Shown piece by piece: positions 1 through 64,000 of a stretch of DNA of 64,000 nucleotides. A program made the translations under genes and the position numbers. The stretch is taken from assembly GCF_040958695.1 (NCBI RefSeq), contig NZ_CP162599.1, forward strand, positions 1,150,001-1,214,000, in the 5' to 3' direction. The notes beneath the pieces were generated by a model, which saw only the letters and a program-made list of their open reading frames with translations, had not been told where the DNA came from and ran no database searches. Source of the stretch: Ornithinibacillus sp. 4-3 (GTDB taxonomy: Bacteria; Bacillota; Bacilli; Bacillales; Amphibacillaceae). Numbering within the stretch: position 1 is the first letter of the stretch; each line of letters begins with the position of its first letter.

Positions 1-145
1 AATGGCGAAAGCAGCTATACATTTATTCGAAAATGAAGAGGATTTTAAAGCTGTAAGAGCAGAATTCGAGGAATTTCAAGCGAAAAATCCTTATACTTGT
101 CCAATTCCTGCAGATGTTCAACCTACTATTTTACCGAAAAATTAA
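1..145 (+). CDS. C-terminal fragment of an M20-type amidohydrolase (partial)
   Basis: The window opens inside a reading frame that ends at 145; only about 47 residues are visible. The tail, with a Phe-rich helix followed by CPIPADVQP and a short Pro-Lys-Asn end, resembles the C terminus of M20-family amidohydrolases of the aminobenzoyl-glutamate hydrolase type, which often end in a similar C-P-I-P motif. No catalytic residue lies in the visible part, so the family call rests on the tail alone. A hairpin terminator follows directly. Confidence 0.5.
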   Translation, partial: MAKAAIHLFENEEDFKAVRAEFEEFQAKNPYTCPIPADVQPTILPKN

Positions 146-172
146 AAATGAAAAGCAAGGATTAGAATATTT

Positions 173-213
173 AAACCGACTTCTGGAACTTATATCTAGA
201 GGTCGGTTTTTTT
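173..213 (+). terminator. Intrinsic terminator
   Basis: AACCGAC at 174-180 pairs with GTCGGTT at 202-208 and runs into seven T residues. It closes the amidohydrolase transcript. Confidence 0.8.
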
Positions 214-359
214 ATCGTAATTTACACTTTAAAATCTAAGTTAGATGATAATTAGCCAACAATTAATCGTCTTTATAAGTGATATTTCGTTTTGTTTTTC
301 TCTTGCAATTATTCTAAAGATTTAGGATAATAAAATAAAGGGATGAAAGGGAGAGTTCC

Positions 360-593
360 ATGAAAAAGCAAAAAAGGCCTTATCTATTTATTATGTACAC
401 TGGTCAGCCTATTCATGCTCGAAGAGAAATACCATACGAAATAAAATTAACAACTCGATTACTATTAGATGAACTGTGCTTTCAGTGGAATAAAACAAGA
501 TTAGAAGAAGCTATCAATGAATCCCTTGAAACAGGTAATCGCGCAGAATTTTATCAATTAAGTGAAGCATATCGTTTAACAATAAGAGAATAA
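360..593 (+). CDS. IDEAL-domain small protein
   Basis: A 77-residue cytosolic protein. The C-terminal half (about residues 33-72) carries the pattern of the IDEAL domain: LLLDELCFQWNKTRLEEAI, then a short Asn/Arg turn and EFYQLSEAY. IDEAL domains occur in small Bacillaceae proteins such as the YpiB type and have no firmly established activity. The N terminus (residues 1-30) is basic with a short beta-like stretch. A GGGAGAG sequence precedes the ATG. It is monocistronic, with terminators before and after it. The family call is fairly secure; the function is unknown. Confidence 0.7.
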   Translation: MKKQKRPYLFIMYTGQPIHARREIPYEIKLTTRLLLDELCFQWNKTRLEEAINESLETGNRAEFYQLSEAYRLTIRE

Positions 594-598
594 TGTTC

Positions 599-648
599 AA
601 GCCTCATTTCAATTAGCTTATAGCGATGGAATGGGGTTTTAATTTTTT
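599..648 (+). terminator. Probable intrinsic terminator
   Basis: AAGCCTCATTTC (599-610) pairs with GGAATGGGGTTT (628-639), using several G-U pairs, and is followed by a T-rich tail. It ends the IDEAL-domain gene. Confidence 0.6.
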
Positions 649-836
649 ACGAGTTGTAAAGCCATCATCTCTATTAGGTGGAAGGAGAGGCTCGCCAATG
701 AATCCAGTCTTACTTTGCCTAGGTTCCGTAAAAAAAACTATTTCAAAAAATGAAAAAGAATAAAGAAACTATTCATTATGAAAAAATTTGGTACAATAGA
801 AGATGATGGTTATGATGATAAAGGAGGAAAATACAT

Positions 837-2225
837 ATGGAGTTTCGTATTGAGAAAGATACATTAGGAGAAGTGAAAGTACCTGCTGATAAATTCTGGG
901 GTGCACAGACAGAGCGTAGTAAACAGAATTTCCCAATTGGAAATGAGAAAATGCCTCAAGAAATCATTCGTGCGTTTGCAATTTTAAAACAAAGCACAGC
1001 GAAAGCAAATTGTGAATTAGGCCTTTTAGATAAAATCAAGGCAGATGCAATTACGTATGCAACAGAAGAAATTCTTGCCGGAAATGTAGACGATCATTTC
1101 CCATTAGTAGTATGGCAAACAGGTAGTGGAACACAGTCTAACATGAACGTCAATGAAGTAATCGCATTTGTAGGAAATAAGTGGTTAGAAGAGCAAGGTA
1201 AAGAAGAGCGTATTCATCCAAATGATGATGTAAACAAATCACAAAGCTCTAATGATACTTATCCAACAGCTATGCATGTTGCATTTGTCTTAAAGCTAGA
1301 GGATTATATGCTACCAGCAGTTAAGCAATTAAAAGGTACACTAGAAGAAAAAATGAATGCATTTATGGATATTGTTAAAATCGGACGTACACATTTACAG
1401 GATGCGACACCATTAACATTAGGTCAAGAAATTAGTGGTTGGCACCGTATGTTAGAAAAAGCAGAAGTGATGATTCAGGAAAGTGCAAATCACTTAAAAG
1501 AATTAGCAATTGGTGGGACAGCTGTAGGAACAGGCTTAAATGCACATCCTGATTTCTCTAACCTTGTATGTAAAGCAATCTCAGAATATACAGGGAAAGA
1601 ATTCACGTCTGCGTCTAACAAATTCCATTCTTTAACAAGCTATGATGAAGCAGTTTATGCACATGGGGCATTAAAAGCACTTGCTGCAGATATGATGAAG
1701 ATTGCAAATGACGTAAGATGGTTAGCTAGTGGTCCTCGTTGTGGTATTGGTGAAATTACTATTCCTGCTAATGAGCCGGGAAGCTCAATCATGCCAGGTA
1801 AAGTAAATCCAACTCAAAGTGAATCTGTTACAATGGTTGTTACACAGGTAATGGGAAATGATGCAGCAATTGGATTTGCAGCAAGCCAGGGTAATTTCGA
1901 ATTAAACGTATTCAAGCCAGTTATCGCATATAACTTCTTACAATCTTGTCAAATACTAGCAGATAGTATCGTGTCATTTGATCTTCGTTGCGCACAAGGT
2001 ATTGAAGCAGATCGTGAGAAAATCGAGAAGAATTTAAATGATTCATTAATGTTAGTAACTGCATTAAATCCGCATATTGGTTATTACAATGCGGCTAAAA
2101 TTGCACAAACTGCATATGAAGATAATGCTACATTAAAAGAAACTGCTGTTAAACTTGGTTTATTAACAGAAGAAGAATTTGATAAATTTGTTATTCCAGA
2201 AGAAATGACATATCCAAAAGCATAA
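837..2225 (+). CDS. fumC: Class II fumarate hydratase
   Basis: Fumarase C, 462 residues, reversibly hydrates fumarate to L-malate in the TCA cycle as a cytosolic homotetramer. The class II signature [10 protein letters not shown] lies near residues 315-324 and supplies the catalytic Ser loop. The [10 protein letters not shown] segment near residue 185 supplies the His of the active site, and [14 protein letters not shown] near 100 is the first conserved block. AAAGGAGG stands seven bases before the ATG. Length matches the family. The gene stands alone, and an inverted-repeat element follows its stop codon. Confidence 0.97.
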
Positions 2226-2239
2226 AAGCAGCTAAAAGT

Positions 2240-2410
2240 GGTTGGGACAAAAGAAGATTTTAACTCAAAAACTGAACAATGTATAAATGAGGTGTAAAAA
2301 ACTTATTACCTTCTATTGTAATAAGGGATTCGCACATCATGGGAGCAATTATTTGCTTCATAAATGTTTAGAGTTTGTTGGGTTAAAGGTCTTTTGTTCC
2401 AACCCTTTTT
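2240..2410. repeat. Inverted-repeat element downstream of fumC
   Basis: GGTTGGGACAAAAGA at 2240-2254 is repeated in inverse orientation as TCTTTTGTTCCAACC at 2390-2404 (one G-U pair), followed by six T residues. About 135 bp separate the arms. It could act as a long-range terminator for fumC and also looks like a small dispersed element. There is no credible coding region inside. Confidence 0.6.
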
Positions 2411-2459
2411 TGGTATCTTAAAAAATATAAAAGTTTTTCCAAAATTAATTTTTATGCAG

Positions 2460-2725
2460 AGATAGCGCTGTCTAGCTCCAAGCGCCAAAAACTACGAGAT
2501 TTCGCGTCACGCCCTACGATAAGTCAACATCGGCTCTGTTTTATAAGGAAACCGACTAAAACCAGGCTAAAGCCTAACGTCGGATACCCCTAAAGGGGCA
2601 TGTTTCCTTTATCTTGGTTGTGCCACTCCAATCTCTATGTTTTTCGACGCACAGGACGTTGTGCTCGTGACGTCACGTTTTTAGCCTGTAACGGCGCGCT
2701 CTACGCTTTTCATTATACAGCCAAG
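2460..2725. repeat. GC-richer dispersed repeat upstream of yheA
   Basis: This stretch is clearly richer in G and C than its surroundings and has many CG dinucleotides. It opens with AGCGCTGTCTAGCTCCAAGC, a motif I recognise from dispersed non-coding repeats in Bacillaceae. The part around 2648-2690 (CGACGCACAGGACGTTGTGC, then CTCGTGACGT) resembles an internal module of the elements at 46.5 and 52.5 kb. No gene is seen in 2226-2768. Confidence 0.55.
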
Positions 2726-2768
2726 CTTCGTTTTGTTATAGTGGAAAAAGACAAAGGAGGGTGAAAAA

Positions 2769-3125
2769 ATGTCAAATGTATATGATCAAGCATATTTATT
2801 GGAGAAAGCAGTTCGCGAAAGCGATGGCTATCAAAATTTAAAATCCGCTTTTGAAACGGTTATGGGTAATCCAGAATCTAAAAAACTATTTGAGGATTTC
2901 CGTAATACTCAAATCCAATTACAAGAAAAACAAATGCAAGGCGCAGAAATCACAGAAGAAGAAGTAGAAGCTGCTAAAACAGTTGTAGAAGCAGTGCAGG
3001 CACATGATTCTATTTCTAAATTGATGGAAGCAGAGCAACATTTAAATGTGATTATTAATGAAGTAAGTGGAATCATTATGAAACCTTTAGAAGATTTATA
3101 CGGAGCTCCTGGTGAACAGGAATAG
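2769..3125 (+). CDS. yheA: YheA-family protein (YlbF/YmcA superfamily, UPF0342)
   Basis: A 118-residue, almost wholly alpha-helical cytosolic protein with the YlbF/YmcA-superfamily layout: an N-terminal helix (YDQAYLLEKAVRES), a central charged helix and the NVIINEVSGIIMKPL segment near the C terminus. Length matches the UPF0342/YheA family. YlbF and YmcA act in RNase Y-linked complexes, but YheA itself has no established role. AAAGGAGGG precedes the ATG, and a strong bidirectional terminator separates it from the convergent yhzD-like gene. Confidence 0.85.
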   Translation: MSNVYDQAYLLEKAVRESDGYQNLKSAFETVMGNPESKKLFEDFRNTQIQLQEKQMQGAEITEEEVEAAKTVVEAVQAHDSISKLMEAEQHLNVIINEVSGIIMKPLEDLYGAPGEQE

Positions 3126-3130
3126 TTAAA

Positions 3131-3179
3131 TCAAAAAATATCCTCCTATCTCATTTCTGAGCAGGAGGATATTTTTTGA
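3131..3179. terminator. Bidirectional terminator between yheA and yhzD
   Basis: A perfect 17-bp stem, 3131-3147 with 3163-3179, has T-runs on both strands and sits between two convergent genes. Confidence 0.95.
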
Positions 3180-3183
3180 TTAA

Positions 3184-3369
3184 TTAACGATGAAAGAGCA
3201 AGAGCTTTCCATCAGAGGAAACACAACGATGTGTTCTTTCAGCGTTACCTGACTCCAACAATAATTGTTTACCTAATTCTTTTGCCTTTTCATGATTTTC
3301 TGCTGTAAATGTCTCTTCCAATAACTTTTTCCCAGTTTTATCAAAAGCAGTTAATATGTATTTATCCAT
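3184..3369 (-). CDS. yhzD: YhzD-like small protein
   Basis: A 61-residue cytosolic protein resembling the YhzD family: a beta strand (YILTAFDKTGKKL), a helix rich in Glu and Lys (AENHEKAKELGKQLL) and a C-terminal THRCVSSDGKLLLFHR strand pair. I chose the ATG at 3369 rather than the in-frame ATG at 3375 because AAAGGGG then lies seven bases upstream. Its position beside yheA and yhaO matches B. subtilis as I recall it. No function is known. Confidence 0.65.
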   Translation of the reverse strand: MDKYILTAFDKTGKKLLEETFTAENHEKAKELGKQLLLESGNAERTHRCVSSDGKLLLFHR

Positions 3370-3419
3370 AGTCATTCCCCTTTCTCACAAATCCGCTGAC
3401 AGTAATGATTCCTTTAAAA

Positions 3420-3474
3420 GAGTGTTAAAAAAGTTCATCTACTTAACCAATGGTGATTCTTTTTTGAACACACG
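3420..3474. repeat. 55-bp minimal copy of an inverted-repeat element
   Basis: GAGTGTTAAAAAAG at the left and CTTTTTTGAACACACG at the right match the ends of the larger elements at 46492-46872 and 52532-52695. CTTTAAAA on the left and CTTTAAGG on the right look like a diverged 8-bp target duplication. It lies in the divergent yhzD/yhaO intergenic region. Confidence 0.5.
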
Positions 3475-3638
3475 CTTTAAGGAAGCTTCTATGATGATAT
3501 TGTATCATTATTTGGAAAAGATGAAACATTCTTTTGGATAAATTCCCTTGAAATAAGATAGGAACGTGCATTCGTAGTGCTTGTTTGATAAACTAGAGAA
3601 AACATAACTCGATTTTCTAAATAGAAAGTGTGAAATAA

Positions 3639-4865
3639 ATGACAAAAGAAATTTCCTTTATTCATGCAGCGGATCTCCACTTAGATAGTCCTTTTATCGG
3701 CTTGGCAAATTTACCTGAATTTATTTATCAAGCGATAAAAGATAGTACTTTTCAGGCTTTGGACAATCTTGTGCAAGTAGCCATTGAAAAGCAGGTTGAT
3801 TTTGTTCTGCTTGTAGGTGATTTATTTGATAATGAAAAACAAAGTATTAAGGCTCAGATGCGATTGCGAACGGCTTTTGAAAAACTATCTCATCATCAAA
3901 TTCCAGTATATCTTTCATATGGAAATCATGACTTTATAAAAGGAAATAAGTATAGGATAACATTCCCAGAAAATGTATTTGTTTTTCCTTCAGAGCAAGT
4001 TGAATTTTTTATTTATAAGAAAAAAAGGCAGCCGCTAGCTACAATTCATGGGTTTAGCTATGAAACGAGAGCTGTAACGACAAATAAAACGATTGATTAT
4101 ATAGTAAATGAGGAACTTTCCTCTATTCCATACCATATTGCGATGCTGCATGGGAGTGTAGAGCAGACAAAAGAACATGATACTTATGCTCCATTCCAAA
4201 TATCGGAATTAAAGCAGAAACCTTTTCATTATTGGGCATTAGGGCATATTCATAAACGACAAATTTTAAGTGAACACCCTCCAATCATCTACTCTGGTAA
4301 TATTCAGGGGAGACATCGGAAGGAAACAGGTGAGAAAGGCTGCTATCATGTAACGTTATCTGAGTCCGGTGCAGATTTTTCTTTTATTTCTTTAGAGGAG
4401 ATTCAGTTCATTCATATAGATGTGGATTTAACAGAGATAAATAAGATTGATGAAGTGGAAGAGGTAATGACTTTGGAAATGTCTAAACTTCCTGAGCAAA
4501 TGAATTATTTAATAGATCTTCAGTTGAAGATTGATGATACAGAAAGACCAGACTGGCAAGAAAAAATAACAGAAGTACTGGATTGGTTAAATGAACAGCA
4601 AGAGACAGAGGATTGGAAGTATATTTTTCGTACGAGATATCATGTACAAAGGAAGAATGATGATTTAGCTGGTAATCATTTTATTGGTGAATTAATTCAT
4701 CAATTTGAAGATATCCCAATAGAAAATTACTTAAATGAACTTCTTACTCATCCAAAAGGAAAGAAATATGTATCTGATTTTTTAGCCACTCATTCTAAAG
4801 TACTGTTAAAAGAAGAGGCAAAGCAATTGCTAATTCATGAACTCTTGTATAAGAGAGGTGAATAA
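3639..4865 (+). CDS. yhaO: YhaO metallophosphoesterase, SbcD/Mre11-like
   Basis: A 408-residue cytosolic nuclease-type calcineurin-fold protein and likely partner of the ATPase encoded next. Metal-binding motifs are in order: AADLHLDSP (about residues 10-18), VGDLFDN (about 58-64), YGNHD (about 93-97), a HGS motif near 168 and ALGHIHKRQ near 200. This is the Mre11/SbcD pattern, so a role in processing DNA ends is inferred. Only 2 bp separate its stop from yhaN, indicating translational coupling. The Shine-Dalgarno is weak. Length equals that of the B. subtilis protein as I recall it. Confidence 0.9.
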   Translation: MTKEISFIHAADLHLDSPFIGLANLPEFIYQAIKDSTFQALDNLVQVAIEKQVDFVLLVGDLFDNEKQSIKAQMRLRTAFEKLSHHQIPVYLSYGNHDFIKGNKYRITFPENVFVFPSEQVEFFIYKKKRQPLATIHGFSYETRAVTTNKTIDYIVNEELSSIPYHIAMLHGSVEQTKEHDTYAPFQISELKQKPFHYWALGHIHKRQILSEHPPIIYSGNIQGRHRKETGEKGCYHVTLSESGADFSFISLEEIQFIHIDVDLTEINKIDEVEEVMTLEMSKLPEQMNYLIDLQLKIDDTERPDWQEKITEVLDWLNEQQETEDWKYIFRTRYHVQRKNDDLAGNHFIGELIHQFEDIPIENYLNELLTHPKGKKYVSDFLATHSKVLLKEEAKQLLIHELLYKRGE

Positions 4866-4867
4866 AG

Positions 4868-7822
4868 TTGAAATTTGTTAAGGCGACAATTTTTGGCTTT
4901 GGAAAATGGTCCAATTATTCTATTGATTTCACAAAGGATTCCTTTATTTGTATCGTTGGAGAAAATGAATCTGGAAAATCAACTTTACAGAAATTTATTC
5001 AGTTTATGCTATTCGGATATCCTCCTAAGAAAAGGAAAAAATATCGTTCCAAAACATCAGGAGCTATGGGAGGTAGATTAACTGTAAATGATCCAGAAAT
5101 TGGAGAATTTACAATCGAAAGAATTGACGAAGTGCATAATGGTGCTGCTATTTGTATGATGGAAAATGGAGAAAGATATGATGAATCATGGTTAAAGGAA
5201 AGAATGAAGGGACTTACGGAAAATATATATCGATCCATATTTTCATTCACAGCGCTTGATTTACATACAATTAATGCAATGGATGATCATGATTTAACAG
5301 AAATTTTACTTGGGATTGGTCTAACCGGTTCTAGTGAGATCTACGTCACGGAAAAATATTTAGATAAAGAATTAGGTATTCTCTTTAAAAAGTATGGATC
5401 TAAACCAGAAATCAATCAACAAATAGAGAAATTAAATGCTCTAGAGAAGAAACAAGAGGTCTTAAGAAAAGAAGAAGAAGTCTACCAAGAGCAAAAGCAT
5501 CAAATGGAGAAACTCAAAGAAGAAATCATAGATATCCAAGCGCAATTAACAGAGATAACACAGGAAAAGGAAACAGTAGAAAAACAATTACATGTGTTAC
5601 CGATGCTAAAAGAGTACCAACAGGTGAAAAATGGCTTGCGAGAAGATGTCGATATGCGTTTTCCTGAAAAAGGCTTAGAACGTATAGAGAATCTGAAAAA
5701 TAAGTTTCTCTCCTTACAAAGTGAATTAGCCATGTTAAATAGTACACTTAGTAGCCATCAAACAGCCTTAGAAGAAAAACAAGAACACTTAATAGAAGAA
5801 TCTATTTTCCAGGAGATAGAAGCTGTTTGGTATCGCAAAAATGATATCCTTGAAAATGAACAACAAATCATATCATTACAGAAACAAATAGAACGTATAG
5901 ATTTGCAGCTAGATTCTTTATTGAGAGAGCTGAATCTTGATATAAATAAAAATAATTTAGAGCAGTATAAAATCTCCTTTCAGCAAGAGAAGCAGTGGAA
6001 TAAATTAAAGCATGACACAGAGCATGTTTTAAAAGAACAACAGCAATATGAAAATGAAATAGAAGCAGTGAAAAGACAAAGAAATTCTTTATTGAATGAT
6101 ATGTTTACATTAGAAGCAGAGCTGCTGGACGAAGAAGAATATCAAAATTTATCTGCCAAATTACAGGAATATCATCAGCAACAATCACATCAGCAGGACA
6201 TTAATGTTGCGATAAATAAATGGACGAACAAACGAACACACCAATGGAGAAGAACAAAACAAATACTAATTGGCAGTATTTTATTCGGTGGAATATTAAC
6301 AGTACTCGCATATTGGTTCTCCATCTCCTTTTTATACAGTATTGCAGGTATTGTTGCCATTATAGGAGTTGGACAATGGTGGATGCAGAGGCAATGGATT
6401 TCAGAAACCGATAATGTTTTGCAGACAAGAACAGATGGTGAACTTGATATTTCTATTGAAGAATTGCGTAGCTTGGAAGCTAAATTAAAAAAATACGAAG
6501 CACGAAATGAAGATTTAAAAGCGAAGCAACAACAGCTTGATCGTGTGGAAAGTGATTTAATTCGCTTAGAGGAAAAATTAACACAAATAAATAAGCAGTT
6601 AACTCATTTAAAGCAGGAGAAGGAAGTCATATGTGAAGCGTATCCTTTTCTAGAGGCGGTAGCAGTTGAATACTGGCCAGATGTGTTTCATAAAGTGCAA
6701 CGAATTCAACATATAGATAGCGATAAAAGGCAATTAGAAAACCAATATAGTGAGTTACTCAAGCATCAAGAGGAAAATGTTTCTGAATTAGCTCAGATTA
6801 TGAAGCAGCTAGGTGAAGTAGAGCAAATAAATAACTTACAAGAAAACGAAGTTAATATTAGAAATGGAATAAAAAAGTTGGAAAAATGTGTTCAGGAACA
6901 AAATGAACTGAAAAAGTTGCAAAGACATTTTGCGCAATTGATTCAAGAAGAGATGGAGAAGAAACAAGCATTACAAAAAAGTATTCATATTTATAAGACA
7001 GAAATAAACCAATTATACCAAGAGACAGGTGTAGATTCAGAAGAAGCGTATTATGAAAAAGCAATTCAAGTAAATCGTCAAAAAGACCTGCTGGATAAAC
7101 ATACCTTATTAACACAGCAACTTTCTCTCTATTTTCAGAAAGCTGATTGGCAGGCTTATGCGAAAGAGAGCTTTACAGAGTTTATGTTAGAATCACAGCG
7201 TAATCAAATAATCGAAAAAAGAGATATAAAGGAAAAAATACTAGCAGATAAACAGCAAGAATTAGCAAATTTACAGGCCAAAATAAAACAAATAGAAGCT
7301 TCAGAAACTTATTCAAATAGTATTCATCAGTTTCAAATGGAGAAGGAAAAGCTTTATGAGCTAACAAGGAAGTGGGCTGTTCTTAAAATAGCTAATGAAG
7401 TTTTACAAGAAACAAAAAGAGAGTATCGTGATAAATATTTAACTGATATTATAGAGAGAACAACAGTATTTTTCTCACGATTAACAGGAGAAAAGTATGT
7501 GAAAATTATTGCGCCAAAAGAAGCAGAAAAGTTTAAAGTAATCGATCAAAAGGGTACTATTTTTATAGTAGATGAGTTGTCGAAGGGGACAATTGATCAA
7601 TTACACATTTCATTAAAACTAGCAATTAGTCAGGTAATGAGCGAGTATTTTCAACTTCCGATTATCATTGATGATGCATTTGTTCATTTTGATGGGGAAA
7701 GAGCGAAAAAAATGTTTGATATTTTACGAATGATTTCTAAGCAACAGCAAGTATTGTATTTTACTTGTCAGGAACAATCTACGACATTTCTAGAAGAAAT
7801 ACATTGTATGAAGATACATTAA
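4868..7822 (+). CDS. yhaN: YhaN ATPase, SbcC/Rad50-like with central membrane hairpin
   Basis: A 984-residue SMC-like ATPase starting at TTG, with GAGGTG upstream. Walker A (GENESGKST) lies at about residues 31-39. The C-terminal ATPase half carries the signature-like [13 protein letters not shown] (about 902-914) and Walker [14 protein letters not shown] (about 929-941). Long coiled coils flank the centre. Where Rad50 has a zinc hook, this protein has two hydrophobic segments (about 466-502, [19 protein letters not shown] onward), suggesting that the coiled-coil apex is membrane-embedded. With YhaO it probably forms an Mre11/Rad50-type complex. Confidence 0.9.
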
Positions 7823-7841
7823 GAAATGGAGGAGGGGGAGC

Positions 7842-8789
7842 ATGAAGATGGGGATTGGAGAGCTAGCAGTAGGAGAAAATTTTGAAGGATTTTTATTAAT
7901 AAGAGAAGCGAGTAAAAGCGTTGCGAGCAATGGCAAGCCATTTTTAACACTAATTCTACGTGATCGTACAGGTGAAATAGAAGCAAAGCTTTGGGATATC
8001 ACAGATGAAGATGAAAGCACATTTACACAAGAAAAAATCGTGCAAATTACTGGAGTAATTAATCAATTCCGTGGGAAAAACCAATTGAAGATTAGTACAA
8101 TTCGACCAGCAAGTGTAGCGGATGGTGTTAAGGTTTCAGATTTTATTGAGAAGGCTCCAATTGAGCAGGAAGTAATCATGGAGAAATTAACAGAGATTAT
8201 TTTTGAAATGAAAAATCCAGCAATCCAAAGAATTGTACGTGCATTTATTAAGAAATACCAAGAAGAGCTACTTGTGTATCCAGCAGCAACCAAAAACCAT
8301 CATGAATATGCATCTGGCCTGGCACATCATATCGTGAGTATGTTAGCGCTAGGTAAAGAAATTTGTCGTCTTTACCCACAATTGAATCAAGATCTATTAT
8401 TAGCCGGAATTATTTTACATGATCTTGGTAAAATTCATGAATTATCAGGTGTTGCTTCAACGACTTATACATTAGAAGGTAAATTATTAGGACATATCAC
8501 CATGATGGTAGAGGAAATTGGAGAAGTTGCCAAAGAATTAAAAATCGAAGGTGAAGAGGTACTTTTATTAAAGCATATTGTACTATCACATCATGGGAAA
8601 TTAGAGTGGGGAAGCCCTAAGACCCCTTTAATTCAGGAAGCAGAAGTTCTCCATTTTATTGACCAACTAGATGCGAAATTAAATATGATGCAACGCTCGT
8701 TAGTTAAAACAAAGCCAGGAGAATTTACGGAACGAATTTACCCAATGGAAAATCGCTCCTTATATAAACCATCGATAGAAAATGAATAG
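7842..8789 (+). CDS. yhaM: 3'-5' exoribonuclease YhaM
   Basis: A 315-residue metal-dependent 3'-to-5' exoribonuclease. The N-terminal OB-fold (about 10-95: [33 protein letters not shown]) binds nucleic acid. The C-terminal HD domain has HHIVSMLAL (about 160) and the diagnostic HDLGK at about 193-197, then [12 protein letters not shown] near 250. GGAGGAGGGGGA precedes the start; an in-frame ATG two codons downstream is an alternative. The gap to yhaN is 19 bp, so yhaO-yhaN-yhaM probably form one operon. Confidence 0.93.
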
Positions 8790-8860
8790 AAACCGTTCTA
8801 TCTTTTCCAAAGCTAGCATATATGTTAGCAAGTCACTAGGACAAGGGAGGATAGTAAATA

Positions 8861-9043
8861 ATGGTTACAATTCCATGGTGGATATGGCTTATCGTGCTAG
8901 GCGTTTGTTTTTCAGCTTATATGACTTTTCGAACTGCTCGAGAAGAAAAACAAATAGAGATTCAATTTATTGAAGAAGAAGGTAAGAAATATATGGAAAG
9001 AATTGCAGAGGAAAGAAAAAAACGAGGGCTAGTAAAAGAATAA
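8861..9043 (+). CDS. yhaL: YhaL-like sporulation protein
   Basis: A 60-residue protein with one N-terminal membrane segment (IPWWIWLIVLGVCFSAYM, about 4-21) and a charged helical tail containing QFIEEEGKKYMERI. This is the layout of the sporulation protein YhaL, found next to yhaM in B. subtilis. GGGAGG lies upstream of the ATG. The exact role in sporulation is not known. A strong terminator follows. Confidence 0.8.
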   Translation: MVTIPWWIWLIVLGVCFSAYMTFRTAREEKQIEIQFIEEEGKKYMERIAEERKKRGLVKE

Positions 9044-9054
9044 AAATCAAATAG

Positions 9055-9110
9055 AAACCACCCGTCCTTGATCAACAACTAACAGTTGAATCAAAGTGGG
9101 TGGTTTTATT
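9055..9110. terminator. Bidirectional terminator between yhaL and prsA
   Basis: AAACCACCC (9055-9063) pairs with GGGTGGTTT (9098-9106); an inner IR (CAACT/AGTTG) extends the stem. T-rich tails occur on both strands. Confidence 0.88.
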
Positions 9111-9112
9111 TA

Positions 9113-9973
9113 TTATCCTTCAGTATTAAAAAGTTGTTCAAACTCTTCAATTTTTATATCGATTTTAGCATCATCTAGAAGTTTAGCGATTTTTTCTTGA
9201 GCTTCTTCTGGATTAACTTTATTGTTAATTAATTCACGTTTAATTGCTTCTTCACGATCTTCAAAAGCTTCAACATCTTCTTTTTCACGTTTATCATTCA
9301 CTTTAATGATATGGAAACCATATGAAGTTTGTACAGGTTCACTAATATCACCAGCTTCTAACGCGAATGCTGCATCAAAGAATTCAGCAACCATGTCGCC
9401 AATTCCAAAGTACCCAAGTTCTCCGCCTTCATTTTTATTAGCTTCATCTGTAGAATGTTCTTTTGCTAATTCAGCGAAATCTGCACCACCATTAAGTTCT
9501 TCTTGAATTTCCAGTGCAGTAGCTTCTTCTTCTACTAAGATATGTTGAGCATCAATTTCGGTATTTTCTTTGTCATACTGTTCTTTAATTTCATCTTCAG
9601 TAACTTCAATGCCTTCTGTCATAGCAGCTTCTTGAAGAAGACTTGCTTTCATAAACTTCCTTAATTCGTCTTCATTTGAAATACCTTGTTGTTGAAGGAC
9701 CATTTCAAATTGGTCACCTAATTGTTCTTTAATTTCTTCTACTCTTTCATCTACATCACTATCTGATACTTCATACTTATCTTCTAGAATTTCTAGTGTC
9801 ACCATTTCACGTAATACAGACTCTCCATAACGGTCTTTTAGTTCGTTGTAGAAATCGTCTTTCGTAATATCTCCGGCATTGGATGAAACAACAACTTCAT
9901 CATCATTAGAACTACAAGCTCCTAATGTTAATAAACCAGCGGAAAATACTGTAGCAATTATTAGTTTCTTCAT
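9113..9973 (-). CDS. prsA: Foldase lipoprotein PrsA (parvulin-type PPIase)
   Basis: A 286-residue lipoprotein anchored to the outer face of the membrane that helps secreted proteins fold after Sec export. The signal peptide ends in the lipobox LTLGAC with Cys20 as the lipidation site. A helical SurA-like region covers about 30-130. The parvulin domain covers about 134-226 (DAQHILVEEE, FAELAKEHSTD, GELGYFGIGDMV, TSYGFHIIKV). The mature part is very acidic, typical of exported proteins in moderately halophilic or alkaliphilic Bacillaceae. AGGAG precedes the ATG. Confidence 0.96.
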   Translation of the reverse strand: MKKLIIATVFSAGLLTLGACSSNDDEVVVSSNAGDITKDDFYNELKDRYGESVLREMVTLEILEDKYEVSDSDVDERVEEIKEQLGDQFEMVLQQQGISNEDELRKFMKASLLQEAAMTEGIEVTEDEIKEQYDKENTEIDAQHILVEEEATALEIQEELNGGADFAELAKEHSTDEANKNEGGELGYFGIGDMVAEFFDAAFALEAGDISEPVQTSYGFHIIKVNDKREKEDVEAFEDREEAIKRELINNKVNPEEAQEKIAKLLDDAKIDIKIEEFEQLFNTEG

Positions 9974-10206
9974 TTTTTAACACTCCTATATTCTGTGATA
10001 CTTGTATAACCTCTTTTTTAAATAGATAAAAATAGATTATGTTTAGATGTTAAAAATATTCCATTTTATCTAGATTGTCTTCTGGATACACAAGTACTAC
10101 TTTACCAAAAAACAAAGCTTGTGAACAGTAGGAATAGAAAAATTAATATACGAGTAATAAATTCCACAGTTTTTCCACAAAGTATTTAGTTTGAGGAGAT
10201 TTTTAG

Positions 10207-10241
10207 TCAAAAAGAAAAGATTGAGCGGATGGCTCAATCTT
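10207..10241 (-). terminator. Terminator of the yhaH-like gene, overlapping its stop codon
   Basis: AAGATTGAGC (10217-10226) and GCTCAATCTT (10232-10241) form a 10-bp stem with a T-run on the minus strand. The stop codon of the upstream gene lies inside the second arm. Confidence 0.85.
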
Positions 10242-10602
10242 GTTTGGTGTCCTTTAATTTATCTTCTAATTCCTTAATACTTGTTTCAATCTGTTCTAGG
10301 TATTGATGGATGTTTTCTTGATGAGGTTCTACAGAAACTTTCCATTCTTCAATAGAGCTTTTCATATCTTTTGTTAACTCACCAATTAATTCAATTCCTT
10401 CTTTGGAAGTTTTGGTAATTTGATCTTTTAAATGGATAACATCTTGGATAAACTTGTTCATTGTATTTTTCCAATCTGCACTTTGTTCACGAACTTGTTG
10501 GCGCAAAACTTTCCCAGAAGATGGCGCACTTAATAAGGTTGCAACAGCAGCGACAGATCCTCCAACTAAAAACCCTATTAATAGTGATTTACCTTTAGCC
10601 AT
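10234..10602 (-). CDS. yhaH: YtxH-domain protein (YhaH-like)
   Basis: A 122-residue protein starting at the ATG at 10602, which has CTAAAGGAGG eight bases upstream; the in-frame GTG/ATG codons further upstream lack such a site. The Gly-rich N-terminal membrane segment (SLLIGFLVGGSVAAVATLLSAP, about 5-26) followed by SSGKVLRQQV is the YtxH signature. The rest is helical and coiled-coil-like (about 40-120). YtxH proteins are often stress-induced; YhaH holds this place in B. subtilis. In B. subtilis the regulator scoC/hpr lies beside it; no scoC is seen here. Confidence 0.8.
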   Translation of the reverse strand: MAKGKSLLIGFLVGGSVAAVATLLSAPSSGKVLRQQVREQSADWKNTMNKFIQDVIHLKDQITKTSKEGIELIGELTKDMKSSIEEWKVSVEPHQENIHQYLEQIETSIKELEDKLKDTKQD

Positions 10603-10868
10603 GATTAATCCTCCTTTAGTTATAAATACCATTACCCGAATTAATATCTAATCAAACGAAATGACCAAATCTAATAAAGGTTACGTATAGTTTTACCAGT
10701 TTAGCATATGTATACTTGAAAAGAGGTCGAAATAAAAGTATTTTATAGACCATTCTGGCGTTGCTTCATACTTTTTGAATATTAATAGCATGATTATTAT
10801 AGCAAAAAGAAATACTAGTGGAAAGAAGGCTTTTCACTACTTTCTAGCTATAGGTCATACTTGATACA

Positions 10869-11300
10869 TTAATTTGCTACATTCTTATTAATTTCTTGAG
10901 CGATATGTTGTAGGTCATCCATGGAATAATCATCTGCATGGGTTTTCCAAATTGCCGAGAAGCCTTCTTCTTCACTATATTTAGGTAGAAGGTGTAGATG
11001 GAGATGGAACACTTGCTGGTTCGCCGCAGCTTCATTATTATTCAATAAATTCATACCGATAGCACCGTATGTGTCCTTAATCGCATTGGCAATCCTCGGT
11101 ACTGCAGCAAAAAGATTACTTGCAACCTCTGAAGGTGTATCATATAGGTTTCTTGTATGTTGTTTAGGAATCACAAGTGTATGCCCTTTAGTAACCTGAC
11201 TAATATCTAAAAATGCATACACATGCTCATCCTCATACACTTTCGCTGAAGGAATCTCTCCTTTAATAATTTTACAAAAAATACAATCCTCATGACTCAT
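10869..11300 (-). CDS. hit: HIT family nucleotide-binding hydrolase
   Basis: A 143-residue cytosolic histidine-triad protein, probably hydrolysing nucleoside phosphoramidates or dinucleotides. Cys6 and Cys9 (CIFCKII) begin a zinc-binding N terminus, LDISQVTKGHTLVIPK is the central strand block, and HLHLHLLP near residue 100 is the catalytic triad. I chose the ATG at 11300 (MSHEDCIFC), preceded by AAGGAGC; the longer frame to 11339 lacks a ribosome site. It is divergent from ecsA, as in B. subtilis. Confidence 0.93.
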   Translation of the reverse strand: MSHEDCIFCKIIKGEIPSAKVYEDEHVYAFLDISQVTKGHTLVIPKQHTRNLYDTPSEVASNLFAAVPRIANAIKDTYGAIGMNLLNNNEAAANQQVFHLHLHLLPKYSEEEGFSAIWKTHADDYSMDDLQHIAQEINKNVAN

Positions 11301-11633
11301 TAAGAAACAGCTCCTTATCATAAATAAGTATTCTTTCAATGTAGCAATGTTGGATGAAATTCGTTCATTGCTCTCCTACATTTTCTAATATAAATTTTAG
11401 CATATTTAGGAAGAAAGAACACGTTTTACATAGGAAGAGAGATAAGATGGTAATTTTTGTGCTTATTAAGTAAAAATGCTAAGATTTGAATAGATTTACC
11501 TTCATTCACAGGTAAAAAATGGAATATAATTATGCTAGGGTGTAATTACTGAATAAGACAAAGTTTTCAACCTAACTTACAAAGTGCAATTTTATTGTAT
11601 GGCATGGAGCAGTAAAAATAAGGAGGATATTTT
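11301..11633. other. Divergent intergenic region hit/ecsA
   Basis: A 333-bp AT-rich gap between divergent genes. TATAAT occurs at about 11525 on the plus strand without a convincing -35. I see no gene, riboswitch or repeat here. Confidence 0.4.
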
Positions 11634-12383
11634 ATGACATCTGTACCTTTATTACAAATCAATCATCTTCATGGTGGATATACACATAAAAATGTTTTAC
11701 ATGATGTATCTTTTGATGTCTTTCCAAAAGAAATTGTTGGATTAATCGGTTTAAATGGAGCGGGTAAAAGTACAACAATTAAGCATATCATTGGCTTATT
11801 ACAGGCAAAACAAGGAGATATTTCAATTGACGGGCAGACTTTTGGACAAGACTCAACAGCATATCGTAAGAAATTTGCCTATATTCCAGAAACGCCTATT
11901 TTATATGAAGAGTTAACTTTGCATGAGCATTTGCGCATGACTGCGATGGCTTATGGGCTTTCAGAAGAGGAGTTTGAAAAACGTTTACCACCATTATTAA
12001 AAGAATTCCGCCTAGAGCGTCAAATAAATTGGTTCCCTGTTCATTTTTCTAAAGGGATGCGACAAAAGGTAATGATAATGTGTGCTTTTTTGATTGAACC
12101 ACCATTATATATTGTGGACGAGCCCTTTGTTGGTTTAGATCCACTAGGCATTAATTCTTTTTTACAATGGATGGAGAAAATGCGTGATCATGGATCAGGT
12201 GTATTAATGTCAACGCATATTTTAGCTACTGCAGAAAGATATTGTGATAAGTTTATCTTAATGCATGAAGGACAAGTAAAAGCGTATGGTAATTTGGAAG
12301 AATTACGTGAACAGTTCCAAATGCCTAAAGCAACCTTAGATGATTTATATATTGCATTAACAAAGGAAGATCATTATGTTTAA
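11634..12383 (+). CDS. ecsA: ABC transporter ATP-binding protein EcsA
   Basis: The 249-residue ATPase of the Ecs transporter, which in B. subtilis influences secretion, regulated intramembrane proteolysis (RasP) and competence. Walker A is GLNGAGKST (about 38-46). The ABC signature is the atypical FSKGMRQKV (about 143-151) in place of LSGGQ, followed by Walker B YIVDEPFVGLD (about 162-172) and a switch His in STHIL. AAGGAGG precedes the ATG. Its end overlaps ecsB by 8 bp, so the pair is translationally coupled. Confidence 0.93.
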   Translation: MTSVPLLQINHLHGGYTHKNVLHDVSFDVFPKEIVGLIGLNGAGKSTTIKHIIGLLQAKQGDISIDGQTFGQDSTAYRKKFAYIPETPILYEELTLHEHLRMTAMAYGLSEEEFEKRLPPLLKEFRLERQINWFPVHFSKGMRQKVMIMCAFLIEPPLYIVDEPFVGLDPLGINSFLQWMEKMRDHGSGVLMSTHILATAERYCDKFILMHEGQVKAYGNLEELREQFQMPKATLDDLYIALTKEDHYV

Positions 12384-13596
12384 TCCACTTCTTTTGTTTA
12401 ATGAGCGTTTATCAAAACATTTTAAAGAAACAAGTCGCTATTTACGTTATATTTTTAATGGTCATACTGCGATTGCCATGTTTTTTCTGGTTTCAGCGAT
12501 TTCGATTTATTACCAGCAGGGGTTACAGCACCTACCAGAGAATTTCCCAACAGCATGGTTGATTGGGATTATTCTTGGGATAATGGTGACTTTTATTCCT
12601 GTACGAACATTTTTGCAGGAACCAGATATAGTTTTTCTAATGCCTGCTGAGCATAAAATGGGGCCGTTTTTTAGAAAAGCTTTATTTTATAGCTATATTG
12701 TCTATGCTTTTTTTATGGTTTTTCTTATTGCCGCTCTAAGTCCTTTATATTTTCATTCTTTTCCAGAACAAAGAGGAATCGACTTCTTACTGTTGATTAT
12801 AGTAGTGTTTATTTTTCAAGGCTGGAACTTATTAGTGAATTGGTGGATGTTAAAAGTAAGAGATATGCGTAAGCGCAGAATAAATCAAATCATTCGATTA
12901 GTAGTTAATGTTGTAGCATTTTATTTTATGTTTCAAGGACATTTGCTTTATGCAGCAATAGCGACAGTTATTATGATTGGATTGTTTTTATATGCATACC
13001 GAATAGGACAGCAAAGCAAAGGAATTGCCTGGGAAGATTTAATTTCTCGAGATCGCTATCGTATGCAATTTTTCTATCAAATAGCGAATATGTTTACGGA
13101 AGTACCACATGTGAAAAGTAAAGTGAAGAAACGAAGTTGGTTAGTAAATCTAATTGCTAATGTACCATTTCAAAATAAATATACGTATGCATATTTATAT
13201 CGTATTACCTTTGTGAGAAGTGGGGATTACTTTGGAATGTATCTTCGACTAATCATTATTGGGGCTTTATTAATTTATTTTGTTCCAAATGAATGGTTGA
13301 AAATCATTTTTGCATTATTATTCTTATATTTGAGCAGTTTCCAGATGGTTGCTCTAACCTTTCATTATCGTACAAATATTTGGCCGGATTTATATCCAGT
13401 AGATAAACAAAATCAGCAAAAATCATTAAGTGCATTGTTCTTTCAGCTTGCGGTTATACAAACTATTATTTACAGTATAATCTTCTTACTTATCGGCAAT
13501 TATTTATTTGCGGCACTTACATTAATTGTTGGAAGTATATTTAGTAGTTTATTTACAAATTACTATGTAAAAGCAAAACTAAAGAAAATACTCTAA
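12376..13596 (+). CDS. ecsB: ABC transporter permease EcsB
   Basis: A 406-residue polytopic membrane protein, partner of EcsA. Hydrophobic segments occur near residues 32-48, 58-76, 100-120, 138-155, 175-215, 290-325 and 350-400. The loops after segment 2 (LQEPDIVFLMPAEH) and the basic cytosolic loop (KVRDMRKRRINQ) are typical of the family. It overlaps ecsA. The third gene of the B. subtilis operon, ecsC, does not follow; a ferritin-like gene is found on the other strand instead. Confidence 0.92.
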   Translation: MFNPLLLFNERLSKHFKETSRYLRYIFNGHTAIAMFFLVSAISIYYQQGLQHLPENFPTAWLIGIILGIMVTFIPVRTFLQEPDIVFLMPAEHKMGPFFRKALFYSYIVYAFFMVFLIAALSPLYFHSFPEQRGIDFLLLIIVVFIFQGWNLLVNWWMLKVRDMRKRRINQIIRLVVNVVAFYFMFQGHLLYAAIATVIMIGLFLYAYRIGQQSKGIAWEDLISRDRYRMQFFYQIANMFTEVPHVKSKVKKRSWLVNLIANVPFQNKYTYAYLYRITFVRSGDYFGMYLRLIIIGALLIYFVPNEWLKIIFALLFLYLSSFQMVALTFHYRTNIWPDLYPVDKQNQQKSLSALFFQLAVIQTIIYSIIFLLIGNYLFAALTLIVGSIFSSLFTNYYVKAKLKKIL

Positions 13597-13602
13597 TATA
13601 GA

Positions 13603-13712
13603 AAAACATTTGTTTTCAGTAAAATACTTGATGCGCTATTGCAAGCATTTACTTATAAACAAATGTTTTCTTTTACTATATAAAGCGGAGAGTAAATATC
13701 TCCGCTTTATAG
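13603..13712. terminator. Two hairpins between ecsB and the ferritin-like gene
   Basis: A long-range stem pairs AAAACATTTGTTT (13603-13615) with AAACAAATGTTTT (13667-13679). A tight hairpin pairs TAAAGCGGAGA (13681-13691) with TCTCCGCTTTA (13699-13709). Both lie between convergent genes, so termination in both directions is likely although the T-runs are short. Confidence 0.7.
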
Positions 13713-13726
13713 TTTTAAATTTATAT

Positions 13727-14161
13727 TTAAGAAGCTAGTCTAGGGTCTTGTAGCAAACGTTCAATTTCTTCTTTATGATGTGTTTCATCAGAAATCATAT
13801 CTTCTAACTGAACAACTAGCTCTGTCATTTTTAGCTCTTCAGCCAATTGTTTTCTTGTTTCATATCTTTCAATAGTCTCTGTTTCAGCTTTCAAAACAGC
13901 TTTTAATAAATCAGTTACATCAGTAGGTTGAGGTGGCGCTACTGCTGTTGTTGTAGGCGTTCCTCCTAGTGATTTGATTTTCTCAGATAAGTATAGGGCA
14001 TGTCCTTGTTCATCTGCAATCTCACTTTCGAAAAAAGGCTTCAAAGCGGAACGATATAAGCCAGATACAACGGAAGCGCTATAGGTGTATTGAATCATGG
14101 CACCATATTCATTAGCTAAATCTTCATTTAATCCTTGGATCAATTCTTGTAATTTTTCCAT
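13727..14161 (-). CDS. Ferritin-like diiron protein
   Basis: A 144-residue four-helix-bundle protein of the ferritin/bacterioferritin superfamily. Helix 1 has NEDLANEYGAMIQY (Glu near 18), helix 2 FFESEIADEQGHALYLSEKI (Glu and His near 45-55), and the second half has AETETIERY and MISDETHHKEEI, giving two E/ExxH motifs for a diiron site. A Pro/Thr-rich loop (about 65-80) links the halves. I chose the ATG at 14161 with AAAGGA upstream. Iron storage or oxidation protection is likely; the exact subfamily is uncertain. Confidence 0.8.
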   Translation of the reverse strand: MEKLQELIQGLNEDLANEYGAMIQYTYSASVVSGLYRSALKPFFESEIADEQGHALYLSEKIKSLGGTPTTTAVAPPQPTDVTDLLKAVLKAETETIERYETRKQLAEELKMTELVVQLEDMISDETHHKEEIERLLQDPRLAS

Positions 14162-14265
14162 AATATCAATTCCTTTCGTCATTGTGTACACTAACATTAT
14201 TCCCGAAACATATAAAATGAAACATTAAAACAGCACATTAGAAACTTTTACTGGGAGGAAAGTAC

Positions 14266-14937
14266 ATGCGAAGAAATAGAGCTATATTTATCGTTGTATT
14301 TGTATCATTACTTATTGCTGGAGTAGTTACCTTTTTCGTCATGCTAAGTGATGGAGTGACAGCAATCGATCAATATATAATAAATATGGTAGATACGATA
14401 GATTCACCAGCTTTTCATTCATTTATTATGTTTATTACAAAATTAGGTTCACATGTTTTTTTGATTCCATTTACTTTAGTAGTGATGTTTTTCTTGTATT
14501 GGTTGTACCGTGATTGGTTAACACCTCTAATATTAGCAGTTGGAACACTGACAGGATTGATATTAAATAGAGTAATAAAAGTACTTGTTGCTAGAGAAAG
14601 ACCACAAATTTTAGCTGAAGCAGACGCAGAAGGTTATAGTTTTCCATCTGGTCATTCGATGATACCAATTATTTGTTATGGATTATTGATGTGTTTTCTC
14701 ATATTACATCCAAAAACAAAAGATTGGAAAAATATATATATGATTTTCTTTCCAATACTAATTGTAACTGTCGCATTTAGTCGTGTGATGTTAAACGTAC
14801 ATTATTTTACAGATATTGTAGCTGGATTAATGCTTGGATTGAATTTGGTTATTCTCTTTTTTGCTATCTATCGTTATTTACGAAGAGACAAGATTTCTGA
14901 ATGGTCGATGGATAGAGAAAGAAAAGAAACCCCTTGA
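14266..14937 (+). CDS. PAP2-family membrane phosphatase
   Basis: A 223-residue membrane phosphatase with about six transmembrane helices. The three phosphatase motifs are present: KVLVARERP (about 104-112), PSGHS (126-130) and SRVMLNVHYFTD (about 171-182), supplying the catalytic His pair and Asp. Undecaprenyl-diphosphate or another lipid phosphate is the probable substrate. GGGAGGAAAG precedes the ATG. The promoter of the lysine riboswitch overlaps its stop codon. Confidence 0.88.
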   Translation: MRRNRAIFIVVFVSLLIAGVVTFFVMLSDGVTAIDQYIINMVDTIDSPAFHSFIMFITKLGSHVFLIPFTLVVMFFLYWLYRDWLTPLILAVGTLTGLILNRVIKVLVARERPQILAEADAEGYSFPSGHSMIPIICYGLLMCFLILHPKTKDWKNIYMIFFPILIVTVAFSRVMLNVHYFTDIVAGLMLGLNLVILFFAIYRYLRRDKISEWSMDRERKETP

Positions 14938-14962
14938 TACATATCCGCTTTTTTGTTATATT
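14934..14962 (+). promoter_or_regulatory. Sigma-A promoter of the lysine riboswitch-dapA unit
   Basis: TTGATA (14934-14939) and TATATT (14957-14962) are separated by exactly 17 bp. It overlaps the end of the PAP2 gene and lies about 40 bp before the riboswitch. Confidence 0.7.
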
Positions 14963-14997
14963 AAATGAGTAACTAATTGAATAGAAATTTTTGTAGT

Positions 14998-15246
14998 GAG
15001 TATGGAGGAGCAATTTTCAAAAGTACAATTATAGGAGGGAAATGAGATCCTGTTGAATATATTGAAAAGGGGAAATTGCCGAAGCTATAAGGAAATCTCA
15101 TGTTCTTATTGCTGGGTCTACATTGAAGAAATGTAGGACTGTCATATAGGTAAACTATATGGAGGGCTATCTTACGCTTGGAAACGTATCTTTCTTAATT
15201 ATAATCTGTTTCTAAAGCAACAACGAATCCCTCGTTGTTGTTTTTT
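14998..15246 (+). promoter_or_regulatory. Lysine riboswitch (L box) with terminator
   Basis: The order of conserved L-box pieces is clear: GAGGAGC (15005 on), AGGAGGGAAATGAGATC (about 15033-15049), a GAAATTGCCGAAGC segment (15072-15085), TTGCTGGGTC (about 15109-15118), a GTCATATAGG hairpin and GGAGGGCTATCTT (15161-15173). The expression platform ends in a terminator, CAACAACGA (15218-15226) with TCGTTGTTG (15232-15240), then six T residues. Lysine binding should terminate transcription before dapA. Confidence 0.92.
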
Positions 15247-15291
15247 GCGTTTAATGATGGTGCCCTTACACTAAATAAGGGTGGGGAAAAT

Positions 15292-16176
15292 ATGGATTTC
15301 GGAAAAATTATTACAGCAATGGTGACTCCATTTGATTTAAACGGAGAGATTGATTATCCAGCAACTAAAAATTTAATTAATCATTTAATTGCAAATGGTT
15401 CAGACGCAATAGTTGTTGCAGGAACAACAGGAGAGAGCCCAACACTCTCTTTTGAAGAGAAGCTAGCATTAATTCGATATACAGTTGAGGCAGTAGATGG
15501 TCGGATAAAGGTAATTGCTGGTACTGGTTCTAATAATACTAGAGAGTCGATTATTTTAACTAAGAAAGTAGAAGCGCTTGAAGTAGATGGAATCATGCTT
15601 GTAACACCATATTATAATAAGCCTTCTCAAGCAGGAATGTACGAACATTTTAAGGCAATTGCAGAAATAACACATTTACCAATTATGCTTTATAATATTC
15701 CAGGTAGAAGTGTTGTAAATATGGAAGTGGATACAGTTGTAGCATTATCAAAAATTAAAAACATTGTTTCCATTAAAGAAGCAAGTGGAAATTTAAATGC
15801 TATGGCTGAAATAATAGAAAGAACCCCAGAGAGTTTTACTTTATACAGTGGAGATGATGGTTTGACCTTACCAGTTTTAGCTATTGGTGGCGCAGGAGTT
15901 GTGTCAGTTGCTTCACATGTAATAGGAAATCAAATGCAAGAGATGTTCAGCAATTTTGAAACTGGTCAAGTTAAAGAAGCGGCAAAAATCCATCGTCAAT
16001 TATTACCATTCATGGAGGCGCTATTTTTCACTCCAAGTCCAACATCTCTTAAAGAAGTCTTAAATACAATGGATATTCCTGTAGGGAGTGTTCGTTTACC
16101 ACTTGTGCCATTGAATAAAGAAGAGAAACAAGTGTTAAAAAAGTATATACAATTTTTAATAAAAAAAGCTAGCTAA
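15292..16176 (+). CDS. dapA: 4-hydroxy-tetrahydrodipicolinate synthase
   Basis: A 294-residue TIM-barrel aldolase condensing pyruvate with aspartate semialdehyde, the first committed step to diaminopimelate, lysine and spore dipicolinate. GTTGESPTLS (about 45-54) is the substrate loop, YYNKPSQ (about 107) holds the key Tyr region, and the Schiff-base Lys lies in VSIKEASG near 163. I chose the ATG at 15292 (GGTGGGG upstream) because longer frames start inside the riboswitch terminator. It is monocistronic, not beside asd or dapG as in B. subtilis. Confidence 0.96.
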   Translation: MDFGKIITAMVTPFDLNGEIDYPATKNLINHLIANGSDAIVVAGTTGESPTLSFEEKLALIRYTVEAVDGRIKVIAGTGSNNTRESIILTKKVEALEVDGIMLVTPYYNKPSQAGMYEHFKAIAEITHLPIMLYNIPGRSVVNMEVDTVVALSKIKNIVSIKEASGNLNAMAEIIERTPESFTLYSGDDGLTLPVLAIGGAGVVSVASHVIGNQMQEMFSNFETGQVKEAAKIHRQLLPFMEALFFTPSPTSLKEVLNTMDIPVGSVRLPLVPLNKEEKQVLKKYIQFLIKKAS

Positions 16177-16181
16177 ATATG

Positions 16182-16218
16182 ACAAAAAAGAGAAGATTAC
16201 TTCTCTTTTTTGTTTTTT
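16182..16218 (+). terminator. Terminator of dapA
   Basis: ACAAAAAAGAGAAG (16182-16195) pairs with CTTCTCTTTTTTGT (16200-16213) and ends in T residues. Confidence 0.9.
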
Positions 16219-16273
16219 ATATGTTAAAAATGTATAATCGAAATATATTTGTAGATGAAGGAGTATATCCGCT

Positions 16274-16699
16274 GTGAATGAATCAAAACGTAGTGAAACA
16301 ATCCTTTTACTAATTTGGACACAAGCAGTTTTAGCTACTTTAGGAAGCCTGTTTTATTCAGAAATAATGGGTTATATTCCTTGTGAGCTATGTTGGGTAC
16401 AACGAATTTTGATGTATCCACTTGTCATTATCTATGGTGTAGCATTATGGAAGAAAAATATCCAAATTGCGATTCCTGGAATTATTTTTAGTGTGATTGG
16501 TATGGGTGTATCAATTTACCATTATGCACTTCAGAAGGTACCAGCATTACATGAAGCGGGAGCAGCATGTGGGAACGTGCCATGTAATATGCAGTATGTG
16601 AATTACTTTGGGTTTATTACAATACCATTTTTAGCAGGAACAGCTTTTATGGTTATCACTGTATTACATATTTTTTTATGGAAGTATTCAAGGAGGTAA
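16274..16699 (+). CDS. bdbC: Disulfide bond formation protein BdbC/DsbB-like
   Basis: A 141-residue membrane quinone oxidoreductase that reoxidises a thiol-disulfide partner. It has four transmembrane segments, the redox pair Cys37/Cys40 in PCELCWVQR, and the second pair Cys99/Cys104 (ACGNVPC) in the second external loop, as in DsbB. It starts at GTG with GAAGGAG upstream. The thioredoxin-like gene begins 7 bp downstream, so the two are probably one operon. The functional pairing is inferred. Confidence 0.9.
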   Translation: MNESKRSETILLLIWTQAVLATLGSLFYSEIMGYIPCELCWVQRILMYPLVIIYGVALWKKNIQIAIPGIIFSVIGMGVSIYHYALQKVPALHEAGAACGNVPCNMQYVNYFGFITIPFLAGTAFMVITVLHIFLWKYSRR

Positions 16700-16706
16700 A
16701 TGAAGT

Positions 16707-17186
16707 ATGAAAAATAAAATGTTATTAATTGTGGGGGCTATTGTTTTACTCTTTGCTGCATTATACTTTGTAGTCAATTATAAGAATGAACAAGCAGTTG
16801 AAAAGAGTGGGAATCCATATGAAAAAGATAGATTAAACCAAGCAACAATTGATCAATTAAATGATCCATTATATCAAAATCAAATTCTTCCAGAGGATTT
16901 AGAAGAAAAGATTGAAAATAATGAAGATGTAACGGTTTACTTCTATAGTCCAGTATGTGTTCATTGTCAGCGAACAACACCGATTTTAGTACCTGTGGCA
17001 GAAGAGCTAGATGTTGATGTAGTGAAGCTAAATCTATTAGAATTTGAAGAGCCTTGGAATACTTATGATATTGAAGGAACTCCAACAATTATTCATTATA
17101 GTAATGGTGAAGAAGTAGCTCGACTTTCAGGTGAAAAAAATGAAGAGCAGATAAGAGAATTTCTTGATATCTATGCAGTTCAGTAA
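16707..17186 (+). CDS. Membrane-anchored thioredoxin-like protein
   Basis: A 159-residue protein with one N-terminal transmembrane anchor (about 5-24) and an extracytoplasmic thioredoxin fold. The redox motif is Cys84-Val-His-Cys87 in FYSPVCVHCQRT, and the cis-proline is in EGTPTII near 119. It follows the BdbC-like gene directly and AGGAGG precedes its ATG. The likely role is thiol-disulfide exchange outside the membrane, coupled to BdbC. It is shorter than and different from classical BdbD. Confidence 0.85.
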   Translation: MKNKMLLIVGAIVLLFAALYFVVNYKNEQAVEKSGNPYEKDRLNQATIDQLNDPLYQNQILPEDLEEKIENNEDVTVYFYSPVCVHCQRTTPILVPVAEELDVDVVKLNLLEFEEPWNTYDIEGTPTIIHYSNGEEVARLSGEKNEEQIREFLDIYAVQ

Positions 17187-17207
17187 ATTGATATAAGATC
17201 AAATAGA

Positions 17208-17252
17208 AAATGACTTTCCAGTATATAAATATTGCTGGAAGGTCATTTTTTA
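17208..17252. terminator. Terminator between the thioredoxin-like gene and hmoB
   Basis: AAAATGACTTTCCAG (17208-17222) pairs with CTGGAAGGTCATTTT (17236-17250) with one mismatch and a T-run. Confidence 0.88.
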
Positions 17253-17267
17253 TGAAGAGAAAAGCAT

Positions 17268-17765
17268 TTATTCTTCTAAAATTGTCATTGTATAGGTGGC
17301 ATGAAAAGGTCTTTCAAGGAAATAAGCTGGAGGCATTGTTTTTGTTGGGTCATGTAACTGCGTATATGACTCAGAGCTTTTCCATAATTTAAAGCTTTTT
17401 TCAGAATTCCATTGTGTAATTACTACATACATATTTCCTTTTCGAGGTTTTAATAAGCGAAAGGTTTGAAATCCTAAAAAATTTTGAAGGCTACTCAGAT
17501 TGCGCTTGAAATGATCTTCAAAGACAGGTTTTCCTTCATCTGCAACAGGAATATGATTCATGCTAACATATCCTTCTTTTTGCATTTGACCACTCATTGT
17601 AAGTACCTCATATGCGCGTCCAGATGCAAAGACATTCTTTTTTTCATTTTCATAATAGAGCAGTGTATTCGTAGCATTACTCATTAAAGAAAAACTAATA
17701 TGTGGATATTTATCTAATAATTTAATAAGAAAAGAAAATGTACCTGTTGTCATAAATGCTTTCAT
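17268..17765 (-). CDS. hmoB: HmoB-like haem-degrading monooxygenase
   Basis: A 165-residue protein resembling HmoB (YhgC) of B. subtilis: an N-terminal non-catalytic part (MKAFMTTGTFSFLIKLL), then an ABM ferredoxin-like domain (about 65-155) with NHIPVADEGKPVFEDHFKRN and YVVITQWNSEKSFKLWKSSESY. The ABM domain binds and cleaves haem to release iron. GGAGGG precedes the ATG. It is divergent from pbpF and close to hemEHY, as in B. subtilis, where this gene also neighbours pbpF and hemE. Confidence 0.85.
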   Translation of the reverse strand: MKAFMTTGTFSFLIKLLDKYPHISFSLMSNATNTLLYYENEKKNVFASGRAYEVLTMSGQMQKEGYVSMNHIPVADEGKPVFEDHFKRNLSSLQNFLGFQTFRLLKPRKGNMYVVITQWNSEKSFKLWKSSESYTQLHDPTKTMPPAYFLERPFHATYTMTILEE

Positions 17766-17950
17766 ATTTATCCCTCCAAATATGGATATCCTTTCAATCG
17801 ATGATGTCCTTTATTCTACATATATTATACCCCAAAACGGTTATCTATTAGCTTTATATTTCCTAATTTTCCCTGAAAACAGTATTTTGATTTCTTTTAG
17901 ATTCTCTTCTCCTGTCGTATAATGGTGATATTGTATAGAAGGGGAGAAAA

Positions 17951-20113
17951 ATGAAAGAGAAAATAATCGATTTTTGTCAAAAAAACAAAAAGTATATGCT
18001 CTTTAGTCTTGCTTTTATTGTACTATTTGCTGTTTTAGGTTATTTATTTATTCTATTTGGCGGTCGACTTGTGGTAGATGAAAAACAGCTTTTATTAGAT
18101 GCTACAACGACCATTGAAACAGCAGATGGAACAGTTGTTCATGAACTATATAATGAGCGAAGATACCCAGTAACTTTAAATCAAGTACCTGAACATGTAC
18201 AGCAAGCTTTTGTCGCTGTAGAGGATGTTCGTTTTTACCAGCATGCAGGGGTTGATTTTAAATCAGTCTTACGTGCTGTATACCGTGATGTGATTGCGAT
18301 GAATAAAGTAGAAGGTGCTAGTACCATCACTCAGCAATTATCAAAGAATTTATTTTTGCAGAACGATAAAACATGGATGAGAAAAACGAAAGAAGTAATG
18401 GCAGCTATTTATCTAGAACGAAATTACACAAAGGAAGAAATTTTGGAACTTTATTTAAATAAGGTGTATTTTGGACATGGTGTTCATGGAATAGAAGCTG
18501 CTTCTAGAAAATTCTTCTCCAAAAGTGTGGAAGAACTAACTATAGCAGAAGGTGCGCTTTTAGCTGGAATTGTAAAATCGCCATCAGGTTATTCACCAAT
18601 TGATCAAGCAGAAAATGCATTAACACGAAGAAATGTTGTCTTAGCGTCAATGAATAATGCTGGAATGATTAATCATGAAACATTAAAGATGGAGCAAGGG
18701 AAAACGCTCGGTTTAAATCTAGAGGAGAGACCAAATCAAACCTTTGCAGCTAGTTATATTGATTTAGCTATTGATGAAGCTGCCAGCAAATATCAATTAT
18801 CATTAAATGAATTAAAAAGAGGCGGCTATCGAATTATTATTCATATGGATGAGCTTATCCAAAAAACAGCTTATGAAGAATTCCAAAACGACGTGTATTT
18901 CCCTGGAAATACAGAGGGAGTAGAGGGATCCTTTGTTATGATGGATGTAGAACGGGGGAATGTTGTTGCAGCGATTGGTGGTCGAGATTACCAATATGGT
19001 GATTTAAATCGTGTCCTTGTAAAAAGACAACCAGGTTCCACCATGAAGCCAATTGCTGTGTATGCCCCAGCGATGATGCAAGAAAATTATACTCCTTATA
19101 CAATTCTGCGTGATGATCCTCAAAATTATGGGGATTATGTGGCAAGTAATGTAGATGGTCAATATGATGGCATGGTGACTGTTTATGATGCAGTTGTAAA
19201 ATCCAAGAATGCTCCTGCAGTATGGCTACTTAATGAAATTGGTATCTCGCATGCGAAAAGCTACCTACAAAAGTTGGGTATTAATATTCCAGATGAAGGA
19301 CTTGCTATTGCTTTAGGTGGACTTTCAGAAGGGGTAACACCGATGGATATGATGAAAAGCTATCGTCCCTTTGCTCATCGAGGACAGATGATTGAGCCAA
19401 ATGTTATTAAAGAAATTATTAATCAAAGAGGAAATGTTGTTTTTGAAGAAAAGAAATTAACAGTAGAAGTATTTAACGCACAGGTTGCTTGGAATATGAC
19501 GAGCATCCTTTTACACACTGTTGAAACAGGGACAGCAAAGGCTGGCAACTACCGTAAGGAGCTTGCTGGAAAAACGGGTTCTACACAGCATCCCTTTGTT
19601 TCAGGAATGACAAAAGATGCCTGGTTTGTCGGATATACACCAGAATATGTAAGTGCATTATGGATGGGATATGATGTTTCAGACAAAGATCACTATTTAA
19701 CAGGTGGTAGCTCCTATCCAACAGAACTAACGAAGAAAATTTTGTCGGAAGTTGATGCAAAACGTCCACTTCAGGAGAAATTTGTCAAACCAGATACAGT
19801 GATAGATCTGCCTAAACCAATTCAATTACCAGAAATAAAAGATGTAGAAATACATTATTCCTTTGGGATATTTCCATTTATAAAAGGTAATATTACATGG
19901 AATGTAGATCACGCCGATGAACGAGTTGTATATCGAATCTATCGGGAAACAGAAGGTATTGATGAACGAATAGGAGAAGTTGTAGGAGAGAATTCTTTTA
20001 CTATTGATGATATATCTATTTTCGAATCAGAGAAATTTTATGTTGTTCCATATGATTCAAATACAAAAATAGAAGGAAATCCATCGAAAGTGGTTATACT
20101 GTCTGTTAAATGA
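17951..20113 (+). CDS. pbpF: Class A penicillin-binding protein PbpF
   Basis: A 720-residue bifunctional peptidoglycan synthase. One N-terminal transmembrane segment (about 15-38) precedes the glycosyltransferase family 51 domain (about 60-235; VEDVRFYQHAGVD, EGASTITQQLSKN, KVYFGHGVHGIEAAS). The transpeptidase domain follows, with Ser363 in PGSTMK, SKN near 418 and KTGST near 541. A C-terminal beta domain covers about 630-720. Length and neighbours (hmoB, hemE) match PbpF. GAAGGGGAG precedes the ATG. Confidence 0.94.
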   Translation: MKEKIIDFCQKNKKYMLFSLAFIVLFAVLGYLFILFGGRLVVDEKQLLLDATTTIETADGTVVHELYNERRYPVTLNQVPEHVQQAFVAVEDVRFYQHAGVDFKSVLRAVYRDVIAMNKVEGASTITQQLSKNLFLQNDKTWMRKTKEVMAAIYLERNYTKEEILELYLNKVYFGHGVHGIEAASRKFFSKSVEELTIAEGALLAGIVKSPSGYSPIDQAENALTRRNVVLASMNNAGMINHETLKMEQGKTLGLNLEERPNQTFAASYIDLAIDEAASKYQLSLNELKRGGYRIIIHMDELIQKTAYEEFQNDVYFPGNTEGVEGSFVMMDVERGNVVAAIGGRDYQYGDLNRVLVKRQPGSTMKPIAVYAPAMMQENYTPYTILRDDPQNYGDYVASNVDGQYDGMVTVYDAVVKSKNAPAVWLLNEIGISHAKSYLQKLGINIPDEGLAIALGGLSEGVTPMDMMKSYRPFAHRGQMIEPNVIKEIINQRGNVVFEEKKLTVEVFNAQVAWNMTSILLHTVETGTAKAGNYRKELAGKTGSTQHPFVSGMTKDAWFVGYTPEYVSALWMGYDVSDKDHYLTGGSSYPTELTKKILSEVDAKRPLQEKFVKPDTVIDLPKPIQLPEIKDVEIHYSFGIFPFIKGNITWNVDHADERVVYRIYRETEGIDERIGEVVGENSFTIDDISIFESEKFYVVPYDSNTKIEGNPSKVVILSVK

Positions 20114-20138
20114 ATCAAATTTATGACAAATAGAGTCC

Positions 20139-20175
20139 TTTACTATACAGATAACTTAATTATCGCTATAGTAAA
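20139..20175. promoter_or_regulatory. Palindromic element upstream of hemE
   Basis: TTTACTATA (20139-20147) and TATAGTAAA (20167-20175) are perfect 9-bp inverted arms with inner arms ATAA/TTAT. No T-run follows, so it resembles an operator or mRNA hairpin rather than a terminator. Function is unknown. Confidence 0.45.
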
Positions 20176-20239
20176 TTGAGGAATGTTCAAATCCAATCGT
20201 GGGTTGGAGTTTTGAGAATATATTAAAAGGATTGAGAAT

Positions 20240-21274
20240 ATGTCGCAAAAAATTAACGATACGATTATTAGAGCATATCGTGGAGAAAAAACAGAATACA
20301 CACCAGCTTGGTATATGCGTCAAGCAGGACGCTCACAAAAAGAATATTTAGAAATTCGTCGAAAGCACACATTATTTGATATCACACATAATCCTGAATT
20401 ATGTGCATATGTGACAAGACTTCCAGTAGAACAATACAATAATGATGCAGCAATTTTGTATAAAGATATTATGACTCCACTTCCGGCAATTGGGATGGAT
20501 GTTGAAATGAAACCAGGAATTGGTCCTGTTATTGATAAACCAATTCGAACAAAGGCAGATATTGAACGCCTTGGAACAATTAATCCAGTTGAAGATATTC
20601 CATATGTATTAGAAACAATTAAGCTCTTAACGGAAGAGCAGCTTAAAGTACCATTGATTGGATTCAGCGGTGCGCCATTTACATTAGCTAGCTATATGAT
20701 TGAAGGGGGACCTTCAAAAAATTATGGAAAAACAAAAGCATTTATGTACAGCCAACCAGATGCATGGTTCCTACTTATGGACAAACTAGCTGATATGGTA
20801 ATTCCATATGTTAAGGCGCAAATTGATGCTGGAGTTTCGGCAGTACAAGTCTTTGATTCTTGGGTTGGTGCACTAAATAGCGCAGATTATCGAAATTTCA
20901 TCAAGCCTGTAATGCATCGTATTTTTTCAGAGTTGAAGAAGGAAAATGTACCGTTAATTACATTTGGTATTCATGCACGTCATTTATTACCAGAGTGGAA
21001 TGATCTACCTGTTGATGTTATTGGTTTAGATTGGCGTACATCTATCTCTGAGGCGCGTGAATTAGGAGTAACAAAAGTATTACAAGGAAATCTAGATCCG
21101 ACTATTTTGTTGGCGGATTGGGAAACAATTGAAACACGTACAAAAGCTATCTTAGATGAAGGTATGAAGGATGGTAAGCATGTGTTTAATTTAGGGCATG
21201 GAGTTACTCCAGATATTAAACAAGATACTTTGAAACGATTAACAGAACTAGTTCATACGTATTCAAAAAGATAA
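20240..21274 (+). CDS. hemE: Uroporphyrinogen decarboxylase
   Basis: A 344-residue TIM-barrel enzyme converting uroporphyrinogen III to coproporphyrinogen III in the cytosol. It carries both family signatures: [11 protein letters not shown] (about 22-32) at the N terminus and the [17 protein letters not shown] block (about 141-157). The FDSWVGALN and [11 protein letters not shown] segments complete the active site. It is first of the hemE-hemH-hemY group; 226 bp separate it from hemH, much more than in a tight operon. Confidence 0.96.
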
Positions 21275-21295
21275 TGATTCATAATGAGTATAAAA

Positions 21296-21370
21296 AAGAA
21301 CGGATACGAACATACGAAAGCATACTTCACCAGAAGAAAGCGACAGTAAACGTAATTCCGTTCTTCGGTG
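21296..21370. repeat. Inverted repeat in the hemE-hemH gap
   Basis: AAGAACGGA (21296-21304) and TCCGTTCTT (21357-21365) are perfect inverse copies; an alternative inner stem joins CACCAGAAGAA with TTCTTCGGTG. No T-run follows. The segment has more CG dinucleotides than its surroundings, so it may be a degraded dispersed repeat or an mRNA-processing structure. Confidence 0.45.
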
Positions 21371-21500
21371 TGAAAACGAAAAACACAAAAATTGTATTAG
21401 CGTAACTGAGATAAAGAAAAGTAAGCTAGTTATCAAAGTCTGCTGAAAAAGTAATGACTTTAAAATAATCTTTAAAAATTAAAAAAGAGGTGTCAAGAAA

Positions 21501-22445
21501 TTGAGCAGAAAAAAAGTGGGACTATTAGTTATGGCATATGGAACTCCATACAAGGAAGAGGATATTGAGCGTTACTATACCCATATTAGACATGGAAGAA
21601 AGCCTTCTGAAGAAGCGTTACAAGATTTAACAGAAAGATATCGTGCAATTGGTGGTATTTCACCATTAGCAGAAATCACAAAAGCTCAGGCAAATGGTTT
21701 GATGGACAAATTAAATGAAATACAAGATGAACTGGAATTTTCAGTGTACATCGGTCTAAAGCATATTGAGCCATTTATTGAAGACGCTGTTCAGCAAATG
21801 AAAGATGATGGGATAGAAGAAGCAGTTTCTATCGTGTTAGCACCACATTACTCTAAATTTAGTGTTAATACATATAATGAAAGAGCGGTACAAGAAGCAG
21901 AGAAATTAGGTGGTTTAAAAATTTCTTCTGTGAAGCATTGGCATAATGTAGAAGGATTTATTAATTTATGGTCAGAACATTTGACGAAGACTTTGGACAG
22001 TATGCCTAAAGAAGAACGTGATCATTCTATGTTAATCGTGTCTGCGCATAGTTTACCAGAGCGCTTTGTAACTGGCGGGGACCCTTATGTAGAACAATTA
22101 GAAGAAACAGCACGTCTTATTGCTGAAAAAGCTGGTGTAAAAGATTATCGTATTGGTTGGCAAAGTGAAGGAAACACACCAGATCCTTGGTTGGGTCCAG
22201 ATGTTCAAGATTTAACTCGAGATTTATATAATGAAGGGAAATATAAAGCATTTATTTATGCGCCTGTTGGATTTGTAGCGGATCATTTAGAAGTACTTTA
22301 TGACAATGACTATGAATGTAAAGTTGTTTGTGATGAAGTCGGTGCAAAATATTATCGTCCAAAAATGCCAAATACAGAACCGCAATTTATTGAAATGCTT
22401 GCAGGAGTGTGCTTGAATCAATTGAAGCGTGACACCAATGAGTAA
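21501..22445 (+). CDS. hemH: Coproporphyrin III ferrochelatase
   Basis: A 314-residue chelatase that inserts Fe2+ into the porphyrin. In Firmicutes the substrate is coproporphyrin III (CpfC). Seen are [10 protein letters not shown] at the N terminus, the catalytic His in [10 protein letters not shown] (about 182-191), [15 protein letters not shown] and [17 protein letters not shown], with Glu in the last block. It starts at TTG with AAAGAGGTG upstream. It overlaps the next gene by 8 bp. Confidence 0.95.
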
Positions 22446-23844
22446 AGAAAAAAATATTGTCATTGTTGGTGGGGGAATCACCGGTTTAGCAACTGCTTTT
22501 TATTTACAAAAGGAAATAAAAGAAAAACAATTACCATACACCATTGAATTGATTGAAGCGAGTGATCGTCTAGGTGGAAAAATTAAAACCTTTCGTAAAG
22601 ATGGCTTTGTTATTGAACGAGGACCAGACTCTTTCTTGGCACGTAAGCAACCAGCTGTAAAACTAGCTGAAGATCTAGGTATTGCTGATCAGCTTGTGCG
22701 TAATGGAACAGGGCAATCATATATCTTAGCAAATAATAAATTGCATAAAATGCCACAAGGTTCTTTTATGGGTGTACCAACAGAGTCAAAACCTTTCTTA
22801 TTCTCTGGCTTATTCTCGACTAAAGGAAAGATGCGAGCAGGTTTTGATTTTGTTTTGCCAAAAGGGAAAGCTGTAGAAGATCAATCATTAGGAATGTTCT
22901 TTCGACACCGTTTTGGTGATGAGCTTGTTGATAACCTAATTGAACCATTATTATCTGGTATTTATGCGGGAGATATGAATAAGATGAGCCTAATGGCCAC
23001 TTTTCCTAACTTTTACCATTTAGAGCAACAGCATCGCAGTCTTATCAAGGGATTAAAGAAATCTATGCCACCGAAGAAAAAAACGAAAGAAAAACCAAAA
23101 GGTGGAATGTTCTATTCGTTTAAAAACGGACTTGAGACTTACATAGATGCATTAAAGCAACAACTGCAAGACATAAAAATTACAATGCATGAACAAGTCG
23201 ATCATATTGAAAAGAAGGAACAAGGCTATCATTTGCTGTTAAGCAGTGGTATGGTTGCAAAGGCAGATGCAATTGTTTTAACTTCTGCACATCACACAGT
23301 ACCAAAAATGTTTAGTCAGTATGATTTCTTCCAAGTGCTTAATGATATCCCATCAACATCTGTAGCAAATGTAGCATTAGCTTTTGATGAAAAAGCACTA
23401 AAGAAAGATATTGATGGTACTGGCTTTGTTGTAACAAGAAAGAGTGATTATCGAATTACAGCTTGCACATGGACACATCGTAAATGGCCGAATTCAACGC
23501 CAGCTGGAAAAGTATTATTACGCACATATATTGGCAAGCCAGGAGATCAGGAAATCGTTGATCTGCCGGATGATGAAATTATTGATATTGTACTACGTGA
23601 TTTAAATAAAACGATGAAAATCAAGAAGAAGCCTGAGTTCTACGTAATTACAAGATGGAAAGAAGCAATGCCTCAATATACAGTTGGTCATATTGAAAGA
23701 CTAAATCATATCCGAACAGAAATGCTAAACCATTTACCTGGAACATTCCTTGCAGGTAGCTCTTATGAAGGTTTAGGAATTCCAGATTGTATTGAACAAG
23801 GGGAAAAAGCAGTACAGCAAGTGCTTGATTTCTTAAATGATTAA
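22438..23844 (+). CDS. hemY: Coproporphyrinogen III oxidase (HemY/CgoX type)
   Basis: An FAD flavoprotein of about 468 residues oxidising coproporphyrinogen III to coproporphyrin III in the Gram-positive haem pathway. The dinucleotide-binding motif [14 protein letters not shown] is at residues 6-19 and is followed by [11 protein letters not shown]. The C-terminal FAD segment is [17 protein letters not shown]. The ATG at 22438 overlaps the hemH stop by 8 bp, indicating coupling; a GTG three codons upstream is an alternative start. A basic insertion, [14 protein letters not shown], occurs near 210. Confidence 0.94.
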
Positions 23845-23851
23845 CAGATAA

Positions 23852-23886
23852 AGGACTGGACAAAAAATTGTTCAGTCTTTTTTTAT
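23852..23886 (+). terminator. Terminator of the haem genes
   Basis: GGACTGGACAA and TTGTTCAGTC pair around a short A-rich loop and run into eight T residues. Confidence 0.85.
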
Positions 23887-24014
23887 AAAGGAAAGCGAAG
23901 TATTAAATTCTTTTAACCCTGCCTAATAGCATAATTGATTTTGTAGAATGTTCTTTTTCACCTAAATACAGTATGATGAAAATAAAGAAACATTAATAAA
24001 TGAGGTGATAAGTG

Positions 24015-24752
24015 ATGAAATTAACAGTAGTAGGTTGTTGGGGCGGCTATCCAGCAAAAGACGGAGCTACTTCCTGTTACTTACTTGAAAAGGATGGCTT
24101 TGTATTAGCTATAGACATGGGGAGCGGTGCTTTAGCAAAGTTACAGCATTATTATTCTGTGATGGACCTTGACGCAGTAATTCTTTCACATTACCATCAT
24201 GATCATATGGCAGATATTGGTGTGTTACAATACGCACGTCTGACTCAATTTTATGTAACAGGGAAAGATACTATTTTACCTATTTATGGCCATTTAGAGG
24301 ATGAGGAAGGTTTTGCGAAATTAACACATCAATTTACAAAAGGCGAAGTATATGAACCAGATAAAACATTAACTCTCGGCCCATTTTCCATCACTTTTCT
24401 AAAGACAGCTCACCCAGTTCCATGCTATGGCATGCGAATTACTGATGGAGAGACAAGTCTTGTATATACAGCAGATACTGCATTTCAAACGGAATGGATT
24501 TCATTTGCAGAAAATGCAGATTTACTTATTGCAGATTGTAATTTTTTTGCTGACCAAGACGGTTCAGTAGCTGGTCATATGACAAGTAAAGAGGCAGCAA
24601 CTATTGCGCAAAAGGCGAATGTTGGACATTTATTATTAAGTCATTTGCCACAGTATGGAGATTTACAGCAATTATGTACAGAAGCTAGCGAATTTTATCA
24701 AGGTACGATAGACTTGGCGACAACTGGCTTTGTATGGGAAAATGAAAAATAA
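24015..24752 (+). CDS. yhfI: MBL-fold metallohydrolase, YhfI-like
   Basis: A 245-residue metallo-beta-lactamase-fold hydrolase of the RNase Z-like branch. Metal ligands: SHYHHDHMAD (about 58-67), the His in KTAHPVPCYG (near 136), Asp in YTADTAF (near 157) and a C-terminal SHLPQ His (near 216). The substrate is unknown; phosphodiester or cyclic nucleotide hydrolysis is possible. GAGGTGAT favours the ATG at 24015 over the GTG one codon earlier. The lplJ gene follows as in B. subtilis yhfI-yhfJ. Confidence 0.86.
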   Translation: MKLTVVGCWGGYPAKDGATSCYLLEKDGFVLAIDMGSGALAKLQHYYSVMDLDAVILSHYHHDHMADIGVLQYARLTQFYVTGKDTILPIYGHLEDEEGFAKLTHQFTKGEVYEPDKTLTLGPFSITFLKTAHPVPCYGMRITDGETSLVYTADTAFQTEWISFAENADLLIADCNFFADQDGSVAGHMTSKEAATIAQKANVGHLLLSHLPQYGDLQQLCTEASEFYQGTIDLATTGFVWENEK

Positions 24753-24839
24753 TATGCTTATACTTTGAATGCATGTTCTTTTTTTATAAACTAAAGAGAA
24801 GACCACTTAATCTATTAAAGAAAATGGAGGTAATGTAGA

Positions 24840-25835
24840 ATGAAGTTTATTGATAATAAAGGAATTACAGATCCTTATATTAACTTAGCAATTGAAGAAT
24901 ATATTTTACAAAATTTCGGAAATGAAGATACATATTTATTATTTTATATTAATGGTCCATGTATTATTATTGGGCGTAACCAAAACTCTGTAGAAGAAAT
25001 CAATACAGATTATGTAGATAGTAATGGTATTAAAGTTGTTCGACGTCTTTCTGGTGGTGGAGCTGTATACCAGGATTTAGGTAATTTGAACTTTAGTTTT
25101 ATTACTAAAGATGATGGAGAAAGCTTCCATAATTTCGCAAAATTTACCCAGCCTGTTGTTAAAGCATTAAACAGACTAGGGGTGCCAGCAGAGTTGATAG
25201 GACGTAATGATTTAGTTGTAGAAGGACGTAAAATTTCGGGGAATGCTCAGTTCTCTACAAAAGGTCGAATGTTTAGCCACGGTACGCTTATTTATGATTC
25301 AGAGATTGAGCATATTGTTTCCTCATTAAATGTGAGTAAAGAAAAAATTGAATCAAAAGGTATTAAATCCATCCGTAGTCGTGTAGCCAATATTTCTGAG
25401 TATTTGACAGAGAAGAAAACAATGGAAGAGTTTGTTGAAATTCTTTTATGCTACATATTTGATGTGGCAGATGTAAAGGATGTTCCAAAGTATGAACTAA
25501 CAGAAAAAGACTGGGAAAATATCTATGAAATTTCTAAAAAACGCTATCAAAAATGGGAATGGAACTTTGGGAAATCACCAGCATTTAATATTAAAGCTTC
25601 TCATAAATTCCCATCTGGACTATTAGATGTTCGTTTAGATGTGAAAAAAGGAATCATTGAAAACTGTAAAATTTATGGTGATTTCTTCGGTTTAGGGGAT
25701 GTTAAAGATATTGAAGAAAAACTAATTGGCGTTCGCCACGAGCGAAAAGCATTAGAAGAAGCATTAACTGATGTCGATGTGCCATATTACTTAGGAAAAA
25801 TTCAAAAAGAAGATTTAATTCATTTAATTTATTAA
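24840..25835 (+). CDS. lplJ: Lipoate-protein ligase
   Basis: A 331-residue ligase that activates lipoate with ATP and attaches it to lipoyl domains, here probably salvaging lipoate for GcvH and dehydrogenase E2 subunits. The conserved RRLSGGGAVYQDLGNLNFSF (about 71-90) is the lipoyl-AMP-binding motif. KISGNAQFSTKGRMFSHGTLIYD (about 130-152) holds the catalytic Lys. The C-terminal accessory domain spans about 250-331. GGAGG precedes the ATG. It corresponds to YhfJ/LplJ in position. Confidence 0.94.
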   Translation: MKFIDNKGITDPYINLAIEEYILQNFGNEDTYLLFYINGPCIIIGRNQNSVEEINTDYVDSNGIKVVRRLSGGGAVYQDLGNLNFSFITKDDGESFHNFAKFTQPVVKALNRLGVPAELIGRNDLVVEGRKISGNAQFSTKGRMFSHGTLIYDSEIEHIVSSLNVSKEKIESKGIKSIRSRVANISEYLTEKKTMEEFVEILLCYIFDVADVKDVPKYELTEKDWENIYEISKKRYQKWEWNFGKSPAFNIKASHKFPSGLLDVRLDVKKGIIENCKIYGDFFGLGDVKDIEEKLIGVRHERKALEEALTDVDVPYYLGKIQKEDLIHLIY

Positions 25836-25840
25836 GGGAA

Positions 25841-25876
25841 AGATACAGCTTATGAATGACATAGGCTGTATTTTTC
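25841..25876 (+). terminator. Terminator of lplJ
   Basis: ATACAGC (25843-25849) pairs with GCTGTAT (25865-25871), extended by a CTTATG/CATAGG stem, followed by T residues. Confidence 0.8.
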
Positions 25877-25898
25877 AAATTCATTAAGGAGGGACATA

Positions 25899-26951
25899 AT
25901 GAATAAGGATTTTTTAATGGATTTACTTCATACTGCTTCACCATCTGGACACGAGGTAGAAGTACAGAAGAAATGGTTAAACTATACGAAACAATTTGCT
26001 GATGAAATAAGAATTGATGATATTGGTAATGCCATTGCAATTTTAAATCCTGACGCAAAATTTAAAATTTTATTAGCAGGTCATTGTGATGAAATTGGTT
26101 TAGTAGTTAATCGTATCGATGAAGAAGGATTTTTATACTTTGAACGAGTTGGAGGAATTAACCCGAAAGCAGCAGTTGGGATGAAGGTGAATGTGTTAAC
26201 CGAAGAAAAGACATTACCTGGAGTCATTGGAGTTAATGCACAGCACCATGGAGGTATTAAAAAGGATTTTACATTAGCGGATTTATTTATTGATTGTGGC
26301 TTTAAATCGAAAGCAGAAGCCAATCAATATGTTCATATAGGAGATTACATTGTATATGAATCACAACCGGATACGCTAATGAATCGTTATCTTACAGCTC
26401 GAGGCTTAGACAATCGAACAGGCGCATTTATTGTGGCTGAGGTACTTCGCAAATTAAAAGAAAAAAATTGTAATGTCGGTGTCTATGCAGCTAGTACTGT
26501 GAATGAAGAAACGAATATGAGTGGTGCTTATTTTGCAGCAGCAGGAATTCAACCAAATGTTGCGATTGCCACTGATGTAACCTTTGCGACAGACTACCCA
26601 ACAGTAGATAAGCAAAAACATGGAGATGTTCGTTTAGAGCAAGGACCTGTTATAGCAAAAGGAAATATATTAAATAAGAAAATAATTCAATTATTAGAAC
26701 AAGCTGCAAAAGAAGAAAATATACCACTACAATATGAATTAGTGAACGAAAAAACACATACAGATGTAGATTTAATGCTTTATACGAATAAAGGTGTTCC
26801 ATCTGCAATGGTATCCTTACCATTACGTTATATGCATGCACCATTGGAAGTAGTAAGCTTTAAGGATTTAGAATATGAGATAAATCTATTAGTAAAAATG
26901 ATCGCTAATTTAACAGGTGAGGAAAAATTAAGTCCATTAGCAGAAATTTAA
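25899..26951 (+). CDS. yhfE: M42-family aminopeptidase (YhfE-like)
   Basis: A 350-residue cytosolic dinuclear metal aminopeptidase of family M42 (glutamyl/deblocking aminopeptidase type), often misnamed endoglucanase. Metal and catalytic residues: His in LAGHCDEIGLV (about 65-75), Asp in ARGLDNRTGAF (about 170), Glu pair in NEETNMSGA (about 205), Asp in IATDVTFA (about 225) and His in LRYMHAPLEVV near 313. AAGGAGGG precedes the ATG. The cellular role is probably peptide turnover. Confidence 0.9.
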   Translation: MNKDFLMDLLHTASPSGHEVEVQKKWLNYTKQFADEIRIDDIGNAIAILNPDAKFKILLAGHCDEIGLVVNRIDEEGFLYFERVGGINPKAAVGMKVNVLTEEKTLPGVIGVNAQHHGGIKKDFTLADLFIDCGFKSKAEANQYVHIGDYIVYESQPDTLMNRYLTARGLDNRTGAFIVAEVLRKLKEKNCNVGVYAASTVNEETNMSGAYFAAAGIQPNVAIATDVTFATDYPTVDKQKHGDVRLEQGPVIAKGNILNKKIIQLLEQAAKEENIPLQYELVNEKTHTDVDLMLYTNKGVPSAMVSLPLRYMHAPLEVVSFKDLEYEINLLVKMIANLTGEEKLSPLAEI

Positions 26952-26973
26952 TTACAAATAGTAGGAAAATAAG

Positions 26974-27014
26974 ACAGTAGAAGGTTAATTTATATTAATT
27001 TTCTACTGTTTTTA
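26974..27014 (+). terminator. Terminator of the M42 peptidase gene
   Basis: ACAGTAGAA (26974-26982) pairs with TTCTACTGT (27001-27009), with an inner AT-rich stem and a T-run. Confidence 0.88.
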
Positions 27015-27054
27015 TTGTGGAAAAAAGAATAGAATTCATTAATTTCAGAAAAAA

Positions 27055-27083
27055 TTGACTTATCTTATTAGATTGACTATAAT
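27055..27083 (+). promoter_or_regulatory. Sigma-A promoter of the peptide-binding lipoprotein gene
   Basis: TTGACT at 27055-27060 and TATAAT at 27078-27083 are separated by exactly 17 bp. The predicted start is near 27090, about 160 bases before the coding region. Confidence 0.85.
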
Positions 27084-27093
27084 GAAAATTAAT

Positions 27094-27185
27094 CACATAG
27101 GTCTATTGTTGGGTAAAATGTTCTAAGGAGGGGAATTTTTTAGAAATAATAGCCCAGGAAACAATAAATCTATGTAAATTTTTTT
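27094..27185 (+). promoter_or_regulatory. Terminator-like leader hairpin (possible attenuator)
   Basis: ACATAGGTCTATTGTTGGG (27095-27113) pairs with a segment ending at 27175 (CCC at 27153, then AACAATAAATCTATGT) with one mismatch and a four-base bulge, followed by AAATTTTTTT. The loop holds AAGGAGGGG and a small TTCTAA/TTAGAA stem. It lies between promoter and gene, starting almost at the predicted first base of the transcript. Confidence 0.6.
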
Positions 27186-27252
27186 GAGTAAAATGTTCTT
27201 TAAAACGACTGAATTTGATCTTAAAAAAACAGAAAAAGAAAAGGGGAATACA

Positions 27253-28896
27253 ATGAAAAGTACGAGGATATTGCTTACATTGTTTTTAGTATTATTAGTT
27301 GCTATTGGGTTAATTGGTTGTAGTTCAAATACTACAAAGGATGATGAAAAGGACGATCAAGACACTGCACAAAATGAGACAGATGATAGTACAGATGATT
27401 CTGATGAAGATGCAGATGAGCCTGCTGCTTCAGGGGGAACTTTACGAATTGCCTACTCTGCACAGCCGCCAAGCTTAGACCAGCATTTAAGTACAGCTGC
27501 AGCAACGACAGAAATTATGGGAAGTGTTTATGAACAGCTAATTTCTGTAGACTCAGAATACCAAATTGTACCTCAATTAGCTGAATCCTTTGAACAGAGT
27601 GATGATGGATTAGAAATCACATTTAAGCTACGTGAAGGGGTTCTTTTCCATAATGGCAAAGAAATGAAAGCAGAAGATGTTGTTGCTTCAATGAACCGTT
27701 GGAAGGACTTGCCTGGAGGACGAGGGCAATTTGATGATGCTATCTTTGAAGAAATTGATGAATACACAGTTGTATTTAAATTAGACAAACCTTTATCGAC
27801 AGCACTAACAGCATTATCTCAAGGTGGAACAACATTTTCAGGAATTATGCCTAAGGAAGTTGTAGAAGCAGCAGATGAAACAGGAGTAACAGAGTTTATT
27901 GGAACAGGACCATTTAAATTTGTGGAATGGGCGCATGATCAACATGTAAAATTAGAGAAATTTGATGATTATGTGAGCCAAGAAGGTGAATCAAATGGTC
28001 TAGTTGGTGAGAAAGCAGCGTTGGTAGATGAAATTATTTTTGAATTTGTTCTTGATCCATCTACTCGTGTAGCAGGAATTCAGTCAGGACAATATGACAT
28101 TGTTCATAATATTCCGAATGATAATGCGATATTATTAGAAGGTACTCCAGGGTTAGTAAGTCATGTAGCATCTGGTATTTCGACAATGGTCGCTATTCCA
28201 AATAAGAGTCGTGGAATCTTCTCTGATGTACGTGCACGTGAAATGCTAGCTGCATTAATAGATTATGATGAAGTGATGACAGCTGCATATGCTGATCCGC
28301 AATATTATCGTTTAAGTCATGGAATGATGTTAGAACCTCAAGAGGCTTACTGGTATAGTGAGCAAGGAAAAGAGAAGTTCTATCAAAATGACCCAGAAAA
28401 GGCTAAAAAAATTTTAGAAGAAATTGGTTATGATGGAGAAACAGTTACAATTATTACTGACCGTGAGTATGTAACACATTATAATGCGGCAGTAGTTTTA
28501 CAAAAGCAATTAGAAAGCATTGGAATGAATGTAGAATTACAAGTATATGATTGGGCGACATTATTAGATAAGGTAAAAGATCCTAACGAAGAGTATGATT
28601 TATATGCAATGGGGCATAGTTTACGTGCAGATCCAACTGCAATTTACTATTTTGGTAAAGGTGAAGGCGGATTTACAGAAAGTGAAGAGCTAGATCAATT
28701 ATTAGAAGAATTTAGAAATCAACCAACTCTAGATGATACTAAAGAAGTATTTGATAGAATTCAAAAATGGCATTGGGAGTATATTCCAGCACTCAAACTT
28801 GGGGAAGTAAGTCGTACAGAGTTTTCTACTGATAAAGTAGAAGGATTACGTCACCAAGGAAGAATGTTATTATGGAACGTTTCTAAATCAGAATAA
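27253..28896 (+). CDS. Family 5 solute-binding lipoprotein (oligopeptide/dipeptide ABC transporter)
   Basis: A 547-residue extracellular substrate-binding lipoprotein. The ATG at 27253 gives a proper signal peptide ending in LIGC (lipidation Cys near 24) with AAGGGG upstream; the longer TTG frame does not. An acidic Asp/Glu linker (about 30-57) precedes the binding fold, which contains FKLREGVLFHNGKEMKAEDV (about 125-144). No permease or ATPase gene lies nearby, so it must use components encoded elsewhere. The ligand is probably a peptide, but nickel or other substrates cannot be excluded. Confidence 0.88.
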   Translation: MKSTRILLTLFLVLLVAIGLIGCSSNTTKDDEKDDQDTAQNETDDSTDDSDEDADEPAASGGTLRIAYSAQPPSLDQHLSTAAATTEIMGSVYEQLISVDSEYQIVPQLAESFEQSDDGLEITFKLREGVLFHNGKEMKAEDVVASMNRWKDLPGGRGQFDDAIFEEIDEYTVVFKLDKPLSTALTALSQGGTTFSGIMPKEVVEAADETGVTEFIGTGPFKFVEWAHDQHVKLEKFDDYVSQEGESNGLVGEKAALVDEIIFEFVLDPSTRVAGIQSGQYDIVHNIPNDNAILLEGTPGLVSHVASGISTMVAIPNKSRGIFSDVRAREMLAALIDYDEVMTAAYADPQYYRLSHGMMLEPQEAYWYSEQGKEKFYQNDPEKAKKILEEIGYDGETVTIITDREYVTHYNAAVVLQKQLESIGMNVELQVYDWATLLDKVKDPNEEYDLYAMGHSLRADPTAIYYFGKGEGGFTESEELDQLLEEFRNQPTLDDTKEVFDRIQKWHWEYIPALKLGEVSRTEFSTDKVEGLRHQGRMLLWNVSKSE

Positions 28897-28901
28897 AGCT
28901 T

Positions 28902-28945
28902 AAAGAAGCAATGACATGCGTAGTGAATTTGTCATTGCTTCTTTT
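28902..28945 (+). terminator. Terminator of the solute-binding protein gene
   Basis: AAAGAAGCAATGACA (28902-28916) pairs with TGTCATTGCTTCTTT (28930-28944) perfectly over 15 bp. Confidence 0.93.
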
Positions 28946-28956
28946 CAATAAAATAA

Positions 28957-28996
28957 TTGACTTTTTAGGCACTTGACCCTATTGTACTAAATAGGG
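28957..28996 (+). promoter_or_regulatory. Promoter with overlapping palindrome before the rhodanese gene
   Basis: TTGACT (28957-28962) is followed after 17 bp by TATTGT (28980-28985). The palindrome CCCTATT-gtacta-AATAGGG (28977-28996) covers the -10 region, as a repressor site would. The regulator is unknown. Confidence 0.5.
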
Positions 28997-29014
28997 AGTA
29001 AAAGGAGTGCTGCT

Positions 29015-29389
29015 ATGAATATTGTCGATATTATTAGAATTTCTCTTGTTGTAATCGTATTATTTTTTATTCTAAAACGTTTTCTTCCTGTGGACGGAAT
29101 GAAAGTAATCACTAGTGAAGAATTAAATGAACGCTTAAAACATCCAACAAAATATCAATTTATAGATGTTAGTATTGCACGTGAATACAAAAACTTTCAT
29201 ATTAAAGGATTTAAAAGTATGCCTTTACGAAGAATAAAAAGAGATGCACATCAACTTAGTAAAGAGAAAGAAACTGTAATTATTTGTCAATCTGGGCATA
29301 TTAGTAAAGAAGCGTGCCGTAGATTAAAGAAGCTTGGATTTACAGATTTAACCATAGTAAAAGGTGGAGTAAGTATGTGGAGAAAATAA
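29015..29389 (+). CDS. Membrane-anchored rhodanese-domain protein
   Basis: A 124-residue protein with an N-terminal transmembrane segment (about 5-21) and a single rhodanese domain. The catalytic loop IICQSGHISKEA carries Cys91, which would hold a persulfide. LIDVS-type strand (FIDVSIAREY) and the GGVSMWRK end are typical. It resembles YqhL-like single-domain rhodaneses of bacilli. Sulfur transfer or sulfide handling is inferred. AAAGGAG precedes the ATG. Confidence 0.88.
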   Translation: MNIVDIIRISLVVIVLFFILKRFLPVDGMKVITSEELNERLKHPTKYQFIDVSIAREYKNFHIKGFKSMPLRRIKRDAHQLSKEKETVIICQSGHISKEACRRLKKLGFTDLTIVKGGVSMWRK

Positions 29390-29416
29390 TTCTCTACATA
29401 CTTTTTTCCTTTCTAA

Positions 29417-29839
29417 TTACCAAGTTGTTTCCAGAAGAACTTTTAAAAACAAATCATGTAAATCAGCATTGACATACAAGAAATGTGCATGATGTTCTTC
29501 ATCAAATAATAAAATATATGGTTGCTCAGTACTCTCATTAGGATAAATAATAATGATTTCATTTATAGAGGATTGAAACCATTCATTATCGATAAAATAA
29601 TCATCTTTTAATGGGATTTTTAACATATATCCCGCTTTAGGGATTGGACTAACTTGTTTAACAATTCCTGAAATAGTTTCCAAGCAAGCTTCTATATTCA
29701 TAACAGTTGTATCATGAATTGGTAATGTCTCTACAACCATCCCTTGAACAATATCAAATAGTTCTGCTTGATCCTCTTCTGGTGCTTGTGCCATAAAGCT
29801 TGTTACAATAGCCATTGATAAAATAAAATTTTTAAGCAT
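29417..29839 (-). CDS. Predicted exported protein of unknown function
   Basis: I do not recognise this 140-residue protein. An N-terminal hydrophobic stretch (MLKNFILSMAIVTSFMAQAP) looks like a short signal peptide with a possible cleavage after AQA. The rest is acidic and mixed alpha/beta, with IIIIYPNESTEQPYILLFDEEHHAHFLYV near 95-120. GAGGTGAT stands before the ATG, supporting expression. It is convergent to the rhodanese gene and divergent from comK. No domain can be assigned. Confidence 0.65.
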   Translation of the reverse strand: MLKNFILSMAIVTSFMAQAPEEDQAELFDIVQGMVVETLPIHDTTVMNIEACLETISGIVKQVSPIPKAGYMLKIPLKDDYFIDNEWFQSSINEIIIIYPNESTEQPYILLFDEEHHAHFLYVNADLHDLFLKVLLETTW

Positions 29840-29908
29840 ATTATCACCTCTATTCTAGTTTGTCCGTTTATTTTATAAATAGTAAAAAATATGTAGAAAA
29901 AATATCGG

Positions 29909-29921
29909 AAAATTATGTTTT
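29909..29921. promoter_or_regulatory. Candidate ComK AT-box
   Basis: AAAA-TTATG-TTTT fits the AAAA-N5-TTTT half-site bound by ComK, about 80 bp upstream of comK itself. A second perfect half-site at the known spacings is not visible, so autoregulation is only suggested. Confidence 0.4.
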
Positions 29922-30003
29922 TTTATATCTTTTTTTGTTGTTTTTTGATAAATTAGTTATATAGACCTCTTTCTTTTCATATTTAAATGAAAGGATGATA
30001 GTT

Positions 30004-30498
30004 TTGCAATATGTCAATTCCCACGAAATAACACCTCATACATTAGCAATAATTCCACAGCATAATGAAGAAGGTAAAATGATCTCCTATGTGATTGAAG
30101 AACAGGAGGAGTTTTATGTTTCACGACCTCCTAGTAAAATAGTTGATGAAGCATGTAAGTTCTTTGGTTCGTCACTACGCGGCAGACAAGAAGGCACCCG
30201 TGCTATTTCTGATTTAACGCATAAAGCTCCTATTTCTATTGATCCTGCCAGTGGTATGTATTTCTTTCCAACATCCTCTCCCATTAGTCCAAATTGCTCT
30301 TGGATTGCCCATACACATATTCAGAAAATCCTTCCAGCACCACAAGCACAAACGAAAGTTGTTTTTAAAAATGGGAAAAGCATTGTTTTAGATATTTCGA
30401 TTGGTTCTATGGAGAATCAAGTAAATCGTACTGCGCAATTTCGATATCTTTTGGACAATCGGATTAAAATGATTTCCAGTGCTCTGCAACGAAGCTAA
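30004..30498 (+). CDS. comK: Competence transcription factor ComK, short C terminus
   Basis: ComK activates DNA-uptake genes by binding paired AT-boxes. The core is clear: CKFFGSSLRGRQEGTRAI (about 50-67), HKAPISIDPASGMYFFPT (about 73-90), NCSWIAHTHIQKI and SMENQVNRTAQFRYLLDNRI. I favour the TTG at 30004, with AAGGA eight bases upstream; the ATG at 29995 is adjacent to that site. The protein ends about 20-25 residues earlier than B. subtilis ComK, so the tail that carries the MecA/ClpCP degradation signal is missing. Confidence 0.88.
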   Translation: MQYVNSHEITPHTLAIIPQHNEEGKMISYVIEEQEEFYVSRPPSKIVDEACKFFGSSLRGRQEGTRAISDLTHKAPISIDPASGMYFFPTSSPISPNCSWIAHTHIQKILPAPQAQTKVVFKNGKSIVLDISIGSMENQVNRTAQFRYLLDNRIKMISSALQRS

Positions 30499-30774
30499 TG
30501 ATTCGTTTCATGAAATTTTTGTGTTATTTTCACCTCTCTATATAAAAAAAGTTCATGATTATGTTAAAATAGAAAAGGTTTTGCGTTTCATAATTGGTTG
30601 TATAGTGAAATGGAATTTTTATCGTTAAAATAAAATGTAGTAATATGCTTTTAAGAAAGAGGTCTATGATTAGAAGATATAGATTATAGATGTTTTGTCT
30701 ATGCTAGGTAATGGGTATATAATGAGATGGATGATTAAAGCAAAATTTGATGCTCTAGACGGGGAGAAATATAT

Positions 30775-31413
30775 ATGCAATACATAAGCACTTTAATTGC
30801 AGATTTTAAACAATCGATGGCTGATGACCAATTAAATGAATATATTATGCACTTATTAAGCGAGTATGAGAGTCTAGGACCTATACCTGGGATCTCATTA
30901 CTTTTTATTGAAGCTTTTCTACCGTTTTTGCCAATGTTTGTGTTTGTTTTGGCGAATGGAGCTGCTTACGGTTTGCTTAAAGGTTTTTTCTATTCATGGA
31001 TTGGTGCGAGCTTAGGAGCAATTTTAGTATTTTTAATTATACGTAGACTAGGTAAACGAAAATTATTTATGAAAATCAGAGCGAATAAACAGGTGAAAAG
31101 AGTAACTACGTGGGTAGATCGACACGGCTTTGGACCGTTATTTTTATTGCTTTGTTTTCCATTTTCGCCATCCTCTGTTATCAATGTAGTCGCCGGTCTT
31201 TCTAAAATAAGTACTCAGCAGTTTATTCTAGCTGTACTACTTGGAAAATCGGTAATGATTTTCTCCATTGCCTACATCGGGTCAAGTTTTGTAGAATTTG
31301 CTAAGAATCCGTTGAAAACAGTTGCTATTGGGATTGGGATATGTCTGTTTTGGATTTTAGGGAAGTTCATTGAGAAAAAATTACAAGCAAAAAGCGAAGT
31401 AAATAAAATATAA
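30775..31413 (+). CDS. TVP38/TMEM64-family membrane protein (YhjE-like)
   Basis: A 212-residue polytopic membrane protein of the DedA/TVP38 (VTT) superfamily, with about five hydrophobic segments. Diagnostic pieces are PGISLLFIEAFLPFLPMFVFVLANG written over about 39-63, the YSWIGASLGAILVFLIIRRLG segment (about 79-99), and FLLLCFPFSPSSVINVVAGLS (about 123-143). Members move lipids or support envelope homeostasis; the substrate here is unknown. GGGGAG precedes the ATG. Confidence 0.85.
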   Translation: MQYISTLIADFKQSMADDQLNEYIMHLLSEYESLGPIPGISLLFIEAFLPFLPMFVFVLANGAAYGLLKGFFYSWIGASLGAILVFLIIRRLGKRKLFMKIRANKQVKRVTTWVDRHGFGPLFLLLCFPFSPSSVINVVAGLSKISTQQFILAVLLGKSVMIFSIAYIGSSFVEFAKNPLKTVAIGIGICLFWILGKFIEKKLQAKSEVNKI

Positions 31414-31668
31414 GTGAAATTTTTTCTAAAGCTACTATCATTTGTTATTGTAGATTATGTGTTAGGGGCTTTAGTTGCTGTAAGTGACGGTCAATTGAAC
31501 AGTAAAATTGGCTTGATAGGAATTACAATAACTTATTCAATAGACAGAATCATGGAAGATGGCACAGATTTAGTCATCTTCTTTTGTTTGTTGGCGAATG
31601 AATTATTAAGTGTTTTAGAAGCAATACCAGAGGTTTTGAAAAAAGTAATATATTTATTGTTTAGTTAA
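31414..31668 (+). pseudogene. Remnant of a holin_4-type gene
   Basis: An 84-residue frame starting at GTG immediately after the preceding stop, without a ribosome site. The N terminus (FVIVDYVLGALVAVSDGQLNSKIGL-like, about 10-34) and the C terminus (LVIFFCLLANELLSVLEAI, about 53-71; then PEVLKKVI) match the two ends of phage/toxin-secretion holins. The central transmembrane portion expected between them is largely gone. It is probably an internally deleted relic of a prophage or toxin-secretion module. Confidence 0.6.
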
Positions 31669-31694
31669 AAATAGAGGGCTTTCTCACCCTCTAT
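31667..31694 (-). terminator. Terminator of the methyltransferase gene
   Basis: ATAGAGGG (31671-31678) pairs with CCCTCTAT (31687-31694). A run of five A residues at 31667-31671 on the plus strand gives the T-run on the minus strand. Confidence 0.8.
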
Positions 31695-31711
31695 GTCCAA
31701 TTTGATAAGTA

Positions 31712-32467
31712 TTAATCCTTATTAGCTTCAAATGTAATTATTTGGTTTGATTTATTTGGATATTGTCCATAATTATAATCTGCTGATATTACTATGTTTT
31801 TAAATCCGATTTGCTCAAGGATCGTTCTAAATTCTTCAACTCCATACCAACGTAATGGGAATTGTTCGAGTTCCGTTTGTAAAAGTACGCCATTACGCCA
31901 CTTTTCGTAGCGATTATGGGCTATTGTATATTGATTGATATAGTCAACCTCGACTATCTTATCTTCCAATGTAATCATATCACCATTCTCACATTCCCAA
32001 GTTCTTGTTGAAGCTTTATCCACTGATAAATCAGTTTGTAAAAAGATATCTAAAATTAGTCTACCTCCATTGGAGAGATGATTATGGAAGTTTTTTAAGG
32101 CCTTAATGGAATCAGCCCTTTGGTGTAACAGCAGAAATGTTCCAGTTGGCACAATAATAGCTTCGTAATTTGTGTTTAAAGAAAATGCCTTCATCTCTCC
32201 CTTAAATAACTTAGGATTGAATCCTCTTTGTTCGCAATTATGATGGCAAATTTTTAACATCTCTTCAGAAACGTCAAAACCATCTACTTTCAAACCTTTT
32301 TGTAAAAGTGGAATCAGAATACGACCAGTTCCAACTCCAGGTTCAAGGATTTTACCTTTACAAGAAGCTAATCTGTTGCTATAAAATTCCACATCACCAA
32401 ATGAAAGGCCAATATATTTGTCCATATTATATACTTCCGAAGAAAGTTTACTATAATAACCCAACAT
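31712..32467 (-). CDS. Class I SAM-dependent methyltransferase
   Basis: A 251-residue cytosolic methyltransferase. Motif I is ILEPGVGTGRILIPLL (about 39-54) with GxGxG, the acidic loop is VDGFDVSEEML (about 60-70), and LSNGGRLILDIF (about 131-142) is the post-motif strand. The C-terminal part (EQFPLRWYGVEEFRTILEQIGF) is typical of small-molecule methyltransferases. The substrate is unknown. GGGAGGGGG precedes the ATG. No neighbour suggests a pathway. Confidence 0.85.
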   Translation of the reverse strand: MLGYYSKLSSEVYNMDKYIGLSFGDVEFYSNRLASCKGKILEPGVGTGRILIPLLQKGLKVDGFDVSEEMLKICHHNCEQRGFNPKLFKGEMKAFSLNTNYEAIIVPTGTFLLLHQRADSIKALKNFHNHLSNGGRLILDIFLQTDLSVDKASTRTWECENGDMITLEDKIVEVDYINQYTIAHNRYEKWRNGVLLQTELEQFPLRWYGVEEFRTILEQIGFKNIVISADYNYGQYPNKSNQIITFEANKD

Positions 32468-32699
32468 AGATTTTCCCCCTCCCGCAATTCTCTTTCTGTT
32501 TTTATTATAGCTTATAAATACTTATAAAATGAGATTAAAAATCACTACAGATTGCTTTGGGTACTCTAGATAATAAACTGATGATATACAAAACACTTTG
32601 AAAAGCTAAGTATACCAACTGTTATGTTACAATAGGGATAGATAGTTTTTTTGTTATTTTCATAAAAAAAATCAATGAAATAAATGATTATAAATGTAA

Positions 32700-32922
32700 T
32701 GAGGCAGGAGCAGAAGAAAAACTAAGCTTGAAATTCGAATAATATTCAAATGTAGCATAGGAAATATACGAAGACTCCTCATGGGCTAAAGTCGATCATA
32801 TCCTGTCATTCGAGGCTCTCCAGCCGCCCAAGGAAAGCGAAGTATATTTCCGAAGTGGGTATTTGTACAAGTTATGTTTGGGATTAGCTAAGCAATAAAT
32901 TCTTTTGTCTCAGTCTCTTAAA
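32700..32922. repeat. Inverted-repeat element upstream of addB
   Basis: GAGGCAGGAGCAGAAGAA at about 32701-32718 and TTCTTTTGTCTCAGTCTC at about 32902-32919 form imperfect terminal inverse repeats. A perfect inner pair is GGAAATATAC (32760-32769) with GTATATTTCC (32842-32851). The inner part (CGAAGACTCCTC, AAGGAAAGCGAAGTATATTT) belongs to a sequence type I recognise as dispersed in Bacillaceae. The 490-bp gap 32468-32957 holds no gene otherwise. Confidence 0.65.
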
Positions 32923-32957
32923 ACTTATTTTTGTCAAAGGAAAATGAGGGGATATAT

Positions 32958-35900
32958 ATGGGACTCCGATTTGTATTAGGAAGAGCAGGTGCTGGGCAGA
33001 GTAATTATCTACTTCGAGAAGTAAGAGAGAAATTACAGCATGAAGCGCGTGGTCCTGCTATTTTTTATATCGTTCCAGACCAAATGACATTTCAACAAGA
33101 ATATAAGCTTTACCAAGAAAACCATGTGCAGGGGAGTATGCGGGCGCAAGTCGTTAGTTTTTCACGACTAGCATGGCATATTCTTCAGGAAACAGGTGGA
33201 GCAACAAGACCTTTCATTAGCTCTGTGGGAATTCAGATGATGTTACGGAAAATTATTGAAGAAAAACAAGGTGATTTTCAAGTTTTCCAAAAAGCATTAG
33301 AAAAGCAAGGTTTTTTAGATGATCTTGAAAATATGATCACTGAATTTAAAAGATATCGTATAAGTCCGGATACTTTATTGAATCAGATGGATCGCATGAA
33401 TGAATTTGTTCATAAGGAATCTAGTGAACAATCGCTTCTCTATAAACTAGATGACTTATACTATATTTATCAACAATTGGTCTCTCAATTACAAGGAAAA
33501 TATTTGGACGGAGAGGATCGATTACAATTACTTGCAGAAAAAATCGAGCTTTCGAAGCAATTAGAAACAGCTGAAATTTACTTAGATGGTTTCCACCGCT
33601 TCACACCACAGGAATTATTAGTTGTGGAAACTTTATTAAAGAAATGTAAGCGTGTAACGATTGGATTAACGGTTGATCAAGTAGATGAAAATATGTCAGA
33701 GCTTGATTTATTTTATCAAACAAACGAAACCTATTGCGCTTTACGTAGTCTCACAGAACAATATCAAATTCCGATAGAGGAAGTCATTCGTTTACGTCCA
33801 GAGGATGCACGATTTAAAGAAAGACCAGCAATGCAGCATTTAGAAAATCATTTTGATACAAGACCTTCTCCAGCTTTTTTGGGTAAAGCGCCAATTCAAA
33901 TGGCAGAGGCTATCCATCCTCGAGCAGAGGTTGAAGGAGTGGCTCAAGAAATTATTCGTTTAGTTCGTGAAGAAAATTATCGCTTTAAGGATATGGCAAT
34001 TTTTATTCGTCAAACAGATATGTATCATGAACTTTTGTCCACGATATTTGAGGATTATGGTATTCCCTTATTTATTGATGAAAAGAAAACGATGTTACAT
34101 CACCCTTTAATTGAATTATTGCGTTCGGCATTAGAGATTGTAGAAGGTAATTGGCGTTATGATACGGTATTCCGAGTGATTAAAACAGGCTTTATTCGTG
34201 CAGATGATGAAGAGTATCCATTGACGAATGATGCAATAGATGAGTTGGAGAATTATGTTATAGAGCATGGCATTAGATCAAGAGAAACTTGGTTTTCTGA
34301 TCAGCCATGGATATATCGTAGGTTTAGCGGATTTAGCCAAAGGGCTCAAACAGATGAAGAACTAGAGATGCAGCGTAAAATAAATGCCTATCGAAGACAA
34401 GTAGTACAAGGACTACAAACTTTTGATGAACAAATACGTCAGGCTAAAACGATTCGGGAATTATGTGAAACTACTTTTAGATGGTTAGAGCATATAGATG
34501 TCCCAAGTCGCTTAGAGGAAATTCGTGAAGCTTATGACGCTAGTGCTGAAAATGAGTTAGCTCGTGAGCAAGAGCAAGTATGGGATGCTATTATTCAACT
34601 TTTTGATGAAATGGTGGAGATGGCCGGGGAAGAAGTATTATCATTGTCTTCCTTCCGCTCTATTTTAGATGCTGGTTTAAAGTCGCTTAAGTTTTCGCAT
34701 GTTCCACCAAGTATAGATCATGTAATTGTTGGAACCATTGATCGCTCGCGTATTAGTGGAATTCGCGCTGCGTTTTTACTCGGTGTGAATGAAGGAGTTT
34801 GGCCAAACAAACCACCTTCTGATGTGATTATAAGTGAACAAGAAAGAACGCTTTTAGCTTATCATGGTCTACAATTAGCAGAAAATAGTCAGCGTAAATT
34901 ATTAGATGAATGGTTTTATATTTATTTAGCTTTTACAGCAGCACGTGATTTTCTATGGATTAGCTATCCAATTAGTGATGGGGAAGGAAAGGCTAAAATA
35001 CCTTCACAATTAATCAAACGAATAGCAGAATTATTTCCTATGCTTAATTCACCTATCCTACTTGGAGATCCAGAAGAAATAGAGGATGCAGAACGCTTTA
35101 TTACTACATCAACGACAACTCGTTCTGTCTTAACAGCAAAATTAGCTAAATATAAACGTGGGTATCCAATGAAAGAAATTTGGGACCATGTCTTAAATTG
35201 GTACATTTCTAATGAACCGAAGTATGGTACGACGTATCAAGTATTACAAAGTATTTTTTATGAAAATAGACCAAAAAATTTATCTAAACAAACCGTTGGA
35301 AATCTTTATGATAAACAAATAAAGACGAGTGTTTCTAGACTGGAAATGTATTATCGCTGCTCTTATCAGCATTTTGCTCAATATAATTTGCAATTACAAG
35401 AGCGTAGAAAATATACATTAGAAGCACCAGATATCGGCAGCTTATTCCATGAGGCATTAAAAATGATTACGGAATGGGTACAACGTGAAGGCAATGATTT
35501 TGCAAACTTATCGCGTCAAGATGCTAAAGCATATGCGCAGCGTGCATTAAACGATTTAGCGCCTATTTTACAAAATCAAATATTATCAAGCTCTAATCGA
35601 TATCAATATATAAAAAATAAGCTGTTTCATGTCATTGCTAGGGCGACTTATATTTTAAGTGAACAAGCACGAAAAAGTGGTTTTTCGCCTGTTAGTGTAG
35701 AGCTTAGCTTCGGAGAAAATGGGAAATTAAACCCACTGGTGATTACACTTCCAAATGGCTATGAATTATTGTTTAGAGGAAGAATTGATCGAGTGGATAA
35801 AGCGATGGTAGGGTCTGATCTTTATTTACGAATTATTGATTATAAATCAAGCGAAACTGGCTTGAATTTAGTTCATGTTTACTATGGAATAGCCTTACAA

Positions 35901-36455
35901 ATGCTAGCTTACTTAGATATTATTCTCGCTCAATCAGAATCTTGGTTAGGTATGAAGGCTTCGCCAGCAGGTGTACTCTACTTCCATGTTCATAATGCGA
36001 TGCTGAGAGATTTCGAGCAGATGGATGAGCAGAAAATTGAAGAAGAATTATTTAAGCAATATAAAATGAAAGGATTGCTTATCTCAGAGGCTGATGTAGT
36101 TAAAGAGATGGATACAACCTTAGATAAAGGCTATAGCCAAATTGTTCCAGCTGCAATTAATGCTAAAGGTGGATTTTATAGCAATGCGAGTGTAGCAAAC
36201 GAGCAAACCTTTGATGGTTTACGTGCACATATCCATGATTTAATTATTCAAGCGGGAATTGATATTACCTCAGGAAGAATTGATTTAGCACCTTATGAAT
36301 ATAAAGAGAGAAATGCTTGTACATTCTGCCAATTTAAATCAGTTTGTCAGTTTGATCCAAGCTTAACAGAGAACAAATTCCGAACATTAAAAGATAAAAA
36401 AGATGAAGAAATTATTCATGAAATATTGCAGAATAAAACACTAGATTTAGAGTAG
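32958..36455 (+). CDS. addB: AddB subunit of the AddAB helicase-nuclease
   Basis: A 1165-residue subunit that, with AddA, resects double-strand breaks and recognises Chi. The ATG at 32958 is preceded by GAGGGG. The nuclease domain near the C terminus has IIDYKSSE and ALQMLAYLDI, and the iron-sulfur Cys set is visible: YYRCSYQHF (about 800) and CTFCQFKSVCQF (about 1117-1128). The expected Walker A at residues 8-15 reads GRAGAGQS: the invariant Lys is Gln. Stop and addA start are 12 bp apart. Confidence 0.95.
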   Translation: MGLRFVLGRAGAGQSNYLLREVREKLQHEARGPAIFYIVPDQMTFQQEYKLYQENHVQGSMRAQVVSFSRLAWHILQETGGATRPFISSVGIQMMLRKIIEEKQGDFQVFQKALEKQGFLDDLENMITEFKRYRISPDTLLNQMDRMNEFVHKESSEQSLLYKLDDLYYIYQQLVSQLQGKYLDGEDRLQLLAEKIELSKQLETAEIYLDGFHRFTPQELLVVETLLKKCKRVTIGLTVDQVDENMSELDLFYQTNETYCALRSLTEQYQIPIEEVIRLRPEDARFKERPAMQHLENHFDTRPSPAFLGKAPIQMAEAIHPRAEVEGVAQEIIRLVREENYRFKDMAIFIRQTDMYHELLSTIFEDYGIPLFIDEKKTMLHHPLIELLRSALEIVEGNWRYDTVFRVIKTGFIRADDEEYPLTNDAIDELENYVIEHGIRSRETWFSDQPWIYRRFSGFSQRAQTDEELEMQRKINAYRRQVVQGLQTFDEQIRQAKTIRELCETTFRWLEHIDVPSRLEEIREAYDASAENELAREQEQVWDAIIQLFDEMVEMAGEEVLSLSSFRSILDAGLKSLKFSHVPPSIDHVIVGTIDRSRISGIRAAFLLGVNEGVWPNKPPSDVIISEQERTLLAYHGLQLAENSQRKLLDEWFYIYLAFTAARDFLWISYPISDGEGKAKIPSQLIKRIAELFPMLNSPILLGDPEEIEDAERFITTSTTTRSVLTAKLAKYKRGYPMKEIWDHVLNWYISNEPKYGTTYQVLQSIFYENRPKNLSKQTVGNLYDKQIKTSVSRLEMYYRCSYQHFAQYNLQLQERRKYTLEAPDIGSLFHEALKMITEWVQREGNDFANLSRQDAKAYAQRALNDLAPILQNQILSSSNRYQYIKNKLFHVIARATYILSEQARKSGFSPVSVELSFGENGKLNPLVITLPNGYELLFRGRIDRVDKAMVGSDLYLRIIDYKSSETGLNLVHVYYGIALQMLAYLDIILAQSESWLGMKASPAGVLYFHVHNAMLRDFEQMDEQKIEEELFKQYKMKGLLISEADVVKEMDTTLDKGYSQIVPAAINAKGGFYSNASVANEQTFDGLRAHIHDLIIQAGIDITSGRIDLAPYEYKERNACTFCQFKSVCQFDPSLTENKFRTLKDKKDEEIIHEILQNKTLDLE

Positions 36456-36467
36456 AGGAGGGAGTAG

Positions 36468-39400
36468 ATGGTAAAGTGGACGAAAGAACAGGAAGCGGCG
36501 ATCTATGCTACAGGGAAAGATACGCTTATTGCAGCCGCAGCTGGTTCAGGGAAAACAGCCGTACTTGTAGAAAGAATTATTCAAAAGGTCATTTCCAAGG
36601 ACAATCCAACAGATATTGATTCATTATTAGTTGTTACATTTACAAATGCAGCAGCAGAAGAAATGCGAAATCGTGTAGCAGAAGCCCTGGAGCAAGAGAT
36701 TGCTAAAGATCCAGCATCAACTCATTTAAAGAAACAATTATCGCTTCTGCAGCGTGCTTCCATATCTACACTGCATTCCTTCTGTATGAATGTTGTTAGA
36801 GAATATGCTTACTTATTAGACATAGATCCTGCATTTCGAATTGCTAATGATGTGGAAACAGATCTAATTAAGCAAGATACATTAGATGATTTATTTGAAG
36901 AATGGTATGGGAAAGAAGGAGAGGACCGAGAATTATTTCTAGATTTTATTGAACGCTTTTCTAATGATAGAAATGATCGGGAAGTAGAAGCACTTGTACT
37001 TTCTCTTTACACATTTGCTATGCAAAACCCATGGCCAGAACTTTGGTTAGATGAATTATTAGCAAATTACCAGATTGCTGATGATTGGCAAGAGGAAGAC
37101 TTTGCATGGTTGAATTTGATGAAGGATGAAATGCGTTTTGAGCTAGAGGCTGTAGAGCAGGAACTAGAGTTAGCCATAAATCTAGCAAATGATCCAGGGG
37201 GGCCAGCGCATTATGTAGAAGCGATAGAAAACGACCAACAGCAAATAAATAAAATAAAAGAGAATATTTCTAGTTGGCAAGATTTACAACCGATGATGAC
37301 ATCTTTAAATTTCAAAAGATTATCGACTAAGAAATATGAGTGTGATGAAGAAAAGAAAGAAAAAGCAAAGAAACATCGGGATGCTTATAAAAAACGATTA
37401 GAAGACATAAAGAAGAAATGGTTTATCAGGGATTTAGCAAGCCATGTGGAGGATATGCGTAAACTATATCCTGTATTTGAACAATTAATAAGCTTTGTAA
37501 AAGAATTCCAAAAGAAATATACAAAAGAAAAGCAAGAAAGAGCGATTGTTGATTTCTCTGATTTAGAGCATTATTGTTTGGATGTGCTTGTGGAAGAAGA
37601 TACAACATATGGAGAGTTAAAGCCTTCCTTTGTTGCCCAAAAATTAAAAGAAAAATACACAGAACTATTAGTTGATGAATATCAAGATACTAATTTAGTT
37701 CAAGAGACGATTTTACAATTGATTTGTCGTCCAGATCCTGGAAATATGTTTATGGTAGGAGACGTAAAACAGAGCATCTATCGTTTTCGTCATGCCGAGC
37801 CTACTTTATTTATTGAAAAGTATAAACGCTATGCCGATGAACCAGAAGTCGGAAAGCGAATTGATTTAGCACGAAACTTTCGTAGTCGCGAAAATGTATT
37901 AATAGGCGTAAATTATATCTTTAGACAATTGATGGATGAGAAATTGGGGGAAATTGCTTATGATCAAGATGCAGAACTAATTTATGCCAATCATCTCTAT
38001 GATCAGCTGCCAATGTTAAATAGTGAGCCAGAGCTTGTTATGATTAATTCAGATAATACTTCAAGTTCAAATGAAGATGAGGCAGAACAGCTAGAAAAAG
38101 CCCAATTAGAAGCCAGACAATATGCGAAGTTAATCAAAACTTGGATTGGTGATAATGGTGAAGCACCCGTACAAGTAATTGATAAAGCAACACAACAGAA
38201 ACGGAATATTCGTTTTAGTGATATTGTTATTTTACATCGTTCCTTAACTTGGGCTGGTGTAATTATGGAAGAATTTAAAAAGCAAAATCTTCCAATCTAT
38301 GCAGAGCTATCTACTGGTTATTTTGAAGCGATTGAAATTAAAATTATGATTAGCTTCCTGAAGGTTATTGATAATCCAAGACAGGATATTCCTTTAGCGT
38401 CTGTACTTCGTTCACCTATTGTTGGTTTAGATGAGGAAGAACTAACACAGATTCGTTTGGCAAAACCAGGTGTGGACTTTTATGAAGCTTTACTAGTATA
38501 TAAGAAGCAAGTTGATGAGAACCATCAGCTTCATCGATTTTTAAATATGTTAGAAGTGTTTCGTGTTCAATCTCGACAAGGGGCTTTATCAGAGCTTATC
38601 TGGCAAATTTATCGGGAGACAGGTTATTATGATTTTGCTGGAGGAATGCCAGGAGGAAGACAGCGTCAGGCCAATTTGCGCGCACTTTATGATCGAGCAA
38701 GAACATATGAGCAAACATCATTCCGTGGACTATTTCGCTTCCTTCGATTAATTGAAAGAATGGAGGAACGTGGCGAGGATTTAGGAGCAGCATCTGCACT
38801 TAGTGAAAAGGAAGATGTTGTACGTATCATGACGATTCATAGTAGTAAGGGGTTAGAGTTCCCAGTGGTGATTCTTGGAGGATTAGGCAGACAATTTAAT
38901 ATGATGGATTTGCGGAGTAAGTATCTAATTGATAAAGACTATGGATTTGCTACACAATTTATTGATCCAGTGAAACGAATCTCTTATCCAACTTTGTATT
39001 ATCATGCAGTAAAAAATATTAAACTACGTCAGCTTCTTGCAGAGGAAATGCGCGTATTGTATGTAGCATTAACCCGTGCAAAGGAAAAGCTTGTGATGGT
39101 AGGTACAGTTACAGGATTAGAAAGTAAAATAGAAAAATGGCAGGAAACAATCAATCATGATAAATGGGTATTACCAAGCCATATAAGAGTTGCTGGGAAA
39201 TCCTATATAGATTGGATAGGACCTGCACTAATGCGACACCAGCATAGTGAAGCATTAAGGACAGAAAGCTTTGATCTGGCTCCAACAGAAATTATCAATG
39301 ATCCATCAAGCTGGAATTTTTCTGTAGTCGAAGCAAGCGAGCTTACAAAAGTTTCAGAACTAGAAGAAATTCCAGAAGAGGAATTAAAGCAGAGAATTGT

Positions 39401-40160
39401 GAATTGGAAGATACAGCCACTTGAAAATAATGAATTAACAGCTCTGGTTGACCATCGTTTAACCTATCAATATCCTTTTGAGGAAGCAGTTCGTGCACGA
39501 GCAAAACAAACTGTAACAGAAATCAAAAGACAAAGGGAGCAACGAGATGACTTTAGCGCAGATCAATTAATTGCTTACCGCACACCAATTGTGAAACGAC
39601 CTTCCTTTATGCAAAAGGAAAAGAAAGTAACCGCAGCAGAACGTGGTACAGCAATGCATACGGTAATGCAACATTTGCCATTAGACAAAGAATGGACGAG
39701 GGAAGGACTTAGACAGTTCCTAGATGTATTAGTCAGAAAAGAAATCATCCATGAAGATATGGTTGAACATATTCATATTCCTTCGATTTTAAAATTTTTA
39801 GAAACAGAAATTGCGCATGAAATCAGGCAAGCAGAAACAGTGTATCGTGAAGTGCCTTTTAGTATTGCATTATCAGCAAAGGATGTTTATAAAAATTGGA
39901 ATACAGATAAAGAGGAAAAAGTCTTAATTCAAGGAGTAATTGATTGTTTGATACCTAAAGAAGATGGTTGGATGATGATTGATTATAAAACAGATGCAAT
40001 CTTTGATGAAATTACAGAGGAATTAAAGCATGATTTATTTAAACGATATGAAACACAAATAAGTTTATATAGACAGGCTGTAGAAACCATTTGGCAGCAG
40101 CCGGTAAAAGAAGCATATCTTTACTTTTTCTCGAAATCACTGCTTATTTCTTGTAATTGA
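36468..40160 (+). CDS. addA: AddA helicase-nuclease subunit
   Basis: A 1230-residue UvrD-type helicase with a C-terminal RecB-family nuclease. Walker A is AAAAGSGKTAVLVERI (about 22-37), Walker B LLVDEYQDTN (about 402-411), with VGDVKQSIYRFR motif III, TIHSSKGLEFPVV (about 788-800) and YVALTRAKEKL as motif VI. The nuclease core is GVIDCLIPKEDGWMMIDYKTD near 1155-1175. It moves 3' to 5' and cuts the 3'-ended strand in the AddAB complex. GAGGAGGGAG precedes the ATG. Confidence 0.96.
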   Translation: MVKWTKEQEAAIYATGKDTLIAAAAGSGKTAVLVERIIQKVISKDNPTDIDSLLVVTFTNAAAEEMRNRVAEALEQEIAKDPASTHLKKQLSLLQRASISTLHSFCMNVVREYAYLLDIDPAFRIANDVETDLIKQDTLDDLFEEWYGKEGEDRELFLDFIERFSNDRNDREVEALVLSLYTFAMQNPWPELWLDELLANYQIADDWQEEDFAWLNLMKDEMRFELEAVEQELELAINLANDPGGPAHYVEAIENDQQQINKIKENISSWQDLQPMMTSLNFKRLSTKKYECDEEKKEKAKKHRDAYKKRLEDIKKKWFIRDLASHVEDMRKLYPVFEQLISFVKEFQKKYTKEKQERAIVDFSDLEHYCLDVLVEEDTTYGELKPSFVAQKLKEKYTELLVDEYQDTNLVQETILQLICRPDPGNMFMVGDVKQSIYRFRHAEPTLFIEKYKRYADEPEVGKRIDLARNFRSRENVLIGVNYIFRQLMDEKLGEIAYDQDAELIYANHLYDQLPMLNSEPELVMINSDNTSSSNEDEAEQLEKAQLEARQYAKLIKTWIGDNGEAPVQVIDKATQQKRNIRFSDIVILHRSLTWAGVIMEEFKKQNLPIYAELSTGYFEAIEIKIMISFLKVIDNPRQDIPLASVLRSPIVGLDEEELTQIRLAKPGVDFYEALLVYKKQVDENHQLHRFLNMLEVFRVQSRQGALSELIWQIYRETGYYDFAGGMPGGRQRQANLRALYDRARTYEQTSFRGLFRFLRLIERMEERGEDLGAASALSEKEDVVRIMTIHSSKGLEFPVVILGGLGRQFNMMDLRSKYLIDKDYGFATQFIDPVKRISYPTLYYHAVKNIKLRQLLAEEMRVLYVALTRAKEKLVMVGTVTGLESKIEKWQETINHDKWVLPSHIRVAGKSYIDWIGPALMRHQHSEALRTESFDLAPTEIINDPSSWNFSVVEASELTKVSELEEIPEEELKQRIVNWKIQPLENNELTALVDHRLTYQYPFEEAVRARAKQTVTEIKRQREQRDDFSADQLIAYRTPIVKRPSFMQKEKKVTAAERGTAMHTVMQHLPLDKEWTREGLRQFLDVLVRKEIIHEDMVEHIHIPSILKFLETEIAHEIRQAETVYREVPFSIALSAKDVYKNWNTDKEEKVLIQGVIDCLIPKEDGWMMIDYKTDAIFDEITEELKHDLFKRYETQISLYRQAVETIWQQPVKEAYLYFFSKSLLISCN

Positions 40161-40185
40161 AAATCAATTAGAAATGAGGGAATGA

Positions 40186-40626
40186 ATGAAAGTTATTTTT
40201 CGTTCTTATACAGATACAGACTATCAAGCCTTCATGCAAATGGTAATAAAGCTTTATAATGAGGACCCAGAAGGGGATAAGATAACAGAAGAAAAAATCA
40301 ATGCAACGATTAAAGAAGCTAAAGATCATCCATGCAAAGTAAGCATAAAAATATTCATGATGGGACATTCTTATGCTGGTTATGCAATACTTGTTTATTT
40401 TTGGAGCAATGAATATGGTGGCGATGTCCTACACATTGATGAATTATATGTCGAAAAGGAATTTAGAAAGCGAGGAATTGCTACTGATTTTTTGGAAAGT
40501 CTTGTGACTGGAGAGGCTGTAGCTTTACAATTACAGACTACTAAGGCTAATCAACGAGCAGAGAAGTTTTACCGACAGCAGGGATTTAGAGCATTAGAAA
40601 ACAACCATTTATTTAAGAGGATTTAA
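40186..40626 (+). CDS. GNAT-family acetyltransferase
   Basis: A 146-residue cytosolic N-acetyltransferase. The acetyl-CoA-binding motif A is HIDELYVEKEFRKRGIATDFLESL (R-K-R-G-I-A, about 82-105 for the block), followed by TTKANQRAEKFYRQQGF (about 118-134), the usual motif B. The substrate is unknown. GAGGGA precedes the ATG, and 25 bp separate it from addA, so cotranscription is possible. Confidence 0.85.
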   Translation: MKVIFRSYTDTDYQAFMQMVIKLYNEDPEGDKITEEKINATIKEAKDHPCKVSIKIFMMGHSYAGYAILVYFWSNEYGGDVLHIDELYVEKEFRKRGIATDFLESLVTGEAVALQLQTTKANQRAEKFYRQQGFRALENNHLFKRI

Positions 40627-40658
40627 TGATATTCAGTTATGAGAGATGGGGAAGCATT

Positions 40659-40692
40659 AAAAAAGCGGAGCTGATTTAGCTCTGCTTTTTAT
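40659..40692. terminator. Bidirectional terminator between the GNAT gene and spoVFA
   Basis: AAAAAGCGGAGC (40659-40671) pairs with GCTCTGCTTTTT (40679-40690). The spoVFA stop codon lies in the loop. Confidence 0.88.
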
Positions 40693-41566
40693 ATTGTTCT
40701 TCCAACAATTCATTTATAATTCGTCCAATGACTTTTCCAGCTGTTTTAGGAGCTGTTTTTCCGGGCAGGCCTAAGCCATGAACTGTTTTTATCCCGACTT
40801 TTTCAGCATAAGCAAAATCTGTTCCACCAGGGGCAGAGGTGATATCAATAATCAATGTCTCTTTACTTACCTGATCTAAAAGTTCCTTGTTGAGAATAAG
40901 ATGTGGGATCGTATTGATACAAATATCCATATCTTGGATTTGCTGATCAACTTCATTTAGCCGAATTGGTTGTAATCCTAATTCTGTAATCCGAGCAATA
41001 TCGGTTGATTTTCTTGCTGCTACATGAACATGAGCACCAACATTTTTGAATAATCGAGCTACTGTAAAACCGACTCGCCCAAAGCCAAGTACAAGTATTT
41101 TGGCTCCATGAATCGTTGTGTCTGTTTCATCTATAGCGATTTTTAATGTTCCTTCTGCTGTTGGAATAGAGTTATAAATTGCTAAATCATCTCGAGCAAA
41201 TAAAGTAACTAACTTGCGTTGGTTTTCTTCCGCAAGCTGAGTTAGAAAGTCATTTGTTGTACCAGAATAAATGATACAATGCTTTGGAGTTTGATTTAAT
41301 ATTTCTGCGTTTATATAAATTTCTTCTTCCGAATACATTGCTTCCATTTTCCCTTGAGCATTTGTTCCAGATACTGGTAAAACAATGGCATCTATTTTAC
41401 TGAAATCCATAGTATCTAGGGAATGTGAATGGATGTTTGGCTGTTGAACAGTGAATTGATCATAACCAATAACATGCACATTTGCTCCATTTCCAATAAG
41501 ATCATCCATAACAATTAGAAATCTGGCATCTCCGCCCATGATTAATATATTCATACCTTGTAACAC
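40676..41566 (-). CDS. spoVFA: Dipicolinate synthase subunit A (SpoVFA/DpaA)
   Basis: A 296-residue mother-cell enzyme subunit that, with SpoVFB, converts dihydrodipicolinate-type intermediates to spore dipicolinic acid. N-terminal NILIMGGDARFL (about 6-17) and the dinucleotide fold KILVLGFGRVGFTVARLF (about 151-168) are typical, as are FARDDLAIYNSIPTAEGT and DICINTIPHLIL. It starts at GTG with GGGAGGAG upstream. Length equals that of the B. subtilis protein. The partner spoVFB does not follow; a SigK-type promoter precedes. Confidence 0.92.
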   Translation of the reverse strand: MLQGMNILIMGGDARFLIVMDDLIGNGANVHVIGYDQFTVQQPNIHSHSLDTMDFSKIDAIVLPVSGTNAQGKMEAMYSEEEIYINAEILNQTPKHCIIYSGTTNDFLTQLAEENQRKLVTLFARDDLAIYNSIPTAEGTLKIAIDETDTTIHGAKILVLGFGRVGFTVARLFKNVGAHVHVAARKSTDIARITELGLQPIRLNEVDQQIQDMDICINTIPHLILNKELLDQVSKETLIIDITSAPGGTDFAYAEKVGIKTVHGLGLPGKTAPKTAGKVIGRIINELLEEQYKKQS

Positions 41567-41600
41567 GTAAACACTCCTCCCGAAAAAATCCGCATATGTC

Positions 41601-41628
41601 TATCGTATGTATAACTGCCTAAAGAAGT
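41601..41628 (-). promoter_or_regulatory. Candidate SigK promoter of spoVFA
   Basis: On the minus strand, AC, then 17 bp, then CATACGATA fits the mother-cell SigK pattern (AC, 16-17 bp, CATA-N3-TA). It lies about 35 bp before the GTG start, consistent with spoVF expression in B. subtilis. Confidence 0.6.
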
Positions 41629-41656
41629 GAAAAATTTTTTGCATAAATTGTTTTTG

Positions 41657-41692
41657 AAAAAGAAAGTAAGCATGCATTGTGCTTACTTTCCT
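41657..41692 (-). terminator. Terminator of the cyclophilin gene
   Basis: GAAAGTAAGC (41662-41671) pairs with GCTTACTTTC (41681-41690); T-rich tail on the minus strand. Confidence 0.82.
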
Positions 41693-41703
41693 CTTATTTT
41701 TGA

Positions 41704-42330
41704 CTAATTGGCAATTGTTTCAGGTTCTTGATATGTATAGCCTTTTGTATTCACAGTCATTGTTTTAATCTTTTGTTCTTCGACTGGTTTGTCATTTGCG
41801 TCACGATCAACGTCAACAATTTCATCAACGATTTCCATTCCTTGAATGACTTTACCAAAACCGGCATAATTACCATCTAAATGAGGTGCATCAGCAACCA
41901 TAATGAAAAATTGTGATCCAGCTGAATCTGGATGTGATGAACGGGCCATTGAAATAACTCCACGTTCATGGATTAAATCATTTTCAAAGTTATTAGAGTT
42001 AAATTCACCTTTTATAGAATAATCTGGTCCTCCCATACCTGTACCGGATGGATCTCCGCCTTGAACCATGAATCCGGGTATTACTCGGTGAAAGATGACG
42101 CCATCATAATAATTATCCTCAATTAAAGCAATAAAGTTTCTAACCGTATTTCGAGCGATATTTGGATAGAGTTCAATCTCTATTTCACTTTCATCTTCCA
42201 TAATTATCGTTACAATTGGGTTTTCTTTGATGTCTGTATCATCTGTTTCTTTTTCTTGTTTACTACAGCCTATTAAAAGGGAAATAGCAGTAAAAGTAAT
42301 AATTAAAAATAGTAATGATTGTTTTTTCAT
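41704..42330 (-). CDS. Cyclophilin-type peptidyl-prolyl isomerase, lipoprotein
   Basis: A 208-residue prolyl isomerase. The ATG at 42330 (GGAGGATAAT upstream) gives a signal peptide with lipobox LLIGC (Cys near 22), so it is probably anchored outside the membrane, unlike cytosolic PpiB. The cyclophilin core is complete: VIFHRVIPGFMVQGGDPSGTG (split as FHRVIPGFMVQGGD, about 90-103), SMARSSHPDSAGSQFFIM and LDGNYAGFGKVIQGM. A role in folding exported proteins, parallel to PrsA, is inferred. Confidence 0.93.
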   Translation of the reverse strand: MKKQSLLFLIITFTAISLLIGCSKQEKETDDTDIKENPIVTIIMEDESEIEIELYPNIARNTVRNFIALIEDNYYDGVIFHRVIPGFMVQGGDPSGTGMGGPDYSIKGEFNSNNFENDLIHERGVISMARSSHPDSAGSQFFIMVADAPHLDGNYAGFGKVIQGMEIVDEIVDVDRDANDKPVEEQKIKTMTVNTKGYTYQEPETIAN

Positions 42331-42500
42331 ATTATCCTCCAGTGATTTTTCAAATGTTATCAAAATGCCAATTACATCTAGAGTTATTATAGCATGTCTG
42401 TTTCTTTTCAAGGCTATATATAATCATTTTATCTTATGTTATAATTATTACAAATTTTCAAATAAAATAAGTCATTTTCTTATGGGAGAAGGTGCTTTTG

Positions 42501-43703
42501 GTGGATAAAGGAAAGTTAAAGCGGGAAGGTCAAAAGTGGGTAGATGATGAAATTATTACAAAAGCTCAGCTAGAGCAAATTTTGGATCGTTATCAGAAGC
42601 GAGACCCGAATTTTCTTCTTGTTTTATTTGCTGTATTATTAACGGGCTTAGGTTTTCTAACATTCATTTTCTCAGATTGGGCACAGGTACCTCATTTCTC
42701 TAGAGTACTTATTGTACTTGTTGTGACTATAGGTTTATATGTATTAGGTGATTTTCTACATCGTAAAAGATCTATTTTACTTGGAATTAGTTTTATTAGT
42801 TTAGGTTATATTGTGTTCGGAGCAGGTATGTTCTTGATCTTAAATATATATCAAGTACAGGTATGGTCTGTATGGCCATTTATTATCTGGAGTATCATTG
42901 GATTAATCCTATACTTTATTTATGAACATAAACTGCTTTATGCTTTAGGATTAACCGTAATTACAGTGGGACAAATTTACAGTGAAATGAATTTTTCTGA
43001 TTTCAACTGGATCCTGTTTCTTGTGTTCCTAATTGGTTTTGCACATTTCACATATCATCATGCAAATAGGTTATTTGGTTATTTATTTGCACTCAGCTTT
43101 GTATTACAAATGCTTATGCTGATTCTATCGTATTCAAAGGATTATTATTGGTTGATTATTTACATTCTAATCCTTTATATAGTTAGTCAATATATACCGA
43201 AGCAACCTTTGAAGGAAGCTTTTTATTACACTAGTTTGCTGAGTATATTTATCTTAGGAATGGCTCAAGCATTTATGCTACAAGATGACTTTTATCTTGG
43301 AAGATTGCAGTTTGAAACGATTTTCTTCATCGTATGGGGAATCTTATTCGTCCTTAGTCTATTAAGTAAAATCATGCAAAAACGTCAGCTGGAAATCATT
43401 GATCTTATCCTGTTTTTACCTATTTACTATCTGCCATTTCCGTCGATGTTTGCTTTAATTATTCTATTTGTGTTTTCTATTTGTTGGCTTATTATTGGTT
43501 ATCAACAGGATAATAATAGTCAAATTCAGACAGGGACAATTGCTTTCTTATTAAGTACGTTTACCGTGTATATTCAGTATGCTTGGGATACGATGAATAA
43601 ATCACTCTTTTTCTTTGTAGGCGGGATCTTGCTCTTTCTTATTAGCTTTATTTTTCAAAGACAGAGAAAGAAATTACTGGAAAGCGGAGGTACAAAGAAA
43701 TGA
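42501..43703 (+). CDS. DUF2157 polytopic membrane protein
   Basis: A membrane protein of about 400 residues with a short cytosolic N-terminal part (KLKREGQKWVDDEIITKAQLEQIL) and at least ten hydrophobic helices. The N-terminal layout and repeated LLGISFISLGYIVFGAGMF-like segments fit DUF2157. I favour the GTG at 42501, eight bases after GAGAAGG; upstream in-frame starts at 42492 and 42498 are too close to that site. Its stop overlaps the next ATG by 4 bp, so the two are coupled. No function is known. Confidence 0.75.
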   Translation: MDKGKLKREGQKWVDDEIITKAQLEQILDRYQKRDPNFLLVLFAVLLTGLGFLTFIFSDWAQVPHFSRVLIVLVVTIGLYVLGDFLHRKRSILLGISFISLGYIVFGAGMFLILNIYQVQVWSVWPFIIWSIIGLILYFIYEHKLLYALGLTVITVGQIYSEMNFSDFNWILFLVFLIGFAHFTYHHANRLFGYLFALSFVLQMLMLILSYSKDYYWLIIYILILYIVSQYIPKQPLKEAFYYTSLLSIFILGMAQAFMLQDDFYLGRLQFETIFFIVWGILFVLSLLSKIMQKRQLEIIDLILFLPIYYLPFPSMFALIILFVFSICWLIIGYQQDNNSQIQTGTIAFLLSTFTVYIQYAWDTMNKSLFFFVGGILLFLISFIFQRQRKKLLESGGTKK

Positions 43704-44203
43704 AAAGGATAGCATTTTATACGGTTTTGTTTATCCAAATCATTGTACTTAGCTTATTAGCAATACAATATAATTTAATTGATCGAACTGACAAAGAAGT
43801 ACAATTATTGCTCCAGGATCGTACCTTTTATTCTGAAAGCACACCAATTTATATTAATTATGAAATCGAGGAGATACCAAAGGAAAAATGGGATATTGAA
43901 GTAGACCAAGAAGATGTAGATTCCGTATATGTTCTCCTTGAACAAGGGGAAAATGGTATTTCTAATGTTAGCAAAGTGGTTTTAGAGAAACCTAATAAAG
44001 ATGCTGCTCAAGCTTTTCTAAAAGCGAGTTTTTCATATGAGAATAGAGGAATGTATTATGTTCATTATGAAAGCTTACAGCGTGTAATGGATGAGAGATT
44101 GATTGAAGGCATAGAATCAGACAAAGCATTAGTAGCAACAATAAAAATAGCACCATGGGGTCAATCTAAAATCACCTCCATTGAAAATATAGCGAAAGAA
44201 TGA
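43700..44203 (+). CDS. GDYXXLXY-like membrane-anchored protein
   Basis: A 167-residue protein with an N-terminal transmembrane anchor (about 3-23) and an extracytoplasmic part. A DRTFYSESTPIYINYEIEEIP block (T-P-I-Y-I-N-Y near 47-53) fits the GDYXXLXY domain loosely, and such proteins commonly follow DUF2157 genes. The coupling by a 4-bp overlap supports a joint role with the upstream protein. The family match is tentative because the Gly-Asp of the name motif is not present. Confidence 0.55.
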   Translation: MKRIAFYTVLFIQIIVLSLLAIQYNLIDRTDKEVQLLLQDRTFYSESTPIYINYEIEEIPKEKWDIEVDQEDVDSVYVLLEQGENGISNVSKVVLEKPNKDAAQAFLKASFSYENRGMYYVHYESLQRVMDERLIEGIESDKALVATIKIAPWGQSKITSIENIAKE

Positions 44204-44284
44204 CAAAGTAGGTTAATTATTTTCTTTCCGCATTGTCCATGATATGATATCGAAAGGAAGATTATTTGTAAGGGGGAAATTATT

Positions 44285-44656
44285 TTGAACACACATCTAC
44301 ATATTACAGCTTGGGCACTGGCTATTATCCTATTGCTTGTAGTCATTGTATTACAGAAAACAGGTAAAGCAAAAGGCGCTAAAATTACACATATGATTTT
44401 ACGCTTAGATTATCTCTTAATTTTATATTCTGGTGGATCCCTATTAACTAATTATCTTAACGGTGGTGGTCCAATGATGACAGAAGCTATTATTAAGAGT
44501 GTCGCTGGACTTTGGGTAATTGTTGCAATGGAAATGATTGCTGTTCGTACTGGTAAAAGAAAAGCAACTAAAGGTGCATGGATTCAACTTATTATCGCAT
44601 TGATTATTACAATCGCACTAGGATTCGGTAGACTTGAAGGTGGATTATTACCTTAA
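44285..44656 (+). CDS. yisL: YisL-family membrane protein (UPF0344)
   Basis: A 123-residue membrane protein with four hydrophobic helices (about 6-23, 37-57, 66-85, 97-116). HLHITAWALAIIL at the start and GALLTNYL/GLWVIVAMEMIAV-type segments match UPF0344/YisL. It starts at TTG with AAGGGGGAAA upstream. Function is unknown. A terminator follows. Confidence 0.85.
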   Translation: MNTHLHITAWALAIILLLVVIVLQKTGKAKGAKITHMILRLDYLLILYSGGSLLTNYLNGGGPMMTEAIIKSVAGLWVIVAMEMIAVRTGKRKATKGAWIQLIIALIITIALGFGRLEGGLLP

Positions 44657-44672
44657 TAGGTAAAATAAAAAT

Positions 44673-44700
44673 AGGTGTCTTAAAAGGCACCTGTTTTTTT
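44673..44700 (+). terminator. Terminator of yisL
   Basis: AGGTGTCT pairs with AGGCACCT around a short loop and runs into eight or nine T residues. Confidence 0.85.
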
Positions 44701-44967
44701 GTGATTTTAAAGGATCAACTAGCGAATAATAGAAAATAAACTTTGAACGTTTTCCAACATTTCTCTCTTTTTTATTGACTATCAATTTGTAGCATGAATA
44801 ATAGAACAGAGATGAAAAATGTGAAATTTCATTTTCAAGGTTTTTTTACAACCAAACTTCAATTTTCTATGAAATATTAATTGATAAAATCAGGTTGTTA
44901 CGTACTAGTTACATCACTCATTTTATAGTGGGATAAGCATCTAAATATATACAAGAGGAGTAAATTG

Positions 44968-46479
44968 ATGAAAAAAATATTATCTATGTTCATGATATTT
45001 TCTATTTTCTTATTCGGACAGCCAGTAGTGGCTCAAGAACAAGAGAATAATTTAGCAGAAGAAATTATTTATAATATTATGGTAGACCGGTTCAATATTG
45101 GACATCCAGAACAGAGTGAACAAGTCGATATTCAAGACTTTTTAGCCTATCATGGTGGAGACATCATTGGAATTACAAATAAGCTTGATCATATTCAACA
45201 ACATGGGTTCACTACGATTACTATTTCATCTGTTTTTGAAAATGCAGAGAAAGGCTATCATGGATATTGGATAGAAGATTTCTATGCGGTGGAAGAGGAA
45301 TTTGGTTCATTAGAGGAATTAAAAACTTTAGTGGAAGAGGCACATAAACGTGATCTCAAGGTTGTTTTAGAACTAGTAACTAATTACGCGTCTGAGACTC
45401 ATGAATTCGTAACAGATTCAACAAAAACGGATTGGTTTAGAGAAAACACATTAGCAACAACAGAGGCGACAACTTGGCTAGATGATGTGGTGATGTTTAA
45501 CCAAGACAATCCAGAGGTACAAGAATATTTAATTGATGTAGCAGAATTTTGGTTAACAGAGACTAATGCAGATGGTTTTAAATTACATGCAGCAGATCAA
45601 TCATCACCTGCATTCTTAGAACAGTTAGTAGATGCAATTTATAATATAAAGCCAGATGCATATGTATTAGCTGGAGTTTTAGATGAACATGCTGATTTAG
45701 AAGATTTACATGCAATAGAAGGAATTAATGCAGTTGAACAAGCAGATTTATTGGAAACATTGGTTGATACATTTTCACAAGTAGATCAGCCAGTATCTAA
45801 TATTTATGAAGCTTGGGAAACAAATGGTTCTTATACAGATTTATCATATATAGATAATCAGTATACAAAGCGATTCACACATGCATTTTCAGAAAATGAG
45901 AGAAATAAAGTAACAGCTTGGAAATTAGCGCTTACTTATTTATATACAACTCCAGGAATACCTTCTATCTATCAAGGATCTGAAGTAGCAATGATTGGTG
46001 AAGGGTTTCCTGAAAACCAATATTTAGTTTTATTTAATCATAATGATAAGAACTTAACAGAGTTCTTTGAGAAAATTGCTTCATTACGTACAGAATTTCC
46101 AGCTTTACAGCATGGGGATTTTGAACAAGTTGGAGAAAATGGGGCAATGAGTTTGTTTAAACGAACGTATAATGACGAGACAATGTATATTGCTATTAAT
46201 AATGACAGTGTTTCTAGAGCTGTCCATTTGACGGATATAGATACTGACCTACAATTACGAGGTGTGATTGGGGATAATACTGTTCGCGCAAATGATGATG
46301 GAGAATTTATTGTAGGGATTGAACGTGAAGCAGTAGAAGTTTATATGGTCCAGCCAAACCAAGGATTTAACTGGTGGTTTATTGGATTTGTTGTAGGAGT
46401 GTTTATTTTATTTGTTATTTTTGTAAATGTCTTAAGCCGGAAGAGTCGCAAACAAGCGCAAGCAAATAAGAAACAATAA
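44968..46479 (+). CDS. Membrane-anchored GH13-fold protein lacking the catalytic residues
   Basis: A 503-residue exported alpha-amylase-like protein with a signal peptide (cleavage after VVAQ) and a C-terminal membrane helix (about 469-488) plus basic tail. GH13 framework is clear: IYNIMVDRFN, AYHGGDIIGITNKLDHI, GYHGYWIEDFY, AHKRDLKVVLELVTN and TTPGIPSIYQGSE. The catalytic positions are changed: nucleophile Asp is His207 (DGFKLHAAD), acid/base Glu is Gly236 (LAGVLD), the third Asp is Tyr299 (DNQY), and the region I His is Tyr140. AGAGGAG favours the ATG at 44968 over TTG 44965. Confidence 0.85.
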   Translation: MKKILSMFMIFSIFLFGQPVVAQEQENNLAEEIIYNIMVDRFNIGHPEQSEQVDIQDFLAYHGGDIIGITNKLDHIQQHGFTTITISSVFENAEKGYHGYWIEDFYAVEEEFGSLEELKTLVEEAHKRDLKVVLELVTNYASETHEFVTDSTKTDWFRENTLATTEATTWLDDVVMFNQDNPEVQEYLIDVAEFWLTETNADGFKLHAADQSSPAFLEQLVDAIYNIKPDAYVLAGVLDEHADLEDLHAIEGINAVEQADLLETLVDTFSQVDQPVSNIYEAWETNGSYTDLSYIDNQYTKRFTHAFSENERNKVTAWKLALTYLYTTPGIPSIYQGSEVAMIGEGFPENQYLVLFNHNDKNLTEFFEKIASLRTEFPALQHGDFEQVGENGAMSLFKRTYNDETMYIAINNDSVSRAVHLTDIDTDLQLRGVIGDNTVRANDDGEFIVGIEREAVEVYMVQPNQGFNWWFIGFVVGVFILFVIFVNVLSRKSRKQAQANKKQ

Positions 46480-46483
46480 AATC

Positions 46484-46880
46484 CACTTATAGAGGATGTT
46501 CAAAAAGTCCAGTAAAAATGCCGCGGTAAGCAGTGGAACTTCGACTAAGTTCCTCTCGCGTCCTGTGTCGAACGTCGAAGTCATCACATCCTATGAAAGT
46601 CGTTAGCTTGCTTTTTTGTTCCTTGAAAAAGAAAAGCACTTTTTCTGCGTGCAAGAGCGTCTGCTCATGTATTAAAACCATAGAGGAACTTCTGTTAAAA
46701 CCACCCACGTCCTGAGGGCAACACAGAAGTCACCACAACACGCGCAAGTCCGCTACTCTAAGCTGCGCTGCCTTGAACTTTCGACGGACACGATGTGCTA
46801 GTATCGGTGTTGCTCGCGTGACGTTGCGTACTTAACCGATGACTGCCCTTTTTACTGCCCTTTTTGAACACGCACTTATA
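46484..46880. mobile_element. Miniature inverted-repeat element A (381 bp)
   Basis: Terminal inverse repeats TGTTCAAAAAG (46497-46507) and CTTTTTGAACA (about 46861-46871) bound a non-coding, GC-richer 381-bp element (46492-46872). It is flanked by an exact 8-bp direct repeat CACTTATA (46484-46491 and 46873-46880), the footprint of insertion. Internal module CTCGCGTGACGTTGCG and ACTTAACCGAT is shared with the element at 52.5 kb. No transposase gene is present. Confidence 0.75.
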
Positions 46881-46942
46881 CTTTTGTAATTAAAAACACA
46901 TGAATTTTTGACATAGTCAAGAATTCATGTGTTTTTGCATAT

Positions 46943-48180
46943 TTAAGATATGGATTTTCTTTTATAGATAGAAATAGTCAGGATGGTGATACCGATAAAC
47001 AATAATATACTAGCAACGAGTAGGCCTTCTAAATACATCGGGATTAAATAAATATTCATCCAAGTAGCGAGCCCCATTGCAAATAAGAACATCTCATTGA
47101 TACAGAAACCAATGAAGAAAATAATAAATCCTATCCGCATCCATTTTTGCTTCGTATCTAAAATGTCTAGCATTTGATATTGAGCCATCGTAAAGATAGA
47201 TACAAAGCCAAGCAATGTTAAATGTAAATAACCAACAATGATACTTCGAGTGTCATAGACGGAATTAGAAATGGCTGGGAAGATTAATCCAAGTTCCATC
47301 GTACTTTTTACAAGTAATAAAATAAGTGTCACATTTAACCAAAAGACAATGAAATTAGAAAAAGCATCAACCACATGCTTCCATACATTCCATAATGCGA
47401 TTAGAAGGTATAGAATACCAACCCATTGACCAACTCCACCAAGCATTGCAATAAAGGAAACATCAAAGCCTAGATCAGCCCAGAGCACAGATAATAAATA
47501 TCCAGGAATAAGTGCAATCGCATAAATCCAAAATCCAATACTAATTAATTTTGTTTGAATAGGAATATTTTTCTTCCCTAGAATGATAAGAAACATTCCG
47601 ATTAAAAAGAAGAATAGCCAACCGTTATACTGGAAATGTAAATAAAAATAAATAGCCATATCAAATAAATGTGAGTCACGTAATCCGCTAGCTACAATTG
47701 CTCCAAGTGAAAAAGGTGCCAAAGTTGAAATAAATAATGCAATTAGAGAACCTTTGATAAAAAGGGAACTCACTTTAGAAATATGTAGATTTCTTTTTAA
47801 ATGCTTATAAATAAACCAGATTACCCAATATTCTACGAAAATATGAACAGTAGATAAAATAATGGAGGATAGACCATAGCCATTGATTAGGAAAGCAATG
47901 AACATAATAATGGTTACCACAAATAAAGTAAAAATAATAAAATAGATTTCCTTCTTATTAGGAAAAGAAGTCCAGAAAACAGCAATAAAAACTAAGAAAA
48001 CACCAAGAAAACACCAAGAAAACACCAACCAAGTAAAGCGATATGTGAATGTCCATGTAATATATTTTCATAGGGAATGCTCGCTAAATGATGCTCAAAA
48101 GGCATTCCTCTCATAATTATACCCGTAAAAGCCGTAATGATAAAAAATAGAAAGGTTAAATACACAAATAACTTTGGCAT
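46943..48180 (-). pseudogene. Frameshifted polytopic membrane protein, haem-copper oxidase subunit I-like
   Basis: Two overlapping frames together make one protein of about 408 residues. The first (48180 on) begins MPKLFVYLTF and includes ILHGHSHIALLGW; it stops at 47992. The second continues as GVFLVFIAVFW through about eleven further hydrophobic helices to 46943, with His-containing segments YFYLHFQYNGW and HLTLLGF. The frame is broken by a third copy of an 11-bp repeat at 47994-48026; two copies would restore it. His-bearing helices suggest relation to cytochrome oxidase/NorB-type proteins, with moderate confidence. Confidence 0.65.
47994..48026. repeat. Three tandem copies of an 11-bp unit
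   Basis: The unit AAGAAAACACC is read three times (47994-48004, 48005-48015, 48016-48026) inside the oxidase-like coding sequence. Because 11 is not a multiple of three, each change of copy number shifts the frame. Confidence 0.75.
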
Positions 48181-48345
48181 TTTGCCCACTCCACTCCTTT
48201 GATACATAAAATTGCATTAATCTATCATCTTAAAAATAGCTCGATAGTGCAATAATAAAAATGAAATTGTCAATAATATATTTTAAAATATGTCAGAATG
48301 GAAAACATTTCATTGTTTTTTACTAATGGCGTATAAGTAACCTCA

Positions 48346-48380
48346 GAAAACAACAAAACAGACCTAAAAGGAAGGTCTGT
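48346..48380 (-). terminator. Terminator of the degV gene
   Basis: ACAGACCT (48358-48365) pairs with AGGTCTGT (48373-48380); T-rich tail on the minus strand. Confidence 0.83.
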
Positions 48381-48389
48381 TCGAATTTC

Positions 48390-49250
48390 TTAACGATAGG
48401 CTTTATTTAAAAAGAATAAAGCAATTGTCCCTGGCCCAGCATGTGCGCCGATAACTGCACCGACCATTTCAATCATTACTTCTTTAACTGGGAAATTTTC
48501 TTTAATCATTGCAGCGAGACTTTCAGCCTTTTCTATATCGTCTCCATGGCTGATACCAATAACTTGATTTTCAAAATCTTCTCCACGTTCTTTCATGATT
48601 GCAATCATACGGCTTAATACTTTTTTCGAGCCTCTAATTTTTTCAATTGGAACAAGCTTTCCATCATCTACATGGAGAATAGGTTTAATTTTGAGTAATG
48701 TTCCTACGAATGCAGCAGATTTACTAACACGTCCTCCGCGATATAAATACTCTAGATCATCTACAGAAAAAATATGCTCCATATGCTCAGCATGGTAAGT
48801 AGATACATCAATAATATTTTCCATCGTTGCACCTTCTAAAGCAAGTTTTGCCGCCCGAATAGCAACAAGACCATAACCGATGGAAGCACATTTTGTATTA
48901 ATAATATGAAGAGGAGCTTCAGGAAAATCTTCCTTCACTTCCTGTTCCATCATTTTTGCAGCTTGATAAGTACCTGATAGTTCAGACGAGAAAGCTAAAT
49001 AAATTAATGGTTGATTTGCTTCAGCATATTTTTTGAACAGTTCTTTAAATGTTTGTAGGGTTACTTGAGAGGTCTTTGGACTACTTCCCTTGCGCATTTT
49101 ATCATAAATTTCTTTTGGAGTAATATCAATTCCGTCACGATAATCTTCTCCATCTACATGCACAGTGAGTGGAAGCATTTCCATTTCATATTGCTTTAAT
49201 TGTGCTTGGGTGAGATCTGCAGCAGAATCTACAAGAATTTTAACATTCAT
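48390..49250 (-). CDS. DegV-family fatty-acid-binding protein
   Basis: A 286-residue two-domain cytosolic protein. KILVDSAADLT at the N terminus, SSPKTSQVTLQTF (about 56-68), LAFSSELSGTYQAA (about 85-98) and the C-terminal GAVIGAHAGPGTIALFFL are DegV hallmarks; these bind a fatty acid. In bacilli some DegV proteins act as FakB-like carriers for fatty acid kinase. Its location beside the yitU/yitV/yitW-type genes suggests equivalence to YitS. GAGGG precedes the ATG. Confidence 0.92.
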   Translation of the reverse strand: MNVKILVDSAADLTQAQLKQYEMEMLPLTVHVDGEDYRDGIDITPKEIYDKMRKGSSPKTSQVTLQTFKELFKKYAEANQPLIYLAFSSELSGTYQAAKMMEQEVKEDFPEAPLHIINTKCASIGYGLVAIRAAKLALEGATMENIIDVSTYHAEHMEHIFSVDDLEYLYRGGRVSKSAAFVGTLLKIKPILHVDDGKLVPIEKIRGSKKVLSRMIAIMKERGEDFENQVIGISHGDDIEKAESLAAMIKENFPVKEVMIEMVGAVIGAHAGPGTIALFFLNKAYR

Positions 49251-49478
49251 ATTTTACCCTCACTATCTATTTTATTTTTTTCGTACAAAGATTAGCTTTG
49301 TTCTAGTTTATAGGCTTCTATAGTACTAGTCAAAGTATTTTAAGGGAAGTATTATAAAAATACATAATTCTATCATAAATTCCTTTTAAAAATTGTTTTC
49401 TTATTTCAAATAGTTGATTTTAGGGAGGGAAGTAAGCTATAAAAGAATAGAGTGCTTTAGAGAAAGGATTTTGTTTAT

Positions 49479-49892
49479 ATGAAAAAAATAGCTTTTGTAT
49501 TGCTGATCATCATGCTATTCATAGCAGGGTGTAGTGGCGATGGAACAAATGACTCTGCAGATCAGAATGTTGAAAGGGCAGATATAAAATTAGAATTGAG
49601 AGAAATTGATGTTAAAGAAGAAGATCAAGTAGTTCATGTTACTGCAGAAGTGTACTCGACTGAGGAAGAATTTTACTATATGGTTGAACAAGGTGAAGAA
49701 ATTATTATTAATGAAACGGCATTGCAGGCAGAGGGACATCAGGAAGATTGGGCAGAAATTGAATTTGAATTTCAACTAGAGGATGAGGTTTATCTATCGG
49801 ATGAAGTAACACATATGACGTTTTATGTAAAACATAATGGGGAAAAGATAAACTCACATTATGTACCGATTGAAATAAAACACACTTCCTAA
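49479..49892 (+). CDS. Small lipoprotein of unknown function
   Basis: A 137-residue lipoprotein with signal peptide and lipobox LFIAGC (Cys near 18), followed by an acidic linker and a single beta-rich domain (VVHVTAEVYST, AEIEFEFQLEDEVYL, HMTFYVKHNGEKI). The domain resembles small immunoglobulin-like folds, but I cannot name a family. AAAGGA precedes the ATG at a long spacing. It is monocistronic with a good terminator. Confidence 0.75.
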   Translation: MKKIAFVLLIIMLFIAGCSGDGTNDSADQNVERADIKLELREIDVKEEDQVVHVTAEVYSTEEEFYYMVEQGEEIIINETALQAEGHQEDWAEIEFEFQLEDEVYLSDEVTHMTFYVKHNGEKINSHYVPIEIKHTS

Positions 49893-49925
49893 TCATGTAA
49901 ATGTTAATAGCTATTGTTTCCATGT

Positions 49926-49957
49926 AAAATCCCCATTTCAAAAGAAATGGGGATTTT
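49926..49957. terminator. Bidirectional terminator
   Basis: AAAATCCCCATTTC (49926-49939) pairs perfectly with GAAATGGGGATTTT (49944-49957) between convergent genes. Confidence 0.93.
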
Positions 49958-49976
49958 GTTACTAAACATATAAAAT

Positions 49977-50240
49977 TTAAAAACCGTACTTTTCAAATAC
50001 TTCAAGTACTTTTGGCGTTAAATCATCCCATTCTGCATCAAATTGTTTGTTCACAGTAATGAAGTTTTGATAGCCAAATACATTATCAACATCTTCAAGT
50101 GCTAATAAATCATTCATAATCGCATGTTCACTTGTGTCTCCAGGCATTACTGAAATACTTTTTTCACCTTCAAAAATGATTTTGTCTGTAGTAAATTTTA
50201 AAGCATTTGGATTTGGTGTTGCTTCTGCACGAACTCCCAT
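49977..50240 (-). CDS. NifU/Nfu N-terminal-domain protein
   Basis: An 87-residue protein consisting only of the Nfu N-terminal domain: TPNPNALKFTTDKII at the start, then a SISVMPGD strand and LLALEDVDNVFGYQNFITVNK. The Cys-containing C-terminal NifU domain is absent, so it cannot hold an Fe-S cluster by itself. Stand-alone proteins of this kind occur in bacilli; the role may be in Fe-S protein maturation. AGGAGGG precedes the ATG. Confidence 0.85.
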   Translation of the reverse strand: MGVRAEATPNPNALKFTTDKIIFEGEKSISVMPGDTSEHAIMNDLLALEDVDNVFGYQNFITVNKQFDAEWDDLTPKVLEVFEKYGF

Positions 50241-50319
50241 AAAAACCCTCCTAAAAAACTCTTAATTTTAATTACATGTTATCAAAAATTACTATAGTAA
50301 AAAAGATGTTATTCTTAGT

Positions 50320-51138
50320 TTATATTTTTAAATAGTCTTTTAAGAATACACCTATACCATCTTGGTCATTTGTATTTGTTACATGATTTGCAACGGATTT
50401 AAGCTGTTTGATACCATTTTCCATTGCTACCCCAACACCAGCATACTCAATCATCTCTAAATCATTATCTTCATCACCAAATGCAATAATATTCTCGCGT
50501 GGGATATTATAATAATTAGAAACTTTTTCTAGGCCTACTGCTTTACTTAATCCTTTTTTCACTATTTCTATAATATTCCAAGGTGCAGCCCATGTTCGAT
50601 GGGAAATAACCTCAGCATGGTAATCATTTAAATGATCGTTTAATTTCTTTACTTGCTCTTGCTTGGGATGGATCAATAAAGCTGTGGGATCAGTTTCTAG
50701 AATGTTTTTAAGTTTTCCAATTTTTAGGCTCGGATCTCCAGCTGAGTTAAATACATTAAGAATACTATCATTATGTCTATCTATTAAAACAGAATCAAAC
50801 ATTTGTGCAATAATATTCTCAACATCTAATTCATAGCAGGCATCTACTACAGCTAAAGCAGTTTGATGCGGTAGTGGTTGATGGTAGGAACCGAAGCTTT
50901 TATCTTTTGGATGATGGATAAATGCTCCATTATTATTAATGATTGGAGTTGATAAACGCAGGGTATCATAATAAAGGCTACTTGTTCGATGAGATCTCCC
51001 TGTAGCAATAACGACAATATGTCCTTCATCTATTGCTTGTATCAGAACTTGCTTTGTTGTATCACTAATTTCCTTTTTACTCGTTAATAAAGTACCATCT
51101 AGATCTAATGCGATTAAATGTCGATTATTATTCTTCAA
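50320..51138 (-). CDS. yitU: HAD-family Cof-type phosphatase, YitU-like
   Basis: A 272-residue cytosolic HAD phosphatase. Motif I is ALDLDGTLLTSK (about 10-21), motif II is IVIATGRSHRTSS (about 42-54), motif III Lys is in VKKGLSKAVGLE (about 193-204) and motif IV is IIAFGDEDNDLEMIEYAG. YitU of B. subtilis dephosphorylates the flavin precursor ARPP; synteny with yitV/yitW-type genes supports this assignment. I favour the TTG at 51138, six bases after GAGGTGA; GTG 51147 is inside the ribosome site. Confidence 0.87.
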   Translation of the reverse strand: MKNNNRHLIALDLDGTLLTSKKEISDTTKQVLIQAIDEGHIVVIATGRSHRTSSLYYDTLRLSTPIINNNGAFIHHPKDKSFGSYHQPLPHQTALAVVDACYELDVENIIAQMFDSVLIDRHNDSILNVFNSAGDPSLKIGKLKNILETDPTALLIHPKQEQVKKLNDHLNDYHAEVISHRTWAAPWNIIEIVKKGLSKAVGLEKVSNYYNIPRENIIAFGDEDNDLEMIEYAGVGVAMENGIKQLKSVANHVTNTNDQDGIGVFLKDYLKI

Positions 51139-51260
51139 TAAAATCACCTCATTCCTTCTATTTTAAAGTGCATCAACAAATAAGTAAAGTTCGTGCTTTG
51201 CTTTTCACTGTATATACATATTATGATAGGGATGTAATCTTTAAATAAGGGGATTGAAAT

Positions 51261-52019
51261 ATGATTGGAATCTATAAGGAATATATCCATCAAGTGCCTG
51301 GATTAGTTGTTGTACAACAAGATAAGAAAGATGAGGCACTACCATTAATTATATATTTTCATGGAATTACAAGTGCAAAAGAACATAATTTACCAATTGC
51401 ATACTTATTAGCAGAGCAAGGATATCGTGTAATCTTGCCTGATAGTATGCTTCATGGGGAAAGAGAAACTGCTACAGATAAGGAACGTCAACTGGCATTT
51501 TGGGAGATAGTCAAGCAGAATGTAAAGGAGCTAGCAGAAATAAAAAATTATTTCGAAGAGCGGTCACTTATCCAGGACGGGAAGATTGCTGTATCTGGAA
51601 CAAGTATGGGTGGAATTACAACAGCAGCTGCAATGACACAATATGAGTGGATTCAGACTGCAGCAGTGTTAATGGGAACGCCTAAGCTTACAACATTTAT
51701 GAAACAATTGATTGAAGGAATGAAAGCGCAAGATAAATTACAGATTGATGAAGAAGAAATGAAAACAATCTATGAGGAAACAGAGACTTATGATTTATCC
51801 ATGCATGTAAACTGTTTGCAAGATAGACCTGTATTATTCTGGCATGGGGAACAAGATAATGTGGTGCCATTTAATTTAACGTATACTTTTTATGAAGAAG
51901 TAAAAAATCAATATAAGACTGCTGATCGTATCCGATTTTTAACAGAAAAAAACCGAGGACATAAAGTTAGCCGATATGCGATTCTTGAAACTGTTAAATG
52001 GTTCCAAAAATATTTATAA
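51261..52019 (+). CDS. yitV: Alpha/beta-hydrolase, YitV-like esterase
   Basis: A 252-residue serine hydrolase of the prolyl oligopeptidase/dienelactone group. LIIYFHGITSAKEHN (about 30-44) forms the oxyanion hole, GTSMGG (about 113-118) is the nucleophile elbow, Asp in HGEQDNVVPF (about 200) and His in NRGHKVSR near 235 complete the triad. The substrate is unknown. AAGGGGA precedes the ATG. Synteny with yitU and yitW supports the name. Confidence 0.87.
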   Translation: MIGIYKEYIHQVPGLVVVQQDKKDEALPLIIYFHGITSAKEHNLPIAYLLAEQGYRVILPDSMLHGERETATDKERQLAFWEIVKQNVKELAEIKNYFEERSLIQDGKIAVSGTSMGGITTAAAMTQYEWIQTAAVLMGTPKLTTFMKQLIEGMKAQDKLQIDEEEMKTIYEETETYDLSMHVNCLQDRPVLFWHGEQDNVVPFNLTYTFYEEVKNQYKTADRIRFLTEKNRGHKVSRYAILETVKWFQKYL

Positions 52020-52172
52020 TAGTATTTGGAAGTAAAAATAAAATACCAGCATAAATATAATAAAAATTATTCTTCATTTTAATAATCGTAAAGAGAGAAA
52101 ATGGAGGAAGTTTCACTTTATAAAATGCTGGAAATATGTTTAAATAAAGACATAAGCGAGGAGGCATGAAGA

Positions 52173-52484
52173 ATGGATGAAGCATTAAAGGAAAATATTT
52201 TAGGTGCTCTTGAAAATGTTATTGATCCTGAGCTAGGGATTGATATTGTGAACCTCGGTTTAGTATATGAGGTTGAACTAAAGGACGATGGACATTGTAC
52301 AGTAATCATGACATTGACTACAATGGGATGCCCACTTGCAGGTCATATTGAACAAGATGTACGTCGTGCATTATCAGATATTCCTCAAATTAAGGAATTA
52401 GATGTAAGCATCATTTGGGATCCACCATGGCATAAAGATAGAATGTCTCGTTATGCTAAGATTGCTTTAGGTATTCCTGATTAA
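52173..52484 (+). CDS. yitW: MIP18/SufT-type Fe-S assembly factor, YitW-like
   Basis: A 103-residue DUF59 protein. ALENVIDPELGIDIVNLGLVYE (shown here as IDPELGIDIVNLGLVY, about 16-31) is the family signature, and TLTTMGCPLAGHIEQDV carries the conserved Cys near 51. Such proteins help mature Fe-S proteins. GAGGAGG lies upstream; an ATG at 52167 is in another frame. A terminator follows, then a miniature element. Confidence 0.9.
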   Translation: MDEALKENILGALENVIDPELGIDIVNLGLVYEVELKDDGHCTVIMTLTTMGCPLAGHIEQDVRRALSDIPQIKELDVSIIWDPPWHKDRMSRYAKIALGIPD

Positions 52485-52488
52485 TAGT

Positions 52489-52521
52489 AAAAGGTTGATT
52501 CACATGTTGGATCAACCTTTT
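52489..52521 (+). terminator. Terminator of the yitW-like gene
   Basis: AAAAGGTTGAT (52489-52499) pairs perfectly with ATCAACCTTTT (52511-52521). Confidence 0.9.
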
Positions 52522-52523
52522 CG

Positions 52524-52703
52524 TTCTATAAGAGGTTGTTCAAAAAGTCCAACAAAAATAACTCATCGAACAGAGGAACTTCGCCTAAGTTTTGACACCC
52601 ACGATGCTACGACGTACAGGATGTACTAGTGCAGATACTCGCGTGACGTTGCGAACTTAACCGATTAGAATTGTTTATCGAACTTTTTGAACATGCACTA
52701 TAA
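52524..52703. mobile_element. Miniature inverted-repeat element B (164 bp)
   Basis: TGTTCAAAAAG (52537-52547) and CTTTTTGAACA (52683-52693) are the terminal inverse repeats of a 164-bp element (52532-52695). TTCTATAA on the left and CACTATAA on the right share six of eight bases, as an ageing target duplication would. It shares GAACTTCG-CTAAGTT and CGCGTGACGTTGCG with element A. The right end lies about 12 bp before the moaE ribosome site. Confidence 0.7.
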
Positions 52704-52722
52704 AGCGCAGAAGGGATTTATT

Positions 52723-53196
52723 ATGGATAATAAGTTTTGGCTGACAGATCAACCGATTGATCTAAATGATGTGATTTCAAAAGTAATGCGCCCTGAAGCA
52801 GGTGCGATTAGTACATTTACAGGTATTGTTCGTGAATTTACAAAAGGGAAACGTACCCTTTTTTTAGAATATCAAGCATATATACCGATGGCAGAAAAGA
52901 AGTTAGCGGAAATTGGAAAAGAAATAGAAGAGCGGTGGGGTGATGTGGAAACCGCAATTGTTCATCGTGTGGGACAATTAGATATTTCGGATGTTGCAGT
53001 AGCAATAGCAGTTTCAACACCACATCGTGTAGATGCTTTTGCGGCCAGTCGATATGCAATTGAACGAATTAAGGAAATTGTGCCGATTTGGAAAAAAGAG
53101 CATTGGGAAGATGGAACAAAATGGATTGGTGATCAAAGGGAACAAAAATCTTATGCAGAAAAAATGCCTACAATGGAGGAAATGAATTGTGATTGA
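52723..53196 (+). CDS. moaE: Molybdopterin synthase catalytic subunit MoaE
   Basis: A 157-residue cytosolic subunit that, with MoaD, converts precursor Z to molybdopterin. GAISTFTGIVREFTKGK (about 27-43) and LEYQAYIPMAEKKL follow the family, VHRVGQLDISDVAVAIAVS (about 82-100) is the central block and IVPIWKKEHW (about 122-131) holds the catalytic Lys. I chose the ATG at 52723 (GAAGGGA upstream); the longer frame begins inside element B. It overlaps moaD by 8 bp. Confidence 0.93.
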   Translation: MDNKFWLTDQPIDLNDVISKVMRPEAGAISTFTGIVREFTKGKRTLFLEYQAYIPMAEKKLAEIGKEIEERWGDVETAIVHRVGQLDISDVAVAIAVSTPHRVDAFAASRYAIERIKEIVPIWKKEHWEDGTKWIGDQREQKSYAEKMPTMEEMNCD

Positions 53197-53422
53197 GGTT
53201 TTACTTTTTGCGGAACTGCGGGATAAGGTAGGAAAAGATAAAATAGCTTTAGAAATAACACAAGTGACAATTAAGGAATTAAAACGAATATTGGAAACAG
53301 ACTATGCTTTAAATAAACTTGATGGAATGATGTTTGCAGTAAATGAGGAGTATGCGACAGACGAACAGATAGTGCAATCCGGAGATACTGTGGCAATTAT
53401 TCCACCTGTAAGTGGAGGGTAA
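53189..53422 (+). CDS. moaD: Molybdopterin synthase sulfur carrier MoaD
   Basis: A 77-residue ubiquitin-like sulfur carrier starting at GTG inside the end of moaE. VLLFAELRDKVG at the start and AIIPPVSGG at the end are typical; the C-terminal Gly-Gly becomes a thiocarboxylate. The remaining molybdenum cofactor genes are not in the window. A hairpin terminator follows. Confidence 0.93.
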   Translation: MIEVLLFAELRDKVGKDKIALEITQVTIKELKRILETDYALNKLDGMMFAVNEEYATDEQIVQSGDTVAIIPPVSGG

Positions 53423-53426
53423 AAGA

Positions 53427-53462
53427 AAACCCTCCTTTCTAAAATTAGAAAGAAGGGTTTAT
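53427..53462. terminator. Terminator between moaD and the DUF2929 gene
   Basis: AAACCCTCCTTTCT (53427-53440) pairs with AGAAAGAAGGGTTT (53447-53460) with one or two mismatches. Confidence 0.82.
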
Positions 53463-53477
53463 AATTTCAATTTTTAA

Positions 53478-53654
53478 TTAATCTTCTTGTTTACGTAAAG
53501 CAAATTCACCAAGAACTACAACAGCGATGAATAAGATACCTGCAAGAATTAGAGAGTGGGTTAAGTTAAATGGCTCTCCACCCATGTTTGTTAGTACATA
53601 AGAAACAACTCCACTAATTAAAACCGCCCAAAACAATGACATAATAAAACGCAA
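53478..53654 (-). CDS. yjzD: YjzD-like DUF2929 small membrane protein
   Basis: A 58-residue protein with two transmembrane helices (about 4-21 and 32-50) and a charged tail (ALRKQED). MRFIMSLFWAVLISGVVSYVL fits DUF2929, shown here split as MRFIMSLFW and VVSYVLTNM. I favour TTG 53654, about eight bases after GAGG, over the GTG at 53663. The gene lies before med as yjzD does in B. subtilis as I recall it. Function is unknown. Confidence 0.7.
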   Translation of the reverse strand: MRFIMSLFWAVLISGVVSYVLTNMGGEPFNLTHSLILAGILFIAVVVLGEFALRKQED

Positions 53655-53929
53655 AAGGACCACCTCTTCATTTCTAAAATAGTTAAGACATATGTATTAT
53701 TTTATTTCCTTTGTGCTGAAAGAACATATCTATTATATAGTTTACCAAAAAGCTAAAAAAATGAAAAGGATTATTTCTATTTTACAAAATCTCTTCCTGT
53801 AAAATAAAATATAGTACTTTGATTTAGCTTATTTGAATAAATAAAAGTAGAACTTTCTCAAAAAAGAGTTAATTATTTGAAATTTTTCACATTATACTGG
53901 AAAATAGTACTATTACTGTTTAGGAATTC

Positions 53930-54148
53930 TATCCTATCTACCGTTATTCAGTAGGATGATCCATAGGATGAAGACTACAGTGAATGTTTCAGATTTTTTA
54001 GAGAAGCATAATAGTTAGATGTTGATAGATGCCATGTTGGCTTTATACCTACAAGAAGTGATTTACTTCTTATGAGTAGGAAACTTGAAAATCTGATAAA
54101 TGGATTAGTGAACTAAATACAACTTGAGAAGAATAGAGTTGATATGGA
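53930..54148 (+). promoter_or_regulatory. Structured leader upstream of med
   Basis: The 494-bp gap 53655-54148 has no gene, but its last 220 bp are rich in nested complementarity: ATCCTAT/ATAGGAT with inner CTAC/GTAG (53932-53969); TCAGATTTT (53989-53997) with AAAATCTGA (54088-54096); and inside this, CCTAC-AAGAAGT (54048-54059) with ACTTCTT-GTAGG (54065-54080). No known riboswitch pattern was recognised. Confidence 0.5.
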
Positions 54149-55111
54149 ATGCATAATTTGAGGAAATTTTGTCTTGTTTTTATAGGATGTTGTTTTTTAT
54201 TAGTTGGTTGTTCAAATAATGATCCAGATTTACATATACAAAGGGTTGGTATGCTTGTTGAAAACGAGATAGATACCCATCTTTGGAATCAAAAAGGAGA
54301 AGCTGGTTTAGAAGCTATTAAAGATGAATTTGGTGTTCGTGGCTTTATTGTTGAAGAAGTCTCCACAATTTACGATGCTTGGGAAGCTGTTGACAGTTTA
54401 GTAGATCGAGGAGTAAATCTTATCTTTGGTCATAGTAGCATTTATGGCGAATATTTTATGGAGATTGCAAATCAGTATCCTGGAGTCCATTTTGTTTATT
54501 TCAATGGAAATTATGCAGCTAATAATATCACAAGTTTAAATTTTAATTCACATGCTGCTGGTTTTTTTGCCGGAATGATAGCAAGTGCGATGTCAGAAAC
54601 AAAACAAATCGGAATTATCGCTGCATATGAATGGCAACCTGAAGTGGAAGGTTTTTATGAAGGTGCAAAATATTTTGATTCACAAATACGAGTCCATGTT
54701 AATTATGTAAACAATTGGAATTCATTTGATGCGGCTATAGAAACGTATGAAAAGATGAGAAAAGAGAATGTTGATGTGTTCTATCCAGCCGGAGATATGT
54801 ATAGTGCAGAGGTTATCCAGCTTGCGGAAGAAGATGGAGTATATACAATTGGTTTTGTCGATGATCAAATGGATATCTCTAGAGAAAGTATTTTAACTAG
54901 CACTATCCAAGATGTAGATAAATTGTACTTGCATATTGCCCATAAATTTAATGATGAGGAATTATCTGGCGGTATACGTACATATGGTATGCAAGAGGGT
55001 TTTATTTATCTCGGAGAGTATAATTCTAAAGTGCCACAAGATATAGTCGAAATGGTAGAAGCACATATTGAAACATATTTGGAAACCAATTATTTGCCCA
55101 ATGAAAACTAA
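54149..55111 (+). CDS. med: BMP-family lipoprotein Med (competence regulator)
   Basis: A 320-residue lipoprotein with signal peptide and lipobox LLVGC (Cys near 21). The mature part is a BMP/PnrA-type periplasmic-binding fold: VGMLVENEIDTHLWNQKG (about 34-51), GVNLIFGHSSIYGEYF, SHAAGFFAGMIASAMS (about 132-147), QIGIIAAYEWQPEVEGFYEGA and DVFYPAGDMYSAEVIQ. Order med-fabH-fabF matches B. subtilis, where Med activates comK. The comZ gene that follows med in B. subtilis is absent. The Shine-Dalgarno is weak. Confidence 0.85.
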   Translation: MHNLRKFCLVFIGCCFLLVGCSNNDPDLHIQRVGMLVENEIDTHLWNQKGEAGLEAIKDEFGVRGFIVEEVSTIYDAWEAVDSLVDRGVNLIFGHSSIYGEYFMEIANQYPGVHFVYFNGNYAANNITSLNFNSHAAGFFAGMIASAMSETKQIGIIAAYEWQPEVEGFYEGAKYFDSQIRVHVNYVNNWNSFDAAIETYEKMRKENVDVFYPAGDMYSAEVIQLAEEDGVYTIGFVDDQMDISRESILTSTIQDVDKLYLHIAHKFNDEELSGGIRTYGMQEGFIYLGEYNSKVPQDIVEMVEAHIETYLETNYLPNEN

Positions 55112-55197
55112 AACTGCATAAAGATAGAAAGAGTAGTTCATATATGCAACTTGTTTTCGAGAACTCCTCTTGCAAGTAGATATAAAATCCATTAGAA

Positions 55198-55214
55198 TTA
55201 GTACCAAGTCTTAA
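55198..55214. promoter_or_regulatory. FapR operator upstream of fabH
   Basis: TTAGTACCAAGTCTTAA fits the FapR consensus (TTAGTACC, then two bases, then a GTCTTAA/TACTAA-type half). FapR represses fatty acid and phospholipid synthesis genes and is released by malonyl-CoA. TATAAT at 55239-55244 could be the -10 of a later-starting promoter. Confidence 0.8.
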
Positions 55215-55317
55215 AAGTAGTTTTTACTTATAAAAGGCTATAATTTCAATTCATGTGGACAATCAAATTCAGAGATAAAGTATGATTACTATTTGAATGT
55301 TATAAGGAGATGGCTAA

Positions 55318-56256
55318 ATGAGTGTTGGTGTTTTAGGAACAGGACATTATGTTCCAACTAAAGTATTAACAAATAAAGAATTAGAAGAAATCGTTGAAAC
55401 AAATGATGAGTGGATTCGCACAAGAACAGGAATTGAAGAAAGAAGAATCGCATCAGATGATATGGATACTGCTGATATGGCGTATTTTGCAGCAGTTGAT
55501 GCGTTAAAAGAAGCAAATATTGAACCAGAAGAAATTGGGCTGATTTTAGTAGCTACGGTAACTCCGAATAAGCCATTTCCATCTGTTGCATGTATGCTTC
55601 AAGACCGCCTTGGTGCAAAAAATGCGGCAGCTATGGATGTTAGTGCAGCATGCTCAGGTTTTATGTATGGAATGATTACAGCGAAGCAATTTATTGAAAC
55701 AGATGCGTACAAATATGTGTTAGTAATTGGCGCAGAGAAATTATCGAAAATTACGGATTGGACAGATCGTAATACATGTGTATTATTTGGTGACGGTGCC
55801 GGTGCTGCTGTTTTAGGTAAAGTAGCAGAAGGAAAAGGAATTTTATCTTTTGAATTAGGAGCAAATGGTGCCGGGGGAGAGCATTTATATCAAAATGCAG
55901 GAAGCTATCTAGTACAAAATGGTCGTGAGGTATTTAAATTTGCTGTACGCCAAATGCCTGATTCTGTTGTAAATGTGGTAGAGAAGGCAGGGCTTGCAAA
56001 AGAAGATGTTGATTTCCTAGTTCCGCATCAAGCAAATATGCGCATTATGAATATTGCTCGTGAGCGTTTAGGTATTGCAGAAGATAAAATGGCACAATCC
56101 ATAAAAAAATACGGTAATACATCTGCAGCATCTATTCCCATTGCTTTATCTGAAGAAGTAAAAAATGGTAAAATTAATGATAACGATATTGTAGTTTTAG
56201 TAGGCTTTGGAGGAGGCTTAACGTGGGGAGCAGTTGCCTTACGTTGGGGCAGGTAA
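55318..56256 (+). CDS. fabH: Beta-ketoacyl-ACP synthase III
   Basis: A 312-residue enzyme that starts fatty acid synthesis by condensing acyl-CoA (branched primers in bacilli) with malonyl-ACP. The catalytic triad is visible: Cys in DVSAACSGF (about 112), His in [10 protein letters not shown] (about 237) and Asn in [10 protein letters not shown] (about 267). [14 protein letters not shown] (about 31-44) binds CoA. AAGGAG precedes the ATG. It is controlled by the FapR box and followed by fabF. Confidence 0.96.
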
Positions 56257-56376
56257 GAAATGTCTACTTTAGACTTTGTTTGCAGCGTTTTTAAAAAGCA
56301 TTTATTATTATCATAAGTTTAATAAAAAATGTAGAATAATAGGATTTAATCTTGATGTAGTAGGAGGAATTTTGTA

Positions 56377-57615
56377 ATGACGGAAAGAAGAGTAGTAGTT
56401 ACCGGACTGGGTGTCATTTCTCCATTAGGAAATGAAGTTAATGAGTTCTGGGATAATATTGCTGCTGGAAACTCGGGAATTGATTATATTACACGAGTAG
56501 ATAGGGAACAGTTTCCAGTTAAAGTAGCGGCAGAAGTAAAAGAATTTAAAGCCGAAGAATACATGGATAAAAAAGAAGCTAAGCGTATGGATTTATTTAC
56601 TCAATATGCGGTAGCAGCAGCAAAAATTGCTGTTGAAGATGCGAAGTTGACAATAGATGAATCAAATGCTGAGCGTGTCGGTGTTTGGGTTGGCTCTGGA
56701 ATTGGTGGTATGGGTACATATGAAGAACAACATAAAAAGTTTTTAGAAAAAGGTTATCGCCGTGTTAGCCCATTCTTTGTACCAATGTTAATTCCGGATA
56801 TGGCTGCTGGTCAGATTTCTATCCAATTGGGTGCAAAAGGGATTAATACTTGTACAGTTACAGCATGTGCAACAGGTGCAAACTCTATTGGTGACGCGTT
56901 TAAAGCTGTAGCACGTGGTGACGTAGATTATATTATCGCAGGTGGTGCAGAAGCGCCATTAACAGAGCTAGCATTCGCTGGTTTCTCAGCAATGAAGGCA
57001 TTGTCATTTAATGATGATCCTAAAACAGCTAGTCGTCCATTTGATAAAAATCGTGATGGTTTTGTAATGGGAGAAGGTGCGGGAATTTTAGTATTAGAAA
57101 CATTAGATTCCGCGCTAGAACGTGGTGCTCATATTTATGCAGAAATTGTTGGTTATGGTTCAACAGGGGATGCACATCATATTACAGCTCCCGCTGAAGG
57201 TGGAGAAGGTGCTGCCCGTGCAATGAAGCAAGCTGTGAAGGATGCTGGAATTGCAGTAGAAGATGTAGATTATATAAATGCTCATGGGACAAGCACAGGC
57301 TTAAATGATAAATACGAAACACAGGCAATTAAAACAGTATTTGGTGATCATGCATATAATGTAGCTATCTCTTCCACAAAGTCTATGACAGGCCATTTAT
57401 TAGGAGCTGCAGGTGGAGTGGAGTCGGTAATAGCTATCAAGTCAATTGAAAAGGGCATAATTCCACCAACTATCAATTATGAAACACCAGATGAGGAATG
57501 TGATCTTGACTACGTGCCAAATGAAGCAAGAAATCAAGACGTTAATGTAGTATTGAGCAATTCCCTAGGATTTGGTGGACATAATGTTTCTTTAATTTAT
57601 AAAAAGTATAAGTGA
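56377..57615 (+). CDS. fabF: Beta-ketoacyl-ACP synthase II
   Basis: A 412-residue elongating condensing enzyme. Cys in [13 protein letters not shown] (about 164), His in [15 protein letters not shown] (about 303) and His in [13 protein letters not shown] (about 339) form the C-H-H triad. [14 protein letters not shown] and [14 protein letters not shown] complete the thiolase fold. GTAGGAGG precedes the ATG. 120 bp separate it from fabH without a terminator, so one FapR-controlled operon is likely. Confidence 0.96.
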
Positions 57616-57650
57616 TAATTGAATAGTAATATAAAAAGAATAAACTGATC

Positions 57651-57758
57651 AAAAGTCGAGAACAATTCGTTCTCGGCTTTTTGGTGTAGAGAATACTCAT
57701 AAACTATAAATAGTTTGGTCATAATACCGAGAGAAATTCGTTCTCTATATTTTTTGTT
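57651..57758 (+). terminator. Two tandem terminators after fabF
   Basis: AAAAGTCGAGAAC (57651-57663) pairs with GTTCTCGGCTTTT (57669-57681), then T residues. A second hairpin, AGAGAA/TTCTCT (57730-57746), is followed by ATATTTTTT. Confidence 0.82.
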
Positions 57759-57873
57759 TCATACAAAGATAATTTTCAAATATCTTAAGCTTGTATAGTA
57801 TGAAAATCCATTAACTCTCATAGTCTATAAAAAGATGTTCAACATGTTGATTTTTTTTAAGGGCTGATGAGGT

Positions 57874-58080
57874 ATTGGTAAATATATTCTTTTATTAATT
57901 GGTTTTGGACTAGCTGTTGCTGGTGGTGTGTCCATCATTTTTTATTTAAATTTAATACCTGCTGGATTAAGCTGGAGTGAGTATTTTTTATTTATTTCCA
58001 GAAGATTGGAATGTTATTTATTGCCGTTAGGATTCATCATGATGACCTCTGCCATTTATCAGCTTCCTCCTTATAAATAA
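57874..58080 (+). pseudogene. Small membrane protein frame without a normal start codon
   Basis: Reading on from 57880 gives about 67 residues with two hydrophobic helices: KYILLLIGFGLAVAGGVSII, then LNLIPAGLSWSEYFLFISRR, LECYLLPLGF and MMTSAIYQLPPYK. No ATG, GTG or TTG lies in frame after the upstream TGA (57868-57870); the only options are ATT (57874) or an internal Met near the end. A TTG one base out of frame (57876) follows GATGAGG, so a one-base loss just after the start is the simplest explanation. Upstream of yjbA; family not recognised. Confidence 0.5.
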
Positions 58081-58151
58081 ATCATCTATGTATATTTCCA
58101 TTGTAAATAGGAAAAAAATAATAAAAATGGTTTTGTTTGGGAGTGATGGAA

Positions 58152-58913
58152 ATGATGTTTGTACACGATATCTGGGTAAATTGGTTTGAGGGAGAAGAGC
58201 ATGGTTACAATGTATGTCATTATCATGAATGGAGAAAAACAGATAAAATACAATTGTTAGAACGTGTACCATTACTATACATAAGTAAAGATTTATACGA
58301 GGAAATTGAAAACCAAATGCTGGAGCTCCCTAAATCTTTGTTGGATATGATCTATCAAGAGACATTTGTTCGTAATGGTCAGAAAAGAACTGTTATCAAT
58401 TATGCATGTATAGTTACTTCAGGTGAAGATATGATGGCTATAGATACAGCTGATTTTCGAATTCCTATACGAAAAAGCAGACTGATGCCAAAGCATGAAC
58501 AAGTAATTTTACGTATGATTGAGACAAAAAAGCCTGAGAAATTTTCATTGACAAAAAGAAAGACAAATAGGAAATACCAATTGTTTTCTTTACATCCTAA
58601 ATGGGTGTATGGATTAACGAGGAGAGAAAGGCAATTAAAGCGTATATTGATGATGGCTTTAGATCAATTGCGTACAGTAAATCAAATTGAAGAATTAAGG
58701 TATTGGTTAACAGAGTGGCGTCCAAATGATTATCCACTTATCCGATTTATGAGTAAGAAGGAGACTTGGTTTGCACTATATGAGGGAATTGTTAAAGGAT
58801 GGAGCCCTCAGCATGAAGAATTCGGTAGTAAGCTTGTAAAGGGATATCCTTTCTTAGCAAGAATGTGGGAAGTAGAACAGCATCAAGGACAAGATATTTC
58901 TACTACGAAATAG
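58152..58913 (+). CDS. yjbA: YjbA-family protein (DUF3603/UPF0736)
   Basis: A 253-residue cytosolic protein. The N-terminal FVHDIWVNWFEGEEHGYNVCHYHEWRK (here FVHDIWVNWFEGEEHG, about 3-18), the LPKSLLDMIYQETFVRN block and the Trp-rich C terminus (WSPQHEEFGSKLVKGYPFLARMWEVE in two parts) match YjbA. GGAGTGATGG stands before the ATG at 58152. The gene lies next to trpS, as in B. subtilis. Function is unknown. Confidence 0.85.
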   Translation: MMFVHDIWVNWFEGEEHGYNVCHYHEWRKTDKIQLLERVPLLYISKDLYEEIENQMLELPKSLLDMIYQETFVRNGQKRTVINYACIVTSGEDMMAIDTADFRIPIRKSRLMPKHEQVILRMIETKKPEKFSLTKRKTNRKYQLFSLHPKWVYGLTRRERQLKRILMMALDQLRTVNQIEELRYWLTEWRPNDYPLIRFMSKKETWFALYEGIVKGWSPQHEEFGSKLVKGYPFLARMWEVEQHQGQDISTTK

Positions 58914-58914
58914 G

Positions 58915-58946
58915 TAAGAGCAGTGGAAAGTTTCCCACTGCTCTTA
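58915..58946. terminator. Bidirectional terminator between yjbA and trpS
   Basis: TAAGAGCAGTGG (58915-58926) pairs perfectly with CCACTGCTCTTA (58935-58946). Confidence 0.9.
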
Positions 58947-58952
58947 AATTTA

Positions 58953-60574
<1,622 letters not shown>

Positions 60575-62635
60575 TTACTTTCTATTCCAAAAACGTTGCT
60601 GAGCTATGGCAGAGACAAAATCTTCTCCAAAATTTGGGTTATTTGCGGCAAATACAACACCAGCTAAATTACTTTTTTCTGATGGTTGAATAAAAGACTG
60701 GCCCGTTGAGGCAACGCCAATAGGTTTATAATGTTGATATGCTACATGTACATATTCCATGATATCTTGATTGAATTTTGCTTGATTCTTTGAACGTCCA
60801 CCAACGATGTAGAGTGAGTCAAGCAGATATGGGCTAGTTGTAATAAAGGTATCATCAACATTTAGTTTTGTGCCATCAGAACCTGTAACAGTTCCAAGAG
60901 TGGCACTTATAATATCAACAAACACGTCGTATTGTTTCAATATGTTAAGTGCATTTCTTACCTCATTTGCATTAAAATCATTCCCAATCAATACTCCTAC
61001 TTTTTGTGTATATGCATAACTAGGTGTATTGTACTGACTGAGAGATGGATAGCTTGTGGAAACAGGAACATGAGATCCACTTGGTCTATCAACCCCTATA
61101 TTATCTGCAATGATGTTAGCCATTTCCTTATCTACATTAACAAGCAGATTAACGTTTTGTTGACGAACAGATCTACTTTTTACTTTTCCAAGCTGGTAGC
61201 TGAAGCCTTCAATCGTATGCTGCTTTTCAATTGGAACCATACTATTCCAAAGTATCCTTGGTTGAGTAAAATAATCTTTGAATGAATCACTTCGAGCTCT
61301 AATCTTGTAACCATCGACTTTCTCTGGATAACTTTCATATCCGCCTTCCTCTGGAGGTACCGTATATGGGGTATTATTCGCTAGTGAATTTTGATGATAG
61401 TTAACCTGGTCAACATCGATCCGGTGTCTCATATAGCCACGCCGTTGATTATTATGGAATGGACAGATTGGTCGATTAATTGGTAAATCAACGTAATTGG
61501 CACTACCAAGACGATGTTGTTGTGTATCTCTATATGCCATTAATCTTCCTTGCAAAACAGGGTCATTTGAAAAGTCTATTCCAGGCACGACATTTGCAGG
61601 GTTAAAGGCGACTTGTTCAGATTCCGTAAAGTAATTATCAATATTTCTATTTAACGTCATCTTTCCGACAAGTTGAACAGGAACAAGCTCTTCTGGCCAA
61701 AATTTTGAAGGATCAAGAACATCGAAATCAAAATTAAATTCATCCTCCATGGAAATCAATTGAACACCTAATTCGTATTCAGGATAATTTCCACAATCAA
61801 TTGCCTGTCTAAGGTCTCGACGGTGGAAGTCTGGATCAAGGCCACCGATTTTCAGTGCCTCATCCTGAAGCAAAGAATGAACACCAAGGACAGGCTTCCA
61901 AACATATCTCATAAAGGTTGCTACATTTTGTTCATTTACAAATAGATATGTGTTGATGGACCATGATTCCATCATTCTATAACTTCTTAAAATTCCGCGA
62001 TCAGACATGATCCACTGTACCATATGAAGTGCTTCATAATTATTAGCTACGTAATCCCAGAAGCGATCATGAGCACCAGAAGCTGTTGGTATATCATCCG
62101 ATTGTTTAGATTGATATGCATGCATTGCATCTGGAAATTTCATTGCATCTTGATTAATTAATACGGGCATTGCAATTGTGGTCAAATCGACGTTTCCTTC
62201 TTCGGTATACAGTTTTACACCTTTACAACGTAAATCCCTTGCTGTATCATATGAACCTTTAGCACCCTGAACAGTAGAAAAACGGACAGTAACTGGCGTC
62301 TTTTTCCCCGCTTCCTGTAAGAATCCCGCTTTTGTTACATGTCTCATGGACTGATAACATTCAAACTCTCCATATGCACTGTAGCCTCTTGCATGAACTA
62401 CTCTCTCTGGTATCTCTTCATGGACAAAATGGGACATTTTTTCAAGAAACTCATAGTCTTGACGTAATGAAGGTCCCCGCACTCCAGCTTTTAATTGATC
62501 CTGATCTTGAGATCTCTTTTTTCCTTCTTGTGTTGTCATTGGCTTGCCTGTGCTTTGTACACGGAATTTATCTAATTGCTCTTGTTTTGCATTGTTATTG
62601 GCAGAATTTTGATTTCTTGATGATTTATCATCCAT
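60575..62635 (-). CDS. Large-subunit (clade 2) catalase homologue with altered active site
   Basis: A 686-residue protein of the KatE/HPII type, with catalase core (about 50-490) and C-terminal flavodoxin-like domain (about 545-680). Distal His81 is in VVHARG, Ser120 in RFSTVQG, and the haem-ligand Tyr is in RLMAYRDTQ (R-x3-Y). The distal Asn, normally in GNN-x-P, is absent: the segment reads DLTTIAMPVLINQD with Ile154 at that place; the usual GxxAHG is YSAYG. Flanking genes are accessory. The ATG at 62635 has AGGTGGTG upstream. True catalase activity is uncertain. Confidence 0.85.
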   Translation of the reverse strand: MDDKSSRNQNSANNNAKQEQLDKFRVQSTGKPMTTQEGKKRSQDQDQLKAGVRGPSLRQDYEFLEKMSHFVHEEIPERVVHARGYSAYGEFECYQSMRHVTKAGFLQEAGKKTPVTVRFSTVQGAKGSYDTARDLRCKGVKLYTEEGNVDLTTIAMPVLINQDAMKFPDAMHAYQSKQSDDIPTASGAHDRFWDYVANNYEALHMVQWIMSDRGILRSYRMMESWSINTYLFVNEQNVATFMRYVWKPVLGVHSLLQDEALKIGGLDPDFHRRDLRQAIDCGNYPEYELGVQLISMEDEFNFDFDVLDPSKFWPEELVPVQLVGKMTLNRNIDNYFTESEQVAFNPANVVPGIDFSNDPVLQGRLMAYRDTQQHRLGSANYVDLPINRPICPFHNNQRRGYMRHRIDVDQVNYHQNSLANNTPYTVPPEEGGYESYPEKVDGYKIRARSDSFKDYFTQPRILWNSMVPIEKQHTIEGFSYQLGKVKSRSVRQQNVNLLVNVDKEMANIIADNIGVDRPSGSHVPVSTSYPSLSQYNTPSYAYTQKVGVLIGNDFNANEVRNALNILKQYDVFVDIISATLGTVTGSDGTKLNVDDTFITTSPYLLDSLYIVGGRSKNQAKFNQDIMEYVHVAYQHYKPIGVASTGQSFIQPSEKSNLAGVVFAANNPNFGEDFVSAIAQQRFWNRK

Positions 62636-62770
62636 GTAATCACCACCTAAATTTAATTTTTTAACGCTATTTATATGTCTATGTAGTTTTTCAGCGCCTA
62701 GAACAGTCGAACTACATCTACATACATTCTTAATATTCCGTCAAGTATTTATGTCTACAAAGGAGATAAT

Positions 62771-62908
62771 TTGGATGATAAATATAATATCTATCTAGGA
62801 CAAGTACAGGATAGTTACATATTTTGTACTCTATTCCTAATAATAAAGAAGAATCAGAGCAATTATTTGCATGTATTGCATTTGGATGATATTCCAAACA
62901 AAATATGA
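62771..62908 (+). CDS. Possible 45-residue protein
   Basis: A TTG-started frame with AAAGGAGA at good spacing codes for a 45-residue peptide with a short hydrophobic centre (YIFCTLFLIIKK) and a His/Asp tail. It ends 16 bp before the MBL hydrolase gene. No family is recognised; the Shine-Dalgarno is the only support. Confidence 0.3.
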   Translation: MDDKYNIYLGQVQDSYIFCTLFLIIKKNQSNYLHVLHLDDIPNKI

Positions 62909-62924
62909 AAAGTGGTGAAAACCA

Positions 62925-63794
62925 ATGGAAAAAAACAGACATGATGGTATGAATGATGCTATGGAAGGCAAGTTTTTGCCATTGTTCTCTTTTACAAGTG
63001 GAATGGTGCACGAGATACTAACTGACCTATACTGTTACACAAATCAAATTGTAAATCTGTGCTGTGTAAGAAATCTTGAAAATACAGAGGAATGGGTTTT
63101 AGTTGATACTGGTATGCCTGAATCCGCTAACCGTATTGTTGAAGTGGTGGAAAAACTATTTGGGGAAAATACAAAACCAAAAGCAATTATATTAACACAT
63201 GGTCATTTTGATCATGTTGGTGCTGTGGTAGATTTAGTAGAGAAATGGAGAGTAAAGGTTTATGCGCATGAAGCAGAATTACCTTTTTTAACCGGAGAAA
63301 AAAGTTATCCAGAGCCTGATGGTTCAGTTGAAGGAGGATTGGTGGCTAAGATGTCCCCAATATTTCCAAATGAGCCAGTTGATTTAGGAAATAATGTGGA
63401 GGCATTGCCTTCTGATGGAAGTGTTCCTCATATGCCTGGTTGGCGCTGGGTATTTACCCCAGGGCATGCTCCTGGGCATATTTCATTATTTAGGGATAAA
63501 GATAGGGTTCTTATTGCGGGTGACGCCTTTGTCACCGTAAAGCAAGAATCACTTTATAAGGTGATAACCCAAGACAAGGAAATCAATGGACCGCCAAGAT
63601 ACTTGACTACTGATTGGGATGCAGCAAGGGAGTCTGTTGAAAAATTAGAAGCTTTAAAGCCGACAATTGCAATAACTGGACATGGCCGCCCAATGAGTGG
63701 AAAAGAGCTTGTAGATGGTTTGGCTAGGTTAGTAAAAGATTTTGACCAAATAGCAATTCCAGATTATGGACGCTTTGTGAATCGAAAACATTAA
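62925..63794 (+). CDS. MBL-fold metallohydrolase
   Basis: A 289-residue metallo-beta-lactamase-fold hydrolase. The metal motif is LTHGHFDHVGAV (about 89-100), followed by His in FTPGHAPGHISLF (about 180-192), Asp in LIAGDAFVT (about 200-208) and His in AITGHGRPMSG near 255. This layout fits the glyoxalase II/lactonase-like branch; the substrate is unknown. GTGGTG precedes the ATG. It forms an accessory pair with the catalase-like gene on the other strand. Confidence 0.87.
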   Translation: MEKNRHDGMNDAMEGKFLPLFSFTSGMVHEILTDLYCYTNQIVNLCCVRNLENTEEWVLVDTGMPESANRIVEVVEKLFGENTKPKAIILTHGHFDHVGAVVDLVEKWRVKVYAHEAELPFLTGEKSYPEPDGSVEGGLVAKMSPIFPNEPVDLGNNVEALPSDGSVPHMPGWRWVFTPGHAPGHISLFRDKDRVLIAGDAFVTVKQESLYKVITQDKEINGPPRYLTTDWDAARESVEKLEALKPTIAITGHGRPMSGKELVDGLARLVKDFDQIAIPDYGRFVNRKH

Positions 63795-63815
63795 ATTTGC
63801 CCTTTAAAAGGTTTT

Positions 63816-63861
63816 AAAACAAAAGAAGGAGTGCCAATTTAGGAACTTCTTCTTTTGTTTT
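63816..63861 (+). terminator. Terminator of the MBL hydrolase gene
   Basis: AAAACAAAAGAAG (63816-63828) pairs perfectly with CTTCTTTTGTTTT (63849-63861). Confidence 0.85.
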
Positions 63862-63889
63862 GTATTAAGATTAAGAAATTATCATTGTG

Positions 63890-64000
63890 TGTTTAAATCA
63901 ATTCTTGGGCAAGAACTTCTAGAAGTAACGCTCATAGAGACGAAAGGTCGTAGAAGTGAAAGACTCCGACTTCAAGCGTAACTAAATGGTCACAAATTAT
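63890..64000. other. Window end, possible dispersed repeat
   Basis: The last ~110 bases are richer in G and C than the local background, with GAACTTCTAGAAGT and short AGAAGT/ACTTC pairs. No coding region is visible; it may be the start of a further repeat cut by the window edge. Confidence 0.3.

Follow-up and report, generated by a model that had tools for sequence, protein, structure and literature searches.

Catalytic-triad replacement, probable maltose operon loss and retention of a membrane-anchored GH13_45 protein in Ornithinibacillus sp. 4-3 and its relatives

Judged from its sequence, the protein encoded at positions 44968–46479 of the window (the whole stretch of 64,000 nucleotides analysed here) is a GH13_45-type protein in which the catalytic triad is absent and the fold and membrane topology are kept. 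Its relatives are under purifying selection, with a relaxed barrel and a domain C whose constraint is kept; the genes of the maltose operon are not beside the gene, and the neighbours of the old place often remain. We think it somewhat probable that an ancestral amylase lost both catalysis and its operon and that the protein was kept for a non-catalytic task on the external side of the membrane, as a scaffold or adaptor. The features on which the argument draws are as follows.

44285–44656, + strand: DUF1516 (yisL-type) membrane protein gene, conserved upstream neighbour and synteny marker
44667–44698, + strand: terminator-like hairpin between the DUF1516 gene and the pseudo-amylase (one found, against an expectation of 0.9 from shuffling the region)
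44968–46479, + strand: pseudo-amylase gene, 503 aa, GH13_45 lineage, triad positions His207/Gly236/Tyr299
44968–45036, + strand: predicted signal-peptide-like hydrophobic N-terminal segment, about residues 1–23 (model helix 2–16)
45043–46113, + strand: TIM-barrel domain, residues 26–382, catalytic pocket relaxed (Pfam, model, dN/dS)
45385–45387, + strand: Tyr140 codon, region I His position (alignment, conservation)
45586–45588, + strand: His207 codon, nucleophile Asp position (alignment, conservation, model)
45673–45675, + strand: Gly236 codon, acid/base Glu position (alignment, conservation, model)
45862–45864, + strand: Tyr299 codon, third Asp position (alignment, conservation)
46114–46353, + strand: domain C, residues 383–462, PF22026, constraint no lower than in intact enzymes
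46354–46440, + strand: juxtamembrane motif GxNW and predicted C-terminal membrane helix, residues 463–491, then a basic tail (sequence, model)
48390–49250, − strand: DegV-family gene, conserved downstream neighbour and synteny marker

The frame opens with ATG; the list of open reading frames starts it one codon 5', at a TTG. Profile searches find PF00128 (E 1.2e-37) and PF22026 (E 4.1e-21) in the product, and phmmer matches it to 5a2b/5a2a/4e2o with E 2e-104 to 1e-97, the nearest solved structures being 5a2c/5a2a/4e2o. In the phmmer alignment, which is gap-free around the replaced residues of regions I, II and III, His207 falls on the Asp nucleophile, Gly236 on the Glu acid/base, Tyr299 on the third Asp and Tyr140 on the region I His, and the Asp/Glu/Asp triad of GH13 is absent. 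The region IV block IDNQYTKRFT is ungapped, with a 5-residue gap set by the aligner immediately ahead of it. An AlphaFold model (mean pLDDT 86.4) has residue 207 right after strand 203–206 and residue 236 right after strand 232–235, predicted positions that are as expected for a nucleophile and an acid/base. Misalignment of the catalytic regions was rejected on the basis of this alignment and these strand ends. The initial annotation had named the same four replacements and had proposed alignment and structure prediction as checks; the alignment bears it out, and the model agrees at 207 and 236. The residue content supports reading the product as a pseudoenzyme.

Descent from GH13_45 is seen in the tree, where the query is nested among intact GH13_45-type rows with the Clostridia rows as outgroup. 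Features of the subfamily, taken as described in PMC11448133 and PMC12695923, have nonetheless been lost. Of the adjacent Trp pair of helix α3 (Phe194-Trp195 in the query), Trp195 alone is kept, and the LPDlx of CSR-V is absent, the intact Leu-Pro-Asp (columns 174–176) reading Val-Val-Met. In all of these the query is unlike the GH13_45 α-amylases of Anoxybacillus and Geobacillus (GTA; PDB 5a2a-c, 4e2o), in which the triad is complete and the Trp pair and LPDlx are both present.

The replacement is shared by the query's relatives. In an order-level sample, a homologue at E 1e-45 is present in 237 of 397 genomes and 72 of 136 genera. At E 1e-20, matches occur in 147 of the 159 genomes of the query's own family; 15 of these match at 1e-26 to 1e-35 only and were taken as other GH13 proteins, leaving 132, and 27 of the 159 have no homologue at E 1e-40. 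When all 132 genomes with the gene were read, 126 held degenerate copies only, six held a degenerate and an intact copy, and none held an intact copy only, where degenerate means anything except Asp/Glu/Asp at the three columns and takes in mild Asp-Asp-Asp, Asp-Glu-Gln and His-Glu-Asp cases. Because every one of the 132 has a degenerate copy, the replacement is not a matter of chance. Across the 136 distinct non-intact pieces from these genomes (the census counts distinct pieces only), His occupies the nucleophile column in 84, Tyr in 28 and Asp in 1; Asp fills the second triad column in 100; the third varies (Tyr in 36, Phe in 17, Ser in 14, Asn in 13); and Tyr stands at the region I position in 95. 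Orthologues with the same substitutions, which the initial annotation had proposed looking for, are thus common. Source-named homologues are labelled alpha-amylase (family) proteins or cyclomaltodextrinase, and, by their residues, most should not be such enzymes.

An open degenerate frame of at least 440 aa is present in 130 of the 132 genomes, the exceptions being G021, where the frame is split, and G028, where it is cut short on a small contig. The C-terminal hydrophobic segment, which in the query consists of an aromatic-rich stretch (GFNWWFIGFV...) plus a predicted membrane helix, occurs in 179/179, 26/26 and 28/28 sequences of three degenerate groups and in 49/50 intact ones; for the N-terminal hydrophobic segment the counts are 175/179, 26/26, 27/28 and 50/50. 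These group counts leave out the Clostridia outgroups L070–L072 and the remote GH13 loci L074–L077, the conservation groups exclude sequences of 430 aa or less (the tree, those below 430 aa), L214 (His-Glu-Asp) is left out of the conservation groups and kept in the neighbour counts, and the 179-sequence clade group contains the query twice (QUERY and L078). The membrane anchor of the initial annotation is therefore present, but it is no speciality of the pseudoenzyme, since GH13_45 proteins are generally anchored: the intact relatives have the segment too, and BmaN1 is described with a transmembrane helix (PMC11448133).

In a tree of 103 rows built without the catalytic columns, the intact and degenerate states need seven changes, at least six of them forced by starred branches. 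The change count alone cannot separate gain from loss, and losses are the natural direction because the two Clostridia outgroup rows in the tree are both intact. The query lies inside a wholly degenerate set of 57 rows (96/88), its own subclade comprising 38 rows (100/100). Further degenerate lineages are the BmaN1-like one (L183, L186, L187), beside intact L204, and a Halobacillus one (L064/L207), beside intact L043; other degenerate rows fall in families f31/f22/f23/f21/f33, f40/f41, f29, f4 and f7. Intact second copies (L147–L151) occur in five g26 genomes, and L147, which represents them in the tree, lies at a distance from the query's clade, suggesting that an intact copy was acquired anew. 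A sixth, L152, groups with L209. In those five genomes the intact GH13_45-type amylase, near a malE-like gene, has not displaced the pseudo-amylase (L084, L086, L087, L100, L103). Three loci are possible decay intermediates: L214 (His-Glu-Asp), whose neighbours are a GH31-type gene and one that by eye resembles another GH13; L208 (Asp-Glu-Gln), adjoining a malE-like gene; and L176 (Asp-Asp-Asp), with malF, malG and LacI still adjoining.

Intact relatives mostly adjoin malE/malF/malG-type transporter genes (BPD_transp_1 domains) and the gene of a LacI-type regulator, and at some loci a GH31 enzyme is encoded as well; neighbour genes are named by similarity. A malF or malG neighbour is found at 44 of 50 intact loci, which are in this respect unlike the query, versus 2 of 125 degenerate unique loci. 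The flanks covered are roughly 1.5 to 6 kb long, and shorter where a contig ends; absences at loci with short flanks are therefore less certain, yet malG directly precedes the gene in intact operons. A phylogeny-aware test of the association between operon and triad, on six independent pairs from starred branches, gave a mean of 4.5 pairs the same way and 0.0 opposite (a few of the 200 pairings have one opposite); with a median p of 0.0625, it falls short of 0.05. Judged by the cre consensus, a cre-like site is present in 17 of 26 intact operons (2.6 in shuffles) versus 0/69 degenerate genes of the query's clade and 0/25 and 3/27 of the others (0.6, 0.2 and 0.2 in shuffles), the upstream zone searched being 1800 bp for intact operons and 250 bp for degenerate genes, with separate shuffles for the two. 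The group "other", with the 3/27, also holds 2 loci with malF/malG.

In the query's clade, the yisL-type gene is present at 60 of 70 loci and DegV at 39 of 70. The same kinds of neighbour occur beside intact copies (n = 50: yisL-type 2, asnB-type 6, DegV 8); intact L043 and L068 sit between yisL-type/asnB-type genes and DegV, and intact Jeotgalibacillus L056 and L059–L061 have DegV downstream. From these intact genes in matching surroundings, we infer that the operon was lost around the pseudo-amylase gene. As clues to function, the yisL-type, rocD-type, asnB-type, SDR-type and DegV neighbours were rejected, as they look like shared synteny. Given the terminator-like hairpin 5' of it, the pseudo-amylase is possibly a separate transcription unit, and co-transcription with the upstream yisL-type gene is unlikely. 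From a single sequence, the initial annotation could not show the family-wide change, its repeats in other lineages or the accompanying loss of the maltose operon.

The rest of the genome was also searched. A profile search of the query's genome finds a single PF00128 protein, profile searches for PF03632 (GH65) and PF01055 (GH31) find none, and no close MalF was found, the best being a 25% partial match. Of the 159 family genomes, 20 have a single PF00128 match, and 19 of these (all but G134) hold a pseudo-amylase homologue; in these 19, the pseudo-amylase appears to be the sole PF00128 protein, with E-values (1e-19 to 1e-42) that fit. The idea that the protein is a regulatory subunit for an amylase active in its own cell was rejected, as the query's genome has no other GH13.

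Selection was estimated by the Nei-Gojobori method, with dS taken from the whole gene, on disjoint pairs with dS < 1.1; the retained pairs are relatives, none including the query's gene, whose nearest relative is 54% identical. In 14 degenerate pairs, the median dN/dS is 0.122 for the whole gene, 0.134 for the barrel, 0.178 for residues 134–303, 0.077 for domain C and 0.117 for the juxtamembrane/anchor region, versus 0.049, 0.036, 0.041, 0.082 and 0.067 in 8 intact pairs. The barrel differs between the two sets (MWU p 6e-6), but domain C (p 0.89) and the anchor (p 0.39) do not, and residues 134–303 show the greatest loss of constraint. Dropped as saturated (dS at least 1.1) were 12 of 26 degenerate and 1 of 9 intact pairs; several of the dropped pairs joined different clades, with whole-gene dN/dS up to 0.51, and the query's one pair, L008–L078 (dS 1.41, dN/dS 0.27), was among them. 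With all pairs kept, the barrel contrast persists (p 1e-5), domain C again shows no significant difference (0.134 versus 0.077, p 0.11), but the juxtamembrane/anchor region does differ (0.196 versus 0.071, p 0.047). The ratio of protein distances, domain C to barrel, is 0.83 (1895 pairs), 0.73 (76) and 0.74 (30) in degenerate groups and 2.03 (792) in intact proteins, for pairs with a barrel distance of 0.25–0.9, which overlap and are therefore not independent. The equal constraint on domain C in intact and degenerate proteins may come from folding alone. The initial annotation had held that the gene is not simply decaying and had proposed dN/dS as a check on constraint; in close pairs of relatives, the query's own gene being outside the retained pairs, the value of about 0.12 is far below 1, and with the open frames and the kept topology it upholds that claim.

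With fold and topology kept, the cleft relaxed, domain C constrained, the operon and cre-like site gone, and the protein kept where no other GH13 was found, a non-catalytic surface protein fits better than glucan handling. The ancestor would have been a membrane-anchored GH13_45 α-amylase encoded in a maltose operon, and the ancestor of the query's family would have lost catalysis along with the operon genes; the protein would then have been retained because it does something other than catalysis on the outside of the membrane. It could act as a scaffold or adaptor held at the cell surface by its anchor, using domain C and the GxNW segment next to the membrane to make contact with a partner, perhaps a wall polymer or another membrane protein, while the dead barrel would form a large, stiff head. 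The structural or receptor-like role suggested by the initial annotation may be close to this reading. Several points stand against it. First, Tyr140, His207 and Asp210 are well conserved in the query's clade and would be needless for a pure scaffold. Second, the association between operon and triad rests on few independent events (the six pairs). Third, BmaN1, in which a single triad residue remains, is reported to be active (PMC5347038, PMC11448133).

The first of these points bears on an alternative, in which the floor of the old subsite −1 has turned into a new site, for catalysis or for binding a ligand or metal, made up of His98, Tyr100, Trp101, Asn139, Tyr140, His207 and Asp210. In the query's clade, Tyr140 is 95%, His207 88% and Asp210 93% conserved, and His98, Tyr100, Trp101 and Asn139 94–99%; in barrel conservation, Asp210 is at the 72nd percentile and the other six are at the 84th–99th. 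Such conservation keeps a re-purposed pocket in play for this clade, but pocket positions 236, 298 and 299 drift, the other degenerate groups are without the conserved set, and residues 134–303 are the least constrained part of the protein, so we consider it unlikely. The glucan-binding role raised in the initial annotation, through the cleft or the aromatic C-terminal segment, could draw on the retained His98, Tyr100 and Trp101 and on the report that the C-terminal region of BmaN1 helps raw-starch binding (PMC11448133). Through the cleft, however, it fares poorly, as cleft constraint is largely gone, the same three positions and position 205 drift in the clade and the genome has no other GH13, GH31, GH65 or close MalF (the search being limited to these), and the C-terminal segment is a predicted membrane helix; we regard glucan binding as improbable.

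Degenerate GH13_45 proteins are already in print. Sarian et al. 2017 (PMC5347038) reported BmaN1 of Bacillus megaterium, with Lys202/Glu231/His294, as active, and a small group (Nos 28–34) in which all three positions are substituted "without an obvious regularity"; a 2025 paper on BaqA (PMC12695923) reports that no more than 140 of 1091 GH13_45 entries meet the criteria. BmaN1 and Nos 28–34, as described there, share with the query the GH13_45 lineage and a broken triad, and Nos 28–34 may include the query's clade. The C-terminus printed for BmaN1 differs at one residue from that of L184 and at two from that of L183, and in the tree the BmaN1 lineage lost its triad separately from the query's. 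BmaN1 is reported to hydrolyse starch, at 8.4 U/mg when partially purified (PMC5347038), and the query might likewise be a weak amylase with a shifted mechanism. The BmaN1-group signature (Lys-Asp nucleophile, Glu acid/base, His third) is absent from the query, however, which has His-Ala, Gly and Tyr: it is without even the Glu that BmaN1 keeps (Glu231), and residue 207 is followed by no adjacent acid (HAAD; the next is Asp210), making activity of this kind very improbable. That the gene is dying and retained by lag alone, as dN/dS above that of intact copies, a broken second copy in G150, the split sole copy in G021 and the family genomes without a homologue might suggest, is hardly credible against a dN/dS far below 1, the open frames, and the retained signal segment and anchor. 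Among openly licensed PMC texts, we found no paper on the query's clade, nor any on family-wide conservation, repeated losses, operon coupling or domain-wise selection.

The nearest functional parallel that we know of is 4F2hc (SLC3A2), the heavy subunit of heteromeric amino acid transporters, which is described as having a GH13-like domain that is anchored in the membrane, lies outside the cell and has none of the three catalytic acids (PMC8537225). Like 4F2hc, the query would have, by its predicted topology, a single membrane anchor and an extracellular GH13 domain without catalytic acids. Unlike the query, which is anchored at its C terminus and has no known partner, 4F2hc is a vertebrate protein with its anchor ahead of the ectodomain and a covalently linked transporter partner, and the likeness is presumably convergent. 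More tentatively, and with some doubt on our part, the membrane GH13_45 amylases of Bacillales might carry an ancestral second, non-catalytic role, exposed on several independent occasions alongside loss of the maltose operon, with the dead head acting, as in the SLC3 heavy chains, as partner or chaperone of an envelope component. That most relatives retain the protein suggests such a second, non-digestive job for these bacteria's membrane amylases. Whole lineages have repeatedly held on to a dead, membrane-bound amylase once its operon was gone, a natural experiment separating catalysis from a second function, and the family genomes seemingly without another GH13 form a list of organisms in which to seek that function by deletion.

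Some further observations concern individual loci. BmaN1-type L183, L184, L186 and L187 keep an adjoining LacI-type regulator, with no malF/malG found; L183 and L186 also have an upstream gene that by eye resembles one for an ammonium transporter. The homologue is in two open pieces at L162 (the second copy in G150) and L267 (the sole copy in G021), and two full-length degenerate copies are present in G148 (L126 and L163) and in Virgibacillus oceani (L041 and L066). A siderophore-uptake-like block (by eye, a binding protein and two permeases) separates the pseudo-amylase from the yisL-type gene, or from the site where that gene would be, in L006, L021, L022, L024, L028, L030, L035 and L066; it occurs in Lentibacillus and some Virgibacillus, with an FAD-oxidoreductase-like gene in 5 of the 8. 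In the window, a 361-aa membrane-type protein with no Pfam match (46943–48028, −; cluster c22, 8 loci) is encoded between the pseudo-amylase and DegV, and several relatives have it too. Two copies of Bacillaceae-1 RNA (RF01690; 46529–46597 and 46679–46746, +) lie just 3' of the pseudo-amylase, and the stretch 46490–46760 has 48 matches, including itself, across the query's genome and is a dispersed repeat.
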